A stretch of 64,000 bases of DNA from Calothrix sp. FI2-JRJ7 (GTDB lineage Bacteria; Cyanobacteriota; Cyanobacteriia; Cyanobacteriales; Nostocaceae): positions 52,822 to 116,821 of the forward strand of contig JAHHGX010000073.1 in assembly GCA_019359675.1 (NCBI GenBank). Reading direction: 5' to 3'. Positions 1-64,000 of the stretch are shown piece after piece. The notes beneath the pieces were generated by a model. The model saw only the letters and a list, made by a program, of their open reading frames with translations, ran no database searches and was not told the origin of the DNA. How positions within the stretch are numbered: the first letter of the stretch is position 1; each line of letters begins with the position of its first letter. The translations under genes and the position numbers were made by a program.

Positions 1-212
1 AGAATGACTGTATTTATTCCAGGTTCTTTAATTTCTAATCCTTCTACACCTGTTGGCAACCAGTTTGTTGTTGTTGTTTTGTAGACTATATATCCTGCGA
101 ATAAACTTAAGAAAATAACGCTTTCGGAAAGTAGAAACACGATGAAGCCAAACATGCTATTTGCTTCTTCGTCGTGGGAATGCTGAATATGTTCTGGTGC
201 TGTTGTTTCCAT
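1..212 (-). CDS. coxC: Cytochrome c/quinol oxidase subunit III, N-terminal part
   Basis: The window edge cuts this gene; only the first ~70 codons are present, from an ATG at 212. The N-terminus starts METTAPEHIQHSHDEE and is followed by a hydrophobic segment (FIVFLLSESVIFLSLFAGYI), which matches the first membrane helix of haem-copper oxidase subunit III. It follows coxB and coxA on the same strand, the usual B-A-C order, so it is the third oxidase gene of the operon. Subunit III is an integral membrane protein that stabilises the catalytic subunit and does not bind metal. The gap to coxA is filled by a short palindromic repeat, so coxC may be translated independently of coxA. Confidence 0.85.
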   Translation of the reverse strand, partial: METTAPEHIQHSHDEEANSMFGFIVFLLSESVIFLSLFAGYIVYKTTTTNWLPTGVEGLEIKEPGINTVI

Positions 213-237
213 TTTAGATGTTTGAATAAAATACCTT

Positions 238-296
238 GCAACGGATGTAACGGATGATTTATCCGTTACATCCGTTACATCCGTTGTATCCGTTGC
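238..296. repeat. ATCCGTTAC-type short repeat, inverted, four loci in window
   Basis: Units of ATCCGTTAC/GTAACGGAT are arranged tandemly and head to head, so the transcript could fold as a hairpin. Related clusters lie at 9189-9212, 41880-41907 and 45690-45718. The array sits between coxA and coxC. It resembles the short tandemly repeated sequences known from heterocystous cyanobacteria. Confidence 0.8.
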
Positions 297-298
297 CA

Positions 299-1954
299 TT
301 ATTTCAAGTTGGCGCCGTTTTCTACGAGTGGTTCATTTTTACCATAACCATATGGTTCTGAGATAACTATGGGGAGTTCTTCAAAGTTTTCTACTGGTGG
401 AGGTGAGGAAATTAACCACTCTAAACCTATTGCTCTCCAAGGGTTATCACCTGCTAATTTACCGTTCACACACGAACTGACCATATTTAAGATAAATGGC
501 AGTGTGGACATTCCAAGTAAAAATGCTCCTAAAGAAGCTATCACATTCCAAAATGCATACTCTGGGTCGTATGAAGCTACCCGACGTGGCATTCCTTGTA
601 AACCTAACGGATGCATTGGAAAAAAGTTTAAGTTGGTGCCAATAAATGTTAATACAAAGTGTAATTTTCCTAATCCTTCGTAGTACATCCGTCCGGTCAT
701 TTTGGGGAACCAGTGGTATATAGCAGCATACACTCCCATGACAGTGGCGCCGTATATAACGTAGTGGAAGTGACCGACGACAAAATAGGTGTTATTAACA
801 TGAATATCAACGGGTACTGCGGCAAGCATAATACCTGTAATGCCCGAAAATACAAACATTACTAATCCACCGAGTGCAAATAGCATTGGAGTGTCAAGTC
901 GAAGTTTACCACCCCAAATCGTTGCTAGCCAAGCAAATACTTTAATACCAGTGGGGACGGAAATTAACATCGTCGAAAACATGAATAGCACCCGCATCCA
1001 GCTTGGAGTACCACTCGCAAACATGTGGTGAACCCAAACAACTGCACTCAACCCTGTGATAATGAGGGATGATACGGCGACTACTCTGTATCCAAATAAC
1101 GGCTTTCTGGCGTAGACTGGAAAAATTTCCGAGAAAATACCAAATATTGGCAGTATTATTACGTAGACTGCGGGATGCGAATAAAACCAAAAGAAGTGTT
1201 GATATAATACTGGACTGCCACCTTTGGCAGGGTCAAAGAATGCTGTGCCAAAACAGAGGTCACACAGTAACATTACTGCCCCGGCGGTGAGTGCAGGTAG
1301 TCCAAATAACTGAATAATTTGGGCACTCAGAACCGTCCAAACATATGCAGGCATTCGGAAGAACGTCATTCCCGGTGCCCGCATTTTAAAGATAGTGGTG
1401 ACAATATTAACGGCGCCCATTATTGAGGAAACCCCCGATAATGCCACTGCCACCAACCATAAAAATTGACCGTTAATAAAATTCCCACTAGGGTTTTGTA
1501 AACTGACGGGAGGATAAGACCACCATCCTGCTTGTGCTGGACCCGAAGGTAACAGAAAACTTGCCATCAGAATAATCCCGAATACAGGCACCATCCAAAA
1601 TGCCACAGCATTCAATCTTGGAAATGCCATATCACCGGCGCCTATCATTAGTGGTACAAGATAATTAGCCAGACCAGCTAAAACAGGAAACGTCCACAGA
1701 AATAACATCACCGTACCATGCATAGTGAACATAGCATTGTAAACAGTACGGTCAACCAAGTCAGATTCGGGAGTTATTAATTCTCCGCGAATAATCATCG
1801 CGAAAATTCCACCAATGAGAAAGAATATAAATGCCGTAACTATATATTGAATACCAATTACCTTATGGTCAGTGCTAAAGCTAAAGTAACTTTTCCACGT
1901 CGTTAAAGGTGGATGATGTTCTTTTTGCCCTTGAATACTTTCTAAAATTGTCAT
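299..1954 (-). CDS. coxA: Haem-copper oxidase subunit I (A2 type)
   Basis: This is the 551-residue catalytic subunit of a terminal oxidase, a polytopic membrane protein that reduces O2 and pumps protons. Haem and CuB ligands are visible: His79 in MHGT, His260 in YSHPAVY, His309-His310 in VHHMF, and His395/His397 in GHFHY. The usual HPEVY glutamate of the D-channel is Ala; the sequence reads YSHPAVY, the signature of A2-type oxidases (established family knowledge). The gene follows coxB by 2 bases. Because the coxB product lacks CuA ligands, I infer an ARTO-type enzyme like the cox3 locus of Anabaena, possibly oxidising quinol. Full length and apparently intact. Confidence 0.95.
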   Translation of the reverse strand: MTILESIQGQKEHHPPLTTWKSYFSFSTDHKVIGIQYIVTAFIFFLIGGIFAMIIRGELITPESDLVDRTVYNAMFTMHGTVMLFLWTFPVLAGLANYLVPLMIGAGDMAFPRLNAVAFWMVPVFGIILMASFLLPSGPAQAGWWSYPPVSLQNPSGNFINGQFLWLVAVALSGVSSIMGAVNIVTTIFKMRAPGMTFFRMPAYVWTVLSAQIIQLFGLPALTAGAVMLLCDLCFGTAFFDPAKGGSPVLYQHFFWFYSHPAVYVIILPIFGIFSEIFPVYARKPLFGYRVVAVSSLIITGLSAVVWVHHMFASGTPSWMRVLFMFSTMLISVPTGIKVFAWLATIWGGKLRLDTPMLFALGGLVMFVFSGITGIMLAAVPVDIHVNNTYFVVGHFHYVIYGATVMGVYAAIYHWFPKMTGRMYYEGLGKLHFVLTFIGTNLNFFPMHPLGLQGMPRRVASYDPEYAFWNVIASLGAFLLGMSTLPFILNMVSSCVNGKLAGDNPWRAIGLEWLISSPPPVENFEELPIVISEPYGYGKNEPLVENGANLK

Positions 1955-1956
1955 AA

Positions 1957-2856
1957 TTAGCTATCTTTCTGACTGGGATAATTCACAATTGGAGGTGTAG
2001 CAGGCGCCACACTATTCCAACCTTTTATAGTTTGTTTACTTTGCTGTTCATACTCAGCAAAAGCCTGATTATATGAAGGTTGTGGCTCAAGTTTCGCTGC
2101 CTGAACTAACCAAGTACTAAAATCTTCAGGTGTTTCCACAACTACATTGGTTTGCATTGCCGCAAAATAAGTACCGCTAAATTGGGAATCACGAAGACGA
2201 TATTTACCCACACGTATTGGAGTAAACTCAAAATCTATAACTTGTTGAGGTATGATATCTTGCTTCAATCTAAAAGCTGGAATATACAACCCATGTATTA
2301 CATCAGCAGAAGTCAACTTCAACCGAACTCGTTGCGCGCTAGGTAAATGTAACTCTGTACTACTGACATTAGCACCTTTATAGCGGAACTCCCAAGACCA
2401 CTGTTTGGCAATGACTTCTACTTCTGTAATTTTCTTAGATGGTGTATCCATCGAAGCAGCTTCTGCTGACTGCATTAGATGTACATGTTCCATCGGTCCA
2501 AGAATTCCCATTTGGTCGTATATTTGATAGCTATAGACGCCAATCCAAATCACCAAGAAAAAAGGAATTGCAGTCCAAATAATTTCTAATTTGACGTTCC
2601 CCTCAATTGGAGGTCCGTCACTCATATCGTATTTACCTGCACGTTGAAACAGAACTGAATAAGTAAGAGTACCCGTTACTCCCAAAAATATAAAAGTCCC
2701 TAACGTCACCAAAAAGCTAAATAAATCATCAATAAGTAAAGACTCTGCTGTTGCTTGGGGTGGAAACCAAGAATGTGACAAATCTCCCATCCACAAACTC
2801 ACAGCACTCAAAGCTAATGTAACAATAATCAAGGTTACAATAGTACGAATTTTCAT
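1957..2856 (-). CDS. coxB: Oxidase subunit II lacking the CuA site (ARTO type)
   Basis: The 299-residue protein has an N-terminal signal/anchor (5-24), two membrane helices (~45-70 and ~92-112) and a cupredoxin-like lumenal domain with WSWEF and DVIHGLYIPAF motifs. Where normal subunit II has C-x-E-x-C-x3-H-x2-M, this protein has Asp223, Gln225, Ser227, Phe231 and Met234. Only His188 and the Met remain, so a binuclear CuA centre cannot form. Loss of CuA is known for the alternative respiratory terminal oxidase (ARTO, CtaII) of cyanobacteria and for quinol oxidases. It lies 2 bases after the DUF2231 gene and 2 bases before coxA, so the genes are probably cotranscribed. Confidence 0.93.
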   Translation of the reverse strand: MKIRTIVTLIIVTLALSAVSLWMGDLSHSWFPPQATAESLLIDDLFSFLVTLGTFIFLGVTGTLTYSVLFQRAGKYDMSDGPPIEGNVKLEIIWTAIPFFLVIWIGVYSYQIYDQMGILGPMEHVHLMQSAEAASMDTPSKKITEVEVIAKQWSWEFRYKGANVSSTELHLPSAQRVRLKLTSADVIHGLYIPAFRLKQDIIPQQVIDFEFTPIRVGKYRLRDSQFSGTYFAAMQTNVVVETPEDFSTWLVQAAKLEPQPSYNQAFAEYEQQSKQTIKGWNSVAPATPPIVNYPSQKDS

Positions 2857-2858
2857 AA

Positions 2859-3464
2859 TTATTTCAACACTGCATTAACATCTTCACTCATCCGCAATAA
2901 CCTAACAGCGGTATTGTGAACACCAAACTCACCTGCTAAATGGGCGCCTAATGTACCATGAAGATACATCATAAACATGATTACCAGTCCCACAGCTAAA
3001 TAACTCCACTGAACTTGTTGTCCTCGGTCTTTACGCCAAACGTAGCGCTGAAACCCTCGCCAAACCGTCATCACAACAATTAACGTTAATAAAACGACAC
3101 CACCAACACCATGCCAAAGCATAGTTTCAAAAGCTTGTAAACCCCAAGCGCTTTTAATTTCAGCTCCGGGTTGTGCCAGCATAATTTCGTAAAAACCTGC
3201 TGCGACTGTAAAAAACGTAATAATTGCACAAGCGAGCATATTGTACCAACCAACATCGAACAAGCTCGCACGTGTCGCAGGAATTGCTAAAAATTTAAAA
3301 ACTGGCTTTTCCAACATATAAAAGGCGCCAACAATATCAAAAGTTACTGCTACAATAAATAATCCCAACGTTAAATGTACCAAGTTGGGATGAATTGGTA
3401 TTGCATAAGGCAACCCATTGGCGCCTAAGTGTGATTTAATTTGGTCAATCAAATCATAATTCAT
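2859..3464 (-). CDS. DUF2231-type membrane protein of oxidase operon (second)
   Basis: 201 residues from an ATG at 3464, which overlaps the upstream stop as ATGA; a longer in-frame start would run into the preceding gene, so I chose this one. There are about four membrane helices (e.g. ~28-48, ~85-105, ~120-140, ~160-180). The N-terminus PYAIPIHPNLVHLTLGLFIVAVTFDIVG is related to the preceding gene's product (LPYPDTIHPIVVHFVIAMVLF), so the two look like diverged paralogs. Pairs of such proteins precede coxB in ARTO/cox3-type operons. A role in haem/quinone handling or assembly is plausible but unproven. Confidence 0.85.
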   Translation of the reverse strand: MNYDLIDQIKSHLGANGLPYAIPIHPNLVHLTLGLFIVAVTFDIVGAFYMLEKPVFKFLAIPATRASLFDVGWYNMLACAIITFFTVAAGFYEIMLAQPGAEIKSAWGLQAFETMLWHGVGGVVLLTLIVVMTVWRGFQRYVWRKDRGQQVQWSYLAVGLVIMFMMYLHGTLGAHLAGEFGVHNTAVRLLRMSEDVNAVLK

Positions 3465-3964
3465 TGCAAAACCCCTTGTTTTATAGCTTCTACAACTGGT
3501 TGTGTGTGTAGTCCATAGACCCAAACCAACTTGTCCCCAAGGTAAACTTGGAAGCAAACAATTACACTTAAAACTAATCCAACAGCTAAATAAGAAGTAG
3601 GTATTCTCAAAGGGTCACGTAATCGAATAATATAACGCCATCCTGTAATAGCTGCAATAATTCCCGACAGCGACCAACCAATCAAAGTATGTAAATTCAA
3701 TACAGGTTCTACTGCTTCATATGCCAAAGAGAGACCAGCTTCGATTTGACCAAATATAATCGCAATAAATATCGAAACCGTGGCAAAACACATATTCCAC
3801 CAACTTACCTCATACAGTTTATAATTCCGAGTTGCCAAACCTACAAAATCACAAACCACAGCAAACAACACCATTGCGATTACAAAGTGAACAACAATAG
3901 GGTGTATTGTGTCTGGATACGGTAGATTATGCTCATTTAAAGGTGGAAGTAAGTTGTCAAACAT
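3461..3964 (-). CDS. DUF2231-type membrane protein of oxidase operon (first)
   Basis: 167 residues and first gene of the oxidase operon. The N-terminal HP-x-VVHF motif and four hydrophobic segments fit DUF2231. Conserved histidines (HPIVVHF, LHTLIGW) could bind haem, which is inference. The stop codon overlaps the next start (ATGA), implying translational coupling. The 617 bases upstream hold the likely promoter and a MITE-like repeat. Confidence 0.85.
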   Translation of the reverse strand: MFDNLLPPLNEHNLPYPDTIHPIVVHFVIAMVLFAVVCDFVGLATRNYKLYEVSWWNMCFATVSIFIAIIFGQIEAGLSLAYEAVEPVLNLHTLIGWSLSGIIAAITGWRYIIRLRDPLRIPTSYLAVGLVLSVIVCFQVYLGDKLVWVYGLHTQPVVEAIKQGVLQ

Positions 3965-4229
3965 TTTGTTTTCCTCTACACATCCAAAAGATACGACGAA
4001 ATTTCACTAACACTTGATTTTTTTTTAGATTTACGGTCATTAATTTACTCAAACACTACTAGTATTAACACATAAATTCTATATAGAAAAATTACATAAC
4101 TGAAACAATGATATAATCTACTTTAAAAATTACACAGAGAAATTAAGATATAGTAAAGAATGAACTGGAATTCTACTGCTTCATATCTGCAAGACTTAGT
4201 TTATTAATAAAGAGTAATCATACTATTTC

Positions 4230-4344
4230 GGACTTACGCTGCATAAACCTGGTTTCTACGCATTCATTGTCGCAGACAAATCGTCATTTTTATTAGATGC
4301 TATCAACGTATATTCCAGGTTTCTAGGTTTTCATGCGTAAGTCC
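4230..4344. mobile_element. MITE-like element with terminal inverted repeats
   Basis: GGACTTACGC at 4230-4239 and its exact complement GCGTAAGTCC at 4335-4344 bound a 115-base non-coding segment. The similarity extends inward imperfectly over about 22 bases (AAACCTGG / CCAGGTTT). Such ends are common on small non-autonomous elements of filamentous cyanobacteria. No clear target duplication is visible. It sits between the devC-like gene and the oxidase operon; the rest of 3965-4581 shows only AT-rich promoter-like sequence. Confidence 0.65.
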
Positions 4345-4581
4345 TGATATTATCGGCGCCTGAAAGTTTGATGAATATTGCTTTTTCAAGAATAAATTCA
4401 TTGTTTGATGTATCACTTAATTGTTTAAGTAAACTGGATAAAATCAAAATAAGATACAAACTTTACTAGCAACATTATATGTCCCTAACTCCGGAACATA
4501 TAATCAATCATTCTTAATGACTTATAATTACCAAATCATGGGCAACCAAATTTACTTGCAACTAGCATCCATCCGCAAAAG

Positions 4582-5748
4582 TTAAAAAATATCGGCAGGG
4601 TCAGCAGATTGCAACTTTCGCATCGCAATAGTACCAGAAATACTACACATAGCTACAGTTAAAACAAAAACATTAATTGCACGTTCTACCGTCATCGCAA
4701 TCGGTAACATTGTGGCGCCAGCAGCAAGACTATATAATCCAATAGCAGCAATAAAACTAGGTATATAACCTAAAACAGCTAAAAGCAGCGACTCTTGTAT
4801 CAAAACCCGCAGCAGAAAACCATCCGTATATCCCATCGCTTTGAGTGTTGCGTACTCAGGCAAATGTTCTGAAACATCAGAATAAAGAATTTGATAGACA
4901 ATTACAATTCCCACAATAAACCCAACACCGACACCCAAACCGAAAATAAACCCTATTGCTGTACCTTCTGCCCAATATTTCTTTTCAATTTGGGCAAACT
5001 CTTCGGTAGTCAGTACCGAAACATCTTTGGGTAAAGATGCAGCAAGCTGTTTTTGCACCCTGAGAATATTGGCATTATCCTTCAAGTTAATCAAACCAAC
5101 GGCAATTTTCTCAGGTTTGCTACTTGGAAAAAGCTGCATAAATGTAGATTCACTCGTAATTACATTACCATCTGCTGCAAACGAGGCGCCATTCACAAAC
5201 AAACCTCGAAGATTTACAGCTTTACCGTTTAACTCAGTTTCAAACTTGTTACTTTTCTTAAACTCATCACTATTAACACCGTAGTCAGGACGACCCGCAA
5301 TATCAAACAACACACTATTGAGTGGTTTAATACTTTCGAGTCGTTTATTAACTTCTGGCATTTTGAACGTCGGTTTAGTTGGGTCAACACCCCATACTAA
5401 AATAGCCCTTTCCAAACGAGTTTGCGGATTACGCCATTGTCCGGTGGAAATATATACTGGAGTTACTGACTCAACACCATCATACGCCAAAGTTTGATAT
5501 AATCGTTCCCGCGCAAAATCTTTGACCGAAAATAAAGTTTGCATTTGCGGGTCAATCAACACCAAATCAGCTTGTAGGTTACGATGCGGTTGTATCGAAG
5601 CATCATATAAGGCGCCTTCAAACCCCATCTGAATTAACATTAATATATCAGCAAACGCAATTCCCGCAACCGCAATAGCAAGACGAGTTTTTTCTTTCAT
5701 CAACTGGCGCCAAGCTAACGGTGTTTTCTTTTTACTAAATAATCTCAT
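4582..5748 (-). CDS. devC: DevC-like ABC exporter permease
   Basis: 388 residues. An N-terminal helix (IAVAGIAFADILMLIQMGFEG) is followed by a large periplasmic MacB-like domain (~50-260) and three C-terminal helices (FtsX domain), ending RKLQSADPADIF. It is closely related to the second DevC at 38900-40063, which has the same C-terminus. DevC works with the DevB adaptor and DevA ATPase in a TolC-dependent exporter; in Anabaena that system exports heterocyst glycolipids. No devA gene follows here: the next gene downstream belongs to the oxidase operon. The ATPase must therefore come from elsewhere, perhaps the DevA at 38218-38889. Confidence 0.9.
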   Translation of the reverse strand: MRLFSKKKTPLAWRQLMKEKTRLAIAVAGIAFADILMLIQMGFEGALYDASIQPHRNLQADLVLIDPQMQTLFSVKDFARERLYQTLAYDGVESVTPVYISTGQWRNPQTRLERAILVWGVDPTKPTFKMPEVNKRLESIKPLNSVLFDIAGRPDYGVNSDEFKKSNKFETELNGKAVNLRGLFVNGASFAADGNVITSESTFMQLFPSSKPEKIAVGLINLKDNANILRVQKQLAASLPKDVSVLTTEEFAQIEKKYWAEGTAIGFIFGLGVGVGFIVGIVIVYQILYSDVSEHLPEYATLKAMGYTDGFLLRVLIQESLLLAVLGYIPSFIAAIGLYSLAAGATMLPIAMTVERAINVFVLTVAMCSISGTIAMRKLQSADPADIF

Positions 5749-5752
5749 AAAA

Positions 5753-6367
5753 TTATGCCTCCCTTTCCATTGCCCATAAATAAGGACTACCCTTTAATAA
5801 CTCACCACCCCAAACAACCTTAAACCCATGCTTTTGATAAAACCGCATAGCGAGTTCGGTTGAAGTTTCCAAATAAATTGGCAACCCGTCACGAGAAGCT
5901 TGTCGAAGTATTGGTTCAATTAATAAACTACCTATTCCACATCCTTGACTACTTGGTGAAACACCCAACAGCGATAAATACCAATGAGGTTTTGACGACA
6001 TATTGCGTTTATGTAGTTCTTCCATTGCCCAAGACCAAGAAAGCGTGCGTGCAAACCTTGATATTCCCAGTTTGAACGGCAAAATTAAGGCGCCTGCTTG
6101 TAATATACGTGTAACACTACTACCAGAACCTTCGGGGGGTATCCAAGATGCAACACCTTGTAATTCACCAGTATTGGTAGTAGTTGTATAAATATGGTTA
6201 TAAGAATTGCTATATCCCAAAGCAACACGAAGTAACCACAAGAGCGCATTAGTAGAATTATCTGGCAGCAAATAATTAAAAATAGGGTCTTGACGAAAAG
6301 CATGACCTAAAACTTCGATAGCTTGGTTGACTTGTGATGTTTCAAGCTTGGTTATTGTTGCCTGCAT
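5753..6367 (-). CDS. GNAT-family N-acetyltransferase
   Basis: 204 residues with the GNAT acetyl-CoA loop at ~138-150 (SPSSQGCGIGSLLIEPIL) and the C-terminal MRFYQKHGFKVV strand-helix. The substrate is unknown. It lies between devB and devC, 4 bases before devC, so acetylation may modify or detoxify what the exporter handles (inference). A palindromic operator copy sits 20-38 bases upstream of the ATG, suggesting a second regulated promoter inside the cluster. Confidence 0.88.
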   Translation of the reverse strand: MQATITKLETSQVNQAIEVLGHAFRQDPIFNYLLPDNSTNALLWLLRVALGYSNSYNHIYTTTTNTGELQGVASWIPPEGSGSSVTRILQAGALILPFKLGISRFARTLSWSWAMEELHKRNMSSKPHWYLSLLGVSPSSQGCGIGSLLIEPILRQASRDGLPIYLETSTELAMRFYQKHGFKVVWGGELLKGSPYLWAMEREA

Positions 6368-6387
6368 ATTTCACTTCCTTCAAATGT

Positions 6388-6405
6388 ATAACGAACATTC
6401 GTTAT
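6388..6405. promoter_or_regulatory. TetR-type operator, internal copy
   Basis: ATAACGAACATTCGTTAT is palindromic in 16 of 18 positions. It matches the box in front of tetR (9133-9150) in 15 of 18 positions and lies at nearly the same distance from the start codon (~21 bases). Probable binding site of the TetR regulator encoded at 8530-9111. Confidence 0.75.
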
Positions 6406-6424
6406 GCTTTACAGTAATAAAACG

Positions 6425-7816
6425 TTACAAATCAATCGAAGTTTGAACTTGTAAATTAGTCAACCCAGCGACACGCGAATTATCTTCAGGGTTGATACGA
6501 ATTTTGACTTCGACGACACGACGGTCGAGGTTTTCCCCTGGTTGGTTAGCAAAGGTGTTTTGACGGTTCACTTGTAAGCCAATTTGTGATACAGTGCCTT
6601 TGACTTCACCTTGGAACGCTTGTCCTGTTACCTTAGCCGTTTGTCCAAGTTTAATTTTACCAATATCGCTTTGATAAACTTCAGCAATTGCTACCATTTG
6701 ACTCGTTTGTGCCAAATCTGCAATTCCGTTATCACCAATCTTTTCTCCAGGACGGGTATGAATTTTGAGAATTTGTCCACTCAGTGGCGCCCGAATGTAA
6801 GATTGTTCTAATTCAGTTTCTGCACGTTTAGCGGTTGCGATAGCATTATCAACTTCAGTTTGTGCAGCTTGAACATCCACAGGGCGAACTTCAGCGATAC
6901 TATTTAATGTAGCTTGAGCCTCGCTAATTTGTTTATTGCCAGTTGCGTTAATTCGATTTAGCGCAACTCTTGCTTCACTTAAGAGCTTACTATTAGTTGC
7001 ATCAATACGTCGCAAAACAGCTTTAGCTTCACTAATTTGTCTAAGGGAAGTAGTATCAATCCGTTTCAACACAGCTTGAGCTTCATTAAGTTGCTGTTTC
7101 GCAGTTTCCACACTCAACCGTTTACCATCGAACAGCGAAATTGAAATTGCCCCTTCATTATATAGTTGCTGATAACGTCCCAATTCCGAATTTGCATTAT
7201 TCAACTCAGCTTCCAACCTACTAATAGTGGCAAGTTGTGCTTGTCTATCACCTTGTGCTTGTGCTTCTAACCGTGCGATATTTTCTAACTGTGCTTGTTT
7301 ATCACCTTGCCATTGAGCTTCTAACCGAGCAATAATTTCTTGTTGTCCAACCTTATCACCAACAGATTGAGCTTGCAGTCTAGCTACTGTAGCTTTTTGA
7401 GCTTGAATTTGTCCAGTTTTGGCGCCAGCTTGTACTTGTGCCAATTTTGCCCTTGCCATACTGACTTGTTTTTGAGCAACAAGTAAAGCATCCTGTAATC
7501 TTGCTCTTGAATCTAATACAGCAACAACCTGACTTTGTTTAACACTATCACCCTCTTTTACCAACATCTTCGCTACTCTATCACCATCTAAAGGGATAGG
7601 CGCCGATAACTTAATTATTTCAGCTTCAGGTTCCAGGCGCCCCAAAGCACTAACTTTCGTAACAGGAGGTAACTCAACAGGTTTTTCAACAGGCTTACCA
7701 CTTAAACCAAACTGCTGGGCACCATAATATAATACACCACCAGTAGCAGCAGTAGCAGCAACCATCATTCCAACCATCCAACCATTAAAAGACTTGAGAG
7801 ACAACTTAAAAGGCAT
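6425..7816 (-). CDS. devB: DevB-like HlyD-family membrane fusion protein
   Basis: 463 residues with an N-terminal membrane anchor (~12-31), the lipoyl-like half-motif VSALGRLEPEAEIIKLSAP, a long coiled coil (~105-320) and the C-terminal beta-barrel. The hairpin contains tandem repeats around RLEAQxQGDxQAQL (about three copies) and another set around ISEAxAxLxRI, which lengthen the coiled coil. It is longer than the second DevB (392 residues), suggesting a longer periplasmic span. Periplasmic adaptor linking DevC to a TolC-like channel. Same-strand neighbours are a TMEM175-like gene before and a GNAT gene after. Confidence 0.92.
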   Translation of the reverse strand: MPFKLSLKSFNGWMVGMMVAATAATGGVLYYGAQQFGLSGKPVEKPVELPPVTKVSALGRLEPEAEIIKLSAPIPLDGDRVAKMLVKEGDSVKQSQVVAVLDSRARLQDALLVAQKQVSMARAKLAQVQAGAKTGQIQAQKATVARLQAQSVGDKVGQQEIIARLEAQWQGDKQAQLENIARLEAQAQGDRQAQLATISRLEAELNNANSELGRYQQLYNEGAISISLFDGKRLSVETAKQQLNEAQAVLKRIDTTSLRQISEAKAVLRRIDATNSKLLSEARVALNRINATGNKQISEAQATLNSIAEVRPVDVQAAQTEVDNAIATAKRAETELEQSYIRAPLSGQILKIHTRPGEKIGDNGIADLAQTSQMVAIAEVYQSDIGKIKLGQTAKVTGQAFQGEVKGTVSQIGLQVNRQNTFANQPGENLDRRVVEVKIRINPEDNSRVAGLTNLQVQTSIDL

Positions 7817-7869
7817 ACTTCCTCTCTATATATAGATGCTGAACTTATAATTCCCAAAAATTCTATACT

Positions 7870-8520
7870 CTAACTCTGTGAACTCTGTGTCTCTGTGGTA
7901 AAAAACCGTTCCACTAAAAAATAAACAACAGGAATCATCAACCAAACATAATCCCACAATTCTTGATTCAAAAAAGCCACCCCAATAGAAACCAAAGCAA
8001 AAGCAGGTTCAATCAAAGCCTTAACCCTCGTACCCCAAATAATACTCTTATCCAAATTTATATCAACAAGCCGATAATTATAAGTTGCATAAGTCCAACT
8101 TACAAAATTCAAAATACCAATTAAACAAATATTAACACTAAACCAAACCTTCACCATTAAATTTCCAGAAAAACTCATCAACAAATCATTAGACAAAGGA
8201 ACAAGAAAAAGACACATCAAATAAACAACCCCAATCCAGAGGTGTGTTTCATCAGTGCGCTTATAATAACTAACCTGCTGCGAATGAGCAATCCAATAAA
8301 CAGCCACCAAAACAAACGTAATAACATAAGTACCCAAAGGCTTTAATTGTGCCATCAAAAAAGAATTGATTTGAGCATCCGTCATATCCTTCGCTTCCGG
8401 AAAATCAAATCCAGCAACCATTAGAGCCATAGCAAAAGCAAAAATACAATCGCTCAACCGTGCCAAATGACGAATCATGTTAGTAGATTTTTCTTCTTTC
8501 TCAAGTCCTTGACTAACCAT
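7870..8520 (-). CDS. TMEM175/DUF1211-like membrane protein
   Basis: 216 residues with about six hydrophobic segments. The first, LSDCIFAFAMALMVAGFDFP, aligns with the FSDGVFAIAITLL signature of the DUF1211 (TMEM175) family, whose eukaryotic members are potassium/proton channels; the FSD serine-aspartate is present as LSD. The C-terminal FFTTETQSSQS is written by a copy of the dispersed ACCACAGAG repeat, so the original tail may have been replaced. It sits 9 bases after tetR and is probably cotranscribed. A channel function is inference from the family. Confidence 0.78.
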   Translation of the reverse strand: MVSQGLEKEEKSTNMIRHLARLSDCIFAFAMALMVAGFDFPEAKDMTDAQINSFLMAQLKPLGTYVITFVLVAVYWIAHSQQVSYYKRTDETHLWIGVVYLMCLFLVPLSNDLLMSFSGNLMVKVWFSVNICLIGILNFVSWTYATYNYRLVDINLDKSIIWGTRVKALIEPAFALVSIGVAFLNQELWDYVWLMIPVVYFLVERFFTTETQSSQS

Positions 8521-8529
8521 AAGAAACTC

Positions 8530-9111
8530 CTATGAATTCAAACCATACTTTTCTAAATAAGCATCAACCATCTTGCCCATCAGCGTACATTGTTCAACAA
8601 CATCAATCGTATTTACACCAAGCAACCTTTCTAAAATCACCCCATCAACAAAGCACATAATAAAATCAGCAAGCGCGCGGTCTTCCACACCTAAAAATTG
8701 ATAAATGGCGCCTTGATAACGCTCGCATAAACGGCGCCAAAATTCACTATCTATATACCCTTCAGAATCTTGATGCTGAGAAAAATCAATCATTAAATAA
8801 CTGCTTTTAATATGATAATCGAGATTACCATTCAAATATTTACCCAAAGCGGACGCACGTTCCTGCCGAGTCTTTAATGTCTCCCACTCCGCAGTTGCAA
8901 TAGAAAGCTCATTCTGCACCATATCTTCCACCAACTGCTCAAATAAAGCCTTCTTATTTGGAAAATAGTGATACAGCGTTCCCGTCGAAACCTTTAACTC
9001 CTTCGCAATTTCACGCATCGTTATAGACCCATACCCCTTAGCAGCAAACAAGTCAAAACACTTACTCAGTAACTCCTTACGGTACAAATCGTGGTCTACT
9101 ATCTTTGGCAT
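8530..9111 (-). CDS. TetR-family transcriptional repressor
   Basis: 193 residues from an ATG at 9111. A longer in-frame start (9192) would place codons across the operator, so the shorter start is preferred. The N-terminal helix-turn-helix reads SITMREIAKELKVSTGTLYH, typical of TetR; the ligand domain is variable. It heads a same-strand cluster tetR - TMEM175-like - devB - GNAT - devC. A palindrome 22-39 bases upstream, repeated before the GNAT gene, implies autoregulation and control of the exporter, as is usual for TetR regulators of efflux systems. Confidence 0.92.
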   Translation of the reverse strand: MPKIVDHDLYRKELLSKCFDLFAAKGYGSITMREIAKELKVSTGTLYHYFPNKKALFEQLVEDMVQNELSIATAEWETLKTRQERASALGKYLNGNLDYHIKSSYLMIDFSQHQDSEGYIDSEFWRRLCERYQGAIYQFLGVEDRALADFIMCFVDGVILERLLGVNTIDVVEQCTLMGKMVDAYLEKYGLNS

Positions 9112-9132
9112 AATACATTGTTTGGCTTTTTT

Positions 9133-9150
9133 ATATCGAACGCTCGTTAT
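9133..9150. promoter_or_regulatory. TetR-type operator, autoregulatory copy
   Basis: ATATCGAACGCTCGTTAT, 22 bases upstream of the tetR ATG, is an imperfect palindrome that matches 6388-6405 in 15 of 18 positions when read on the other strand. Confidence 0.75.
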
Positions 9151-9188
9151 GGAATAGTCTAACGTGAAGTTTACAGCGAAGTCAAGTG

Positions 9189-9244
9189 GCAACGGATGTA
9201 ACGGATGTAATGTAGGTTGGGTGGAGCGACAGCGGAACCCAACA
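9189..9244. repeat. ATCCGTTAC-type repeat joined to a GTAGGTTGGG hairpin
   Basis: Two GGATGTAAC units are followed directly by TGTAGGTTGGG...CCCAACA, an inverted repeat widespread in filamentous cyanobacteria. The rest of 9245-9662 shows no convincing gene; it contains C/G-rich patches and a likely promoter for the next gene. Confidence 0.65.
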
Positions 9245-9662
9245 TTAATATAGGCGCCTTTTTAGAATTACAAGCGGTACAAAATATGAGAGCATAATTT
9301 CTGTGCAATTAATCACAATCTGCGTGCAAGGGGTAAGACCCCACATTTTCATGAAAAATCGACCATTTCAAGAGCTATAGGCGCTCAAACTGGTAACTCA
9401 AAAACTTATTAAATCGTTCGGGTGAGGGGTTAAACTACCATTCGCTCTTGTGTATCCTCGTAGGAGAGGGTCGGGGGAGAGGTTTTCAACATCCTGCCAA
9501 ATTTTGCCGTACTGTCCGGAAAGTTAAATTTGGTAACTGTAGTAAGAGTTGTTCCTAAAACAAGGGACAAAATGCATAAGTTGAAAAAGATAGACATATA
9601 TAAGTAATAGAAGGGATAACAACCCGACTACCAAACAAACAAAAAACATTAGGAGAAAGATT

Positions 9663-9950
9663 ATGACATCCTTTACACAACTCCACCGCCAAAACGATAT
9701 ACTCTTTCCTATCCGCCAGTGGTTAGAATCAATCGAAGTTAAAGACTCAAAATTTGCACATAAGTTATGTAAGCTTATTCCTTCGCAATGTCCATTTGAA
9801 CGTGATGTTGTAGTATTTGGCAAGAAGTTATTTCATATTCCTCCAATGTGCAAGTTAAATCCTTTTTACGAACAAGTCGTGTATTTACGCTTCAAAGCAT
9901 TATGCTACCTTGCAGATGTCTGCGGCGAAGACGTAAGCGCTTACTGTTAA
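9663..9950 (+). CDS. Mo-dependent nitrogenase C-terminal domain protein
   Basis: 95 residues. The C-terminal two-thirds (CKLIPSQCPFERDVVVFGKK, HIPPMCKLNPFYEQ, LRFKALCYLADVCGEDV) matches the small cyanobacterial proteins annotated with the Mo-dependent nitrogenase C-terminal domain. Five cysteines lie in the conserved part. An AGGAG ribosome site precedes the ATG by about 8 bases. Such proteins are frequent in cyanobacteria, including outside nif clusters; their role is not established. Monocistronic, flanked by long non-coding DNA. Confidence 0.85.
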   Translation: MTSFTQLHRQNDILFPIRQWLESIEVKDSKFAHKLCKLIPSQCPFERDVVVFGKKLFHIPPMCKLNPFYEQVVYLRFKALCYLADVCGEDVSAYC

Positions 9951-10382
9951 TATATATTTTCAATGAGCGAATCTTAACTTGGATTAGTATTAAATGTGAT
10001 TAAAGTCTACAGCACCTCTACAAGCTACACCCTGCGCGCGCAAAGTAATATAGTCAGAGTATTTCAATAATTTTATATCTTTACATTGAACCTTTAACCA
10101 CTGATAGTTTGTGGTATAAATTATACTTAAATTTTATTTGAAAGTCATAGATTCCTAACTTCTTGAAGAAACTGGGAATCTTTAAGCATAAATAAGTAAA
10201 ACAATATAATATTGCAACAAAACTTATCAATTCATTTCAGAATATGCTTGTATAATCTGGAGTGTTAACGTTTACAGTAGCATGTAAATTATAACACACC
10301 AAAACCAAATCGAAGTCAAATAAATGTAAAAAATGTTGCTTTAGTTCGGACGAGTCTCTGTTGTTAATTAAAGAAAAAAACT
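9951..10382. other. Non-coding interval with hairpin and promoter region
   Basis: No gene is seen. A possible terminator-like hairpin lies near 10147-10184 (AGATTCC...GGAATCT followed by TTTAAG). The last ~150 bases must hold the response regulator promoter. Confidence 0.4.
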
Positions 10383-11069
10383 GTGAAAAAATCGATGACA
10401 GCCCATATATTATTAGTAGAGGACGAAGTTAAGCTCGCACGATTCGTGGAGATGGAGCTTGGATATCTAGGGTATAAAGTGACAGTCGAGCATGATGGAG
10501 TAGCAGGCTTGAATGTAGCGCGTGAGTCACAACCCGACTTAGTGATAGTAGATTGGATGTTGCCTGGGTTATCAGGGTTAGAAATTTGCCGACGTTTACG
10601 AACGACTGGTGACCAAGTGCCAGTAATATTGTTAACGGCAAAAGATGAAGTTAGCGACCGCGTAGCAGGACTGGATGCGGGAGCAGATGATTATGTAGTT
10701 AAACCGTTCAGTGCAGATGATTTGCTTGCACGAGTACGCGCACATGTCAGGAAGACACAAGAATTAGACCCAGACCTATTACTATTTGAAGACTTGAGCT
10801 TGCATCGAAAAACGCGACAAGTAAAACGTAAGGAAAGAAATATAGAATTAACAACTAAAGAATTTGACTTACTCGAATATTTAATATCACATCCGCGCCA
10901 GGTAATATCACGGAATAGAATTTTAGAATCTGTCTGGGGATATACATTTATGGGTGATTCTAATATCATTGAAGTGTATATTCGTTATTTGCGTATCAAG
11001 CTCGAAGCTGAACACGAAAAACGATTAATACACACAGTGCGTGGCGTAGGTTATGTTTTGCGTGAATAA
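10383..11069 (+). CDS. OmpR/PhoB-family response regulator
   Basis: 228 residues from GTG at 10383 (an ATG follows 12 bases later and could be the real start). The receiver domain (~5-118) has the acidic pocket LVEDE, phospho-acceptor Asp in VDWMLPG, Thr in LLTAKD and Lys in VVKPF. The C-terminal winged helix (~130-226) carries TTKEFDLLEYL and VRGVGYVL. It should bind DNA after phosphorylation. No histidine kinase is adjacent, so it is an orphan here; its partner and regulon are unknown. arsM lies 81 bases downstream but a hairpin separates them. Confidence 0.93.
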   Translation: MKKSMTAHILLVEDEVKLARFVEMELGYLGYKVTVEHDGVAGLNVARESQPDLVIVDWMLPGLSGLEICRRLRTTGDQVPVILLTAKDEVSDRVAGLDAGADDYVVKPFSADDLLARVRAHVRKTQELDPDLLLFEDLSLHRKTRQVKRKERNIELTTKEFDLLEYLISHPRQVISRNRILESVWGYTFMGDSNIIEVYIRYLRIKLEAEHEKRLIHTVRGVGYVLRE

Positions 11070-11074
11070 GAAAG

Positions 11075-11100
11075 CGGGTTTCTTTATCGAAACCCGATTT
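11075..11100 (+). terminator. Probable terminator after response regulator
   Basis: CGGGTTTC at 11075 pairs with GAAACCCG ending at 11096 around a short loop, followed by ATTT. The U-run is weak. Confidence 0.5.
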
Positions 11101-11150
11101 CTAAAGACATGTACAAGTTGATAGACTAGAAAGAGTAATCTAAAATCTCC

Positions 11151-12116
11151 ATGACTTACCTAGAAACCGCAGCGCAATTTTACAGTGATGTTGCTCAAAC
11201 TCCAGAAGTAGGGCTTTGTTGTGTTCAAAGTTCACCTTTACAGTTCCCAGACTTAAAAGTTCCGCGTAAGATGCAGGACATGAACTATGGTTGTGGGACT
11301 ACAGTACATCCTACAGAATTGAGTAACCAGCCGACTGTATTATACGTGGGTGTTGGTGGTGGACTTGAAGCTTTACAGTTTGCTTACTTTTCTCGTCGTC
11401 CGGGTGGGGTTATTGCAGTTGACCCAGTAGCGGCAATGCGTGAAGCTGCCTCTATTAATTTAGAAGCTGCGGCAAAAGAAAATTCTTGGTTCGATACCAG
11501 TTTTGTTGAAATTCGAGAAGGTGATGCTTTTAATTTACCTATTGAGGATGCTTCAGTAGATATAGTCGCACAGAATTGTTTGTTTAATATATTTGAACCA
11601 TCCGACTTAACTCGTGCGTTGCGTGAAGCGTATCGAGTATTGAAACCGGGTGGGCGCCTGCAAATGAGTGACCCTATTGCTACACGTCCAATACCAGAAC
11701 ATTTACAGCGTGATGAACGGTTGCGTGCAATGTGTTTATCCGGCGCCTTAACATATGATGAATATATTCAGCGGATTATAGATGTTGGTTTTGGACAAGT
11801 AGAAATTCGGGCACGGCGCCCATACCGTTTATTAGATGCTCACAATTATAATCTACCAGAACACCTGCTGTTAGAAAGTCTAGACTCAGTATCTTTCAAA
11901 GTACCTATTCCAGAAGATGGCGCCTGTGTATTTACTGGCAAGACAGCTATATATAGTGGAGCAGAAGAATATTTTGATGATAACAAGGGTCACATCTTAC
12001 AAGCGGGAATTCCTATGTCTATATGCGATAAAACAGCGAAGAATTTATCCAAACTTCCCAAAGATATTTTAGTCACCGATTCGACTTGGCATTACGTCGG
12101 AGGAGGATGTTGCTAG
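11151..12116 (+). CDS. arsM: Arsenosugar-type arsenite methyltransferase
   Basis: 321 residues with a Rossmann-type SAM site (VLYVGVGGGLEALQF, ~65-79; acidic VDP at ~97-99) and a Cys set including C23/C24 near the N-terminus, C48 and a terminal GGGCC. This layout matches ArsM of the cyanobacterial arsenosugar pathway (thiol-bound arsenite to methylarsenicals). The second pathway gene, arsS, is 2.2 kb downstream on the same strand with unrelated genes between, so the pair is probably a split operon. The terminal CC could bind metal(loid). Confidence 0.88.
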   Translation: MTYLETAAQFYSDVAQTPEVGLCCVQSSPLQFPDLKVPRKMQDMNYGCGTTVHPTELSNQPTVLYVGVGGGLEALQFAYFSRRPGGVIAVDPVAAMREAASINLEAAAKENSWFDTSFVEIREGDAFNLPIEDASVDIVAQNCLFNIFEPSDLTRALREAYRVLKPGGRLQMSDPIATRPIPEHLQRDERLRAMCLSGALTYDEYIQRIIDVGFGQVEIRARRPYRLLDAHNYNLPEHLLLESLDSVSFKVPIPEDGACVFTGKTAIYSGAEEYFDDNKGHILQAGIPMSICDKTAKNLSKLPKDILVTDSTWHYVGGGCC

Positions 12117-12178
12117 AAATATAATGTATTTCCGGCATTGCTGCTATACGTAAAGTGAAAATTATTTAGTTTCATTTC

Positions 12179-12216
12179 ATAATATAGAGACCGAATTAAT
12201 ACGGTCTCTATATTAT
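12179..12216. terminator. 15-bp perfect stem-loop after arsM
   Basis: ATAATATAGAGACCG at 12179-12193 pairs exactly with 12202-12216 around an 8-base loop. There is no long T-run after the stem. The symmetric, stable stem fits a bidirectional terminator or mRNA-stabilising hairpin. Confidence 0.6.
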
Positions 12217-12303
12217 GAATTGTACGACAAAACTCATAAATTAGATGTTTTTTGACTAAAATAAAATATAATTAAATTATTACGTCTATGTTTTTTAAAG
12301 AAA

Positions 12304-12897
12304 ATGAACATCTTTAGCTACGTTGTAGGAGAATCAATAGATGTTATCAGTATTCTAGATGAATGGTCATTAAAAGCTCAATAGTACATAAATTTTTATT
12401 TTGAGGGCAATAGAGAGAATACCCGTGACACTCCTTTTTGGGATTGTGTATCAAAAATACAATTTTTAAATGATGCAATACAGTTTGGTGATCAAGAAAT
12501 AACAATCGATGATTTTAGAGGAGTCGTTGATGATAAAAAAATTCTTCAAGCTATTGCAGCGATAGGGGAGGTAGAAGTAGAATACGAGGCAGAAAGATTT
12601 CCTGCTATAACCATTGAATCTCTAACTAATGCTCCTTGGAACGTTATCGAACAAGTACAAGTAGAAACAAAAAAAGGTGCAGCTACTTCTTTGATAGAAG
12701 AAATTGTTAAAGAAAGTCAATCTAAACAATTTGGTGGCGTAGTCAAGTTATTTGCTATTCCCCGCGCCAAATACCGTTACAATGAAATTGGGTTCATAGA
12801 AACCGATGGCTCAGGAGAAATGCTGCTAACAAGAGAATTAGCAGAAAGATTTCTAACTAGCCAAGTTTACCGACGTTCTACTCAATTATTTGATTAG
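12304..12897 (+). pseudogene. GNAT-like gene interrupted by an in-frame amber codon
   Basis: One reading frame runs from ATG 12304 to the stop at 12897 (197 codons) with a single TAG at 12382-12384, after MNIFSYVVGES...LKAQ. The frame beyond the TAG is open and protein-like (DTPFWDCVSKIQFL, IAAIGEVEVEYEAERFP), ending in a GNAT-style YNEIGFIETDGSGEMLL. A CAG-to-TAG change would explain the break. Only weak non-ATG starts (e.g. TTG at 12691) exist after the stop. The small gene at 12905 follows by 7 bases. Recent pseudogene or sequencing error are the main options; readthrough is less likely. Confidence 0.65.
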
Positions 12898-12904
12898 TAA
12901 AACC

Positions 12905-13156
12905 ATGAGTCAAACAGATAATATACCAACAAAAGAACAGCTAAAAATGTGGCAAGTTCTTGACGAAATAGATAAAGACCCAGGTATCGGACGGTTAACT
13001 CCTACTCAACAAGAAGCCTTGGTAGAGAAATTTTTTAGCAAAGAAGCACAAGCGCAGCGATTAGAAAGGGTTCGTAAACGTAGGCAAGCGCTAGAATTAC
13101 AACTAGCTTCAGTAATAGCTATGGAACAACAATTGACAAAAAGCCTTAATCAATAA
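12905..13156 (+). CDS. Small helical protein of unknown function
   Basis: 83 residues from ATG 12905, 7 bases after the interrupted GNAT-like gene and probably cotranscribed with it. It is highly charged and predicted helical (LTPTQQEALVEKFFSKEAQAQRLERVRKRRQALELQL), with no membrane segment or cysteine. I do not recognise the family. The pairing with a GNAT-like gene raises a toxin-antitoxin-like idea (GNAT toxin plus small partner), but the order (toxin first) and the absent DNA-binding motif give little support. Confidence 0.6.
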   Translation: MSQTDNIPTKEQLKMWQVLDEIDKDPGIGRLTPTQQEALVEKFFSKEAQAQRLERVRKRRQALELQLASVIAMEQQLTKSLNQ

Positions 13157-13263
13157 TTATTCAGATGAAAAAGGGTAGGCGTCTGTCTTTATAAGTTTAA
13201 CTTTTGCTTTGTGGCACCTACTGCTATTTGTATTGATTAACAAATTTACCCATCCTATAACAT

Positions 13264-14094
13264 CTAAGGATACACATTCTCTGCTATTAATACAGGAGTA
13301 TTGCCGTATTCGGCTTCAAGTTGCCTTTTTACATCTGAATTCCAATTCATTTTATAATTTCGTTGAATATCAGTAGCAACAAATGGACTAACTTTTCCCA
13401 TAATTACTACAGTTTGACCTTCATTAATTGCGGCTTTTGGTTTTTGACTAAATAAAATTGGTAAATCTTTTCCACCAATAAAATTGCCATCATCTAACTT
13501 TAATAAAGTTGGACTTTGAATATCTTTGACTTTACCCATCATAGCAACCCGCCGACCATAAAACTGTTGGGGATTCGTCGCGACTTGACCGGGTTTGGGA
13601 GCTAGTGTAATGTAGCGTGCGACAATTGCAGGTTGATTAATGTAATCTTTGTAATATTCATCTTGTATATTCAGTTTAAAATCGCGCTCAATTTTTGAAA
13701 TATCTAGTTCACGAACCTGACCCGTCACCTGAACTTCTGTATTTCCGTCTTTTGGTAAATCAAAAGGTACATTTGAAGCATTAATAACCACAATGGGTTT
13801 GCCACCAAGTAATTGTCTATCTTTAACAGTAAAAGAGCGTAAACCAAGACGTTGAATAGGTTTACTCCTAATTGTCACAGTTTTACCAGTAAAATCATCG
13901 GTTTCGCTGGTAATCTCAGCTGTATTAGTAATTTTTGATGTTATACTGTCATTAGAACCAAAAGCTCCGCTATTGATGGTTAACATCGCTAATACGGCAA
14001 GGAAAGCCAAAACCCCTATATCTCTAGTTCCTTGAGATGTGTTATCATCGGAAGCACTATTAGATTTACTCTCATTTTTTGGAATTTGACTCAT
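13264..14094 (-). CDS. Membrane-anchored protein with repeated OB-like segments
   Basis: 276 residues. A polar N-terminus is followed by one hydrophobic segment (~27-46, IGVLAFLAVLAMLTI) and a large extracytoplasmic part. Two or three related beta-rich blocks are visible: DDFTGKTVTIRSKPIQ...VQVTGQV, then NPQQFYGRRVAMMGKVKDI, then INEGQTVVIMGKVSPF, which look like OB-fold-like units. No enzyme motif. It is transcribed against arsM/arsS and located between them. Function unknown. Confidence 0.7.
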   Translation of the reverse strand: MSQIPKNESKSNSASDDNTSQGTRDIGVLAFLAVLAMLTINSGAFGSNDSITSKITNTAEITSETDDFTGKTVTIRSKPIQRLGLRSFTVKDRQLLGGKPIVVINASNVPFDLPKDGNTEVQVTGQVRELDISKIERDFKLNIQDEYYKDYINQPAIVARYITLAPKPGQVATNPQQFYGRRVAMMGKVKDIQSPTLLKLDDGNFIGGKDLPILFSQKPKAAINEGQTVVIMGKVSPFVATDIQRNYKMNWNSDVKRQLEAEYGNTPVLIAENVYP

Positions 14095-14364
14095 GACTTT
14101 AGCTCCTGATATTAATTTACTGTAAGTGACTTACCTACTTTTTAAACTAAAGAGCTTCATCGTCTTTCTATCTCAAGAGATGTTTTATGTTAATTTAGGG
14201 TAGATGTTAAGGTATTAGTATTGTTTATAACATTTACGAACATAAAAACTAATATACATGAACGATAATATTCTTTAGACAGAGATTAATTGTATTTCTA
14301 TGTGGTCTGAAATTGCATGAATGCTATTCGATAATATAGAGACTGTACATTGTGTTGAAATAAA

Positions 14365-15351
14365 ATGATTACTTCAAAAATCACGCCTTTCAAAGAAAAA
14401 TTAAAATTACCCCTAACAAAACAGCAAATCACTGTTTTGCAAATTAATTTGGGTAAACGCTGTAATTTAGCTTGTTCGCATTGTCATGTTGATGCAGGAC
14501 CCAAGCGTATAGAGGAGTTATCACCCGAAATTTGCCAGTATTTAATAGAATTAATCGAAAAATTCCCACAAATCAAAATTGTTGACTTGACTGGTGGGGC
14601 GCCGGAGATGAATTATGGATTTCAGGAACTTGTTGAGGCAGCTAGAAAAAACGATAAGTCTGTTATAGTCAGGTCAAATTTGACTATTTATTTTGAACCT
14701 GGTTTTGACTACCTTCCCCAATACTTTGTTCAAAACAAGGTCAGAGTTGTAGCTTCACTACCCTGTTACATGGCAGATAACGTAGACAAAATGCGGGGAA
14801 ACGGTGTTTTTGACGCTTCTATTCATGCTTTGCAATGGTTAAACCGACTTGGTTACGGTACGGTGCCTGATTTAATTTTAGATTTAGTGTACAACCCCTT
14901 GCTACCAACTACCGAAAAATTTTCTCTGGCGCCTAACCAACAAAGTCTCGAAAGTGATTATAAACGTTTTTTAAAAAACAATTTTAATATTGACTTCAAT
15001 AATTTATTCACAATCACAAACTTACCAGTAGGGAGAACAAAGCTACATTTAGAACGTAAAAAACTATACGCTCCCTACTTAGAATTTTTGGAATCGCACT
15101 ATAACCCAAACACATTAGGGAACTTGATGTGTCGTGACGAAATATCTATCGATTATAAGGGTAATATTTACGATTGCGACTTTAATCAAATGATGAATCT
15201 GCCCGCAAAAACCAAGGATGGAGAAGCTTTGACGGTTGCCAAGTTACTTGAGAGCGGCAACTTAGACGTAATCAACGAAGTTCAAACTGCTGCTTACTGT
15301 TATGGGTGTACTGCTGGAAGTGGTTCGAGTTGTGGTGGCGCCTTACTTTAG
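14365..15351 (+). CDS. arsS: Arsenosugar biosynthesis radical SAM protein
   Basis: 328 residues with the radical SAM cluster CxxxCxxC at Cys33/Cys37/Cys40 (CNLACSHC), the GGAPEMN glycine motif, and a C-terminal auxiliary Cys region (CRDEISIDYKGNIYDCDFNQ; AYCYGC...SSCGG). This matches ArsS, which adds the deoxyadenosyl group to dimethylarsenite in arsenosugar synthesis. It lies 2.2 kb after arsM. Full length. A short hairpin follows the stop. Confidence 0.9.
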   Translation: MITSKITPFKEKLKLPLTKQQITVLQINLGKRCNLACSHCHVDAGPKRIEELSPEICQYLIELIEKFPQIKIVDLTGGAPEMNYGFQELVEAARKNDKSVIVRSNLTIYFEPGFDYLPQYFVQNKVRVVASLPCYMADNVDKMRGNGVFDASIHALQWLNRLGYGTVPDLILDLVYNPLLPTTEKFSLAPNQQSLESDYKRFLKNNFNIDFNNLFTITNLPVGRTKLHLERKKLYAPYLEFLESHYNPNTLGNLMCRDEISIDYKGNIYDCDFNQMMNLPAKTKDGEALTVAKLLESGNLDVINEVQTAAYCYGCTAGSGSSCGGALL

Positions 15352-15383
15352 TTCGTGTAAACTATTGTGAAGGAAAACTTTAT

Positions 15384-15402
15384 ACACCTTGGAGGTGTTT
15401 TT
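15384..15402 (+). terminator. Terminator after arsS
   Basis: ACACCT/AGGTGT stem with a 3-base loop, followed by five T, 33 bases after the arsS stop. Confidence 0.65.
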
Positions 15403-15410
15403 GAGTCTCC

Positions 15411-15750
15411 GTTACCAAAACTGTTACCGGCGCCACGGCTCTAATTTATAAGCTTATTATGAATCTCAGTTATGCTTCTCACATTACCCCAAAAGCCGTG
15501 GACCCCTCCCAAAAGCCACGGTTTTTACTTTTAGGGTACACACACTCACCATTAAGGTGAATTACGTTGACCGAATGAACTTAATAGTTCGATTTCTTCC
15601 GTGTAATTTGTGCCTCCGTGGTTGAAAACTATTTTCAACCAAGAAGATGTGAAGGACAAGAAGAAAACGTTTTAGAGACGCGGTATGTCGTAGACACGAT
15701 ATGTCGCGTTTCTATTAGAAACCGGGTTTCTTGTTACCAAAACTGTTACC
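15411..15750. repeat. Cluster of short repeats and hairpins downstream of arsS
   Basis: The 18-mer GTTACCAAAACTGTTACC occurs at 15411-15428 and again at 15733-15750. Between them are a hairpin (GCCGTGG...CCACGG then T5, ~15494-15526), a GACGCGGTATGTCG-type palindrome near 15677-15716, and AGAAACCGGGTTTCTT at ~15718-15733. No ORF of coding character is seen. Confidence 0.65.
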
Positions 15751-15812
15751 AGGTATGTCACCCCCAGAGTAACCTTTATGATAATAGATAGTTAAACTCC
15801 TCACACCACACC

Positions 15813-15846
15813 GAAAGCCGCGAAGCATTGTTTTCGCGGCTTTTTC
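15813..15846. terminator. Bidirectional terminator between arsS region and SDR gene
   Basis: GCCGCGAA at 15817 pairs with TTCGCGGC ending at 15840; A-run on the left, five T on the right. It serves convergent transcription. Direct repeats of TATTTATTTCA follow. Confidence 0.75.
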
Positions 15847-15883
15847 ATATTTATTTCATATTTATTTCATATTTATATATTCA

Positions 15884-16543
15884 TTACCAAGGTAATATTT
15901 CGCCATTACTATGCCAGAAAGTGCCTGTATTATCTAGATTTAATTCATCAATCCGTTTTATAAGTCCTTGAACTGACGAAGATGTAGTAATACCACTGAA
16001 ACCAGTCATGCGAGTCTGTACTAGTCCAGGGTGAAGAATAGCAACGGCAATACCTTTTGGTTTTAAATCATGCGATAAAGACTTTCCTGCCATCGAAACA
16101 GCTACTTTCGACATGCGATAACCGTATGAGCCTCCCGAAGTGTTATCTTCGATAGAACCCATACGGCTAGTCATTATAATTACTTTAGAGCCATTTTTTA
16201 AATTCGGAAGCAAGGCGCCTGTAACTCTGAGAGTTCCTAGTGCATTTATTTCAAACTGGCGCCGAATGCTTTCAAAGTCTAGATTATCAAGACTAACTCG
16301 TTCGATAATACCAGCATTATTAATCAAAACATCGAGATGCAAACCCTGTAACCTATTAACTAAATCATTTACCGATGCATCGTTCGTAATATCTATATTA
16401 TGCTCTATTTGTACACCCAGATTTTTTAACTCATCACAAGCAGAACGACAAACGGCAATTACAGTATCTCCTCGTTCTTTTAACTGACGGCAGTACTCTA
16501 AACCTATACCTCGATTGGCGCCTGTGACTAAATAAGTTGCCAT
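15884..16543 (-). CDS. Short-chain dehydrogenase/reductase
   Basis: 219 residues with the classical SDR layout: TGANRGIG cofactor loop (~7-14), NNAG (~75-78), catalytic Ser in IIMTSRMGS, and Tyr-x3-Lys in YGYRMSK. NAD(P)-dependent; the substrate cannot be inferred. It is somewhat short of the usual ~250 residues but complete, ending FWHSNGEILPW, typical of the cyanobacterial carbonyl-reductase-like SDRs. Monocistronic. Confidence 0.9.
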   Translation of the reverse strand: MATYLVTGANRGIGLEYCRQLKERGDTVIAVCRSACDELKNLGVQIEHNIDITNDASVNDLVNRLQGLHLDVLINNAGIIERVSLDNLDFESIRRQFEINALGTLRVTGALLPNLKNGSKVIIMTSRMGSIEDNTSGGSYGYRMSKVAVSMAGKSLSHDLKPKGIAVAILHPGLVQTRMTGFSGITTSSSVQGLIKRIDELNLDNTGTFWHSNGEILPW

Positions 16544-16643
16544 TTTAATTCAAATCGAAACTAATTCTTCAATTTTTGCACATTTTCGTATCCATGCTGC
16601 CACATTGGAATCGAAAAACGCATTGATAGAAAAGTGTTTCAAT

Positions 16644-16970
16644 TTAACTACCATTACCACCTGTAACGTTATAGTCTTTCGAGCTAATACCTAACGCTGC
16701 AAGACCTCCAGAGGTTACATACTTACATACCTGTACAAAAGGTGTATCGGGACCACCGAAGGTTTGAGGTGAAAAGGAAACAAAACCAGTGAAAGAAATA
16801 ACTACACCAACAGTTGTAGTCTTCCAGTTTTTAACAATTGCATTTCTAAAGCTAAATTTGGGTGGAGTGTTATCAGGTTTCATTTGTTGTGGTGTTAAAG
16901 AATTTGTTAAATCTTGGGATGGAACGTTGTCAGTTTGAATTGGTGTTAAAGGATTAGTTGAGTCAGACAT
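16644..16970 (-). CDS. Small single-span protein, holin-like
   Basis: 108 residues. A polar N-terminus carries two imperfect repeats (NPLTPIQTDNVP, NSLTPQQMKPDNTP). Then come WKTTTVGVVISFTGFVSF (hydrophobic), a Gly-rich patch, and the tail LGISSKDYNVTGGNGS. The WKTT...KDxNVTGG arrangement resembles small holin-like proteins of cyanobacteria. No lysin gene is near. Function uncertain. Confidence 0.6.
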   Translation of the reverse strand: MSDSTNPLTPIQTDNVPSQDLTNSLTPQQMKPDNTPPKFSFRNAIVKNWKTTTVGVVISFTGFVSFSPQTFGGPDTPFVQVCKYVTSGGLAALGISSKDYNVTGGNGS

Positions 16971-17190
16971 AATAAATTCCTTTAGTTACTTTGGTTGATT
17001 TATAGTCCAAGGGGTTAGCGATTAGCTGCTTGTTATCGTTATATAAGTAACCAACTTAGGAGCCATTAATTCCGGAAAGGCATAAAAAATTTCCCGGTCT
17101 CTAGATTCGCACGCTAAAACGGTATACTTTTTTGATAAAGGATTTTGTATAATCATACTTAGACAATTAATAGTATAATTTTAAACCACA

Positions 17191-18225
17191 GTGTATATGA
17201 CCGAAACAAAAGCAGGACAAGTAGACTCAAGATGGTGGCGTTGGCCCCTAGAAGCAATATTTCCTGATAAAAAATTTGATGGACAGTTGCAAAATCCTGA
17301 GACTGAGCAGATTTTTGACTTTAACACCGTTATTGCATCTGGAAATCCTTTTGGTGTAATTACGAGTCAAGTAGTTTACTATCCGGAAAACGATAACCGC
17401 GAGTTGTATGCAGTATTTATTTCTGGGTTAGGGCAACGTGAAAGCGACTCTTCAAAGCGAAGTCGTAGATATGCTTCGACTCTTGTAACTGGTATTGCAA
17501 ATTTAAATAACGCCTCTTACCGTAAGATACATCCCATTATTCGATTTATTAATAAATATCTTGATTGGATAAATGCAGGATTAGACCGTGTGAATTTATC
17601 TGGCAGCCCTGTAATTGGCAATACGGCGATTTTAACTAATTATGCCATCACCTCCAACACAATTCTTAACTTTTCTAGTGATAGTCATGGTACTATTTTA
17701 CTAGCAAGAGGTTTGAGAGTGGCAAAAAGGAAGTATATTGATGCGCGTGCTGGTATATTTGACTTTAAAAGGCGCCGAATTTTAGAGCAGAAGTGGGAGA
17801 AGCGCGCTAGTCAGTTGATAAACGTTTTTGCTTTTGGGAATGGTTATTTAAACTGGGTGAAAGGACCAAGTTATATTATGGTATACATCGAAGGTGATAC
17901 TGTACCTAATAAATTTGGAATTACACCGCAAAGAGCAATTAAGCGAAAACGAGATGATATAAAGTTTTTAATATTTGACCAGATATTTCCAGATGGTAGC
18001 TTTGAAGCTCATAATATGATGTATACCACACAATTGCTGCGTCAAACTTTTATTAAAAACAATATTCAAATAGGTGATTTTCCAGCTTTGTACAATAAAA
18101 TTTACCAAAATACTTTACAGGTGGCTAAAGTTGATGAAGTTCCCTGGCCCAGCGATATGAAGGACTATACATGGTATCTTGAAAGCCTTAATTTTATTCT
18201 ACCATCGGCGCCTTTAAATAGTTGA
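17191..18225 (+). CDS. Uncharacterised protein, possible alpha/beta-hydrolase fold
   Basis: 344 residues (GTG at 17191, or ATG at 17197). Full-length, no membrane segments. A serine-containing turn SSDSHGTILLARGL (~167-180) after a strand-like stretch looks like a nucleophile elbow (G/S-x-S-x-G), and IMVYIEGDTVPNKFG could follow as the strand carrying an acidic residue. I cannot assign a family; the hydrolase idea is structural inference only. It stands alone with AT-rich flanks of 200-300 bases on both sides, in which I see nothing else. Confidence 0.7.
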   Translation: MYMTETKAGQVDSRWWRWPLEAIFPDKKFDGQLQNPETEQIFDFNTVIASGNPFGVITSQVVYYPENDNRELYAVFISGLGQRESDSSKRSRRYASTLVTGIANLNNASYRKIHPIIRFINKYLDWINAGLDRVNLSGSPVIGNTAILTNYAITSNTILNFSSDSHGTILLARGLRVAKRKYIDARAGIFDFKRRRILEQKWEKRASQLINVFAFGNGYLNWVKGPSYIMVYIEGDTVPNKFGITPQRAIKRKRDDIKFLIFDQIFPDGSFEAHNMMYTTQLLRQTFIKNNIQIGDFPALYNKIYQNTLQVAKVDEVPWPSDMKDYTWYLESLNFILPSAPLNS

Positions 18226-18521
18226 GTAATTACACTCAAAAGCAAAATTGCATGGGACTATTAAGCTTCCATGCAAATGTTAAATATAATGGCGATTAAA
18301 ATTACTATTTAGTTTAAAACTAAATAACAATACTTAGGATATTAAACATAAACTAAGCTAATTACTAGTGTGTTTAAGGGTTATTTTATACATTTATTAT
18401 AGTAAAATATACGGTTGTAATTTTAAACACATTTATTTGGTTTGGCGCCTTGATTTATGTACTTTGTGGCATATTTAATGAACCACAAAGAACACTGCAT
18501 GTCACGAAGAAAGAGAAAAGA

Positions 18522-18839
18522 TTAATTTAAGCAGAGTAATTCATTTTCGCCAGCTAACTCATCCTCGGTGAGTTCGTCACTATAACCTTGCGGATAGTCG
18601 AAAACTATCGTATAATTCCAATTATTATCATCATCAATGCGTAATCCAGTAACTCGACCGATAGCCCACTTACTCGGTTTGCAATTACTTTTCATTGCAA
18701 CGCGCGAGTTGAATGTGTATTTTGGAGATTGAGCGCAAAAGCCAGCGAATTCAATTGTAATAGTGTTCATAATTTTGTATGATTGAAGTACTACAGCATT
18801 CACTTTTAATTCCGGCGGTAGCCCGAAAATGTGTCTCAT
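18522..18839 (-). CDS. Small hypothetical protein
   Basis: 105 residues, or 82 if the internal ATG of MNTITIEFAGF is used. Beta-rich with acidic C-terminus (SDELTEDELAGENELL). The phrase GRVTGLRIDDDNNWNYTIVFDYP resembles the compact domain of small cyanobacterial accessory proteins (DUF1392-like), but the match is weak. Flanked by non-coding DNA. Confidence 0.5.
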   Translation of the reverse strand: MRHIFGLPPELKVNAVVLQSYKIMNTITIEFAGFCAQSPKYTFNSRVAMKSNCKPSKWAIGRVTGLRIDDDNNWNYTIVFDYPQGYSDELTEDELAGENELLCLN

Positions 18840-19230
18840 AATTGCACAAAACTCTGAGAAAATATTACGTTTTTCGTCGAACGTATATCTTCACTTTCAT
18901 TGAGTTATGCAATTTGATTTAATATTTATGAAGTCAGGCAGATTTGGGATAGTAAGCTTTCCCTGTATCCGCTTTAGTGACAAGGTTAAAAGCCTGAGCT
19001 TGCATTGAGGAGATTCTTCATGATATCTTAGAAACTTGTTATATTTATTATATCACTTAAAAAATATTTTTGCCTGATTTCGCTGCCAAAATCAGGTTAA
19101 CTTTAATAAAATTTTTTACAATTTATACTATTGCTTTACAAACCATTTTGTAATCTTATAGAGCTATCTTGTAGAGCTATCTTGTGGAGCGGGCTTTCTC
19201 TTGCCCCGCCCCTACCAGGAGTAACTTTAG
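18840..19230. other. Non-coding interval with 13-base tandem repeat and hairpin
   Basis: TAGAGCTATCTTG occurs twice in tandem (19159-19171, 19172-19184). It is followed by GGAGCGGGC...GCCCCGCCCC, an imperfect hairpin that could terminate the minus-strand peptide genes. No gene seen. Confidence 0.55.
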
Positions 19231-19476
19231 TTATTTAGCAGTAATAGCTTGACCTGCGTTGCTGAAGATATCTTGCAAGCTAGTTACAGAACCTGTGTAA
19301 CTACCACCGGGGCCTGCAAAGGTTTGTTGAGCAACCCCTAAGTTCTTTTGCGAAAAGCTATTGGAAGCGTCTGATGTAAACCCACCGATGTCACCTAAGC
19401 TAATAGACAAACCACCTGCAACAGTATCGAGTTCATCGATAGAAAGTTCAACTGCGTTATTAATTTCGTTCTGCAT
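19231..19476 (-). CDS. Double-glycine-leader peptide precursor, copy 2
   Basis: 81 residues. The leader MQNEINNAVELSIDELDTVAGG has the ELS-x-DEL-x-x-VAGG form of double-glycine secretion/RiPP leaders. The core (~59 residues) starts LSISLGDIGGF, is rich in Gly, Ser, Ala and Asn, and contains no cysteine. SQKNLGVAQQTFAGPGGSYT is shared with the neighbouring precursor at 19567-19818. It resembles cyanobacterial CTB-type bacteriocin precursors. Cys-free cores exclude lanthionine formation. No maturase is next to it; an MFS exporter is divergently placed 630 bases away. Confidence 0.82.
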   Translation of the reverse strand: MQNEINNAVELSIDELDTVAGGLSISLGDIGGFTSDASNSFSQKNLGVAQQTFAGPGGSYTGSVTSLQDIFSNAGQAITAK

Positions 19477-19566
19477 GATATTTACTCCTGAAATTGTGTA
19501 ATTATGTATTTGGAAGGATGAAGATTTTGTATAATTGGGTAAGCGGCGCCTACCCTACGGTAATGT

Positions 19567-19818
19567 TTAGAAACCGATAGCAATAGCTTGACCAGCACCA
19601 GATTTGATATCTTGCAACTGAATACCAGAAGCAGTGTAGCTACCACCAGGACCTGCGAAGGTTTGTTGAGCAACCCCTAAGTTCTTTTGCGAAAAGGTGT
19701 TGGAAGCATCCGATGCAAACCCACCAATATCACCTAAGCTAATAACTAGACCACCTGCAAGAGTATCAAGCTCATCGAAAGAAAGTTCAACTGCGTTGGT
19801 GTTAATTTCGTTATTCAT
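19567..19818 (-). CDS. Double-glycine-leader peptide precursor, copy 1
   Basis: 83 residues, paralog of 19231-19476 in tandem. Leader ELSFDELDTLAGG, then a Cys-free core beginning LVISLGDIGGF. Leader and middle of the core are nearly identical to the other copy, while the last ~20 residues differ (ASGIQLQDIKSGAGQAIAIGF versus GSVTSLQDIFSNAGQAITAK). The pattern suggests duplication with a conserved processing region and a diversifying tail. The 90 bases between the copies contain a GGGTA...TACCC hairpin, which could attenuate expression of copy 2. Confidence 0.82.
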   Translation of the reverse strand: MNNEINTNAVELSFDELDTLAGGLVISLGDIGGFASDASNTFSQKNLGVAQQTFAGPGGSYTASGIQLQDIKSGAGQAIAIGF

Positions 19819-20105
19819 TAGACATCTCCGTAAAAGTATAATTGTGGTTGAGATATCGCAGAAGTCATACCCGTTTATTATTTCGGTTGCCTTGCTGCGT
19901 TTGTTTTCGCTTCATGCGTACATACTATGAATTTTGCTACTTCCTCTACATCGGACAAACGTTGGGAATAAAGCTTATATTTTATCCATCGAAAAGAGTC
20001 ATCCTTTAGTTTGAGACAGAAGTAAGTAAACAAACAGAAGCATTACTGAGTTAGATAGGGCATACTAAAAGGCAGGGATTATACCACGTTTGGAGGCATC
20101 TGCAA

Positions 20106-21389
20106 TTGAAGGGCTGGCTAAAAAATAATATTTATTTACATCTACCTGCATTCCAATCGCGTAACTTTAGACTCTTCTTTAGTGGACAAACGCTGTCGCT
20201 GTCAGGCACGTTTATGACGCAGGTGACGATTTCTTGGTTAATTTATACCCAGACGGGTTCTGCTTGGTTGCTTGGTTTAAACGGGTTTCTGCAATTTTTA
20301 CCGACATTAGTTCTGGCGCCGTTTTCAGGGGTTTTGAGTGACCGTTGGAGTAAGCGCGATTTATTGATAGTGGTGCAAGTGCTAGGAACAGTCGCTTCCC
20401 TAGCTTTAACGACACTTTCCTTTTTAGGATTGGCAAATTTTTGGGTGCTGATAATTTTCAGTATTTGGGGAGGATTCCTAAAAGGTCTAGATATGCCTGT
20501 GAGGTATGCGATTGTAATTGAAACAGTCGATAACCGTGACCATTTAAACAACGCTATCGCCCTTTATTCTGCCATGCTCAGTAGCTCTATGTTAATTGGG
20601 CCTGCAATTGGAGGTTTATTGCTTGCCAAGCTTGGACCAAACTATTGCTTTGTGTACGATAGTTTAAGTTACGTTGTGGCATTATTAACGCTTATTTCAA
20701 TGAGATTACGACCAACTCCAAAACTAGACACATCTGGAAGCAACACTTGGCAAAAATTACAAGAAGGATTTAGTTATATATATAATGTCGTGCCAATTCG
20801 TGCCATCTTGTTACTGTTGGCATTAAATGGTTTATTCGGTAGTGCCCATATGGCGTTACTTCCCATCTTTGCATCTGACATCCTTAAAGGTGGTGGGGAT
20901 ACAATGGGCTTTTTGAGTTCAGCAGGTGCTATAGGTTCAGTTATCGGCTGTCTTTATCTTAGTTTGCGTCGGCGAGTGTTGGGTTTAGAAAAGTTGATGG
21001 CATTATGTCCTGCTATAAGTGGAATTGGCTTAATTGCTTTTGCAATATCTAGACAAGTTTGGCTTTCGTTACTAATTCTAGTTGTAATTGGTGGCGCCGG
21101 AATGCTTATAGTGTCTTGCGGTAACACCATAGTCCAAACCTTAGTTGAAGACGATAAGCGAGGTAGAGTGATGAGTCTTTACTCTCTGTCTATAATTGGC
21201 ACGTTACCTTTGAGTAGCTTGCTCGCTGGTAGTTTAGCACAGAATATTGGCGCCACGAATACGGTAATTGGCAGTGGTATTATTTGCCTTTTAGAATCAA
21301 TATGGTTTGTTCGACAGTTACCACTTTTGACAAGCTGGATAAAACAAAAGACCAAGCAAACAGACGAATTATCTAAAGCTGCAACATAA
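20106..21389 (+). CDS. MFS exporter, EntS/enterobactin-exporter-like
   Basis: 427 residues with 12 predicted helices and the MFS loop motif GVLSDRWSKRDLL (~75-87). Start at TTG 20106, with GGAGG 9 bases upstream; no suitable ATG is near the N-terminus. N-terminal PAFQSRNFRLFFSGQTLSLSGTFM is typical of the MFS_3 group that includes enterobactin exporter EntS and macrolide exporters. Substrate unknown. It is transcribed away from the two double-glycine peptide genes, with a shared 287-base intergenic region; a link to peptide export is possible but double-glycine peptides normally use peptidase-containing ABC exporters. Confidence 0.88.
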   Translation: MKGWLKNNIYLHLPAFQSRNFRLFFSGQTLSLSGTFMTQVTISWLIYTQTGSAWLLGLNGFLQFLPTLVLAPFSGVLSDRWSKRDLLIVVQVLGTVASLALTTLSFLGLANFWVLIIFSIWGGFLKGLDMPVRYAIVIETVDNRDHLNNAIALYSAMLSSSMLIGPAIGGLLLAKLGPNYCFVYDSLSYVVALLTLISMRLRPTPKLDTSGSNTWQKLQEGFSYIYNVVPIRAILLLLALNGLFGSAHMALLPIFASDILKGGGDTMGFLSSAGAIGSVIGCLYLSLRRRVLGLEKLMALCPAISGIGLIAFAISRQVWLSLLILVVIGGAGMLIVSCGNTIVQTLVEDDKRGRVMSLYSLSIIGTLPLSSLLAGSLAQNIGATNTVIGSGIICLLESIWFVRQLPLLTSWIKQKTKQTDELSKAAT

Positions 21390-21463
21390 TAATATTATGT
21401 TTGAATATTTACCCGTAGTGTAGAGCAAATCGCTCTACACGTAACGTTAACATCCTAAAAATA

Positions 21464-21754
21464 CTAGATTGTAATATCGGGTAAATATCTTGCACCATGA
21501 ACTACACGAACTATTTCAACACCTCCACTAATCTCCCGGTAAAGTATTAAATATTGTCCAGTAGGAAAATAACGCAATCCAGATGCAATATCAGGACGAA
21601 CTTGACCCATTGCTGGGTTGTCAGCCAACATTTGACATTTGGTATCAATTCGCTCAATTAACTTATCTGCGGCTTCAGGATTGTCAGTCGCTACATACAT
21701 CCATATTTCAATTAAATCCTCTTCAGCTTTGGCAGTGCGGATTAAGTATCCCAC
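21464..21754 (-). CDS. parE: ParE-type toxin
   Basis: 96 residues of the RelE/ParE fold: AEEDLIEIWMYVATDNPEAADKLIERI, GLRYFPTGQYLILYRE, and VVHGARYLPDI near the end. ParE members inhibit gyrase. It is encoded 18 bases after parD in the antitoxin-first order. It looks intact. Confidence 0.93.
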   Translation of the reverse strand: MGYLIRTAKAEEDLIEIWMYVATDNPEAADKLIERIDTKCQMLADNPAMGQVRPDIASGLRYFPTGQYLILYREISGGVEIVRVVHGARYLPDITI

Positions 21755-21772
21755 GATAACTACATATCCTTC

Positions 21773-22042
21773 TTACGAAATTTGATCTAAGCGTCTACGA
21801 GCTTCTTTTTTAATAGCTTCAACATCTGTATATTTACCCGCACCGCTCTCAATGCCTTCAAACCACAGGCGCCGTACTTCGTCTATATTATGTAGTTGCA
21901 ACTGACGTTTTTGCTTCCAGTCGCGTAAAGCTTCGCGGATGACCTCGCTGCTGCTGACATATTCACCTGAAGAGACTGCATCATGAACCAATGCAGCCAT
22001 TTCTGGAGTCAAAGCAACGCTGATTTTTTCAACATTTGGCAT
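21773..22042 (-). CDS. parD: ParD-type antitoxin
   Basis: 89 residues. The N-terminal ribbon-helix-helix (EKISVALTPEMAALVHDAVSSGEYVSSSEVIREALRDW) is the CC2985-type ParD fold. The C-terminal tail (VRRLWFEGIESG...EEARRRLD-like) wraps the toxin. It should repress its own operon together with ParE. Confidence 0.93.
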   Translation of the reverse strand: MPNVEKISVALTPEMAALVHDAVSSGEYVSSSEVIREALRDWKQKRQLQLHNIDEVRRLWFEGIESGAGKYTDVEAIKKEARRRLDQIS

Positions 22043-22429
22043 AAAAATATTATCCTTTTTGCTCTAAAGTAGCAAAGATTCCTACCAAAAGCAATATTAT
22101 GGTGGTCTTCCTTGTTTATTAAAACCAGCAAAAGTACCTTCAAGTGCCACAATCAATACATATTTATTTGAGAGATTTTAGAGGCACCCTGAAAGAATCA
22201 CTGTTGGTAACAAGTAAATAAGTAAAGATGTTTACCACAGAGGCACAGAGTTCACAGAGAGGGGGAGTGGAGTAATTTATAATTGGCACCAGCCGAGCCT
22301 CAGCTTGAAGGTAGTAATTTGAATTGTGTCTTTAGATAGATACATTTGGATTGGTTATTAGTTAAACATCATTAACCATCGACTTTAAATACTTCACTAA
22401 AGAGTCTAAAATATACAGGGGAAATATCT
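22043..22429. other. Non-coding interval with dispersed ACCACAGAG repeat
   Basis: At ~22230-22265 lies TTTACCACAGAGGCACAGAG followed by TTCACAGAGAG, one of four such copies in the window (others at 7874-7905, 44505-44530 and 48727-48765). The rest is AT-rich; an upstream AGGGGAAATATCT precedes the next gene. Confidence 0.6.
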
Positions 22430-23128
22430 ATGATTGACCTTTACTACTGGACTACGCCCAACGGACACAAAATAACTATATTTTTAGAAGAAGTTGGCTT
22501 ACCTTACAACATCATTCCTGTCAATATTGGTAAAGGGGAGCAGTTTAAACCAGAATTTCTAGAAATTGCTCCGAACAATCGTATACCAGCAATTGTTGAC
22601 CGCGAACCTGCTGATGGTGGTGAACCCATTTCAATTTTCGAGTCTGGTGCAATATTAGAGTACCTAGCAGATAAAACCGGGAAATTAATTCCAGCAAATG
22701 TTCGAGGTCGTGCGGAAGTGCTGCAATGGCTATTTTGGCAAATGGGAGGACTCGGGCCAATGGCAGGGCAAAACCATCACTTCAATATATATGCTCCTGA
22801 AAAAATTCCTTACGCAATTAATCGCTATGTAAACGAAACAGGACGTTTATATGCTGTTATGGATAAACGACTAAGTGACCGGGAATTCCTAGCAGGTGAT
22901 TATTCAATTGCTGATATTGCCAGCTATCCCTGGATTGTACCTTACGAACGACAAGGACAGAAACTAGAAGATTATCCTAACCTGAAACGCTGGTTTGAAG
23001 CAATAAAAAGGCGCCCAGCAACAATTCGAGCTTATGAAAAAGCCGAAGCATTTAATAATGAACAAATAGCTCCAGAACAAGCACGCGATTTATTATTTAA
23101 TCAATCCGCTACTACTGTAAAACGATAA
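22430..23128 (+). CDS. Glutathione transferase, YfcG/Ure2-like
   Basis: 232 residues: thioredoxin-like N-domain (MIDLYYWTTPNGHKITIFLEEVGLPY, glutathione-binding FESGAILEYLA at ~67-77) and an all-helical C-domain with the N-capping box SIADIASYPW. The TTPNGHK start fits the YfcG/YghU (nu-class) group that acts as glutathione-dependent disulfide reductase. Stand-alone gene; a likely ribosome site AGGGGAAA precedes the ATG. Confidence 0.92.
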   Translation: MIDLYYWTTPNGHKITIFLEEVGLPYNIIPVNIGKGEQFKPEFLEIAPNNRIPAIVDREPADGGEPISIFESGAILEYLADKTGKLIPANVRGRAEVLQWLFWQMGGLGPMAGQNHHFNIYAPEKIPYAINRYVNETGRLYAVMDKRLSDREFLAGDYSIADIASYPWIVPYERQGQKLEDYPNLKRWFEAIKRRPATIRAYEKAEAFNNEQIAPEQARDLLFNQSATTVKR

Positions 23129-23381
23129 ATTCTTCTCTACACCTCTTCCTTGTCCATAGCGCTACCGTGTATACGCATCTTGGCGAAGCATACAAAACAT
23201 TTTTTAATCCTCCTTGTATTCCCTCCTTTTAAGGAGGGTTTTGAATATTAGATAAAACTAGGTCGATGAGCGATGAAAAAAATGGCAATAATAAGTGACA
23301 CCAAGCTCATTTGCACTCGATGTTAGATTTGCTCTGTCTGTGGGAAAACTGAAACTAGGGTTTTGAATCCGTTAGAAGTTT

Positions 23382-26291
23382 TTGAGTAAGGGTCAGGCAT
23401 TTATGAATAATCGTTCACAGATTGACAATGTTCAAGATTTTGTAGAAGTAATTGGTAATAACGATAACCTTTGGAATTTGCTCCTTAATAAAGAAGTTAG
23501 CCGTTTTGAGGAAAAAATTAAATATGAACATACCATACAAGACTTAAAAGGAGCAATAAATAGCACTAAAGGAATAGTTATTCAAGTAAACGTTTATAGG
23601 CAATTAAACTTTATCAGGGTTGATTATGGAGACGGATTTATTTTTAGATATCAGAAAGAACAGTTTATTCAAAAATTTAATAGGATATCACCTGCTATTT
23701 CTTTAGATAAAATTTTTGATTGTGTAAAAAAAGATAAAGATACAGAAAAACGGCAAGAAAAAAGGCAAGTTTTGTTCAAAGACCTAAAAAAGTATTTTGA
23801 ACAAGATTTCAATCATGCTTATAACTTTTATCAAGCAAAATGTACACAATACATTTCATTTAAAGAATATCAGGCTGAAAAATCCAATTTTGTGCAATTT
23901 TGGATAAAGCAATATTTAAATTCTACTACTGACCTTGAGCAGGCAGGAGCAATTGGCGCTATTGAAAATCATATCCAAGTAGTAGCACGGGCTGGTAGTG
24001 GCAAAACTTCCACCTTAGTTCACAGAGCCTTATTTTTACAGAATCATTGTGGTGTTGCAGCCGATGAGATTTTGCTTTTAGCCTTTAACCGCAAGGCTGC
24101 TGAGGAAATACGAGAACGCCTTACCTCAAAATTAGAAGATTCTATACCGCATGTAATGACCTTCCATGCTTTAGCTTACGCTTTAGTCCATCCAGAAGAA
24201 AGCATTCTTTTTGATGAACCAGATGGCGAGCAGAGCAAAAGCCGTATTGTACAAGACAACGTTATTAATAGATATATATATGATAAGGCTCTTGAACCAG
24301 TTTTATATGAGGAAATTCGAGCTTTAATGATGGCGCATTTTCGTGAAGACTGGGAACGTGTTATTTTAAGTAATAATGCAAGTCTTAAAAATACGCAAAT
24401 GTTACGTTATCTTCGTTCATTACCAAATGAGGGACTTGATGGAAGACACTATAAATCTTTTGGCGAAAAAGTAATTGCGAACTTCCTGTTTGAGCATAAT
24501 ATTCAGTATAAGTACGAACGTAATTTTTGGTGGAATGGAATTAATTATCGTCCTGACTTTACAATTGGAGATAATCAAGGAATAATTATTGAATATTTTG
24601 GAATTGAAGGAAACCCCGAATATGATGCCATGTCGAATCAAAAGCGAGACTATTGGCAGAATAATCCTAAATGGGATTTACTTGAATTTTTTCCAAAAAA
24701 TTTCAAGCGCGACGGAGAAAAAGGTTTTTGTACTTTATTAAAGGAATCCCTCGAAAATAATCGTATCACTTGTGAGCGTCTGAGTGAAGAAGAAATTTGG
24801 CAGCGAATTAGATATAATACTATAAATCGCTTTACGAAGCTAGTAGTGCAATTTATACAGCGTTGCCGTAAACTATCCCTGACCCCAGCAGAACTATTAA
24901 AGAAAATTGACTCTCATGAATGTATTAACGATGTTGAACAACGTTTCTTAAAAATTGCCTATAAGTTTTATCAATCTTATTTGGAATATCTTAAAACAAC
25001 AGGAAAAGATGATTTTGATGGATTAATGCAAAAAGCTGCGGAAGCTGTTGCATCAGGACAAACTCTATTTTGTCGGAAATCTGGCACTGGTGATTTAAAA
25101 AAAATTAGATATGTGATGATTGATGAATATCAAGACTTTTCTGACCTTTTTTATCGTTTAATTACGACAACTCAGGAACAAAATCCTCAAGCAAATTTTT
25201 TCTGCGTTGGTGATGATTGGCAAGCAATTAATGGCTTTGCTGGTTCTGACCTCCGCTTTTATGAGAATTTTGGAGAATTTTTCCAACCTTCAGGTAAAAT
25301 CAACATATCCACTAATTACCGTTCCGCTAGTTCGATTGTCGAGATTGGTAATACATTGATGCAGGGGTTAGGAGTTCCTGCTCGTGCCAATAAAAGCGAT
25401 GTTGGAAAGGTAGAAATTGTTGACCTTGGAACATTTCAACCTATACATAAAGAGACAGAGGAACATCCTGGCGATATTTTAACTCCTGCTATTTTACGAC
25501 TAGTAAATAAGGTTATCAAGGAAGATAAAGAAGTTGTTTTACTTAGCCGCAAGAATAGTTTAAATAGTTTACCGTGGTATGTCAATTATGCAAAAATAAA
25601 AAATTTACCCAAAAATGGTAAGCTCGATAATTTCTTAAAATTATTGCTTTTCCACCTTCCTGAAGAATTTCGACATAAATTAACTATATCAACAGCGCAC
25701 AAATATAAAGGACTAGAAAAAAAGGTAGTTATAGTGCTTGATGCTGTACCTCGTTGCTACCCCTTGCTCCATCCTGACTTGATGTTTACTCGTGTTTTTG
25801 GTGACACTATTGAACGGGTAGTAGAGGAAGAACGTCGTCTTTTCTATGTCGCACTAACCCGTGCTATAGAACATTTGTTTATTATCACTGAGAAAAACAA
25901 CGTATCACCTTTCCTTGAAGAATTACAAAAAAGAAAAATAATTTCCACTCTAGACTGGTCTAATTATCCGCCTTTGATTAAAACTACTGAGCGCATTATA
26001 GTTAGGATAGGAAACCAATATGGACGAGGTAGTAAACCTACTATTGCAATCAAAGGCTTGCTTAAAGCTGAAAAGTATATTTATAAAACAAATGTATGGA
26101 ATGCTTGGTTGGGTATTTATCCTGCACAAAGCTTCTCAGTAAAAGAGTTCTTCGCAAAGGCTACGTGGATTTCTTGCGCTGATGGAGTTGAGGTCAGGTT
26201 TTATGACGATTTAGAGAATGTGCTGGCAACATATCATATTGATAAAGGGCAATTGACTTGCATCGCTGACAATATTCCTGAACCTGAATGA
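23382..26291 (+). CDS. UvrD/Rep-type helicase with inserted nuclease-like domain
   Basis: 969 residues (TTG 23382) or 962 (ATG 23403). Superfamily 1 motifs: Walker A ARAGSGKTSTL (~203-212), Walker B MIDEYQDFS (~577), NYRSA, HKYKGLE and EERRLFYVALTRA. Between motifs Ia and II is an extra ~100-residue block (~375-470) with YRPDFTI...IIIEYFG, the layout of a PD-(D/E)xK or Vsr-like nuclease; the final Lys is replaced by Gly. The ~180-residue N-terminus is unrecognised. Combined helicase-nuclease proteins act in DNA repair or phage defence. Neighbours are parDE and vapBC, which fits a defence-type locus (inference). The 3' end is part of a duplication. Confidence 0.88.
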   Translation: MSKGQAFMNNRSQIDNVQDFVEVIGNNDNLWNLLLNKEVSRFEEKIKYEHTIQDLKGAINSTKGIVIQVNVYRQLNFIRVDYGDGFIFRYQKEQFIQKFNRISPAISLDKIFDCVKKDKDTEKRQEKRQVLFKDLKKYFEQDFNHAYNFYQAKCTQYISFKEYQAEKSNFVQFWIKQYLNSTTDLEQAGAIGAIENHIQVVARAGSGKTSTLVHRALFLQNHCGVAADEILLLAFNRKAAEEIRERLTSKLEDSIPHVMTFHALAYALVHPEESILFDEPDGEQSKSRIVQDNVINRYIYDKALEPVLYEEIRALMMAHFREDWERVILSNNASLKNTQMLRYLRSLPNEGLDGRHYKSFGEKVIANFLFEHNIQYKYERNFWWNGINYRPDFTIGDNQGIIIEYFGIEGNPEYDAMSNQKRDYWQNNPKWDLLEFFPKNFKRDGEKGFCTLLKESLENNRITCERLSEEEIWQRIRYNTINRFTKLVVQFIQRCRKLSLTPAELLKKIDSHECINDVEQRFLKIAYKFYQSYLEYLKTTGKDDFDGLMQKAAEAVASGQTLFCRKSGTGDLKKIRYVMIDEYQDFSDLFYRLITTTQEQNPQANFFCVGDDWQAINGFAGSDLRFYENFGEFFQPSGKINISTNYRSASSIVEIGNTLMQGLGVPARANKSDVGKVEIVDLGTFQPIHKETEEHPGDILTPAILRLVNKVIKEDKEVVLLSRKNSLNSLPWYVNYAKIKNLPKNGKLDNFLKLLLFHLPEEFRHKLTISTAHKYKGLEKKVVIVLDAVPRCYPLLHPDLMFTRVFGDTIERVVEEERRLFYVALTRAIEHLFIITEKNNVSPFLEELQKRKIISTLDWSNYPPLIKTTERIIVRIGNQYGRGSKPTIAIKGLLKAEKYIYKTNVWNAWLGIYPAQSFSVKEFFAKATWISCADGVEVRFYDDLENVLATYHIDKGQLTCIADNIPEPE

Positions 26292-26471
26292 CCAACATAA
26301 AAGCATTTTAAAAGGAATAGGTCAGTTTTTGGCGCCCCAGTTGTATAGCGACAGCAACAAGAGCAAGCATTTATAAATTTGGGTCAGGGCGCCAATGCCA
26401 AGTTTAAGTAGTTTTGATTGTTATATCTTGTGTGGATTTTCCCTAGTGGTAATAATGTTTATGCATTATAT
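26258..26471. repeat. ~213-bp direct duplication, left copy
   Basis: It starts in the last codons of the helicase gene (CATCGCTGACAATATTCCTG) and runs through GGTCAGTTTTTGGCGCCCCA and GGGTCAGGGCGCCAATGCCA. It matches 27334-27549 with scattered mismatches and small indels. The corresponding minus-strand frame here is broken, while the right copy is still the 3' part of a gene. Confidence 0.85.
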
Positions 26472-26538
26472 GGTACTGAGATTTATTAAACTATATACAT
26501 AAGCGTAGATATTTAATACAAGTTTATCAGCGCAGTAC

Positions 26539-26976
26539 TTATTGAGGGACTTGTACTAAACTAGCAACCGTTTCGCTTAAACGGTTAAAGTGCTTAGGGT
26601 TAAGTGTCAGCAGTTGATCAACATTTGCTTTTAAAGCTGCTTGTGCAATTAGTGCATCAAAAATTCCCCCTCCTGGGAGATTTAGAGATACCATTTGAGC
26701 TATTGCTGCTTGATAATCTTCAACTAATAATGGAACAAATTCAAAATTTTGCAAATTGGTTGTAAGTTGTCTTTGTGCTAATTGAGGACGAATTGGTGGC
26801 TGAAGCGGTAAACGAGTCATAACAGAGTAAATTTCAGCTAAACTATGGGTAGAGATAACACCCTGAATATCTTGCTGTAATGCTTGATTGAGTCGAAGAA
26901 TACAAGCAGTATGACTTTGATGACTGGTAACAAGTGCAGCGACTATTACAGAACTGTCAAACATCACTTTCATCAA
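26539..26976 (-). CDS. vapC: VapC-type PIN-domain toxin
   Basis: 145 residues with PIN acidic residues in VMFDSSVIVAAL (Asp7), the Glu of SLAEIYSVMTRLP, and Asp in GGGIFDALIAQAA. Expected to be a Mg-dependent RNase. The start overlaps the stop of the antitoxin by 4 bases. The whole pair sits between two copies of a ~213-bp duplication. Confidence 0.92.
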   Translation of the reverse strand: MMKVMFDSSVIVAALVTSHQSHTACILRLNQALQQDIQGVISTHSLAEIYSVMTRLPLQPPIRPQLAQRQLTTNLQNFEFVPLLVEDYQAAIAQMVSLNLPGGGIFDALIAQAALKANVDQLLTLNPKHFNRLSETVASLVQVPQ

Positions 26977-27236
26977 GGCATAAGCTCCTGAATGCGCTCA
27001 GAACGCATATCATCGATAAAATCAACAATATCAAAATTCGAGGGTAGTGGAGCATCAACTACTAAAACCCTACCTTCGTAATAAGTAGCTGGTTCTTCTT
27101 CTGATGGTTCTTGAACTTGCTGATTAAGTCGGTTAATTTTTTCTGCAATACTTTGAAAAATAAACTGCTCTAATGAAATACCTTGAGAGCTTGCCCATCT
27201 CTGAGCTTCTTGTTGGAGATTAGCAGGCAGATTCAT
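26973..27236 (-). CDS. VapB-like antitoxin
   Basis: 87 residues. The N-terminus NLPANLQQEAQRWASSQGISLEQFIFQSIAEKINRLNQQ is a ribbon-helix-helix/HicB-like DNA-binding form; the acidic C-terminus (NFDIVDFIDDMRSERIQELMP) would mask the toxin. Overlap of 4 bases with vapC. An AGGATTTTG ribosome site lies upstream. Confidence 0.88.
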   Translation of the reverse strand: MNLPANLQQEAQRWASSQGISLEQFIFQSIAEKINRLNQQVQEPSEEEPATYYEGRVLVVDAPLPSNFDIVDFIDDMRSERIQELMP

Positions 27237-27333
27237 ATAATCAAAATCCTCCAGAGCGCAACATTCTCATTATATACCGCTTTTATACTGCTAAAACTGA
27301 CTATTGATAGAACGTGATGGTCGCTTACATGCC

Positions 27334-27549
27334 TTACATCGCTGATAATATTCCTGAATCTGAATGACCAACTTCTCTAGGATTTAAAAATGAATAGGTC
27401 AGTTTTTGGCGCCCCAGTTGTATAACGACAGTACCAGGAGCAAACACCCTTATGAATTTGGGTCAGGGCGCCAATGCCAAGTTCAAGTAGTTTTGATTTT
27501 ATATCTTGTGTGGATTTTCCACAGTAGTAATAACGCTTATCCATTATGT
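27334..27549. repeat. ~213-bp direct duplication, right copy
   Basis: It begins with a relic of the helicase 3' end (CATCGCTGATAATATTCCTG...TGAATGACCA) that has no reading frame upstream, then continues as the 3' part of the convergent gene at 27377. Partner of 26258-26471; together they bracket vapBC. Confidence 0.85.
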
Positions 27550-27773
27550 CAACTAAATAAAACCCTTCTTCTCCGCCATTAATAGAAAGAAGTTTTGCAG
27601 CACATGAGCGTAAATTTGTACCAAAAGTAGTAAACAAATCTTCAAGCGACAGTCTTGGCAAATTAAGCGGATTATAAAAAGTTTCGCCTTTAACTTTTAG
27701 GCCATTGTGTGCCGCAGCGTCGAACTACGCGGTAATAAATGGGTGCTGTAATATATGCATCAAAATCAATCAT
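27377..27773 (-). pseudogene. Uncharacterised gene with probable frameshift near its start
   Basis: The frame ending at 27377 contains LPRLSLEDLFTTFGTNLRSCAAKLL...KRYYYCGKSTQDIKSKLL and can be read upstream to about 27725 without an ATG. The ATG at 27773 (MIDFDAYITAPIYYR) is in a different frame that stops after 27 codons. One indel near 27695-27730 would join them to about 130 residues. Only a weak TTG (27661) starts the long part. The family is not recognised. The 3' end is duplicated at 26311-26471. The 241 bases to the next gene show nothing. Confidence 0.55.
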
Positions 27774-28014
27774 AATGCTGTACTCAAAACAGGTTATAAC
27801 TTTACTTTTAAACAAGCATCAATATCTTTAAGATGCTTCGTTCCTCAGCATGACATAAGTCTAGATTTTATCGGTTTATAGCATATTTACTGCTAAATAC
27901 GTTCATTAAGCTTCAGTAGCTGCATAAATACGTCATGTATGACCCTAGATTAACTAATCAACTTTATCCCCGTTTTGGGGAGATGCTGGTACACGTGTTT
28001 AAAAAGGGGAATTT

Positions 28015-28560
28015 ATGAATAGTACAAAAGCTTTAGGCTTAATTTCAGCTACAATGATTTTGACTGCTTTCTCATCTCAACCAACTACAGCGGTTTCGCA
28101 ATCAAAAATACCTAATAGTTTACAAGTACCAACAAAACAACCTATGGTACTCAATGTATTTGCGAAGGGAGTGCAAATCTATGTCTGTAAGGCTTCGGAC
28201 GCAAACAACCAATATAAATGGACTTTAAAAGCGCCAGATGCAGTATTATTTAATTCAAAAACTGGACAGAAACTGGGTACACATTATGCAGGTCCTACTT
28301 GGGAAGCATCGGATGGTAGCAAAGTAGTTGGTAAAGTCAAAAATCTTGTGCAGGCGCCTAATCCCAAAGATATTCCTTGGTTACTGCTGAGTGCTAAATC
28401 TGACATTAAAACTGGCGTATTTAGCAACATTAATTATATCCAACGAGTAGATACAGTCGGAGGTCAGGCGCCCGAAGTCGGTTGCGATTCTTCTCATGTA
28501 GGCAATGAAGTAAGAGTAAATTATAGTGCCAACTATTACTTCTATGGTGCCGCACAATAA
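28015..28560 (+). CDS. Secreted DUF3455 protein
   Basis: 181 residues. Signal peptide ~1-27, then a beta-rich domain with GVQIYVCKASD, ...YKWTLKAPDAVLF, and HYAGPTWEASDGSKVVGKV, which are hallmarks of DUF3455. Two cysteines (in YVCKA and VGCDSS) may pair. Location periplasmic or extracellular; function unknown. A fragment of a second DUF3455 gene follows immediately. Confidence 0.88.
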   Translation: MNSTKALGLISATMILTAFSSQPTTAVSQSKIPNSLQVPTKQPMVLNVFAKGVQIYVCKASDANNQYKWTLKAPDAVLFNSKTGQKLGTHYAGPTWEASDGSKVVGKVKNLVQAPNPKDIPWLLLSAKSDIKTGVFSNINYIQRVDTVGGQAPEVGCDSSHVGNEVRVNYSANYYFYGAAQ

Positions 28561-28571
28561 CCTTATCTGAA

Positions 28572-28644
28572 AAATATTTCTTGGTTATTGCTGAGTGCCA
28601 AATTTCACATAAATAATGGTATATTTAGCAACATCAAGAAATAT
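28572..28644 (+). pseudogene. Fragment of a second DUF3455 gene
   Basis: Right after the intact gene, the DNA reads ISWLLLSAKFHINNGIFSNIK, clearly homologous to IPWLLLSAKSDIKTGVFSNIN of the intact copy. The homology stops where the ABC-transporter segment begins at 28644, so this marks a junction of the acquired segment. Confidence 0.75.
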
Positions 28645-29624
28645 TATGTCTTCTGCGTGATGCGCTGCTGGAAAATCGCGACCATAAGCAGGAATCCACC
28701 TCGGAGGACGAGCTGCCACCACGGGGTAATAGTCCCCTCAAGGTTTACAAGGTTGTACATCATTCCCAGCAGAATTACACCAGCAAGCGTTGGAAACACG
28801 CTTCCCTGCCCCCCTGAGAGAAACGTTCCTCCCATAACGGTTGCAGCTATGGCATCCGTTTCCCAACCAAAGGCGGCTACAGGCTGACCCGCCCCTAGAC
28901 GACCTGCGAGAATCACACCAGCAAGCCCTGAAAGCAGACCGCTTATTGTGTAGGTTGCAAGCTTTACTCGGTTTGGGTTTACGCCCATAAGTCGGGAGGC
29001 TTCCTCGTTGTCACCAACAGCGAACATGTGCAACCCTAATTGGCTTCTATGTAGCATAAACCAGGCTGCGAAATACAGGAGTGCAACTATAAGCACGGGA
29101 ACAGGGATGGGACCAATAAATCCCCTGCCCAGCCAAACAAGTCCTGATGCTGTCTCGGATACGGCTATCGACTTCTCCTCAGTAATGCTCAATGCTAACC
29201 CACGCGCTGCTGAAGCGGTAAATAACGTCACAACGAATGGCTGAATCCTTGCACGAGACACAAGAAGACCATTTACTAAACCAAATAAGGTGGCGCTTGT
29301 AATGCCACCAATAATTGCCACGAAGCTTCCTTGTCCGGCGAGCATTGCTGCAACAACACCTCCTAGAGCAACGAGGGCGCCTACAGACAGATCAATTCCC
29401 CCGCTCAAAATCACGATGGTCATGCCCAGTGCCACTAGAGCGAGCATACTGTTTTGCCGCATGATGTTCATGACGTTAAGAGGCGTCAGGAAGGTTTCAT
29501 AACGAAACGATGCAAAAATAGCCAAACCAAAAAGCAAAAGCAGCACGCCCTGCTTTGTAAGGAACTTCGCTCCGTGTAAGGAAAGGCGCCTTGAAGCAAG
29601 TGCAAGAAACCTTGTGGCAGCCAT
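28644..29624 (-). CDS. yjfF: Sugar ABC transporter permease, YjfF-like
   Basis: 326 residues with 8-10 helices and the RbsC-family signatures MTIVILSGGIDLSVGALVALGG and GGTFLSGGQGSVFPTLAGVI. Last gene of a ytfQRT-yjfF-type operon for galactofuranose uptake. It starts 6 bases after the previous permease. The GC content and codon choice are visibly higher in GC than the flanking cyanobacterial genes, suggesting transfer. Complete to the stop. Confidence 0.88.
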   Translation of the reverse strand: MAATRFLALASRRLSLHGAKFLTKQGVLLLLFGLAIFASFRYETFLTPLNVMNIMRQNSMLALVALGMTIVILSGGIDLSVGALVALGGVVAAMLAGQGSFVAIIGGITSATLFGLVNGLLVSRARIQPFVVTLFTASAARGLALSITEEKSIAVSETASGLVWLGRGFIGPIPVPVLIVALLYFAAWFMLHRSQLGLHMFAVGDNEEASRLMGVNPNRVKLATYTISGLLSGLAGVILAGRLGAGQPVAAFGWETDAIAATVMGGTFLSGGQGSVFPTLAGVILLGMMYNLVNLEGTITPWWQLVLRGGFLLMVAIFQQRITQKT

Positions 29625-29630
29625 AAAACC

Positions 29631-30578
29631 TTAAACCTCCCTAGAACGTTGGAGAAAAACGGCGAAAAGAATTATTACGGATTTCAAAACCAATGACCAA
29701 GTAAACGGGATGAGGAGCATGTTGAAACTTGTGGAGATTACCTGCATGATCAAGGCGCCCACAACAGTTCCAAGCACATTCGCACGACCACCAGAGAAGG
29801 GCGTGCCACCAACAACAACGGCTGCAATGGCATCGAATTCCGCGTTGACACCAATCTTGCTGGGGTCGCCCATGCTGAGTCTCGCCGTTTCAATAAGCCC
29901 AGCCAGTCCGGCGAGCAGGGCGCTAATTATATAGACAATGTATTTCACACGAAAAGCGCGGATGCCCGCAAGCCTTGCTGCCGCTTCGTTGCCGCCGACT
30001 GCAACGATATGGCGCCCAAAAAGCGTAAAGCGGATACAGAAGATAGCTGCCGCAATGACAATAAGGGCAACTACAACCTGAATTGGGATGGCACCGAGAT
30101 AGCCTTTTCCAATCGCTTCAAATGTGGGGTTGGCAAAGGGAACAAGTTGACCATCCCCAATAACCTGAGCTATCCCACGCCACATAATGAGAGCCGCCAG
30201 GGTGGCAATCAAAGGTTCAAGTGAGAGACGTGAGATGAGAAAGCCGTTGAGAAGTCCAATCAATAAGGCGCTTGCCAAAGCAACTGGGATAGCAATAAAA
30301 ATCCCGTGCTTAATAAGCAATGCCACAATGACTGAAACCAATGCCATAGTGGAGCCAACAGTGAGGTCGATGCCACGTGAGGCAATAACAAATGTCATCC
30401 CGACGGCAATGATCATCGTCGTAGACACTTGGAGCAACATATTCAGGGTGTTACTAACTGTAGCGAAACGCGGAGTAAAGATGGCGTTTGCAACATACAA
30501 AATAAGGAGTGCCGCAGGGGCGCCGTTATTTGGGTTCCATAGGGTTCTCCAACCCAAAGCGCGCTTCTTGGTATTCAT
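29631..30578 (-). CDS. ytfT: Sugar ABC transporter permease, YtfT-like
   Basis: 315 residues, polytopic. It carries GMTFVIASRGIDLTVGSTMAL and GGTPFSGGRANVLGTVVGALIMQ, characteristic of RbsC/YtfT permeases. The start overlaps the end of the ATPase gene by 4 bases. It pairs with the YjfF-like permease to form a heterodimeric channel, as in E. coli YtfT-YjfF. Confidence 0.9.
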   Translation of the reverse strand: MNTKKRALGWRTLWNPNNGAPAALLILYVANAIFTPRFATVSNTLNMLLQVSTTMIIAVGMTFVIASRGIDLTVGSTMALVSVIVALLIKHGIFIAIPVALASALLIGLLNGFLISRLSLEPLIATLAALIMWRGIAQVIGDGQLVPFANPTFEAIGKGYLGAIPIQVVVALIVIAAAIFCIRFTLFGRHIVAVGGNEAAARLAGIRAFRVKYIVYIISALLAGLAGLIETARLSMGDPSKIGVNAEFDAIAAVVVGGTPFSGGRANVLGTVVGALIMQVISTSFNMLLIPFTWSLVLKSVIILFAVFLQRSREV

Positions 30579-32104
30579 GGCTCAACCGTTCCTTCTGCCA
30601 TAGCGTGCAAAATTGTCTTTATGTTCTTCTGCTCGCCACTTAGTTGGGCAACTGACCGCCCGTCACGCAAGACGACGACACGCTGTGAGCCTTCAACAAG
30701 CTCTTCCACTTCTGATGAAATCATCAGAACCCCAAGACCTTGCTTTGCTAGTTCGGCGATGAGCCGCTGTATCTCACCCTTTGCACCAACGTCAATACCG
30801 CGAGTCGGTTCGTCGAGGAGAAGAAGTTTCGTATTCTTACACAGCCATCGCGCGAGAAGGACTTTCTGCTGATTGCCACCCGAAAGTTCGTGGATTTTCT
30901 GTTCGGCACTAGCTGCCTTGATGCCAAGACGCTGCATGAAACGGGTAACAAGTTCGTTCTGTCGTTTCCTGTCAACGATGCCCCATCGCGTTAGGGCTGG
31001 TAAAGCGGCGAGAGTGAGGTTTTCGCGCACCGAAAGCTCAGGAATAATGCCGTCCGCTTTGCGATCTTCTGAGAGGAAAGCCATCCCCACGTTGATAGCG
31101 TCATGAGGATCACGTAGGGAGAGAAGTTTACCTTCGAGTTTTACGGTTCCGCCGTCAAGTAGTTCAGCCCCAAATAAAGCGCGCGCCGTTTCGCTGCGAC
31201 CAGAGCCAAGCAAACCCGCAAGCCCAACTATTTCACCATGCCGCACTTCAATAAAGATACCTGAGAGGCGATTCTGATATTTGAGAGCTTCCGCCTGTAG
31301 CAGCATTGCTCCCCCTGCTGCGTTTTGCGGTTCTGTTGCGAATGCCGTGACTCCTTTGCTCACTTCCCTTGGCTTGCGGCCCAGCATATGACAGACAAGA
31401 TCGAGGCGATTGAGTGTGGTCAGTGACTGCGTTATAATGTGGCGCCCATCACGCAGGACTGTCACACGATCACACACGGCGTAAAGTTCTTCAAAACGGT
31501 GGCTGACGTAAATAATGGATGTTCCTTCCGATTTTAGTCTACGCATAACGTCAAAAAGAACAGAGACCTCGCTTGGAGTAAGCGAACTCGTGGGTTCATC
31601 GAGGATAAGTACCCGCGCGTGTGTAGATATGGCGCGCGCGATAGCCACCATCTGGCGATGGGCAATATTGAGCGAACCAACCACCGAGCGCGGGTCGATA
31701 TGCAACCCAAGACGTGCCAATATCTCGCCCGCTTCAGTGTTCATGCGTCGTTTGTCAATAATGCCGAAGCGATGCGGCTCCCTGCCAAGAAAAATATTCT
31801 CAGCAACAGTTCGGAAACCCACGAGATTAATCTCCTGGTATACGGCTACGATGCCTACCGTCTGGGCTTCGTTCGGGTTCTGAAACGCAACGCGACCCAT
31901 CGCGTACTCTATAACACCCGAATCCCGCCGATACGCTCCCGTCAGAATTTTAATAAGCGTCGATTTGCCGGCGCCGTTCTCGCCAACCAGCGCATGAATC
32001 TCGCCTGCCAAGAGTTCAAAATTAACCCCCTGGAGCGCTGGCACGCCAGAAAAACTTTTCTTTATGTCCATCATCTGTAGGACAGTTTGAGTCGCCTGAT
32101 TCAT
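30575..32104 (-). CDS. ytfR: Sugar ABC transporter ATPase (double NBD), YtfR-like
   Basis: 509 residues with two nucleotide-binding domains. The first has Walker A GENGAGKSTLIK (~39-50), an LNIAHRQMVAIARA signature region and LILDEPTSSL. The second lacks a canonical Walker A (GLLGSGRSETARALF) but has LSGGNQQKVLLARWL and LLLLDEPTRGIDVGAKGEI. That asymmetry is normal for RbsA/MglA/YtfR. It is separated from its binding-protein gene by 2.1 kb of unrelated DNA. Confidence 0.93.
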   Translation of the reverse strand: MNQATQTVLQMMDIKKSFSGVPALQGVNFELLAGEIHALVGENGAGKSTLIKILTGAYRRDSGVIEYAMGRVAFQNPNEAQTVGIVAVYQEINLVGFRTVAENIFLGREPHRFGIIDKRRMNTEAGEILARLGLHIDPRSVVGSLNIAHRQMVAIARAISTHARVLILDEPTSSLTPSEVSVLFDVMRRLKSEGTSIIYVSHRFEELYAVCDRVTVLRDGRHIITQSLTTLNRLDLVCHMLGRKPREVSKGVTAFATEPQNAAGGAMLLQAEALKYQNRLSGIFIEVRHGEIVGLAGLLGSGRSETARALFGAELLDGGTVKLEGKLLSLRDPHDAINVGMAFLSEDRKADGIIPELSVRENLTLAALPALTRWGIVDRKRQNELVTRFMQRLGIKAASAEQKIHELSGGNQQKVLLARWLCKNTKLLLLDEPTRGIDVGAKGEIQRLIAELAKQGLGVLMISSEVEELVEGSQRVVVLRDGRSVAQLSGEQKNIKTILHAMAEGTVEP

Positions 32105-32477
32105 CAGAGCTACCTATACTAGAAATCCTTCATGCCACTTTTCTCGTCAACATCTTTATTTATCTATATTAGAATAGAAACTACCTATTGGTTCGTATCA
32201 TTAATTTTGGCGGGTTAACGTAGCATAGGGGTTCCACCTGTGCTAAAGCTGTATAAAAATTACGCTAGTTATACAAATTAATTCTATAAAATAGCGTCTT
32301 TTTTGCGCTAAACACGTAATTAATAAAAAAACAAGTAGTAATATTTACGTTAATCTTATCGTGTGAAAATATAGCTTCGGTAATAAGTATTTTCGTTACC
32401 TATTATCCCCTTTCTCACCTCTAGATGTAACATTCCACCCACTACCACCCACATGAAATCCATTAGGCGCCCAAATT
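32105..32477. other. AT-rich non-coding interval before ytfR
   Basis: No gene seen. The composition switches back to AT-rich at the start of ytfR. This is one edge of the segment that splits the transporter operon. Confidence 0.5.
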
Positions 32478-33107
32478 TTACCGTGGCAAAGCCGAATCAA
32501 AAATCTGTTGCGCGGTAAGGTTAATGTCGGGGAATAGGGGAGAGATGATTAAGTCATTGCCTCGGTACATTTTCTTTCTGTATTCCCCGTCAATTAGTTC
32601 GCATACAAAGATAGTGGGTTGCTTGGGGTCGCCTATAAATTCCCGACTTCCCAATGCGGCATAATCTACAATCCAGTATTCAGGAATGCCCATAATTTCA
32701 TAGTCAGCAAACTTTTTGTGGTAATCGTCGCGCCAGTTGGTACTTACAACTTCAATCACAAACGGTACAGATGCACCATCCATAACGGTTGATTCTTTTT
32801 TCCATAAAGGCTCATTTACCAGATTGTCGCGGTTTATTAACAAAACGTCAGGTGAGTAACCTGATGAACTTTCGGGTGGCTTAACGAGTGCAGTTTTAGG
32901 GATGATGTACGGAAGATTTAATTTATAAAATTCTATAGTCACCCTAGTAGCTAAAAAGCCCGTAACATCCTCATGCTCCCCTACTGGCTGCGCCATTTCA
33001 ACAATCACTCCATCGTGTAATTCGTAACGTACCCCTTCAGGACGCCATGCGGTAAATTCTTCAAAGGTTACTAATTTAGGTGAGGCTTGAGTCATAAGAC
33101 TTACCAA
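32478..33107 (-). CDS. Uma2-family endonuclease-like protein
   Basis: 209 residues (or 205 from ATG 33095). Uma2/DUF820 restriction-endonuclease-like fold: VTFEEFTAWRPEGVRYELHDGVIVEM, then YSPDVLLINRDN (PD), and VPFVIEVVSTNWRDDYHKKFADYEIMGIPEYWIVD (E-x-V-S...K). Such proteins are numerous in cyanobacteria and of unknown role. It lies in the 2.1 kb that splits ytfQ from ytfR. Confidence 0.88.
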   Translation of the reverse strand: MVSLMTQASPKLVTFEEFTAWRPEGVRYELHDGVIVEMAQPVGEHEDVTGFLATRVTIEFYKLNLPYIIPKTALVKPPESSSGYSPDVLLINRDNLVNEPLWKKESTVMDGASVPFVIEVVSTNWRDDYHKKFADYEIMGIPEYWIVDYAALGSREFIGDPKQPTIFVCELIDGEYRKKMYRGNDLIISPLFPDINLTAQQIFDSALPR

Positions 33108-33173
33108 TAATAATTACTTTTTGGATTTATAATTTTATTTATTTTCCCTTAACGACGTGGTTCGGTTCGATTT

Positions 33174-33428
33174 TTATCTTGGCGTTTGGTCAGTAAATTT
33201 AAGGTAATTAAGCTCAGTAAAGCCTACTTCTGCATGTTTTTTGATAGGATAAACGTGCCCACTTCCCCCAAGTAGAAATTGTCCGTTTAACTCTTGAGTA
33301 ATTTTAAATAATTGCCTAAGTTGGTGGCGTGTTTTTTCCTCAGCTATAAGTTGCTCTGAGCGCATCGAAATCTCTTTTTGCTGAGATAATGGCAACTGTT
33401 GTATTTTTTCTCTCAACGATATACCCAT
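33174..33428 (-). pseudogene. HigA-type antitoxin remnant
   Basis: From ATG 33428 the frame starts ISLREKIQQLPLSQQKEISMRSEQLIAEEKTRHQLRQLFKITQ, which is the N-terminal part of XRE-type HigA antitoxins (…LRELRQARKLTQ). The helix-turn-helix that should follow is missing and replaced by unrelated residues. Decayed partner of the higB remnant. Confidence 0.65.
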
Positions 33429-33429
33429 A

Positions 33430-33607
33430 TTTATCCCTAATATTGGAAAATTGCGAACCGTTAAGCGTATCGGCATGTGGTCTTTTAAGCATGGAACCAA
33501 ACTGTTAAACGCAATGTTGCCTTGGCAGCCAATTCGGTTTGTACAGCTTGTGGTAAAGCGTCAAACTCAGGAACAAAATCCTCATGAAATTCAACAGCCC
33601 ACACCAT
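33430..33607 (-). pseudogene. HigB-type toxin remnant, frameshifted
   Basis: From ATG 33607: VWAVEFHEDFVPEFDALPQ and AVQTELAAKA, then a frameshift, and in another frame FGSMLKRPHADTLNGSQFSN. These are consecutive pieces of the phage-derived Gp49/HigB toxin family; the C-terminal catalytic half is missing. It is followed on the same strand by the HigA remnant. Confidence 0.75.
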
Positions 33608-33691
33608 TTAATCATACTTTCTTCAAACATACGTTTACAAGAGTATCTCAATTATTCGCCAAACTCCCAAACCTATCCCGGTGAGTAGTCG

Positions 33692-33945
33692 TTAAATTGA
33701 GAGCCAACGGCGAAGATTACCGCGCTTGATTTTCATAACGGCGCCTGATTTAGTACGAACAGTTATTTTTCGTTTTTGACTTCCAGCTTCCCAAATTTTC
33801 ACACGTTCACCGTTATAGTCTGCGTCGCGGTTTAAACCTGGGCACCAAACAGAATTTGCAGCATTTTTAATATGGCCTATTTGCTTAGGGGTGCAGTTGC
33901 GCCATTTAAATTGATTGCGCCGCCGATATTTTTGTAAACCATTGG
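33692..33945 (-). pseudogene. Start-less small coding fragment
   Basis: A frame with no Met start reads YRRRNQFKWRNCTPKQIG, WCPGLNRDADYNGERVKIWE and RKITVRTKSGAVMKIKRGNL before a stop at 33692-33694. It looks like real protein (a small basic, possibly KOW/SH3-like beta domain) that lost its 5' end. Family not recognised. The rest of 33946-34213 shows nothing coding. Confidence 0.35.
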
Positions 33946-34213
33946 TTTACAGATGGTGCCATGCAACACAAGTGTGACTCTGGAACAAATTTACATTTAG
34001 AACCGCAGAGTACGAGGTGCCTTTAAGAGCTATACAATTATTTATATTTGTATGATAGTATTTATGTTCTAGTAAATAATAGTGGTGGAAAATGCTTTTA
34101 CCCACATCCAGATAATGTTTTACTGGGGGATATAGCAAACAAACCCCAGTAAAAAACAAGATACAAATCATAACCACCAGTAAAAACAGCCCCAGTAATT
34201 GAAATAAACAGCA

Positions 34214-35215
34214 CTAGTATGCTTCATGCACAAAATCCTTAGCGTTGCTGATGTCGAAAAGTCTATCCTTGAGAATGATTCTAGGAGGAATTTTTTCGCT
34301 AGCAAAATACTTCTCCATCGTGGCGAAAGCAAGTGGACCAAAACGCGGGTTTGACTCAACACTCACCCCTAGTTCCCTGCGAATAATTGCCTCAAGCGCG
34401 GTTTTCTGACCGTCAATTGAACCGACCATTACATCTACGCCTGGTTTCATGCCCGCTGACTTGAGAGCCTGAATGGCGCCTAATGCCATTTCGTCGTTAT
34501 GAGCATACACTGCGGTGATGTCGGAACCTTTAGCCTGGATAATGTTTTCCATTACGCGCTGGGCTTGTGCCCGCGAAAAATCAGCCGTTTGCGTAGCGAT
34601 GATCTTCATATTGGGATAACTGCTGATAGCATCGCGAAACCCCTTAGCTCGATCTATTGCCACCGATGACCCCGCCGTTCCGGTGAGTTGCACAATTGAT
34701 GCCTTGCCACCAGTCGCTTCGGCCAGCCAAGAGCCAACGCGGCGCCCTTGCGCTCGGAAATCTGACCCTAGAAAGCTAACAAAGTGTTCACCTGGTTTTC
34801 CCGCAGCTTCACGATCAATAAGAAACACTGGTATATTTGCCGCCCTCGCCGCTTCAAGAGCAGGTGTAAGACCCTCATACTCGCGTGGCACTAGGAATAT
34901 AGCATCAACTTGCCGTGCGATTAAATCCTCAATGTCAGAGAACTGCTTTGACGTTTGCCCCTGAGCGTCCGTCATTAAGAAATCATAAGTTTTCTTACGC
35001 TTGGCAGCTTCGGACTTAATACTATTCGTTTCGGCAACGCGCCAAGAGCCGATATTCTCCGTCTGCGAAAATCCGATAATCTTTTTCGTTTTCTCGCGCA
35101 CGCAACCGGACAGCGACAAAGCGGCAACGGTAATCGCAACGTAGGCGCCAAATACCAAGAACCTTGATATATAGACTCGGACACAATCGCATCCAAAACA
35201 GGTTTGATTCTTCAT
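34214..35215 (-). CDS. ytfQ: Galactofuranose-type sugar-binding lipoprotein, YtfQ-like
   Basis: 333 residues. Signal segment ~20-37 with lipobox LSLSGC (lipidated Cys ~38). The mature part aligns with YtfQ: IGFSQTENIGSWRVAETN, QVDAIFLVPREYEG, GTAGSSVAIDRAKGF, VYAHNDEMALGAIQALK, GSIDGQKTALEA. Peripla_BP_4 fold that delivers the sugar to the YtfRT-YjfF channel. In E. coli ytfQ directly precedes ytfR; here 2.1 kb with Uma2 and decayed higBA intervenes on the same strand. GC-rich relative to its flanks, like ytfRT. Confidence 0.92.
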   Translation of the reverse strand: MKNQTCFGCDCVRVYISRFLVFGAYVAITVAALSLSGCVREKTKKIIGFSQTENIGSWRVAETNSIKSEAAKRKKTYDFLMTDAQGQTSKQFSDIEDLIARQVDAIFLVPREYEGLTPALEAARAANIPVFLIDREAAGKPGEHFVSFLGSDFRAQGRRVGSWLAEATGGKASIVQLTGTAGSSVAIDRAKGFRDAISSYPNMKIIATQTADFSRAQAQRVMENIIQAKGSDITAVYAHNDEMALGAIQALKSAGMKPGVDVMVGSIDGQKTALEAIIRRELGVSVESNPRFGPLAFATMEKYFASEKIPPRIILKDRLFDISNAKDFVHEAY

Positions 35216-35308
35216 AGCCGGAACAAGACTAAAGATTAAGAACTTTTATAAAATATACTTTTAACGTGGAAATATAAGTGCCATTTTTGGGGATAATATT
35301 TATTATAC

Positions 35309-36100
35309 TTATTCTAAAAAAGATAAGGGATTGCTCATATTTTTGGCAAAACCAAGAATACCACGGTCGCGATGAGAGTAAATTAATTTACCTTGAGAAT
35401 CAAATAGAAAAGTTCCTCCCCGTTGTGTCAAATAAGATGAATCTGGGACATAAGTGTTCCAGCTGCTCAAAACTTCGGTCATGTTTCGTAGACGCAAGGT
35501 TGCTAGTTCAAAGGGACGCTGAAAACCTTTTCCTCCAGCAGCTTTAAAAAACGAACCTTTTATTGGTGGTAAAGGTGTATTCTTTACAACTTCCTCATCA
35601 GCAATTAACTGAGGAGCTTTTCTGTCACCTTTATAACCTCGAAAAACTTCCTTCAAAGTTCCGGGACTACCAATGCCAGCACACATTAGCATTAAATTCA
35701 GCCAAGCTTTTTGTGACGATGATAGCAGTGGAAGTTGTACAGTTAAACCGCGATAAAGCCCTAAAAGAGTATGTATTTCAGCTGTTGCATCCACAAACAG
35801 CCATTCAGTAGGAAATTTCGTATATTCACAAAACTTAATACCAGAATTGCGGTCTCCAATTCCAATCGCGCGAATTGTAATTCCTTTTGAAGAAAGCTTT
35901 TCTCTTTCTCTTTGCAACCACCAAGCATATTCTAAATTATCAAAATCTCCCAACTGCGACCAAATAAGTACGAGCAACTGTGAAGCATTTGAACAACCAT
36001 CTAAAACGGGTTTAATCTCTCCATCGCTAACTCGCAAGCGTTGAGTTTGAGTCAAAATTGAGTAAATATCTAGAGAATTGTCGCGTGTTTGGGTATTCAT
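35309..36100 (-). CDS. Peroxiredoxin-like (AhpC/TSA) family protein
   Basis: 263 residues. Thioredoxin-like core: LLVLIWSQLGDFDNLEYAWWLQREREKL (the usual CxxC/peroxidatic region is replaced by WSQLGDF), IRAIGIGDRNSGIKFCEYTKFP, and the C-terminal GGTFLFDSQGKLIYSHRDRGIL. This arrangement is typical of cyanobacterial AhpC/TSA-like proteins without the catalytic Cys at the canonical place, so peroxidase activity is doubtful. Monocistronic. Confidence 0.82.
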   Translation of the reverse strand: MNTQTRDNSLDIYSILTQTQRLRVSDGEIKPVLDGCSNASQLLVLIWSQLGDFDNLEYAWWLQREREKLSSKGITIRAIGIGDRNSGIKFCEYTKFPTEWLFVDATAEIHTLLGLYRGLTVQLPLLSSSQKAWLNLMLMCAGIGSPGTLKEVFRGYKGDRKAPQLIADEEVVKNTPLPPIKGSFFKAAGGKGFQRPFELATLRLRNMTEVLSSWNTYVPDSSYLTQRGGTFLFDSQGKLIYSHRDRGILGFAKNMSNPLSFLE

Positions 36101-36197
36101 TTAGGTGGAAGCAATAATCCTGATGTTAGTGGCTATTAATATTTTAATCAAACCAGGCACCCGTCAAGACTATCACTTTTTACAACACAACCGTAAT

Positions 36198-36668
36198 TCA
36201 CAACCAGCGACGCACTCTCGTCTTGTAGTGCAGGTATTCCGAGCCGAATTTACGCTCCAAGTAAATCTCTTCGCGCTTAACGACTCCGATTTGCATAATA
36301 ACTAAAAGGGGCAACAATAACAACAAGGCCCAGAGCGCGCTGAATAGTAAAGCAATGCCGATATAAAGCAGCGTCAAAGACAAATAAATTGGGTTACGGC
36401 TCAAACTAAAAACTCCGTCCGATACAATTGCCGTTGTCGGCTGTGAAGGGTTAATCGCCGTGTGCGCGCGGTTCATCGCCCGAAAAGCTGAAATCGTTAT
36501 TAATCCCGCGCAAATAATCGCCAACGTTCCCAAAAGCAGTGTTACCGAGCGCGGCAGAAAGTCGATTGGAAAAACAAAATTGAGGAGTAATCCTATTAAT
36601 AATGTTCCAGCGTAGAGTGCTGGTGGAAAAGCAATTACTCCGGGGTTGTCCGACATTTTTTCTTCCAT
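36198..36668 (-). CDS. Isoprenylcysteine carboxyl methyltransferase-like membrane protein
   Basis: 156 residues with four hydrophobic segments. The C-terminal half has GVFSLSRNPIYLSLTLLYIGIALL and KREEIYLERKFGSEYLHYKTRVRRWL, the SAM-binding signature of the ICMT/PEMT-type membrane methyltransferases. Small-molecule or lipid substrate unknown. Intact. Confidence 0.9.
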   Translation of the reverse strand: MEEKMSDNPGVIAFPPALYAGTLLIGLLLNFVFPIDFLPRSVTLLLGTLAIICAGLITISAFRAMNRAHTAINPSQPTTAIVSDGVFSLSRNPIYLSLTLLYIGIALLFSALWALLLLLPLLVIMQIGVVKREEIYLERKFGSEYLHYKTRVRRWL

Positions 36669-36826
36669 TATAACTTACCTTTTTGTAATTTTTTTGGGAA
36701 TAATGCTGAGAGAGTTTTTATTAGCGCGTGCGGAATTATATGACTTTGAGTGTATATGCCTTATTTTGAAATATCAAGAGGCGCCGTGAAGTAGATACAG
36801 GTGCAGTGTTAATGTATTAGCAGTTA

Positions 36827-38164
36827 CTAGGTGGGAAAACATTTTCCGAAAGCTAACAGTAATTTAGGCGAGCCTTGAAGACGAATTTTTCGTTGTAATA
36901 ACGCCCAAATAATATTCTGTTCTTTTGCTAAAAAACGTAGCCAGGTTTGGCTATCGGCAGTTACAGAAAGATTTGCTTTACCCGTATGACCTTCTTCAAT
37001 TAAGATGGTTCGATTGCGAATTGTCACGGTTGCTAATCTCTGCTCATTGCCAGTAAATGTAAAGTGGTAAACTGCATCTAAACCTTTAGATTGCTCTCGT
37101 TGAAATAGTAAGGATAATCCAAAAATAAATCCTTGAATGGATTGAGGACGAATCCCATTACCAACTCTTTTTATGGTTTTGTGGGGAAAACGGTGAGCAA
37201 CGTATGCTTCCGCGTCGGAACCAGGAACTACATAAATTGTTTCTGGTTTATCTTGCAATGGTTTAACTACTTCTTGAATAAATTCTTTGCGATTATTCAA
37301 AAATGGTGCAATTACATCTTCTCCAGCCGGACATGCTGCAATACAATAAGCAGCTTTATAACTTGCTTTAAACGAAAGACTTTGCCACATTGATGCAGAT
37401 TCTGAATCGCTCACTTTTTGACGATATTCTTTAGCATTTTTACTATCAGCAATAGACTCTGCCCAATCAGTAAATCCGCCCATAAATTCTCGATAGTTAT
37501 GGGTATAACAGGTTGCAAAATTAAAATGACCGTCTGCACTAATGGCGCCTACAGGACAAGCTGCTACGCATAATTTACATTCTAAACAAGGATTATAATC
37601 AATAGGATGGGTATAAGCAGTGACTTCAGTGCTGAGTAAAATAGTTCCAAGCAAAATAAAATTGCCAAATTTAGGATGAATAACATTACGATGAATTCCC
37701 ATGTGTCCTAACCCAGCAGCAACTGCCACAGGTTTATGAGAAACGACCCAAACTTTACCTGGAAATCGTTCCATTTCCATTGGGAAAGCAGCTGCTGGGT
37801 TCATTGCCCGAATTCCCATTTCTTCCAGCTTCTGAACAATGTGACGAGCAACTTCGTTCGTATCCTCGTAAGTCGCGTGAAACTCATGATTGGCAATAGA
37901 ACGAGCAGGTGTGCGGACGTTCTCTCGGTTCATTCGGCAGACAAAGCTAATCAGTGTTTTAGTAGCGCCAAAAGTCGCAATAATTTCCTTTACTTGGTCA
38001 GCAATTGCAGGTCTATCAATTTCTACAAAACCCACATCATCGGCGCCTGCATCTAGACATAGTTGTCGCAACGCATCAGCATCTAAAATAACTGGAGGAG
38101 CAGCAAATGAGGGTGCTAGTTCTCGAAAGCGTTTAACAGTTGGATGTTCGTCAAATTTAGCCAT
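36827..38164 (-). CDS. 4Fe-4S protein with C-terminal SCP2-like domain
   Basis: 445 residues from ATG 38164; a longer in-frame start would run into devA, so it is rejected. The N-terminal two thirds resemble reductive-dehalogenase/QueG-type proteins: DAGADDVGFVEIDRPA, HMGIHRNVIHPKFGNFILLGTI, then a [4Fe-4S] motif CLECKLCVAACPVGAI (~215-230) and a second CIAACPAGEDV. The C-terminal ~100 residues form an SCP2-type lipid-binding domain (FTFTGNEQRLATVTIRNR). The QueG catalytic residues cannot be verified, so the reaction is open. 54 bases downstream of devA on the same strand, perhaps cotranscribed with devBCA. Confidence 0.82.
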   Translation of the reverse strand: MAKFDEHPTVKRFRELAPSFAAPPVILDADALRQLCLDAGADDVGFVEIDRPAIADQVKEIIATFGATKTLISFVCRMNRENVRTPARSIANHEFHATYEDTNEVARHIVQKLEEMGIRAMNPAAAFPMEMERFPGKVWVVSHKPVAVAAGLGHMGIHRNVIHPKFGNFILLGTILLSTEVTAYTHPIDYNPCLECKLCVAACPVGAISADGHFNFATCYTHNYREFMGGFTDWAESIADSKNAKEYRQKVSDSESASMWQSLSFKASYKAAYCIAACPAGEDVIAPFLNNRKEFIQEVVKPLQDKPETIYVVPGSDAEAYVAHRFPHKTIKRVGNGIRPQSIQGFIFGLSLLFQREQSKGLDAVYHFTFTGNEQRLATVTIRNRTILIEEGHTGKANLSVTADSQTWLRFLAKEQNIIWALLQRKIRLQGSPKLLLAFGKCFPT

Positions 38165-38217
38165 TCTTCTTACCTGTTTATATTGGTTATTAAGCTTCTT
38201 AAAGTCTCTATTTGTTA

Positions 38218-38889
38218 CTATCGCGCAAGGCAACCGTCTTCCATATGAATAATGCGGTCTGCGATATCTAGGATACGGTTGTCGTGAGTAACTAGTACAA
38301 TTGTGCATTCCTGTTCTTTAGCTAGTTTTTGCATTAATTCCACTACGTCGCGACCCGATTGTTTATCTAAAGCAGCAGTGGGTTCATCTGCAAGTACGAT
38401 TTGCGGGTTGGTTACTAACGCACGCGCGATAGCTACCCGTTGTTTTTGTCCTCCAGAAAGGTTTTCTGGATAGTAATTTATGCGGTTTCCTAAACCAACT
38501 GATTGAAGCATAGTTTCAGCTTTTTGCATAGAATCGGAATAACTAACATCTTGCAGTTCTAATGGCATCATCACGTTTTGTTGTGCGGTCAAAAATTCCA
38601 GTAAGTTATGTGCTTGGAATATATAACCCAGTTTCCTTCGTGTTTCTACTCTTTCAAAATTACTGGCGCCCAACATTTCTCGTTCTAATATTCTAAGACT
38701 ACCAAATTGTGGCGAACGCAATCCACCAATTAAGCTTAACAGCGTTGTCTTACCAGAACCAGATGGACCAGTGAGAATAATGATTTCTCCGGTTTTAATT
38801 TCTAAGTTAATATCGAATAAAACCTGCTTCTGTAAATCACCTTGTCCATAATAATGATTTAGATTACAAATTGTAATGGCGTTATACAT
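38218..38889 (-). CDS. devA: DevA-like ABC exporter ATPase
   Basis: 223 residues: Walker A GPSGSGKTTLL (~40-50), Q-loop, signature LSGGQKQRVAIARAL, Walker B IVLADEPTAALD, H-switch VTHD. MacB/LolD-type ATPase. It completes the devB-devC-devA order of this operon, 10 bases after devC. It is the only devA in the window and may also serve the devA-less DevB/DevC set at 4.6-7.8 kb (inference). Confidence 0.95.
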   Translation of the reverse strand: MYNAITICNLNHYYGQGDLQKQVLFDINLEIKTGEIIILTGPSGSGKTTLLSLIGGLRSPQFGSLRILEREMLGASNFERVETRRKLGYIFQAHNLLEFLTAQQNVMMPLELQDVSYSDSMQKAETMLQSVGLGNRINYYPENLSGGQKQRVAIARALVTNPQIVLADEPTAALDKQSGRDVVELMQKLAKEQECTIVLVTHDNRILDIADRIIHMEDGCLAR

Positions 38890-38899
38890 ATTGTTCCAT

Positions 38900-40063
38900 T
38901 TAAAAAATATCAGCAGGGTCTGCAGATTGAAGCTTGCGAATTGCTATTGCCGCAGAAATGCCACACATCAAAGCAGTTAGTGTTAATACAAAAATAGCCC
39001 TTCCTAGCGTCATCACCATAGGTAAAAGTGTTGCCTGTCGAGTAATAGAATAAAAACCAAGAGAAATTCCCAACCCAGGAATAAAGCCCATTGCCGCTAA
39101 AATCATGGCTTCGGTAAAAACTACCGATAGTAAATAGCGGTCGTGAAATCCAATTGCTTTTAATGTGGCATACTCTGGTAAGTGGTCGGAAACATCGCTG
39201 TACAAAATTTGATAAACTATTACGGCGCCAACAATAAAGCCAATTACGGCGCCTAAATCAAAAACATAACCAACAGGGGTGCTACTATTCCAAAAACCCT
39301 TTTCTTTCTCTAGAAATTCTTGCTTGGATATAACTAATACATCATCGGGTAGTCCAGAACGCAAATTGCCTAATACCCAATTTGCATCCACTGAATTATT
39401 TAGTTTTATTACACCCATGTCAATTAATCCCTTTTGGCGCCGCTCACCAAACAACCTTAGAAAATTAATATCGCTAGTAACTAAGTGCCCGTTAATACCA
39501 AAAGAAGTACCTAATTTAAATAATCCAATCACATCAACTCGGCGATTTTCGACTTCCGTTGAAAATACACCTTGTTCTTTAAATAACTTGGGAATATCAC
39601 CAAACTCACGCCTAGCTCCTGCATCAAACATCACTGTATCTGGACGTTTTAATTGCTCTAAATTGGCTTGCACTCCTGGTAAATTGAGCGTTCTGTCGTT
39701 AGGATTAAAACCAATTGCGTAAAGATTCCAGATTTGTTTATTTTCAGGATTTTTCCACTGTACAGGGCTAAGATAAATAGGACTTACAGATTTTACACCA
39801 GTATAACCAAGAGCTTGATACAGGCGCCGTTCACTAAAACGGTCGAGGGAAATAAGCGACTTGTAGCGACGACTTACCAAAAAGATTTCGCCATCTAATA
39901 CATTGTGAATTTGTACGGCGCCGTTAAAAAGGGCACTGCGAAAGCCCATTTGCAAAAACATCAGCACATCGGCAAAAGCTATACCTGCTATCGCTACAAA
40001 CATTTTTGACTTTTCTTTTTTAAGTTGCAGCCAAGCAATAGGAAGTTTACGTTTCATTTTCAT
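38900..40063 (-). CDS. devC: DevC-like ABC exporter permease
   Basis: 387 residues, homologous to the protein at 4582-5748. N-terminal helix (AIAGIAFADVLMFLQMGFRSALF), periplasmic domain, three C-terminal helices, tail RKLQSADPADIF. The start overlaps the devB stop by 4 bases, showing tight coupling. Confidence 0.95.
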   Translation of the reverse strand: MKMKRKLPIAWLQLKKEKSKMFVAIAGIAFADVLMFLQMGFRSALFNGAVQIHNVLDGEIFLVSRRYKSLISLDRFSERRLYQALGYTGVKSVSPIYLSPVQWKNPENKQIWNLYAIGFNPNDRTLNLPGVQANLEQLKRPDTVMFDAGARREFGDIPKLFKEQGVFSTEVENRRVDVIGLFKLGTSFGINGHLVTSDINFLRLFGERRQKGLIDMGVIKLNNSVDANWVLGNLRSGLPDDVLVISKQEFLEKEKGFWNSSTPVGYVFDLGAVIGFIVGAVIVYQILYSDVSDHLPEYATLKAIGFHDRYLLSVVFTEAMILAAMGFIPGLGISLGFYSITRQATLLPMVMTLGRAIFVLTLTALMCGISAAIAIRKLQSADPADIF

Positions 40064-41238
40064 AAATTAATTGCCACCTTCAGTTTCATGTTGCTAAACC
40101 CTGCCACTTTCTGACTATCAGCAGCATTTAGACGAATTTTCACCTCTACAACCCGCGCGTCTATTTCAGCAGCAGGGTCAGTATTAAGAACGTCTTTTTT
40201 CATTACCTCTAAACCAATTTCATCAACTACCCCCGCTATTGGTTCAGTTAAAACACCACCACTAACGCTCGTAATAGTTGCTTTTTGACCAGCACGGATT
40301 CTCGGTAAGTCTGTTTCATAGACTTCTGCAACCGCGTACATTTGGCTTGTTTCTCCTAAAGATACTATGCCTTTTTTGGTATCAATAATTTCACCGCCCC
40401 AAGTATTAATCCTCAATACTTGCCCATAAGAAGGCGCCTTAATCACAGCCAAGTCAAGTTCTGCTCGTGCTTGTTTAACTGCTGCCTTCGCTCGATCAAT
40501 TTCTGCCTGAGCAGCCATAACATCAACAGGTCTAACTTCCGCAATTTTACTTAGTGTCGAACGAGCTTCTTTAATTTGTTTTACCAAAGTTTCCTCTGTC
40601 TGGCGCCGATTTGCTTTTGCCTCGTTAAGTCTTTGCTGCGCTACATCTAAGGTTAGTTTTTTATCATCTCGCAACGACGCAGAAACAGCACCTTCTATTT
40701 GCAGAAATTGATAACGCTTATATTCTCTAGCCGCATTTTGCACTTCTGCTTGAATACGCGAAATAGTTGCATCACGCGCGGCAAGTTCTTCTTGCAGTTG
40801 TGCTGTAACTCGCTCAACAGTAGCAGATTGCGCCTGAATTTCTCCAGTTTTGGCACCTGCTCTTACAATTGCCAAGCGAGTTTGTTGCACTTTCACCTGT
40901 TCGAGTGCTTGTTCTACAGATGCAACCGCACGGTCGCGCGTATCTAAATAAGCTATTACTTGTCCCTTTTTTACCCTATCCCCCACCTTTACCAAAAGTT
41001 GTCCAACCCGACTTCCTTGATTTGGCGCCGACAGTTGAATAACTTCACCTTTTGGCTCTAATCTTCCCAATGCAGTTACAGCTTTTATTGCTGGTGGCGC
41101 CACTGTTGGAGATGGTGTTGATGTACGCAATAACCGTGATGTAATAATGGCACCGATACCACATACAACCGTCACAAACATTAACAGATATAATCCTTTA
41201 AACTCATGCAGTAATCTTTTTAATGCAGATTCGCTCAT
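40060..41238 (-). CDS. devB: DevB-like HlyD-family membrane fusion protein
   Basis: 392 residues: N-terminal anchor (~15-35), VTALGRLEPKGEVIQLSAPN lipoyl half-motif, coiled-coil hairpin (~105-240), beta-barrel. It lacks the extra QGDxQAQL repeats of the other DevB. First gene of the devBCA operon. A palindromic box 23-41 bases before its ATG matches the box in front of the divergent-position MarR gene, so the MarR protein probably controls it. Confidence 0.94.
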   Translation of the reverse strand: MSESALKRLLHEFKGLYLLMFVTVVCGIGAIITSRLLRTSTPSPTVAPPAIKAVTALGRLEPKGEVIQLSAPNQGSRVGQLLVKVGDRVKKGQVIAYLDTRDRAVASVEQALEQVKVQQTRLAIVRAGAKTGEIQAQSATVERVTAQLQEELAARDATISRIQAEVQNAAREYKRYQFLQIEGAVSASLRDDKKLTLDVAQQRLNEAKANRRQTEETLVKQIKEARSTLSKIAEVRPVDVMAAQAEIDRAKAAVKQARAELDLAVIKAPSYGQVLRINTWGGEIIDTKKGIVSLGETSQMYAVAEVYETDLPRIRAGQKATITSVSGGVLTEPIAGVVDEIGLEVMKKDVLNTDPAAEIDARVVEVKIRLNAADSQKVAGFSNMKLKVAINL

Positions 41239-41260
41239 ACTCCTCCTTTAATTAAAAATA

Positions 41261-41279
41261 AAAGTGTATATACACCTTT
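41261..41279. promoter_or_regulatory. MarR-type operator before devB
   Basis: AAAGTGTATATACACCTTT contains a perfect 12-base palindrome GTGTATATACAC (41264-41275). It shares AAGTGTATAT with the box at 41757-41778. Confidence 0.75.
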
Positions 41280-41292
41280 TTCGTAAAAAAAA

Positions 41293-41754
41293 CTAATGAC
41301 TTAATAAATCGGTCGTGTCGGATAAATGCGACATTAAACTTTCCCATCGCTCTTTCCCTAACTGGGATATCATCGATGTTTGGGAAAGTTCCCAAAACGG
41401 TAAAGCCTTCTGCAAAGCTTCTACACCTTGAGATGTTAACGAAATCAAGCGAGTACGTTTGTCCTTGCCTGGATTAATTTGAATTAATCCTTCACGTTCC
41501 AAGGGTTTCAGATTGCGCGTTAGCGTTGTTCTATCCATCACTAAGTACTGAGCAAGCTGATTCATTGTGCTTTCTTTCATTGTCGCAATAACTCCTAATA
41601 TCGAGAACTGCGTAACTAATAAACCACTTGGCGCCATTTGTTCATCAAAAAGCTGAGTCACAACCCGTGCAGCTTTGCGTAAACTAAAGCACGTACAACT
41701 GGCGCCGACTCTGTTTAAGGTGGCTTCATCAATTGGTTGAACTTGGTTTTTCAT
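41293..41754 (-). CDS. MarR-family transcriptional regulator
   Basis: 153 residues with a winged helix: FSILGVIATMKESTMNQLAQYLVMDRTTLTRNLKPLEREGLI, and the wing KDKRTRLISLTSQG. Two cysteines close to the N-terminus (ASCTCFSLRKAARV) could be redox or metal sensing. It lies 54 bases before devB on the same strand. Operators in front of both this gene and devB point to autorepression and control of devBCA. Confidence 0.93.
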   Translation of the reverse strand: MKNQVQPIDEATLNRVGASCTCFSLRKAARVVTQLFDEQMAPSGLLVTQFSILGVIATMKESTMNQLAQYLVMDRTTLTRNLKPLEREGLIQINPGKDKRTRLISLTSQGVEALQKALPFWELSQTSMISQLGKERWESLMSHLSDTTDLLSH

Positions 41755-41756
41755 AA

Positions 41757-41778
41757 AATAAGTGTATATGCACTTATT
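41757..41778. promoter_or_regulatory. MarR-type operator before marR
   Basis: A 22-base near-perfect palindrome (20 of 22 positions) centred on GTGTATATGCAC. It begins 3 bases upstream of the ATG, so it would cover the ribosome site or the -10 region. Confidence 0.75.
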
Positions 41779-41879
41779 TTTATTGTCAATGCTTTACGAT
41801 AGAATTATTCAGATATAGTCATAAGGTTAGTCGTATCTCATACCGAGGCGCACTTTATAACCACTCTTTATATAAACCA

Positions 41880-41907
41880 TCCGTTACATCCGTTATATCC
41901 GTTGCAA
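41880..41907. repeat. ATCCGTTAC-type short repeat
   Basis: Three imperfect ATCCGTTAC/T units (TCCGTTACATCCGTTATATCCGTTGC), the same family as 238-296. Confidence 0.7.
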
Positions 41908-41935
41908 ATATTTACTTTTATTTGAGTTTATTACT

Positions 41936-42760
41936 ATGACTTCCGTTTTTAGCTATATTCCTCAATCAGACCCACCACTTCCTCCTCACCTAACCCTACC
42001 AACGATGTATGATTTACCTAGTGAGAACTCAGAGGAACCCGGTTTGCCAGACGATTTCCATTTTTTACAACCTTTACTATTATATTTAACTTTTCAGCCG
42101 ACTAACTGGAATTCCGACCTAGTTTACAGCGCTGCTGACCTTAATCTCTACTATGATATTACGCATCCGCAGTGGTACAAGCGCCCGGATTGGTTTGGTG
42201 TGGTTGGAGTTGGAAAATTATACCAAGGGCAAGATTTAAGGTTAAGTTATGTAACTTGGCAAGAGAAGGTAGATCCTTTTGTCGTGGTTGAGTTATTATC
42301 TCCAGGTACAGAAGAAGAAGATTTAGGAGAGACCGAACAAGAAGAAAATAAACCGCCAACAAAATGGAAAGTATACGAAGAGATTTTGCGAATCCCTTAC
42401 TATGTAGTGTTTAGTCGCTATACTAACGAGGTCAAGCCATATCATCTTGTTGGTGGTCATTACGAAGCAGTTGATATTAGCAGCAATGGACGCATGTTAA
42501 TACCAGAATTAGGTTTAAGTTTGGGATTATGGCAAGGAAAATTTCGAGAAATTGATAAGTTATGGTTACGATGGTTTACTCCTGAAGGTGAATTAATTCT
42601 TTCTCCTGAAGAGGAAGCCAAGTCAGCCAAACAAGAAGCTGTCCAAGCCAAACAAGAAGTTGTCGAAGCCAAACAAGAAGCCGTTGAAGCGAAAATAAGA
42701 GCGGAAAAACTTGCAGAAAAATTGCGCCAGTTAGGAATCAACCCTGAGCAATTAGAATAA
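41936..42760 (+). CDS. Uma2-family protein with coiled-coil tail
   Basis: 274 residues. Uma2 core: YYDITHPQWYKRPDWFGVVGVGKL, PFVVVELLSPGTEEEDLG...TKWKVYEEILRIPYYVVFSR. The C-terminus contains three imperfect copies of AKQEAVQ/VVE, followed by AKIRAEKLAEKLRQLGINPEQLE, a predicted coiled coil. This tail is frequent on cyanobacterial Uma2 proteins and suggests oligomerisation. Confidence 0.9.
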   Translation: MTSVFSYIPQSDPPLPPHLTLPTMYDLPSENSEEPGLPDDFHFLQPLLLYLTFQPTNWNSDLVYSAADLNLYYDITHPQWYKRPDWFGVVGVGKLYQGQDLRLSYVTWQEKVDPFVVVELLSPGTEEEDLGETEQEENKPPTKWKVYEEILRIPYYVVFSRYTNEVKPYHLVGGHYEAVDISSNGRMLIPELGLSLGLWQGKFREIDKLWLRWFTPEGELILSPEEEAKSAKQEAVQAKQEVVEAKQEAVEAKIRAEKLAEKLRQLGINPEQLE

Positions 42761-42942
42761 AATTAATTGCTTGCAATAATATCACGTACCAAATTCCGTA
42801 TTTGGCACGTAACTATACTTCCAATACTGCAAGGGATAGAATAAATTATTGTTTTGCTGTTGACTTCTTGTTAGGTGCCTTGTACATGTATAGTGTGAGC
42901 CAAGAGAAGAGTGAAAGTGACGCTCGCTCCTTATCTGAGATG

Positions 42943-43167
42943 TCAACGACATTGGGCGCCAGTAATGTGGTCAGCGTGAATATGCGTTTCAATACTGTAG
43001 CGTAATGTTAGTCCTAATTGTTGCAGTACCTGTAAATCACGTGGAACTTGCTCTAAAACAGCGTCAACTAATGCTGCATTTTTTGTTTTTGCGTCAGCTA
43101 TCAAATAAGTATATGTACTTGTTGTTTTATCAAAAAGTTGACGAAATAACATATTTGTATGTTCCAT
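42943..43167 (-). pseudogene. Truncated metallo-beta-lactamase (ETHE1/Blh-like)
   Basis: 74 residues: MLFRQLFDKTTSTYTYLIAD, ...RYSIETHIHADHITGAQCR and stop. The HxHxDH zinc motif is present, but the usual ~150 downstream residues including the other metal ligands are absent. Resembles the N-terminus of persulfide dioxygenase/ETHE1-like hydrolases. Remnant after a deletion or frameshift. The 180 bases on its 3' side show no continuing homology. Confidence 0.75.
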
Positions 43168-43203
43168 TTTTATAATATATACTCAAGTAATTCAATATTC
43201 TTA

Positions 43204-43355
43204 TGCTTTTGCCTGCCCTCGAATTTCGACTACTGCTATCATTTTCCATAGATAACCGATTTTAGGTAAACGTATAGTATATAATTGTACAAATTGCCCT
43301 GTCGCTTTTGTTAAGGCAGAGCTTAAACCTATAGCTACAGGTACAATTGGCGCCG
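43204..43355 (-). pseudogene. Short C-terminal gene fragment
   Basis: A frame without start, APIVPVAIGLSSALTKATGQ and FVQLYTIRLPKIGYLWKMIA, ending GQAKA. It looks like the end of a protein whose 5' part is lost. Family not identified. Confidence 0.3.
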
Positions 43356-43362
43356 ACTTTGT

Positions 43363-44403
43363 TTAAGCAATTGCTTGTTTAATATCGCTAATCAATTCAT
43401 CTATTCTTGCTTGAGTTGTATTCCAAGAACACATTAATCGTATTCCCCCAATACCAAGAAAGCTGTAAAATAACCAGTTTTTTTCTCGTAAGCTCGTAAC
43501 TACATTTTCTGGCAATTTCACGTAAACAGCATTGACTTCTCTAGAAAACATTATCTCAACGCCTTCTATTTTGAGTAATTCATTCTCCAAATATTCAGCA
43601 CATTGGTTGGCATGACGCGCGTTTTTGAGCCATGCACCTGTTTCCAATAGCCCCAGCCAAGGCGCCGAGATAAAGCGCATTTTAGAAGCAAGTTGTCCAG
43701 CTTGTTTACAACGGTAAGCAAAATCTTCGGCTAACTCTTTATTAAAGAAAATAATTGCTTCTCCTAATGCCATACCGTTTTTGGTGCCGCAGAAACACAA
43801 CACATCTACCCCAACTTTCCAGGTAATTTCCGCAGGGCTTTTATTTAGGGCAACTACCGCATTGGCAAAGCGGGCGCCGTCCATATGAATTTTTAAGTCG
43901 TGTTTTTGTGCCAAGGAATGAATTGCAGCTAATTCGTCAATACAGTATAATGTGCCCAACTCAGTAGCTTGAGTCAAACTAATTACTTTACGTTTGGGAT
44001 AATGAATATCCGCGCGCTTCCCTAGTAATAAAGCTTCTATAGACTCTGTTGTTAATTTACCATTGGCGCCTTTAGCCAGGAGAAGCTTAGAACCATTTGA
44101 CGTAAATTCAGGGGCGCCGCATTCGCTGGTTTCAATATGAGCATTTTCATGGCAAATCACACTGTGGTAAGATTGACACAATGATGCTAGTGACAAAGAA
44201 TTTGCGGCAGTGCCATTAAAGACAAAAAATACTTCGCAATCAATTTCAAACAACTCTCGAAAACTATCTGACGCTTTGGAAGTCCATTCGTCGTTTCCAT
44301 AAGCAGGAGTGCTACCTTGGTTCGCTAGTAGTGTATATTCTAATGCTTCTGGGCAAATACCAGAATAGTTATCACTGGCAAACTGTTCTAAATTAGAGTT
44401 CAT
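43363..44403 (-). CDS. Low-specificity L-threonine aldolase
   Basis: 346 residues, PLP fold type I. N-terminal FASDNYSGICPEALEYTL, then GTAANSLSLASLCQS, HENAHIETSECGAPE, IHMDGARFANAV, and the PLP lysine in FCGTKNGMALGEAI. Splits threonine/allo-threonine to glycine and acetaldehyde. Intact and monocistronic. Symbol ltaE/ltaA would fit but the substrate preference is unknown. Confidence 0.93.
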   Translation of the reverse strand: MNSNLEQFASDNYSGICPEALEYTLLANQGSTPAYGNDEWTSKASDSFRELFEIDCEVFFVFNGTAANSLSLASLCQSYHSVICHENAHIETSECGAPEFTSNGSKLLLAKGANGKLTTESIEALLLGKRADIHYPKRKVISLTQATELGTLYCIDELAAIHSLAQKHDLKIHMDGARFANAVVALNKSPAEITWKVGVDVLCFCGTKNGMALGEAIIFFNKELAEDFAYRCKQAGQLASKMRFISAPWLGLLETGAWLKNARHANQCAEYLENELLKIEGVEIMFSREVNAVYVKLPENVVTSLREKNWLFYSFLGIGGIRLMCSWNTTQARIDELISDIKQAIA

Positions 44404-44746
44404 TTGTCGTGTTTGATTTGAGGCTTGGGAGGAGAATATACTATATTAGCGAAATAATTTATTGAAGTGTGTTGTGCGTGGTATGAGTAATTGCCTATTT
44501 TTACCACAGAGACGCAGAGACGCAGAGAAAGAGTAAGTGAGATTTATGCATAGGTGCCACTCTATACAATCATTCTCAAGGCAGCACCCGTAACAATTAT
44601 TACTTTATTTTTAACTTAATTTAGATTTTAATAAATAAATTTAACAAACTCTCAAGTTGTTTTGAAGTGTACCATGTGACAATTGGTTCTGATCCCCAGT
44701 TACTCTCGTAGATAATTTATGAATAATTTATTTTAATTTGTAATAG
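44404..44746. other. Non-coding interval with dispersed ACCACAGAG repeat
   Basis: TTTACCACAGAGACGCAGAG then ACGCAGAGAAAGAG at ~44500-44535 belongs to the family also found at 7874, 22230 and 48727. Nothing else recognised; the region upstream of 44747 should hold a promoter. Confidence 0.55.
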
Positions 44747-45226
44747 GTGAAAAAAATGAAGTTTAAGTTTAGTGGAGTTATTCTAGTTTTAAGCACTATT
44801 GCAAATTTAGTACTATTACCTTACTCTTCTGGCGCCAGCTTCAATGGTAAACTAAACGTTCGCATTGACGGATTAAAAAGCCAGAAAGGACAAGTTTGTT
44901 TAACCGTGTTTTCTACTAGCAGAGGATTTCCCGATAACGGTAAGCGCGCGCTTTCTGCCCAATGTACCAAAATAGGAGGTACACCTCAAACAGTTACCTT
45001 TCCCAACTTAAAACCAGGTAACTATGCCATTGCAGTTATTCATGATACCAATGGCGATGGTGCCCTCAACCGAAATCTTATTGGCATTCCAACAGAAGGT
45101 TTTGGGTTTTCCAACAACCCAACAATCCGTACAGGCCCGCCAAAATTTGGTGAATCTGCTGTTTTAGTCGCAGGACCAAATACAAACATCCTAATTCAAC
45201 TGCAATATTTTTTAGGTAGCTTATAA
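44747..45226 (+). CDS. Secreted DUF2141 protein
   Basis: 159 residues. Signal peptide to about residue 30 (FSGVILVLSTIANLVLLPYSSGAS), then a DUF2141 beta-domain: LNVRIDGLKSQKGQVCLTVFSTSRGFP, NLKPGNYAIAVIHDTNGDGALNRNLIGIPTEGFGFSNN. Function unknown; extracytoplasmic. Monocistronic. Small hairpins follow, including GGTGGGCACTGCCCACC near 45402. Confidence 0.9.
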   Translation: MKKMKFKFSGVILVLSTIANLVLLPYSSGASFNGKLNVRIDGLKSQKGQVCLTVFSTSRGFPDNGKRALSAQCTKIGGTPQTVTFPNLKPGNYAIAVIHDTNGDGALNRNLIGIPTEGFGFSNNPTIRTGPPKFGESAVLVAGPNTNILIQLQYFLGSL

Positions 45227-45427
45227 CAGGGTAATTTTACCTCCTGGCATCAAGTAATCTAACAATATATAACTGTTGTGGGACAGGCATGGATACAAAT
45301 CTCACTGGTTGACCCCCAATCTTCCATGTCCTGGGACTTAGCAGGTTTTGACGCCAGCGCACCACGTTTCATCCAAATGCTAGCAATAGACTTATAATGT
45401 ACGGTGGGCACTGCCCACCAATACTTC

Positions 45428-45625
45428 TTACCTACTAATTGCAGTTCTCCGCCGCCGACCTGAATTCATTATCAATTTGTGCAACCTATTTAAAGTAGAT
45501 GAGACTGATTTATTCGTTATTTGTGCTTGCTTGCTGTTAGAAGCCTCTGAAGGTAAGCTACAAGCAGTTAGCGACATAACACATAGTAAACAAATCGCTA
45601 TAGATTTTGTAATTTTGGTAGGCAT
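45428..45625 (-). CDS. Small putative lipoprotein
   Basis: 65 residues from ATG 45625 (a longer in-frame start is less likely). Basic N-terminus, hydrophobic IAICLLCVMSL and lipobox LTAC (lipidated Cys ~21), then a short polar tail ending SGRRRRTAISR. Not recognised. Overlap with an ATG-less opposite frame makes coding only probable. Confidence 0.5.
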   Translation of the reverse strand: MPTKITKSIAICLLCVMSLTACSLPSEASNSKQAQITNKSVSSTLNRLHKLIMNSGRRRRTAISR

Positions 45626-45689
45626 AGGGTTGTTTGTTAGGTTGATGATTTCTATCAAACGGCACCTCATTTACAAATGAATTAACTAT

Positions 45690-45718
45690 CCGTTACATCC
45701 GTTCATAATCCGTTGCAA
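45690..45718. repeat. ATCCGTTAC-type short repeat
   Basis: TATCCGTTACATCCGTTCAT then AATCCGTTGCAAA, fourth locus of the family in this window. Confidence 0.7.
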
Positions 45719-45833
45719 ATTTTCTCTTACTTACACTGCACAGGCAAGATGCCTGTGCTATATTTTTGACATTTTTAAAAATCGAGGGCTAATATGGAGT
45801 AATTAACACGCTTTTTTAATTTATACAATTACA

Positions 45834-46841
45834 ATGCAAGTGGTTACAACAACGAAGCGAACAAGCCGTTTTATTGATTGGTGGGCTTGGGGCGCCTTCA
45901 CTAGTTTCATATTAATTTTTGTAACGTTAATTCTGTCACCGATGTGGCAACGAACGTTGTTAAATGAAAGTGTGACGGTTAATGATGAGCCTGCAAAACT
46001 TAAACCTATAGAATTAAAACCACATACGCTCGGCGCCTTGCGTGTTGATGCAGAAGCGCGAATAAATGCGAATGAGTGGGTAGCGTTTGAAATTCAACTG
46101 CTCGATAAAGCTGGAAAAGTAATTGCATCAGGTACTAAGGAAGGATGGAGTGAAACTGGTACTTGGTATGAAGAGGGAGAGTATGGAAGTTGGGCTGAAC
46201 AAGATACTCTTGGTGGGTTAGATGTACGTGCCAAGCAAGATGAGACATTGACGGTTGCACTCGCACTGCTTGATTATGGAACTACGGAAGGAAAAGATTT
46301 AAATCAACCTGTATCGTTTCAAGTTACTGTCAGTGACGGGATAATCGATACTGGATATTTATGGTTAGGAATGATTTTTTCTTGCCCGTTAGCGTTGGCA
46401 ACTATGTATACTGCTCGTAAAAGTGGCAAGCGTATGATTTTTGAGAAAATTCAGGATAGTGACCCCACTGGACGTGGAATATTGGGAGGAGAAAAACGTT
46501 TGGTGCGTCTTCGTGTCGAAGTCGAAGCTGACGAAACGGCGCCTCCACAATTTGAGGTTAGGCTAGTTATTAATGATGGCTATGGCGAACAAATATACTG
46601 CGAATCAACCGATGTTGAGGTTGAGCGTAAAACAAAAGATGGGCAGTTTATAAAAGCTGTTGCTAAACTAGACAAATTCTTTGTAATACCTGAACGCAAC
46701 TCTTACGGTTTTCACGTAGAAGTTTATCCTGATGCACCTGTCGATAGAACAAAACTAATAGTTCGCGATGGCGCCCGAACTCTCCTACCTACTGATGTAA
46801 TTTATTTGGAAAACAATAAGGACTTAGCTGTAAATAATTAA
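45834..46841 (+). CDS. Two-span membrane protein of the polyamine/DUF4178 module
   Basis: 335 residues: helix ~18-37, an extracytoplasmic beta-rich domain (~40-175), a second helix (~176-195, WLGMIFSCPLALATMYTA) and a cytoplasmic C-terminal domain (VRLRVEVEADETAPPQFEVRL...). No enzyme motif. It is followed by 46845, 47164 and 48792 in the same direction with gaps of only 3-82 bases, so an operon is likely. Family not named by me. Confidence 0.8.
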   Translation: MQVVTTTKRTSRFIDWWAWGAFTSFILIFVTLILSPMWQRTLLNESVTVNDEPAKLKPIELKPHTLGALRVDAEARINANEWVAFEIQLLDKAGKVIASGTKEGWSETGTWYEEGEYGSWAEQDTLGGLDVRAKQDETLTVALALLDYGTTEGKDLNQPVSFQVTVSDGIIDTGYLWLGMIFSCPLALATMYTARKSGKRMIFEKIQDSDPTGRGILGGEKRLVRLRVEVEADETAPPQFEVRLVINDGYGEQIYCESTDVEVERKTKDGQFIKAVAKLDKFFVIPERNSYGFHVEVYPDAPVDRTKLIVRDGARTLLPTDVIYLENNKDLAVNN

Positions 46842-46844
46842 ATT

Positions 46845-47081
46845 ATGATTACCAAAGTTTTATCTGTCGGAACCGTATTAATTGCTGCTTCAACAATATA
46901 TGCCAGCGTCACCGACTCTAGTGCGCTAGTTCTGCGTCAAGAACAGCAATCAAATTATTCGCCGCGCGAAGGAACAAATCCATCAGGACGATATAATTCA
47001 CAGGGTGTATGGATTTTTACATCCACAGAACGCACCAGTTACGAAAATTTTCAAGGTGGTGGACCCGGAAGCGGCAAGTAG
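46845..47081 (+). CDS. Small secreted protein
   Basis: 78 residues, 3 bases after the preceding gene. Signal peptide ~1-20 (VLSVGTVLIAASTIYASV), then a hydrophilic, Ser/Gly/Tyr-rich part ending GGGPGSGK. Unknown; conserved position within the polyamine-type cluster suggests a partner role. Confidence 0.7.
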   Translation: MITKVLSVGTVLIAASTIYASVTDSSALVLRQEQQSNYSPREGTNPSGRYNSQGVWIFTSTERTSYENFQGGGPGSGK

Positions 47082-47140
47082 GGGCGGGTTTATTCAGATT
47101 GTAAATTTTCTTGTAAGATACCTCTAAACCCGCCCTTACA
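47079..47140. repeat. GGGGCGGGTTT inverted repeat
   Basis: TAGGGGCGGGTTTATT and CTAAACCCGCCCTTACAAG form an imperfect inverted repeat, a dispersed family in cyanobacteria. It lies between the small protein and the next gene and overlaps any upstream start of the latter. Confidence 0.6.
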
Positions 47141-47163
47141 AGATATTGGATTATTACAAATAT

Positions 47164-48723
47164 ATGGGCGCCGAAACAGAAGAAAGTATCTTTATAAACA
47201 AGCCACAGCGAAGAATATTGTTATTAGCAGCCGCAGTATCATCCGGCACAGGATTAGCTGTTGAGTTGTTACTAGGCAATTTAGCAAGTTATTTAATGGG
47301 CAACCAAGCGCTAGCATATGGTATTGCTATTGGTGGATTCTTGGCGGCAATGGGTATCGGTTCATACATGAGCAGATTTATCGCACCCAAAGAACAAGGA
47401 CGTGCGTTACAGCGTGAAATGCTAACTGCGTTTATTAAAATTGAACTTGTTATAGCACCTCTAACTGCTTTATTACCAATGGCATTATTCGCGCTGTTCG
47501 TTGCCGATAGCGCTGTAATTTGGCAAGCTTTATTCGTCGTCACTATATTACTGGGAATTTTAGCAGGCTTAGAAGTACCAATCCTCGCGCGCTTGCTTGA
47601 AATAGTAGACGGTGTACGCGATGCTATTTCTGGAGTACTGGCACTTGATTATTTGGGTGGTTTGTTGGGGTCGCTAGCATTCCCCCTACTTTTATTACCC
47701 TTTTTGAGCATGTTTCCGACTGCGTTTGTGTTAGGCGCCTTTCCTGCTTTAATGGTATTTGCTATTGGACAGTGTTTTCCATCAATGCGTCGTTGGGGAT
47801 ATGCAGGATTGATATTGGGTATAGTCTTACTTATATCGGCGCCAGCATCTATTCCATTAGGCAACAAGCTCGAAAATAATTTATATAATGGGCCAATCAT
47901 TAAGCGAGTGCAATCAACTTACCAACGTATTGTTTTAACACGTCAAGGTAAAGACCTGCGTTTATTTCTCGATGGTGACTTACAATTTTCCACCGTCGAT
48001 GAGTACCGCTATCACGAAGCATTAGTTCACCCAGCTATGAGCGCTGTCCCAGAGCGTAAAAAAGTACTTGTATTAGGCGCCGGTGATGGAATGGCAGTGC
48101 GAGAAGTATTGAAATGGCAGGATGTAGAGCGTGTTGTTCTAATTGAACTTGACCCAACAATAGTCAAATTAGCTACTCGTTACCCGCAACTAGCTAAATT
48201 AAACGCTAACTCACTCAAAGACCCGCGCGTTCAAGTTATAAACGCTGATGCATTTGTACAGGCACCTAAATTAACCGATATATTCGATGTTATTATCGCC
48301 GATTTTCCTGACCCAGACCATGATAGTTTAGCTAAACTTTATTCAGATGGATTTTATCGGCGGTTAATAGGGCGCCTTGCAGAAAATGGTGTTCTTGTCA
48401 CCCAAGCATCAAGCTCATTCTTTACACCAAAAGTCATAAGCTGCATAACTGCCACAATAGCTCATACAGGACTTACCGTACATCCCTATGTTGCTGATGT
48501 ACCCTCGTTTGGTCCTTGGGGTTTTGTTCTCGCATCACGAAATAATATAGATACAACAAAACTAAAGCTTGAAATTCCAACCCGATATCTCACCACCCCC
48601 TTATTACAACATATATTTGAATTACCCAAAGATATTGAGTTTGGCAACACAGAAATCAATCGTCTTACTCATCCCGTCATTGTTCGTTACCAAATGCAAC
48701 AAATAAGGATGTTGGGTACATAA
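47164..48723 (+). CDS. Membrane-fused spermidine synthase-like protein
   Basis: 519 residues from ATG 47164; a TTG at 47146 lies inside a repeat and is less likely. N-terminal half: seven hydrophobic segments (~15-235). C-terminal half: spermidine-synthase fold with YQRIVLTRQGKDLRLFLDGDLQFS, YHEALVHPAMSAVPERKKVLVLGAGDGMAVREVLK (SAM/dcSAM site) and DVIIADFPDPDHDSLAKLYSDGFYR (catalytic Asp). It may transfer an aminopropyl group at the membrane. No speD is adjacent. Follows 45834/46845 and precedes DUF4178. Confidence 0.88.
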   Translation: MGAETEESIFINKPQRRILLLAAAVSSGTGLAVELLLGNLASYLMGNQALAYGIAIGGFLAAMGIGSYMSRFIAPKEQGRALQREMLTAFIKIELVIAPLTALLPMALFALFVADSAVIWQALFVVTILLGILAGLEVPILARLLEIVDGVRDAISGVLALDYLGGLLGSLAFPLLLLPFLSMFPTAFVLGAFPALMVFAIGQCFPSMRRWGYAGLILGIVLLISAPASIPLGNKLENNLYNGPIIKRVQSTYQRIVLTRQGKDLRLFLDGDLQFSTVDEYRYHEALVHPAMSAVPERKKVLVLGAGDGMAVREVLKWQDVERVVLIELDPTIVKLATRYPQLAKLNANSLKDPRVQVINADAFVQAPKLTDIFDVIIADFPDPDHDSLAKLYSDGFYRRLIGRLAENGVLVTQASSSFFTPKVISCITATIAHTGLTVHPYVADVPSFGPWGFVLASRNNIDTTKLKLEIPTRYLTTPLLQHIFELPKDIEFGNTEINRLTHPVIVRYQMQQIRMLGT

Positions 48724-48726
48724 TGC

Positions 48727-48765
48727 CACTCTTCCTCTGTGCCCTCTGCGCCTCTATGGTAAACA
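48727..48765. repeat. ACCACAGAG-type repeat in 5' region of DUF4178 gene
   Basis: Complement copy: CTCTTCCTCTGTGCCCTCTG and CGCCTCTATGGTAAA. It lies just after the previous stop and before the true start of the DUF4178 gene; any upstream in-frame start would encode this repeat. Confidence 0.65.
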
Positions 48766-48791
48766 TTTTTACACATCAGGATTTTAAAACA

Positions 48792-49382
48792 ATGTTATAT
48801 ATTACCCTAGCCATCATCGCAGTCACAGCCATAATAATCTACACACAGCGCAAACAAATACAAAACTTATTAAAACCAACCACATCTAATAAAAAACTGG
48901 CACCAGTAAATACCACTATATTTGATTTAAAAATAGGCGATATAGTCCAGCACATGGGTATTGATTGGGTGGTTGAAGGTAGACTGACTTATCAAGAAGG
49001 CGCCTATTACTGGTACGAATATTTACTACAAGACAAAGATAAAATAGTCTGGTTATCTGTCGAAGAAGATGACCGTGTTGAAGTCGCACTACTAGAACCA
49101 ACAAACCAACTTGATGTAAGTAAAGACCCACCACCAGAATTAACCTTTGCTGGAGAAATATATACACGTGTAGATTATGGTAAAGCCAGAATGACACGTA
49201 CTGGCTTAACCATGAAACGGAAAGCAGAAAAATGTGGATATTTTGACTATGAAAGCGCGGATGGAAAAGTTTTATCTATCGAAGTTTGGGATGGAGATAT
49301 TGAAGTTTCCGTAGGAGAAAAAATCAGTCCTCGGTCGCTAACAATATTACCTGGTGATGGTAAAACTGTGTACCGTGATTAA
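48792..49382 (+). CDS. DUF4178 protein
   Basis: 196 residues from ATG 48792; a longer frame from 48723 would be built from a dispersed repeat, so it is rejected. N-terminal membrane helix (YITLAIIAVTAIIIYTQ), then a DUF4178 domain: LKIGDIVQHMGIDWVVEGRLTYQEGAYYWYEYLLQDKDKIVWLSVEEDD. Members (YjfK-like) co-occur with polyamine-synthase-like and PspA-linked genes, matching the neighbours here. Cytoplasmic domain anchored to the membrane. Confidence 0.87.
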   Translation: MLYITLAIIAVTAIIIYTQRKQIQNLLKPTTSNKKLAPVNTTIFDLKIGDIVQHMGIDWVVEGRLTYQEGAYYWYEYLLQDKDKIVWLSVEEDDRVEVALLEPTNQLDVSKDPPPELTFAGEIYTRVDYGKARMTRTGLTMKRKAEKCGYFDYESADGKVLSIEVWDGDIEVSVGEKISPRSLTILPGDGKTVYRD

Positions 49383-49384
49383 GC

Positions 49385-50542
49385 CTATAATTCAACTGCT
49401 CGACAAACCTGCAAAACTTGCAACCATCTTTGTTGATGAATTTTGCTGTATCGTTTCCGCGATGGCTTACGTTCGTCAGCTTTTTTCTGGATATCAGAAA
49501 CATTAATCACACGATTAACACCTAAATTATTAGGCGATTTAAATTTTTTCTTAAGATACTGATACCAGTAGTCATGCTCTAGACCCATCCAAGACATTAT
49601 TGGCTTAACTGCAATTTTCAAAAGCAATTTAATCAAAAATTGATATTTAAATAAGCTAATAATTTGAGTATAGTCTAATTTTATACTTTTATATACTAAG
49701 ACTAAAGTACTCCAATAATCTCCGCAAGACTGGCTGGCTGCTGATAAATAAAAGCAAAAATTACTGGCAGACAAATCGTAGATGTAAGTAGGAATTTCTG
49801 GATGCCTTTGTTGGAAATCTGCCATCAACAGATTGTAAGACCTTTCCATTGACCGATAGTTACAAGACATACTTCCTCTTACCCGACGGTAACCAATCAA
49901 AAATTCTTGTACTACCCGAAACTTGTAATGTTCGGCAATACGCAAACAAATATCCCAATCTTCACAACCTTGAGCATTATGTGCTTTAAGTTTACAGTTG
50001 TAACCACCAACTTTTTCAAAACAAGATCGGCGTATCAGAGGTACACTAGCACAGCCTATAAAGTTGGTGTACACCAGAAGTGGGTAAACAGTTCCCTCTG
50101 CGCTATAAAAGTCCCTATGATATTCAGTATCAGGTATTTCATAGATTATATCATCCTCGTCAATGTTGACCGACCAGGCATAAACTAGTCCTACAGATGG
50201 GTCAGCTTCTAGTAAGCATTGCACTTGTTTTTCTAGTTTTTGGGGATACCAAATATCATCGGCATCAATCGGTGCGATATACTCACCACTAGACTTTTCA
50301 ATTGCTAAATTACGAGCTGCTGCTACCCCTCTATTTGACTGTTGCAAGAGTTTGACACGACTGTCTTTCTGAACAAAAGATTTTAAAATATCGGCAGTTC
50401 CATCAAGCGATCCGTCATCAACAACTAAAACTTCAATATTTGTGTACGTTTGACTCAGGATAGAATCCAATGTGCGTTTAATAAAAGTCTCAGCATTGTA
50501 AGCCGGTATGATAACAGAAACTAAGGGAGATTCTTTTGCCAT
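49385..50542 (-). CDS. Family 2 glycosyltransferase
   Basis: 385 residues. GT-A fold: VSVIIPAYNAETFIKRTLDSILSQTY, DDGSLDGT, the DxD-type PIDADDIWYPQKLEKQ, and HNAQGCEDWDICLRIAEHY (acceptor-side ED motif). Adds a sugar to an envelope or exopolysaccharide acceptor; specificity unknown. Monocistronic, converging with the DUF4178 gene with only 2 bases between stops. Confidence 0.92.
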   Translation of the reverse strand: MAKESPLVSVIIPAYNAETFIKRTLDSILSQTYTNIEVLVVDDGSLDGTADILKSFVQKDSRVKLLQQSNRGVAAARNLAIEKSSGEYIAPIDADDIWYPQKLEKQVQCLLEADPSVGLVYAWSVNIDEDDIIYEIPDTEYHRDFYSAEGTVYPLLVYTNFIGCASVPLIRRSCFEKVGGYNCKLKAHNAQGCEDWDICLRIAEHYKFRVVQEFLIGYRRVRGSMSCNYRSMERSYNLLMADFQQRHPEIPTYIYDLSASNFCFYLSAASQSCGDYWSTLVLVYKSIKLDYTQIISLFKYQFLIKLLLKIAVKPIMSWMGLEHDYWYQYLKKKFKSPNNLGVNRVINVSDIQKKADERKPSRKRYSKIHQQRWLQVLQVCRAVEL

Positions 50543-50574
50543 AGGACTAACCTTTTAATTATGTCTAAAATAAT

Positions 50575-50602
50575 AAGCTCGGTTAAGAGTAAAACCGAGC
50601 TT
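50575..50602 (-). terminator. Terminator after pdhC
   Basis: AAGCTCGGTT / AACCGAGCTT stem with an 8-base loop. It lies 34 bases after the pdhC stop in the minus direction. A T-run is short, so it may be partly a processing hairpin. Confidence 0.6.
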
Positions 50603-50635
50603 AATAAATTAAAACTAGTGCTATCTTAAGTAATA

Positions 50636-51943
50636 TTACATAGTCAACGATTGTGTGTTGGTTTCGATGCACGATGCCAAGTCTTTCAGAAAGGCCGCCG
50701 CATGGGCACCGTATATAATACGGTGGTCACAGGTAATATTGACTTGCATTTGCTGCTTCACTCCAAACATTCCGTCAGGTGTTGCAACTACTTGAGGACG
50801 CGAGGCGCCGATTGCTAGTATAGAACCAGTTCCAGGTGGTAAGATAGCGTCGAATGTATCGACACCAAACATTCCTAAATTAGAAATAGTAAAGGTACCT
50901 GTACTATACTCATCGGGTTGAAGTTGTTTCGCACGCGCACGGTCTACCAACGACTTCCAGTTACGTGATAGCGAATATATATCTATTTGGTCGGCGTTTT
51001 GCAAGACTGGTGTAATTAACCCACCATCGTCCATTGCAACCGCAACAGCTATATTAATGCCAGAGTGATGCACAATTCCTGAGTCAGAATAACTAGCATT
51101 TAATAAAGGATGTTTTTGTAGTGTTACCGCTACAGCTTTCGCTAGCAGCGCGCTCATTGTCACACCTTTAGATTTAAGCTGTTTATAGAGTTTGTCGAGA
51201 GCGTCGGTGGTGATAGTGTAGCCTACACGGAAAACTGGAACTGCCAAACTCGCAACCATACTCCTATTAACAGCGTTTTGTAACGTGTTAAATGGTGTTG
51301 TTGTTCCTGGCACTGCTGAAACAGGTGCTGGTGCTGGTGCTGGAGTTGGTTTCGCAACTGGTGCTGGTGTGTAAACTGGCACTTCAACAGGAGCAACAGG
51401 AGCAACCACAGGAACTGCGGTTGGAACTTTGCCTGCAAGAGCTTCTATATCGGCAGCAATAATACGACCAAAAGGACCACTACCAGTAGTAATTTTATCT
51501 AACTCGACTTTTAGCTCTTTGGCTAATTTCTTAGCGCGTGGTGACGCTACAACCCTACCTTCGCGATGGTTTGAGCCGTTAGAGTTTGCTGTTGTGGTTT
51601 GTACAGTTGCGGTTGCGCTGGCGCCGTTTGTTACAGCAACTGCTTGTACAACAGGTTGTGCGCTTGATTTTGCTTGTGCTGCCGCAGTGGCAATTTCCGC
51701 TTCGGTTTCGACAATAAAAGCAATCGCTTCCCCAACAGGCGCCGAATCACCAGCTTGAACTATGATATGGGCTAGGTATCCTTCATAAAAGGATTCCACA
51801 TCCATATCAGCTTTATCAGACTCGACAACCACCACAGTTTCGCCTTTTTCCACTTTGTCACCGGGTGATTTTGCCCAAGAGACAATTTTGCCTTCGGTCA
51901 TGGTGGAACTAAGTGCGGGCATGAATACTTCGTAAATGCTCAT
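50636..51943 (-). CDS. pdhC: Pyruvate dehydrogenase E2 (dihydrolipoamide acetyltransferase)
   Basis: 435 residues: lipoyl domain (~1-78) with the lipoylation Lys in ESDKADMDV, an Ala/Pro/Val-rich linker, E3-binding domain (~130-170, RVVASPRAKKLAKELKVEL) and the catalytic domain with the CDHRIIYGAHAAAFL active-site motif. Another Pro/Ala linker (~180-212) joins the domains. Acetyl transfer to CoA in the cytoplasmic PDH complex. Single gene, as usual in cyanobacteria where E1 and E3 lie elsewhere. Confidence 0.95.
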   Translation of the reverse strand: MSIYEVFMPALSSTMTEGKIVSWAKSPGDKVEKGETVVVVESDKADMDVESFYEGYLAHIIVQAGDSAPVGEAIAFIVETEAEIATAAAQAKSSAQPVVQAVAVTNGASATATVQTTTANSNGSNHREGRVVASPRAKKLAKELKVELDKITTGSGPFGRIIAADIEALAGKVPTAVPVVAPVAPVEVPVYTPAPVAKPTPAPAPAPVSAVPGTTTPFNTLQNAVNRSMVASLAVPVFRVGYTITTDALDKLYKQLKSKGVTMSALLAKAVAVTLQKHPLLNASYSDSGIVHHSGINIAVAVAMDDGGLITPVLQNADQIDIYSLSRNWKSLVDRARAKQLQPDEYSTGTFTISNLGMFGVDTFDAILPPGTGSILAIGASRPQVVATPDGMFGVKQQMQVNITCDHRIIYGAHAAAFLKDLASCIETNTQSLTM

Positions 51944-52188
51944 CTTGTGTGGTTAGGTTAATCGATAAATTATAAATTGTGCCAAATCGAATTGTAGCTT
52001 GCTTCTTCGCACGAGGAACCATCTTAATAATGTTTATGTCTATAAATTTTGTATAAGGCTTTTTTCCTGACCTCTCCCCCCAAAGTGTGATTTATATATA
52101 AAAGTTATAAAACGACCGGAGGAAATGCTGTATATAGACTTAAAATGCAAAGTTGATAACTAAACCTTCTCACACACACGTTTTTGTT

Positions 52189-52680
52189 ATGTCGGCAAAG
52201 TCAAAGATAGTTTTTATTCTGATACTCAGTATCTTTGCCACAATCAGCGCTAGCGTTGTTTTTAACAATTCTAATTCATCCTCACTGATTTACACCAATC
52301 AGAACGCACAAGCGCAACAACCCCCTGTGGCAATAGAAGCTGACATTGCAGCTAATCCGGAACGCGCGAAATATAAAACAATACCTTTAGAAAGTATCAA
52401 ATCCGCGCTCCAAGGTTCAGACCCAGCATCATTAGCAATGGAAGCATTTGATACAAATGGTATTGAGCATAAACCCCGAAAAGTCGAGGTCGCTTACCCA
52501 CAACCCAATCAAGCTTTAGTAACAATTACTCAAAACGACCTAGTTAAAAACTCTCGCGATGCAGTTCGCTACCGTGTCGAACTCAGCAGTTTTGGACGCA
52601 CAATACTCGCTACCTCTCCTCCTATGTGGCAAATAGTCTGGGTGGGAAAACGAAATAGCAACGAAGAAAGTCGGGAGTAG
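52189..52680 (+). CDS. Small exported protein of unknown function
   Basis: 163 residues from ATG 52189 (a start 36 bases earlier is possible). Signal peptide ~1-24 (IVFILILSIFATISASVVF), then a soluble domain: LESIKSALQGSDPASLAMEAF and YRVELSSFGRTILATSPPMWQIVWVGK. No known family recognised. It points toward a hairpin-rich repeat region that ends before the YlqD-like gene. Confidence 0.7.
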   Translation: MSAKSKIVFILILSIFATISASVVFNNSNSSSLIYTNQNAQAQQPPVAIEADIAANPERAKYKTIPLESIKSALQGSDPASLAMEAFDTNGIEHKPRKVEVAYPQPNQALVTITQNDLVKNSRDAVRYRVELSSFGRTILATSPPMWQIVWVGKRNSNEESRE

Positions 52681-52682
52681 GG

Positions 52683-52825
52683 TGTGTGACGCTACGATAA
52701 TTCTCACTCTTAAACGAGGATTTGGTGGCGTCACGCACCAGTAAAATAGCACCGATAAAATAAATGGTGCGTGAAAGCACTTAAATCTTGCGTTACATTG
52801 ATTGACTGCAATAGCTTTCACGCAC
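52683..52825. repeat. Two GTGCGTGACGC-type hairpins
   Basis: GTGTGACGC...GCGTCACGCACC (52683-52741) and GGTGCGTGAAAGC...GCTTTCACGCACC (~52767-52825) are adjacent imperfect hairpins. A third of this family lies at 62962-63021. They look like MITE/REP-type elements and probably terminate both convergent genes. Confidence 0.75.
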
Positions 52826-52830
52826 CCTAC

Positions 52831-53277
52831 TTAGATGTCTCCGCGAATTTCTTCGACGACTCCATCACGGATGACTACTTCGACTTGTAACTTACTAATT
52901 AAGTTATCTCCTGGTTCAACGCGGAAGAAACCCTCCATTTGGAATTGATTTACTTCTTGGTCGAGTTCTAATAACTGAACCTGTTGGAGATTTTGCAAGC
53001 TTTGGTTCTTTTGTTCTAGAAGTTCACTTTTCTTCTCGTTGACCTGCGCTTGGATATTATCTATTTGCTGTAAGGTTTGTGGTCCAGGTGGTTGCAAACC
53101 TTGTTTTTGAATTTCTGCTATTGCCCGCTGTCCTTGAACATCGAGTTGTTGTAGCTGTTGGTCAATTTGAATTATTTGACCCTGAAGTTGCTGCTGTACT
53201 TCTTCTTTCCAAAGCGTAGTAACAATCGCTTTGACGTTGACAGCACGCTTTAATAGTAGTTGCTTGGAGACATCCAT
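52831..53277 (-). CDS. YlqD-like coiled-coil protein
   Basis: 148 residues. Long Gln-rich coiled coil (~25-115, QQQLQGQIIQIDQQLQQLDVQ and LQQIDNIQAQVNEKKSELLEQ) between small beta parts at both ends, RVEPGDNLISKLQVEVVIRDGVVEEIRGDI closing. This matches the YlqD family; role unknown. Confidence 0.82.
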   Translation of the reverse strand: MDVSKQLLLKRAVNVKAIVTTLWKEEVQQQLQGQIIQIDQQLQQLDVQGQRAIAEIQKQGLQPPGPQTLQQIDNIQAQVNEKKSELLEQKNQSLQNLQQVQLLELDQEVNQFQMEGFFRVEPGDNLISKLQVEVVIRDGVVEEIRGDI

Positions 53278-53319
53278 AAAGTTTTCACGTTCACTCGTTA
53301 GTTAACAGTTGTGGAGGTG

Positions 53320-54108
53320 AGGGCGAACATGTTGTTAATAGTATCGCCTGGGACGTTCCATTACAACTAATTGCGCCTCACCTTCAATGTTTGTGTCATT
53401 AAACCATTTTCGACAGAAAATGGCTCTAAAATTAACCGTGCAGGCGCCTATACGGTCGTCCGGACGTTAGCCAGGACAATTTTGCACCTTCCGGTTAATT
53501 TCTCGACGAAATAAATCCAGGATTATTTTACTCTCCAAGTTTATTTCTTGGCTGCCTGGCAGTGTAACATTGTCTTTTTGTCTACATAGCTTTAAATCCT
53601 GTGTTTTTGCCCATTTTTCTAGGGCCTGCACGCTAGGAACTATTAAGGCGCCATCAATAACTATTGCTGCATCCTCAATTGGATGTGGCTCTATGTTCTC
53701 ACCATTTGTTAATACAATAGTATCTTTTGCACGTCCGGTTAAAATCAGGTCGTTAGTATTGCATCAACAGCACCTGCCATCATAATTCCTTGGCCAGCTA
53801 TTAACCAACGCGGAGAATTATCTGCTATTAAAGCACTTCTATCACCTGGTGCCACTCCCAACGCCTGTAAACCAGCCGCAAAACACTGATTTTTTTAATT
53901 TAATTGAGTATAAGTTAAAACAAGTTCTGGTTTCGCATGAAGGTCATTAACTGCCACCACATGCCTAACATCGCTTTGCTACTTCACGCCATATTGCGCT
54001 CAGTGTCTTAACATTTGAATAATCAACCAAATGCTTGGCCAAGTTACGCTCGCACGAACTATAGTTCACCAAGAAATTTGGGTCATCATATGTTTTTACC
54101 ATAACCAT
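53320..54108 (-). pseudogene. Long-chain acyl-CoA/acyl-ACP synthetase remnant
   Basis: Pieces read in order on the minus strand from ATG 54108: an N-terminal AKHLVDYSNVKTLSAIWREVAKR then a stop, LNDLHAKPELVLTYTQLN-like text, CFAAGLQALGVAPGDRSALI and ADNSPRWLIAGQGIMMAGAV. Then comes a jump to ILTGRAKDTIVLTNGENIEP and EINRKVQNCPG, and in another frame LILEPFSVENGLMTQTLKVR. These are the two ends of an AMP-forming ligase (Aas/FadD type, ~640 residues) with the ~400-residue core, including the ATP loop, deleted. Several stops and frameshifts. Dead gene. Confidence 0.85.
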
Positions 54109-54291
54109 TTCACCTTACTATTACCTAAAAATTAAATTAATACTGTTTCCAGTATATTCCGCATCAGAGACAGCATAACTTACTTAAAAAGACACAACTT
54201 TTTGACATTGACTTCTCAACATCAAAATAAATTCACCTATTGATTAAACTCTATGTTGTGTTAGGCTTATATAAACAAACAGTGATGCTTC

Positions 54292-54323
54292 AAAACCCGC
54301 TTTCAAAAAAGAGACGGGTTTTT
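54292..54323. terminator. Rho-independent terminator-like hairpin
   Basis: AAAACCCG...CGGGTTTTT with an A/T-rich loop. It could end transcripts entering from either side, upstream of the small membrane protein genes. Confidence 0.55.
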
Positions 54324-54356
54324 GCCCTCTGAACGACCGCAGCGCACATCTATTTT

Positions 54357-54420
54357 AGATTTTGAATTTTAGGTCTTGAGTTGTTTTTTGCCCAAGGTCT
54401 AAAACCTAAAATCTAAAATT
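54357..54420. repeat. TTTTAGATTTTGAATTTTAGG inverted repeat
   Basis: Two arms of about 24 bases (…TTAGGTCTTGAG / CCTAAAATCTAAAATTC) flank TTGTTTTTTGCCC. A dispersed family typical of cyanobacteria. Confidence 0.65.
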
Positions 54421-54459
54421 CACACAGCCTACTACGATTCATTAAGAGGTAAACCAGAC

Positions 54460-54717
54460 ATGAATTCAATAGATATTATATTACTAACTTTGGTCAGCAC
54501 AATTATCTGCCTTGTGTTGCCGCGAATGGTTTCAATAATTTTGGCGCTTGACAATCAATCGATAAAACAAAGTCGAGTTCTTGTTCTTCAAAAAGAAAAA
54601 CAAAAGCATAAACCAAAGGTTATTAGTTTTCCATTCTGTGCTACTTATACCTTGAAAACCACTCCATCATGTAAATTCAGCCCGCACTTCTGCGAGAGAT
54701 GTTCTCCAAATCTATAG
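54460..54717 (+). CDS. Tiny membrane protein, copy 1
   Basis: 85 residues after an AGAGGT ribosome site. One membrane helix (SIDIILLTLVSTIICLVLPRMVSIIL), then a basic tail; the last ~35 residues contain four Cys (FPFCATYTL, PSCKFSPHFCERC). The N-terminus is homologous to the shorter ORF at 54915-55091 (both …LLLTL-S-T-x-C-x-x-LP…), so they form a tandem paralog pair. Coding is supported by this conservation. Confidence 0.6.
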   Translation: MNSIDIILLTLVSTIICLVLPRMVSIILALDNQSIKQSRVLVLQKEKQKHKPKVISFPFCATYTLKTTPSCKFSPHFCERCSPNL

Positions 54718-54914
54718 AACAACTTGATGGGGAGATTGCCTACAAGGGGCAGTATCTCCCTCTTTAATATTATGTTGACTTATGTTTACAAAACTTTATG
54801 TTAAGTTAAACTTATAGTTATCAAAAGAAATTCCAAACATTCAATTGAACCTATATTAACCGATATGCTGCAAACTTAATAAATAGAACCAATTATAAAA
54901 AAAGGGGGAAGGCT

Positions 54915-55091
54915 TTGAATTTAGTAGACGGTTTACTCCTAACACTCTTTAGTACAACTGTTTGCATCGCATTGCCAAAGCTGCTGTCAACGCTACTGAC
55001 TGACAAAGCAGAGAAAATAAAACCACCTTTAACAGAAACATTATCAGAGGCGCCGAGTCCAGAAGTACCCACCCTACTTACTGAAAGTTAA
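54915..55091 (+). CDS. Tiny membrane protein, copy 2
   Basis: 58 residues from TTG 54915, preceded by a strong GGGGGAAGG ribosome site. NLVDGLLLTLFSTTVCIALPKLLSTLLTD forms one helix, followed by an acidic tail (TETLSEAPSPEVPTLLTES). Paralogous to 54460-54717 in the helix but without its Cys tail. A terminator follows at 55136. Confidence 0.6.
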   Translation: MNLVDGLLLTLFSTTVCIALPKLLSTLLTDKAEKIKPPLTETLSEAPSPEVPTLLTES

Positions 55092-55135
55092 ACATCTATC
55101 TCCCATAAATACACAGCTAGTTCAAATCGATACAT

Positions 55136-55163
55136 AACCCGGTTGAAGTACAACCGGGTTTTT
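55136..55163 (+). terminator. Rho-independent terminator
   Basis: AACCCGGTTG...CAACCGGGTT with a 5-base loop, then five T, 45 bases after the 58-residue protein stop. Confidence 0.8.
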
Positions 55164-55213
55164 AATAGTTCTACCAGAATACTTTCTAACTGGTTTCCCT
55201 ATGGGGGAGTCTT

Positions 55214-56185
55214 TTGAGGTTTGGCAAGACAAAGCTTGTTTGGAAATTAATGGGGCATTTTCCTTTATTACTATCTACCATTGATGCGATTCCCGCTTTA
55301 TTGGCTGGTTGTGCTGTAATTATTAAGCCAAGCGAAATTGCACCTCGTTTTATCAAACCTTTAATGACGGCAGTTAATAATGTTCCGATATTAAAAGATA
55401 TATTAACTTTTGTTGAGGGAGATGGTGTAACAGGAGCGGAATTAGTCGAAAATGTAGACTTGATATGTTTTACTGGTAGCGTAGAAACTGGCAAAAAAGT
55501 GGCTCAAGCTGCTGCAACATGTTTTATTCCAGCTTTTTTAGAATTAGGAGGAAAAGACCCAGCGATAGTGTTACCTTCGGCAAATTTAGATTTAGCAACT
55601 TCTGGTATTTTATGGGGTTCGGTGGTTAATACTGGGCAGTCCTGTCTTTCGATAGAAAGGATTTATGTTGCAGAATCTATTTTTGAGCAGTTTGTTAAAG
55701 AATTAGTACAAAAATCCCAAAGCCTACAATTAGCTTATCCCGATTTAGAAAGCGGGGAAATTGGTCCAATAATTGCCTCTAGACAAGCGGTAATTATTCA
55801 AGAACATTTGCAAGATGCTGTGGAAAAAGGCGCCGTTGTTCATTGCGGTGGAGAGGTGGAAAAATTAGGAGGTGGTTGGTGGTGTCGTCCTATGGTTCTC
55901 ACGGAGGTTAACGATACTATGAAGGTGATGACAGAAGAGACATTTGGACCAATTATGCCAATAATGCCGTTTTCTTCTGTAGAGTCAGCAATTTCTTTAG
56001 CAAATGATACTATTTATGGGCTGAGTGCTGCAGTTTTTGCGGAAACGGAAGCAGAAGCAGAAGCAATAGGAATTGGAAGACATATAGATGCTGGTGCAAT
56101 TAGTATTAATGATGCTGGACTGACAGCTATGATGCATGAAGGTGAAAAAAATGCTTTTAAACTCTCTGGTTTAGGTGGCTTTTAA
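55214..56185 (+). pseudogene. Aldehyde dehydrogenase truncated at both ends
   Basis: 323 residues of an ALDH fold. The first homologous block is FPLLLSTIDAIPALLAGCAVIIKPSEIAPRF, so about 150 N-terminal residues are lacking, and the first ~13 residues are unrelated. The catalytic Glu (LELGGKDPAIV) and Cys (NTGQSCLSIERIYV) remain. It stops at LSGLGGF where the family continues for another ~50 residues. Open frame throughout, but NAD-binding and oligomerisation parts are missing, so it is probably non-functional. Confidence 0.8.
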
Positions 56186-56308
56186 TGATGAATCAAAAGG
56201 TTGAATAAATATCAAATTTAGTAATGCAATTTTTAGATGGAACAGAATTGCGGTAAGGTTGTTGTCAAATATTAATAGGTTGTTAGTATTTGTTATTGGA
56301 GTACAATA

Positions 56309-56707
56309 ATGACACAAACTTCAGATAATACATTAAAAGTTGGTCAACAAGGTTTTGATAAATTGATGCATGGTTTGGGAACTGGTGATTGGAACCCTCT
56401 TTTAGATATGCTTAGTGATGACTTTACTTTCTGGTTCCCGATTGGTTTATATCAAGGTTTAAATACTGGCAAAGAAAGAGCAAAACAATTTTTTGAATAT
56501 GTAAATGAAGTTTTTGGCTCAAGTATCACCTTAACTTCCTTAGAAAGAGTTACCAGTAGTGAAACAACTGTTGTTTTTGAATTTAGAGACGAAGGAATAA
56601 TGCGGGGACAACCTTACAAAAACCGTATTGCCGTTTCTTTTGATGTCAGTGGCGATAAAATTTGCGGTTATCGTGAATATTTAGGTAGCGATGGGAAGTC
56701 TAACTAG
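56309..56707 (+). CDS. SnoaL/NTF2-like protein
   Basis: 132 residues. A cone-shaped NTF2-like fold: GTGDWNPLLDMLSDDFTFWFPIGLYQG, FFEYVNEVFG, VVFEFRDEG and KNRIAVSFDVSGDKICGYREYLG. Likely a small ligand-binding or isomerase-type protein; the ligand is unknown. Preceded by a GGAG ribosome site. Confidence 0.88.
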   Translation: MTQTSDNTLKVGQQGFDKLMHGLGTGDWNPLLDMLSDDFTFWFPIGLYQGLNTGKERAKQFFEYVNEVFGSSITLTSLERVTSSETTVVFEFRDEGIMRGQPYKNRIAVSFDVSGDKICGYREYLGSDGKSN

Positions 56708-56764
56708 AGAATGTTCATAACTCCCCCTTCGCACGCAGTCCTAGGGGGATTAAAATTTATGTCA

Positions 56765-57082
56765 TCACTCTTGCCTTAATGCTGAAATTACCTGGCCTGT
56801 AACATCTCTTCCACCTCTAAGGTTATGAAACAAACATTGAATAGTGTAAATAATCCCCCAAGGTATTCCCCACCATCCCAGGAATAATGAAATTAGTAAA
56901 AACGGAATACTCTTACCAAAGGCGCCTTCTCCTGCTTTAATAAAGTAAATATCAGAACTACGTTTGAAAGACATTATCACTATCGAGAAGCAGTAAGGAA
57001 ATACTACAAATTTGGCACCTTTCGATAGCTCGTCATTCACTGCTTCTACAGTCATGTTATCGATGCCTATTACTTTTGACAT
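56765..57082 (-). CDS. Small two-span membrane protein
   Basis: 105 residues. VVFPYCFSIVIMSFKRSSDIYFI, then FLLISLFLGWWGIPWGIIYTIQCL (helices), and RGGRDVTGQ. The GWWGIPWG motif is typical of small cyanobacterial/bacterial membrane proteins of the 'FxxFLGWWGIPWG' type. No function assigned. Confidence 0.75.
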   Translation of the reverse strand: MSKVIGIDNMTVEAVNDELSKGAKFVVFPYCFSIVIMSFKRSSDIYFIKAGEGAFGKSIPFLLISLFLGWWGIPWGIIYTIQCLFHNLRGGRDVTGQVISALRQE

Positions 57083-57188
57083 GTTAAATTTTGTTTGAGT
57101 ATAAATAGTTATAAAAAAGACTAAGTGGTTTTAATTTTAGGTCAATATAGCATTCAAAAAATATATTAGTAGTTAATTTAATATTTAA

Positions 57189-57683
57189 TTAAGTTGCCAG
57201 TGTTTTCTCTAATAAAGCGCATGGTATTGTTACATTAGAGCGCAAGCAATGTGATGAGTATTTAATAAATTTATAACCATTCGCTTTGTAAAAAGGAAGA
57301 GCAGTTATAGATGCTGATATTTGTAGCTTTTTGAATTTATGAGCTAGTGCTTCCTTTTCTGCTGCTTTAAGTAACTTTTTCCCAACTCCTTGACGTGTAT
57401 AGTCAGGATGAACGTAAACAGCACTGATATCTCCATTTTTATCAAAAGCTGAAAAACCTATTATTGTGCCATTTTCATCTTCTGCAACAAATTGTACTTC
57501 ATCTCTGGCGCCATTTATTATATATTGACGAAGTGTTTCGGGGTCTAAATGACCTACCCAAGCTTCTATTTGCTCTTTTGTATAGTCCACTGCACAAAGT
57601 TGACGCACTGAGTGAACGTGAATATAATGCATTTGTTCTGCATCTTCGGGTCGAGCTAAACGAACTGAAATTTGAAGAACCAT
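57189..57683 (-). CDS. GNAT-family N-acetyltransferase
   Basis: 164 residues: GFSAFDKNGDISAVYVHPDYTRQGVGKKLLKAAEKEALAH (acetyl-CoA loop R/Q-x-x-G-x-G/K) and ITALPFYKANGYKFIKYSSH. The ATG overlaps the recQ stop as TAATG, so the two are translationally coupled. Substrate unknown. Confidence 0.9.
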   Translation of the reverse strand: MVLQISVRLARPEDAEQMHYIHVHSVRQLCAVDYTKEQIEAWVGHLDPETLRQYIINGARDEVQFVAEDENGTIIGFSAFDKNGDISAVYVHPDYTRQGVGKKLLKAAEKEALAHKFKKLQISASITALPFYKANGYKFIKYSSHCLRSNVTIPCALLEKTLAT

Positions 57684-59842
57684 TATTTTTTAGATTTCTT
57701 TTTCCATTTACTTTTAACTAATCTAATTTCTTCAAAGCTGTAATCATTACCAAGGTATTCTTTTATTGGGGTGAGTGAAATGTCACCTAGGGTATCTAGT
57801 ACTTTCCAAATTACCTGCTGTTTTTTTGCTGGTACTAATAAATTTATATCTATATCATGATTTTTTTCCATTAAATCAATCAAATGACGCATTACTGTCG
57901 AAGGTTTTAAATTACGTTTTCTAGCTATTTCATTGACATTTAAACCTTCTTTATGTAATTGCAAGCTCATTATTTCTGTGCCAGTTGCTGTATTATTTAC
58001 AATTGGGGTTATTTCTTGTTTTTCTGATGATAAATTATTCTCTCTACAGTATGCACATATTTCGTTTACGAATTGACTTCCGTATTCTGCTAATTTATGA
58101 CTTCCTACTCCTGAAAGTTTGCTAAATGCTTGTTTGGTTTGCGGTCTTGATTGTGCCATTAATTTTAAAGTGCTATCGGCAAAGATAACATACGGCGCCA
58201 CTCCTTGAGCATCTGCCAACTTTTTACGCAGCGAACGTAATCTCTGAAATAGTAATTCGGTTTCTACATTATTACCACTCAGTTCTTGTAAAGCGACTTT
58301 TTGAACTGCGGGTACTACTATAAATACTGTACGCTGGCGCCGCATTATTTCCCAACTTTGTTCGTTCAGCTTTAAAACAGAATATCCGTCAGTGGTTTGT
58401 TCGAGAAAACCTTGCTGTAATAATGAACGTGCTAAAGTTCGCCATTCGTTTACTGTTTTATCTTTACCAATACCGTATGTCGAAAGTTTATCGTGTTCAT
58501 ATAACTTAATCTTCTCGGTTTTGGCGCCGCGTAATATATCTATAACATGCGTCATGCCAAATTTTTCTTTAGAACGCGCGACGCACGATAAAAACTTCAT
58601 CGCTTCTAACGTCCAGTCTTGAGTTGGTTGAGGATTACGACAGTTATCACATCCCCCACAGTTGCCTGCAAAGCGTTCACCAAAATAACCTAGTTGAACT
58701 GTACGACGACAAACGTTAGTCTCAGCATAGTCTATCACTTGCCGCAACTGCTGACGCGCAATTTTTTGTTCTTGTTCGTCGGTTTTCTGTGCGATACTCC
58801 ATTCAATCGTTTTTATATCACCCACGTTAAAAAATAAAGTACACCTCGATGACTCCCCATCTCTTCCCGCACGTCCAGATTCTTGATAATAACTTTCTAA
58901 GTTCCGAGGCAAGTTATAATGAACTACTAACCGTACATCCGGTTTATTAATACCCATCCCAAAAGCTATTGTCGCGACTATTACACGCACATCATCACGA
59001 ATAAAGCGAGTTTGGTTGCTGCTGCGTTCTTCATCAGATAAACCAGCGTGGTAAGCTAAAACAGATATTTTGCTGTGTTGCAGTTGAAAAGTTAGTTCGT
59101 CTACTTGCTTGCGAGTCAAACAGTAAATAATTGTCGAACCATCACTTTCACGAATCATTTCCAATAATTCAGCATAAGCGTTTTTGGTTCTAGTGCGAAC
59201 TTCATAAAATAAGTTTTCGCGGTTGAAACTGGTAAGATGTATATTCGGGTCTTTCAATCCCAATTGCTCAATAATATCTGAACGCACTCGTTCGGTAGCT
59301 GTTGCAGTCAGTGCAACCATCGGAACATTTGGATATTTTTGACGCAGTGATTTTAATTGACGATATTCTGGACGAAAATCATGTCCCCATTCTGATACAC
59401 AGTGTGCTTCATCGATAGCAAAACTCGAAATTCCTATTTGATGCTGAACTAAATCCAAAAACGGTAAAAACCTTTCACTCATTAACCGTTCTGGCGCCAC
59501 ATAAAGCAATCTTATTTTACCATTGAGAATAGCTTGTTCGCGTAACCTAGCTTGATGTGAATTTAAACTACTATTAAGAAATGTTGCATTTATACCATTC
59601 TTTTGCAGTGCTTCCACTTGGTCTTGCATCAACGCTATCAACGGTGACACCACAACCGTTAACCCAGGTCGAATTAGTGCAGGTAGCTGAAAGCACAGTG
59701 ATTTTCCTCCACCTGTAGGCATTATTACGAGTAAATCCCGATTTTGCAAGGCGCCTTCGATAATTTGTCGCTGTCCTGGGCGAAAATTGTCGTAACCGAA
59801 GTGATGCTTCAGCGCTTGTTCTAAATTGGGATAAGTCAGCAT
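57683..59842 (-). CDS. recQ: ATP-dependent DNA helicase RecQ
   Basis: 719 residues: Walker [13 protein letters not shown] (~40-50), [22 protein letters not shown], helicase C-domain with [10 protein letters not shown], Zn site ([11 protein letters not shown]...CGGCDNC), RQC winged helix, HRDC (~545-610), and a C-terminal HTH_40-type region with repeated helices ([21 protein letters not shown]), the long RecQ form. Unwinds DNA in repair and recombination. The GNAT gene is attached by a TAATG overlap. Confidence 0.95.
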
Positions 59843-60064
59843 ACTATAAAAATTTAAAAGGACTTAAGGCTTGTCATAACTTATAGAACATTAGAATAAG
59901 ACATTACACAAAGCCTTGTAAATATCTATCATTTTTTAATTTTGCAGCAATATGTAATGGAAACGTTGAATAGATTTAAAGATATTGCAAAACCGAAAAC
60001 CTTATAAATTACCTAAAGCTATTATTGCATACAGGTGCAGCAGTACTATACTAATTACCAGCTA

Positions 60065-60648
60065 ATGACCAAATTTCCATACGATGAATTTTCTAAAAGT
60101 TATTTTAAAGAATTGTTACAACCTTTAGGTGAAGTTGAAACAAGTCGTAAAGTACCAGCAGAAATCAGAGAAATAGATGTTTACTTTGCGCCCTCGTCGC
60201 AATTGCCACAAGGTACAATGCAATTAGGACTATTAGGGCGCCTAGCATTAGAACCTGCATTAATAGAACCATTTAGAAACGCAGCGACCCGTTCAGAAAT
60301 TCGCAGTTGCATAGGTAAACTATTTACCCTGTTTGCCGATATGGAACGACAGAGTAAAACTCGCATTCTAGAATCTGGGTTACCTAAATTATGGATTTTA
60401 ACACCAACTGCTTCAAAAGCTATATTGAGAGGATTAAATGCAAACAGTGATGAGGATAACTGGGGTCGAGGAGTATATTTCCTTGGTGACATGCTCAAAA
60501 GTTTAGTTATCGTCATCCACCAACTACCTCGTACTCCACATACACTTTGTTCAACCCATAGCTCTGCTGTCACCTGAAGAATTTAGTCCCCTACTGCTAC
60601 AGTTATCACAGTTATTACGCGAAGAATTGTTAAGTAGATTTCGCTAGT
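60065..60648 (+). pseudogene. Rpn/DUF4351-like protein, frameshifted and shortened
   Basis: From ATG 60065: FPYDEFSKSYFKELLQPLGEVETSRKVPAEIREIDVYF, LGLLGRLA, GVYFLGDMLKSLVIVIHQLPRTP. This is the cyanobacterial family often labelled DUF4351/Rpn ('flagellar assembly protein H'). After HTLC the frame ends at 60577. In the +1 frame LFVQPIALLSPEEFSPLLLQ and REELLSRFR continue to a stop at 60648, but most of the usual second half is missing. Confidence 0.75.
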
Positions 60649-60670
60649 ACATAAAAACTTGTGAACTATT

Positions 60671-60695
60671 TTTTGTGCGCCATTGGCGCACAAAA
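60671..60695. terminator. 11-bp perfect stem-loop
   Basis: TTTTGTGCGCC-ATT-GGCGCACAAAA. Flanking A/T runs allow termination in both directions. It separates the broken Rpn-like gene and the Uma2 gene. Confidence 0.7.
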
Positions 60696-60759
60696 TTATA
60701 TAAACAGGGTTTTCAGAATTTTCTATATAATCAAAGCGTATGCATTAGGCTACAACATT

Positions 60760-61359
60760 ATGCTAATTAGTCAGCAACAATTCTACACTTTTGAGGAGTA
60801 TCTTAAGTTAGAAGATGCAGCAGACAGCAAAAGCGAATATATATATGGACAAATTATTCCCATAGCAGGTGTCAGTACTAATCATAACGACATTGCTTTA
60901 AATTTTGGCGCCGAGTTAAATTTTGCTTTTAAAAGGCAAGATTATAGAGTTTACATAAATGAAGTAAAATTATGGATACCTAAAATGCTGATTAATACGT
61001 ATCCTGATGTGATGGTTATAGCTGGAGAGCCTGAGTACTATAATCAGCGTACTGATATTATTACCAATCCCCAAATTATCATTGAAGTGCTATCAAAATC
61101 AACTCAAGCATACGACAAAGAGGGTAAGTTTGAGGCATACCGTACAATTAAGACGTTTCAAGAGTACTTATTAATTGACCCAACTCGGATTCATATTGAG
61201 CATTACCATAAAACTGGTAAGAAAAATTGGTCTTTCCGTGAATACGATAAAGAAGATAAAAGCATTACTTTAAACTCGGTTACTTTTGAAATTGCGATAC
61301 CAGATTTATATAATAAAGTCCAGTTAGATAATATTGCTATTACACCTGATGAATCTTAA
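60760..61359 (+). CDS. Uma2-family endonuclease-like protein
   Basis: 199 residues from ATG 60760; an upstream in-frame start overlaps a hairpin and is rejected. FYTFEEYLKLEDAADSKSEYIYGQIIPIAGVS, YPDVMVIAGEPEY (PD), and IIIEVLSKSTQAYDKEGKFEAYRTIKTFQEYLLIDP (E-x-L-S...K). Role unknown, third intact Uma2 gene in the window. Confidence 0.9.
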   Translation: MLISQQQFYTFEEYLKLEDAADSKSEYIYGQIIPIAGVSTNHNDIALNFGAELNFAFKRQDYRVYINEVKLWIPKMLINTYPDVMVIAGEPEYYNQRTDIITNPQIIIEVLSKSTQAYDKEGKFEAYRTIKTFQEYLLIDPTRIHIEHYHKTGKKNWSFREYDKEDKSITLNSVTFEIAIPDLYNKVQLDNIAITPDES

Positions 61360-61474
61360 GTTTAAATTTTAATCAAATTTTAATTATAAAGCAGTATATT
61401 TACTTAGGCATTCCTTATATATGGACGGTTAAAGTAAAACCAAAACGAACTACGGTTACTTGTGTTAAGCACGC

Positions 61475-62956
61475 TCAGTGCTTATTACGGAGGGTGTTCG
61501 CGCATAGTATTCCGGAAGCAGCTACGGCGGGTACTCCAATTCCTGGCATGGTGCTGTCACCAACGCGGTATAATCCTTTGATGGGTGTATTGGCGCCTTC
61601 AAACATTGCTTTTGTTGCTTCTATTGCTGGGCCGTAGGTTCCTTGATATCTTCTTAAATAATGTGCGTGTGTTAACGGGGTTCCGATAAGTTCTAACACT
61701 ACACGTTCCCTGATGTCGGGTATGACTCTTTCTAACGCTTTATATAATGTTTGTGCTTTAGCAACTTTCTTTGCTTCATACTCTTCGTTTCTTTCCCATC
61801 CCGTATATGATTCTAATGTGTACGCATGAACTACATGATGTCCTTCTGGTGCCAAGTTAGTATCCCAGACGGTAGGAATTGATATCATACAGGTGTTTCC
61901 TGGGACGGTTATATCAAGCTTTGAGTCGTGAACTACTACATGGTGTCCGGTTAAGTTTTCTAAACCTGAAGCTTTTATTCCCAAGTGTAAATGCATGAAG
62001 CTTTCAACGGCTGGTGTTTGTAATGCTTTTTGACGATATGATGCTGGTAAGTCGTTTGGATTTAATAATTTTGTATAAGTATCCCAAACTGTCGCGTTCG
62101 ATATAACGATAGGCGCCTTGATTATCTCATTATTTTTTAACTTGACTCCAACAGCTTTTCCTGACTCTACTAATATTTGCTCAACGTGACACCCCAAACG
62201 GAGTATACCACCCCAATTTTCTAAGCCGCGCACTAACGCCTGAATTATTGCTCCACTTCCACCCACAGGATATTCAACACCCGCACGAGAACGTTCTCCC
62301 AACATAAATGCTACTTCGGGAGCAATTGTGCCATGTGCTTTTAAGCCTGATAATAAAAAGCATTCTAAGTCAATTAGGCGCCGCACCCAACGGTCTGTAA
62401 CTGTTGCGTCCATTACATTACCTACTGAACTCTGTACTAGAGGCAGATTAGGTAGCATTTTCAGTAGTGAAGGTAAATAATTTTTCAGTAATATAGGTAT
62501 CATCTGCCAGTCTGTACGTAAAGCTATAGTCGGAATTCCTTTCATCGCTTCATACAGGGGAAGCATTTTATCTATAAAATTTTTGAGTTCGATGGTGCCT
62601 TGTGGTGTAATTTTGGATACTTCATGGAGATAGAGAGAGTTGTCACTATAAATGGCAACAGTATTTTCTGGAAAATGATAGTGTCCTAATGGGTCATATC
62701 GTACAGCGTCTATAGATTCGCCTAAAATATCTAGTACTTGTTTTACAGGATTCAGACTATTGGCGCCAGTAAGACCACAATAGAAGGAGGGTCCAGAATC
62801 AAATTCAAAACCACGTCGTCTAAAACTATGTGCACCACCACCAGCAATTGTATGACTCTCACATACAACCACACGCTTACCGTAACGTGCAAGTAAACTA
62901 CCTGCTGTTAACCCACCGATACCGCTACCAATAACAATGACATCAAAATTAAACAT
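61475..62956 (-). CDS. CrtISO/phytoene-desaturase-like FAD oxidoreductase
   Basis: 493 residues. FAD-binding VIVIGSGIGGLTAGSLLARYGKRVVVCE (~5-32), then GAHSFRRRGFEFDSGPSFY, substrate domain, and the C-terminal FAD motif GLYRVGDSTMPGIGVPAVAASGILCANTL. Belongs to the family of carotenoid isomerase CrtISO and all-trans-retinol 13,14-reductase-like enzymes. Which carotenoid or lipid is used cannot be decided. A dispersed hairpin lies between it and the divergent ATPase gene. Confidence 0.88.
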   Translation of the reverse strand: MFNFDVIVIGSGIGGLTAGSLLARYGKRVVVCESHTIAGGGAHSFRRRGFEFDSGPSFYCGLTGANSLNPVKQVLDILGESIDAVRYDPLGHYHFPENTVAIYSDNSLYLHEVSKITPQGTIELKNFIDKMLPLYEAMKGIPTIALRTDWQMIPILLKNYLPSLLKMLPNLPLVQSSVGNVMDATVTDRWVRRLIDLECFLLSGLKAHGTIAPEVAFMLGERSRAGVEYPVGGSGAIIQALVRGLENWGGILRLGCHVEQILVESGKAVGVKLKNNEIIKAPIVISNATVWDTYTKLLNPNDLPASYRQKALQTPAVESFMHLHLGIKASGLENLTGHHVVVHDSKLDITVPGNTCMISIPTVWDTNLAPEGHHVVHAYTLESYTGWERNEEYEAKKVAKAQTLYKALERVIPDIRERVVLELIGTPLTHAHYLRRYQGTYGPAIEATKAMFEGANTPIKGLYRVGDSTMPGIGVPAVAASGILCANTLRNKH

Positions 62957-62961
62957 GTTGT

Positions 62962-63021
62962 AGGGTGCGTGACACCATTAACAATATTAAACCGAAGCAG
63001 CTAACCAGTAGCGTCACGCAC
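62962..63021. repeat. GTGCGTGAC-type hairpin
   Basis: GGGTGCGTGACACC...TAGCGTCACGCACC, an imperfect inverted repeat of the same family as 52683-52825, in the divergent promoter region of 61475 and 63075. Confidence 0.7.
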
Positions 63022-63074
63022 CTGAATATAACATCAAAATTAAACATATTAATACTTAATAGTTAATTTTAACC

Positions 63075-63857
63075 ATGACTGAACCATTAATCGAACTTAA
63101 AGGTATTTCCAAGGCATTTGGTAATAATAAAGTATTAGATAATATAGATTTAAAAATTTATCGAGGTGAAGCACTGGGAATAATCGGCCCGTCAGGAACT
63201 GGAAAATCAACTATATTACGGGTAATTGCGGGGTTAACAGCACCTGACAGTGGAGAGATTTATGTACAAGGAGTGCGACGAAAGGGTTTAATCGAGGATA
63301 GTGCTGACCCAATTGGAATTAGTATGGTGTTTCAACAAGCTGCATTGTTTGACTCGCTGTCTGTGGAAGAAAACGTGGGTTTTTTGCTGTATCAACACTC
63401 GAAGTTATCTAGAAAGCAAATTCGAGATATAGTACATGAGAAGTTAGAGATGGTTGGTTTGGGGGGAAGTGCAGATAAATATCCATCGGAACTTTCGGGA
63501 GGGATGCGGAAACGTGCGAGTTTTGCCCGTGCGATTATTTCTAACCCTGAAAGTCCCAACGAGGCGCCTGAAGTTTTGTTATATGATGAACCTACAGCTG
63601 GCTTAGACCCCATCGCTTCAACGGTCATCGAAGATTTGATACGTCAGTTGCAGTGTACCCAAGGAGTTTGTAGTACTTATGCGATTGTTACCCACCAAGA
63701 TAGTACGATACGACGCACAGCTGATAAACTTGTGTTTCTTTACCAAGGTCGGGTGCAATGGGAAGGACATGTAAGCGATATGGATACAACATCCAATCCA
63801 TTGATTCGACAATTTTTGAGTGGCAGTATTGCTGGTCCAATTCATGTGGTGGGATAA
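63075..63857 (+). CDS. Mla/Mce-type ABC transporter ATPase
   Basis: 260 residues: Walker A GPSGTGKSTILR (~37-48), Q-loop VFQQAALFDSLSVEENVGF, signature LSGGMRKRASFARAI, Walker B VLLYDEPTAGLDP and H-switch VTHQ. The VEENVGF loop and the RKR signature are typical of MlaF/TGD3-type ATPases for phospholipid or sterol-like transport between membranes. In cyanobacteria the permease (MlaE-like) and Mce subunit often follow; here only a tandem repeat follows before the window ends. Confidence 0.93.
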   Translation: MTEPLIELKGISKAFGNNKVLDNIDLKIYRGEALGIIGPSGTGKSTILRVIAGLTAPDSGEIYVQGVRRKGLIEDSADPIGISMVFQQAALFDSLSVEENVGFLLYQHSKLSRKQIRDIVHEKLEMVGLGGSADKYPSELSGGMRKRASFARAIISNPESPNEAPEVLLYDEPTAGLDPIASTVIEDLIRQLQCTQGVCSTYAIVTHQDSTIRRTADKLVFLYQGRVQWEGHVSDMDTTSNPLIRQFLSGSIAGPIHVVG

Positions 63858-63873
63858 AGAAAGTGCTGAGTAA

Positions 63874-64000
63874 AGTTAGGAGTTAGGAGTTAGGAGTTAG
63901 GAGTTAGGAGTTAGGAGTTAGGAGTTAGGAGTTAGGAGTTAGGAGTTAGGAGTTAGGAGTTAGGAGTTAGGAGTTAGGAGTTAGGAGTTAGGAGTTAGGA
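63874..64000. repeat. Heptanucleotide tandem repeat (AGTTAGG)n
   Basis: The 7-mer AGTTAGG is repeated about 18 times without interruption from 63874 to the window end, so the array may continue. It matches the STRR class of heterocystous cyanobacteria. It lies 17 bases after the ATPase stop. Confidence 0.95.

Follow-up and report, generated by a model that had tools for sequence, protein, structure and literature searches.

How does a small double-glycine peptide leave the cell when no peptidase-containing transporter is encoded beside it? Two tandem genes of Calothrix sp. FI2-JRJ7, lying next to a divergently read MFS transporter gene, raise this question. The window analysed here is the last 64 kb of the 116.8-kb contig C73, in a genome of 8.66 Mb that is assembled in 91 contigs with a completeness of 99.92%, and the features on which the question turns are as follows.

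19567..19818, minus strand: first precursor gene, 83 aa (NF038167, 75.7 bits), with a predicted mature part of 60 aa after the GG
19750..19818, minus strand: predicted double-glycine leader of the first precursor, residues 1-23, from sequence and alignment
19231..19476, minus strand: second precursor gene, 81 aa (NF038167, 78.8 bits), with a predicted mature part of 59 aa
19411..19476, minus strand: predicted double-glycine leader of the second precursor, residues 1-22, from sequence and alignment

The open reading frames are as the original prediction described them: two tandem Cys-free precursors, both with an intact leader of the form ELSxDELDT(V/L)AGG and an intact core. They are 81% identical to each other, the identical stretch extends through SQKNLGVAQQTFAGPGGSYT, and most of the differences do lie within the last ~20 residues. 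Neither peptide contains a Cys, which sets both apart from lanthipeptides and sactipeptides. The statement that no maturase or peptidase-ABC is adjacent also holds: none was recognised among the neighbouring genes read by eye (most without a library scan), and the genome's 14 Peptidase_C39 matches all lie on contigs other than C73.

The pair is not, however, the new system that had been proposed, because both peptides belong to a named family, NF038167 ("CTB family bacteriocin", cyan_ocin_like, NCBIfam). Both score far above its curated cut-off of 32 bits, with E-values of 2.6e-22 and 2.3e-21, and cover profile positions 1-71 and 1-72 of 72. A protein search placed 111 of 115 candidate clusters at E <= 0.001, the window's two included, and these related clusters together with the NF038167 E-values mean that the pair is not a product of chance. 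The named relatives come from Calothrix, Dulcicalothrix, Rivularia, Nostoc, Tolypothrix, Scytonema and their kin. They carry the double-glycine leader ELSxxELxxxxGG, in which L12, L17, G22 and G23 are invariant in 38 of 38 aligned relatives, and the most conserved portion of the mature part is residues 41-63, which include a QQTFAG core (mean column entropy 0.73 across 80 relatives). The C-terminal tail is only moderately variable in the same 80 relatives (entropy 1.36), so that a conserved handle with a variable tail describes the two peptides of the window but not the family around them. For comparison within the genus we used six congeners, labelled G001-G006, of which G003 is NIES-4105 and G005 is PCC 7103. 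Against these, dN/dS is 0.16-0.54 for the first gene and 0.13-0.16 for the second, and among the congeners' own pairs it is 0.07-0.37; relaxed selection on the window pair was considered, and dN/dS gives no sign of it, in numbers that are too small. The peptide copy of G004 resembles a hybrid of both genes.

What ties these genes to others elsewhere in the genome lies upstream of them.

19907..19976, minus strand: 70-nt conserved upstream block, a candidate promoter (weight matrix 60.5 bits): CCGATGT, 20 nt, TAGTAT, then GTACGCATGAA
19537..19555, minus strand: stem-loop between the two genes with an 8-bp stem (z -1.77), a possible RNA-processing or stability hairpin

Alignment of the DNA 5' of CTB genes revealed an ungapped 70-nt block ahead of the first gene of arrays, across genera, made up of two conserved parts, CAATCCAAACTTTNTTCCGATGT and (C)TANTATGTACACATGAA, that stand a fixed distance apart. 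The block precedes the first gene of the window pair and no copy precedes the second, so the pair is probably one transcript. The spacer between the two genes is 90 nt long and contains the 8-bp stem-loop; the same stem is kept in the orthologous spacers of loci L031 and L033, and the spacers of L034 and L035 fold no better than shuffled sequence. We trained a weight matrix on 22 blocks, from which the window and the copies in its own genome were excluded and in which the window's ortholog, L030, was included; the blocks of L060 and L069 were anchored out of register and kept, which slightly blurs the model. Loci L001-L161, which include exporter and MFS loci, yield 70 matches to the matrix above 12 bits, 67 of them at 40 bits or more, and all 70 lie at CTB genes or at decayed or split copies of such genes. 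None above 12 bits lies ahead of an exporter or MFS gene in these loci, and none was found in 2.1 million shuffled positions. Once 11 of the 67 blocks had been dropped, their loci repeating others, a CTB start was found 41-106 nt downstream in 49 of the remaining 56; for the other seven (L021, L045, L071, L072, L074, L077 and L155) the search expression found no start.

A simpler pattern of the block, scanned through seven genomes, gave 39 sites at 0-2 mismatches, of which 32 precede known CTB genes as assigned by hand from their coordinates. Among the other seven, three are blocks without a gene (one of them, C65:37377, in the window's own genome), one belongs to a CTB gene that a long insert has split, one lies at an assembly gap, one precedes another gene and one is a false match. 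When up to 3 mismatches were allowed there were 82 matches, versus 25 for a control in which the pattern was read backwards. Other identities for the block were tried. Against a small coding region stand stops in every frame (in 20, 30 and 46 of 50 blocks) and the lack of a codon-position signal, and no Rfam match to a known RNA falls within 19000-20300. A standard sigma-70 promoter scan returned four sites against 3.1 expected and missed the block, and a terminator scan found no terminator. We infer that the block may be a promoter with TANTAT as its -10 box, in which case it would act on a co-regulated set of peptides. A literature search for a promoter motif of cyanobacterial GG peptides gave no match.

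In other genera, peptides of the same subgroup lie beside an export machine. At L069, from the metagenome-assembled Leptolyngbya sp. Prado105, one row holds at least two CTB genes, a second GG precursor and four exporter genes: a cyclic-nucleotide-binding protein (TIGR03896, 295 bits, cut-off 161), an HlyD protein (TIGR03794, 380 bits, cut-off 156), a C39-ABC (TIGR03796, 1144 bits, cut-off 853) and a second ABC, whose gene is cut by the end of the stretch and which scores 706.3 bits with TIGR03797 versus a cut-off of 709.4. An NHLP cluster thus stands in cis at L069 and does not at the window; exporter parts also occur at L034, L053, L060, L064, L067 and L158. The original prediction named, as what would count against it, orthologous peptides that always stand next to another exporter, and this is only partly the case: among 57 named subgroup loci, several from shared genomes and covered up to 8 kb on each side, NHLP exporter genes lie at six, MFS genes at five (all in this genus) and neither at 46.

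The wider family was sampled through 20 loci of other genera, chosen by strong matches. A C39 domain is found in the stretches covered for 18 of them and absent from two. Five have an NHLP-type transporter accompanied by HlyD and the cyclic-nucleotide protein, and since only L158 (genome G028) among these five lies in a genome that passes the strict subgroup threshold, NHLP exporters serve other family members too. The other 13 have a different C39 type, whose domain most resembles the long type found in the window's genome (37-42% identity). Within the genus the precursors are mostly scattered away from exporter genes, and all four exporter parts are encoded in every one of the six congeners. 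The cyclic-nucleotide protein is found at 79-80% and HlyD at 82-84% in five (G001 supplying the query itself for both), the C39-ABC at 75-77% to that of L069 in all six, and the second ABC above its cut-off in all six. The exporter, with its four parts, presumably served many scattered precursors in trans, and would likely have cleaved and secreted the peptides.

The window's own genome is the exception. TIGR03796 is passed in nine of the ten genomes, among 60 relatives, that carry the QQTFAG subgroup at the strict threshold, and the tenth is this one; the co-occurrence (Fisher p = 0.001) comes mostly from one genus, and with a single congener standing for the genus and the window's genome excluded it is 4/4 versus 16/50 (p = 0.015). 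Of 29 wider-family genomes, which were picked from E-values in a number that agrees with the search tally, 10 have no TIGR03796 match above the cut-off. In the window's genome the best C39-ABC reaches 576.9 bits against the cut-off of 853.3 (best 15 of 139 candidates scored), no cyclic-nucleotide protein appears at E <= 1e-10, and a genome-wide search found no second ABC above its cut-off. What remains of HlyD is a 163-aa C-terminal piece on contig C64, 43% identical to the G001 query, which passes TIGR03794 (167 versus 156.2 bits) and covers only positions 264-420 of 421.

Two scars record clean deletions. On contig C87 about 2.88 kb is missing relative to G004 and G002, and the second precursor there runs into the next gene; in G004 the missing segment holds the cyclic-nucleotide and HlyD genes together with the last codons of the second precursor. 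Against G001 and G003 the junction is unreadable, since their exporter operons match the region over ~280 bp only, and against G005 one side differs. On contig C71, 1,689 bp inside the C39-ABC gene is missing relative to G004, G006 and G002, and a remnant of 173 aa joins its first and last parts. We considered whether the second ABC had been lost at the C71 scar as well; the ORFs in the gap of L112 are unrelated genes, so the absence of the second ABC is a result of the genome-wide search only. With the NHLP-type exporter deleted from the genome, the pair is probably an orphan.

Other copies of the family in this genome bear on whether export has ended. NF038167 has nine matches here, seven above the cut-off, and a stricter profile of the QQTFAG subgroup finds seven copies, of which five are intact in frame: the two in the window and one each on C22, C43 and C65. 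The copy on C33 has an in-frame stop and that on C42 has no leader; together with the geneless upstream block, these suggest decay. Decayed copies are present in the congeners too, where subgroup matches number 3 to 12 per genome. The window pair itself carries no visible decay in its sequence, which is consistent either with an exporter that was lost recently or with export that goes on through a different C39 transporter. This second course would mean that remaining C39-ABC exporters still secrete the peptides and that such cross-use had made the NHLP exporter dispensable, an account that we regard as possible although the odds are against it. Several of the 14 C39 matches in the genome lie in open frames of ~1000 aa, divergent family members adjoin another C39 type at 13 of the 20 chosen loci, most subgroup copies are still in frame and the window pair looks constrained, so export may indeed continue here. 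Yet no strict-threshold subgroup match occurs in the genomes of those 13 loci, L147 giving a weak subgroup-like match, and the stopped and leaderless copies and the geneless block speak for decay, with the reservation that the congeners have decayed copies as well. In the window's strain, then, export of the peptides would either have ended or would run through one of the remaining C39-ABC transporters.

What the mature peptide does is a separate matter. AlphaFold, run with 80 sequences, predicts a leader helix followed by a long beta-hairpin with strands at 34-56 and 59-81 and a GPGG turn; block means of pLDDT are 85-92 for residues 41-70, the overall mean is 70.3 and pTM is 0.32. An earlier run with 38 sequences gave the identical topology at lower confidence, and a sequence search for relatives of solved structure found none that is credible (best E 0.57). 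The mature peptide would be pictured as a beta-hairpin acting outside the cell. Databases call the CTB peptides bacteriocins, and the peptides may be antimicrobial as the name says, a reading that we find rather doubtful. In its favour are the family name, exporter models that are themselves termed bacteriocin export, and a Nodularia CTB operon that phosphate starvation induces and for which passages of PMC9846622 discuss an allelopathic role. Against it, the median net charge of 75 mature parts (five of the 80 were dropped, the script having missed the motif) is -1, and it is positive in two; about half of the residues are S, T, N, Q or G, and Cys is present in four of the 75. The tandem copies within the L053 array have nearly alike cores, and reading the viewed CTB loci by eye revealed no immunity gene. 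The passages drawn on here from the two papers that use the CTB name show no function and contain no killing assay, their topics being expression and genome comparison. Near-identical tandem copies and this composition look more like a structural product made in bulk than like a killer peptide that diversifies, and a structural or matrix role would be likelier than that of a cationic killer peptide.

There remains the transporter beside the pair.

20106..21389, plus strand: MFS_3 transporter gene (PF05977, 198.6 bits; TTG start), read as a neighbour outside the peptide system
22430..23128, plus strand: glutathione S-transferase gene; the neighbours of this MFS family repeatedly include GST or TauD-type genes

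The original prediction saw in the first of these an EntS-like MFS protein with a TTG start and the possible exporter of the peptides. It is an MFS_3 protein and it does start with TTG, and like the enterobactin exporter EntS (NF007792) it belongs to the MFS, but the resemblance stops at 134.1 bits over 400 residues, far below the EntS cut-off of 324, and genes of the GST and TauD kinds, not peptides, lie beside its relatives. That it exports the peptides after cleavage by another protease is very unlikely. The repeated proximity of MFS and peptide genes inside the genus is the best argument against reading it as a neighbour: at the orthologous locus of G002, G004 and G006 the two are divergent as in the window, an MFS gene lies within 2 kb of a CTB gene in four of the six congeners, among them G001 with 1.8 kb (seemingly at another locus, since a neighbour there resembles glycogen synthase by eye), and G005 keeps a truncated one beside its peptides. 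The same loci show, however, that each can be had without the other. The MFS gene of G003 is intact where the peptide is absent, and G005 has both peptides beside an MFS gene cut to ~60 codons next to a run of N. Beyond the orthologous locus we surveyed the neighbours of 25 of 57 MFS rows (the best 26 minus G037, in stretches of 8 to 20 kb), counting QQTFAG-type CTB genes only. Such a gene occurs in 5 of the 15 loci at >= 50% identity, all of them in this genus, and TauD or GST genes in 10; neither occurs in the 10 loci at 45-48% identity. Outside the genus, 17 MFS loci were examined and a QQTFAG-type peptide gene lies near none of them. The MFS relatives of 67-78% in G024 and G015 have no such gene close by, G015 being a genome without any family match, and the upstream block was not found before MFS genes in the loci scanned. 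Because MFS and peptides separate in both directions, and TauD and GST genes instead of peptides recur beside its relatives, we read the pump as a neighbour and not as the exporter.

The idea that the exporter is missing only because the assembly, in 91 contigs, is incomplete is most improbable, since each scar is tens of kilobases away from the contig ends and is flanked on both sides by collinear sequence of ~88-94% identity in at least two congeners, and at the completeness given above four parts, each searched separately, are all missing.

The account that we consider probable is therefore that the pair are CTB-family precursors which share their upstream block with dispersed sister copies, that the exporter likely to have served them was of the NHLP type and has been deleted, and that they are now probably orphans. 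Within the CTB family the pair scores far above the cut-off along the whole model, but it belongs to the QQTFAG subgroup with its common upstream block, and it has neither an exporter in cis nor an intact one of the NHLP type in trans. For the NHLP-type export system, the authors of the paper drawn on here are presumably Haft et al. (2010). Its passages (PMC2887384) describe the system to which TIGR03794, TIGR03796 and TIGR03797 belong, and cluster group V of cyanobacteria is treated in passages of Wang et al. 2011 (PMC3140520). As far as these passages go, the subgroup is alike in that it stands at the head of such a cluster at L069 and of parts of one in other genera; it differs in that the precursors of this genus are mostly scattered and that the exporter of the window's genome is deleted. 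Many precursors, some of them remote, served by one machine are also known from the prochlorosins, which in the passages of PMC10783134 and PMC3140520 are many precursors, some far from the machinery, acted on by one promiscuous enzyme; those are Nif11-family lanthipeptides, whereas the peptides of the window lack Cys and any known modification enzyme. A further parallel is offered by the EbfG1-4 proteins of Synechococcus elongatus. Passages of PMC4997328 and PMC9981879 describe them as GG-motif proteins whose secretion goes with the C39-ABC PteB; three of them, EbfG1-3, form amyloid and probably help to make up the biofilm matrix. The likeness is an analogy of description, both being small GG proteins and the CTB core being predicted as beta-rich, and the 2016 paper (PMC4997328), in the passages seen here, reports that mature EbfGs have no homology to proteins of other cyanobacteria. 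By this analogy the predicted core suggests compatibility with EbfG-like matrix proteins.

A bolder picture, that of a scattered regulon of secreted beta-hairpin peptides in Calothrix and its relatives, with the same 70-nt promoter at each array, one NHLP exporter for all and an amyloid-like extracellular matrix as the product, the window's strain being a natural knockout without the exporter, we think unlikely to hold in full. A literature search for such peptide systems with Calothrix gave no match, and, measured against the literature searches made, what we claim as new is the upstream block together with the deletion of the exporter. The common promoter block, if it is one, would be a handle with which to find every member of the set and its regulator. 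The strain without the exporter and its close relatives with it are a ready comparison for the role of the peptides, be it killing, signalling or matrix, and the same comparison bears on the ability of GG precursors to change over to a different C39 exporter.

Within the genus, the double-glycine peptide (CTB) genes have in places been split or lost. At one locus of a congener (L163, G004:C2:150500-155000), the CTB gene is interrupted just after its first codons, and approximately 2 kb of DNA is inserted before the remainder; judged by eye, the insert resembles a group II intron or an element of that kind. In the window genome itself, the 70-nt block, the candidate promoter element conserved upstream of CTB arrays, stands alone at a locus from which the CTB gene has been lost (L166, G000:C65:36400-39400), and the gene adjoining this solitary block also adjoins CTB genes at four other loci (L054, L056, L057 and L062).

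Upstream of the deleted NHLP-type exporter operon lies a long repeat array with a period of approximately 73 nt (L117 7200-9700, G000:C87), which is present also in the congeners G002, G004 and G005 and may be a CRISPR array. Two further features belong to the window, the first of them classified by eye:

21464-21754 and 21773-22042: small adjoining genes, both on the minus strand, that resemble a toxin-antitoxin pair of the ParE/ParD type
63874-64000, extreme contig end: perfect tandem repeat of the 7-nt unit AGTTAGG, 18 copies

Across the 64-kb window there are 112 copies of the palindrome GGCGCC, 1.8x the Markov expectation; it may fill the role that HIP1 has in other cyanobacteria.

At five loci of other genera (L053, L060, L064, L067 and L069), the DNA upstream of the CTB arrays carries, on the opposite strand, genes for a MinD/ParA-like ATPase and for a protein resembling a Tll0287/HAMP sensor; the family scan of both proteins covered L053 only. 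Further relatives of the ATPase are found at L073, L075 and L076. The two proteins are possible regulators or partners.
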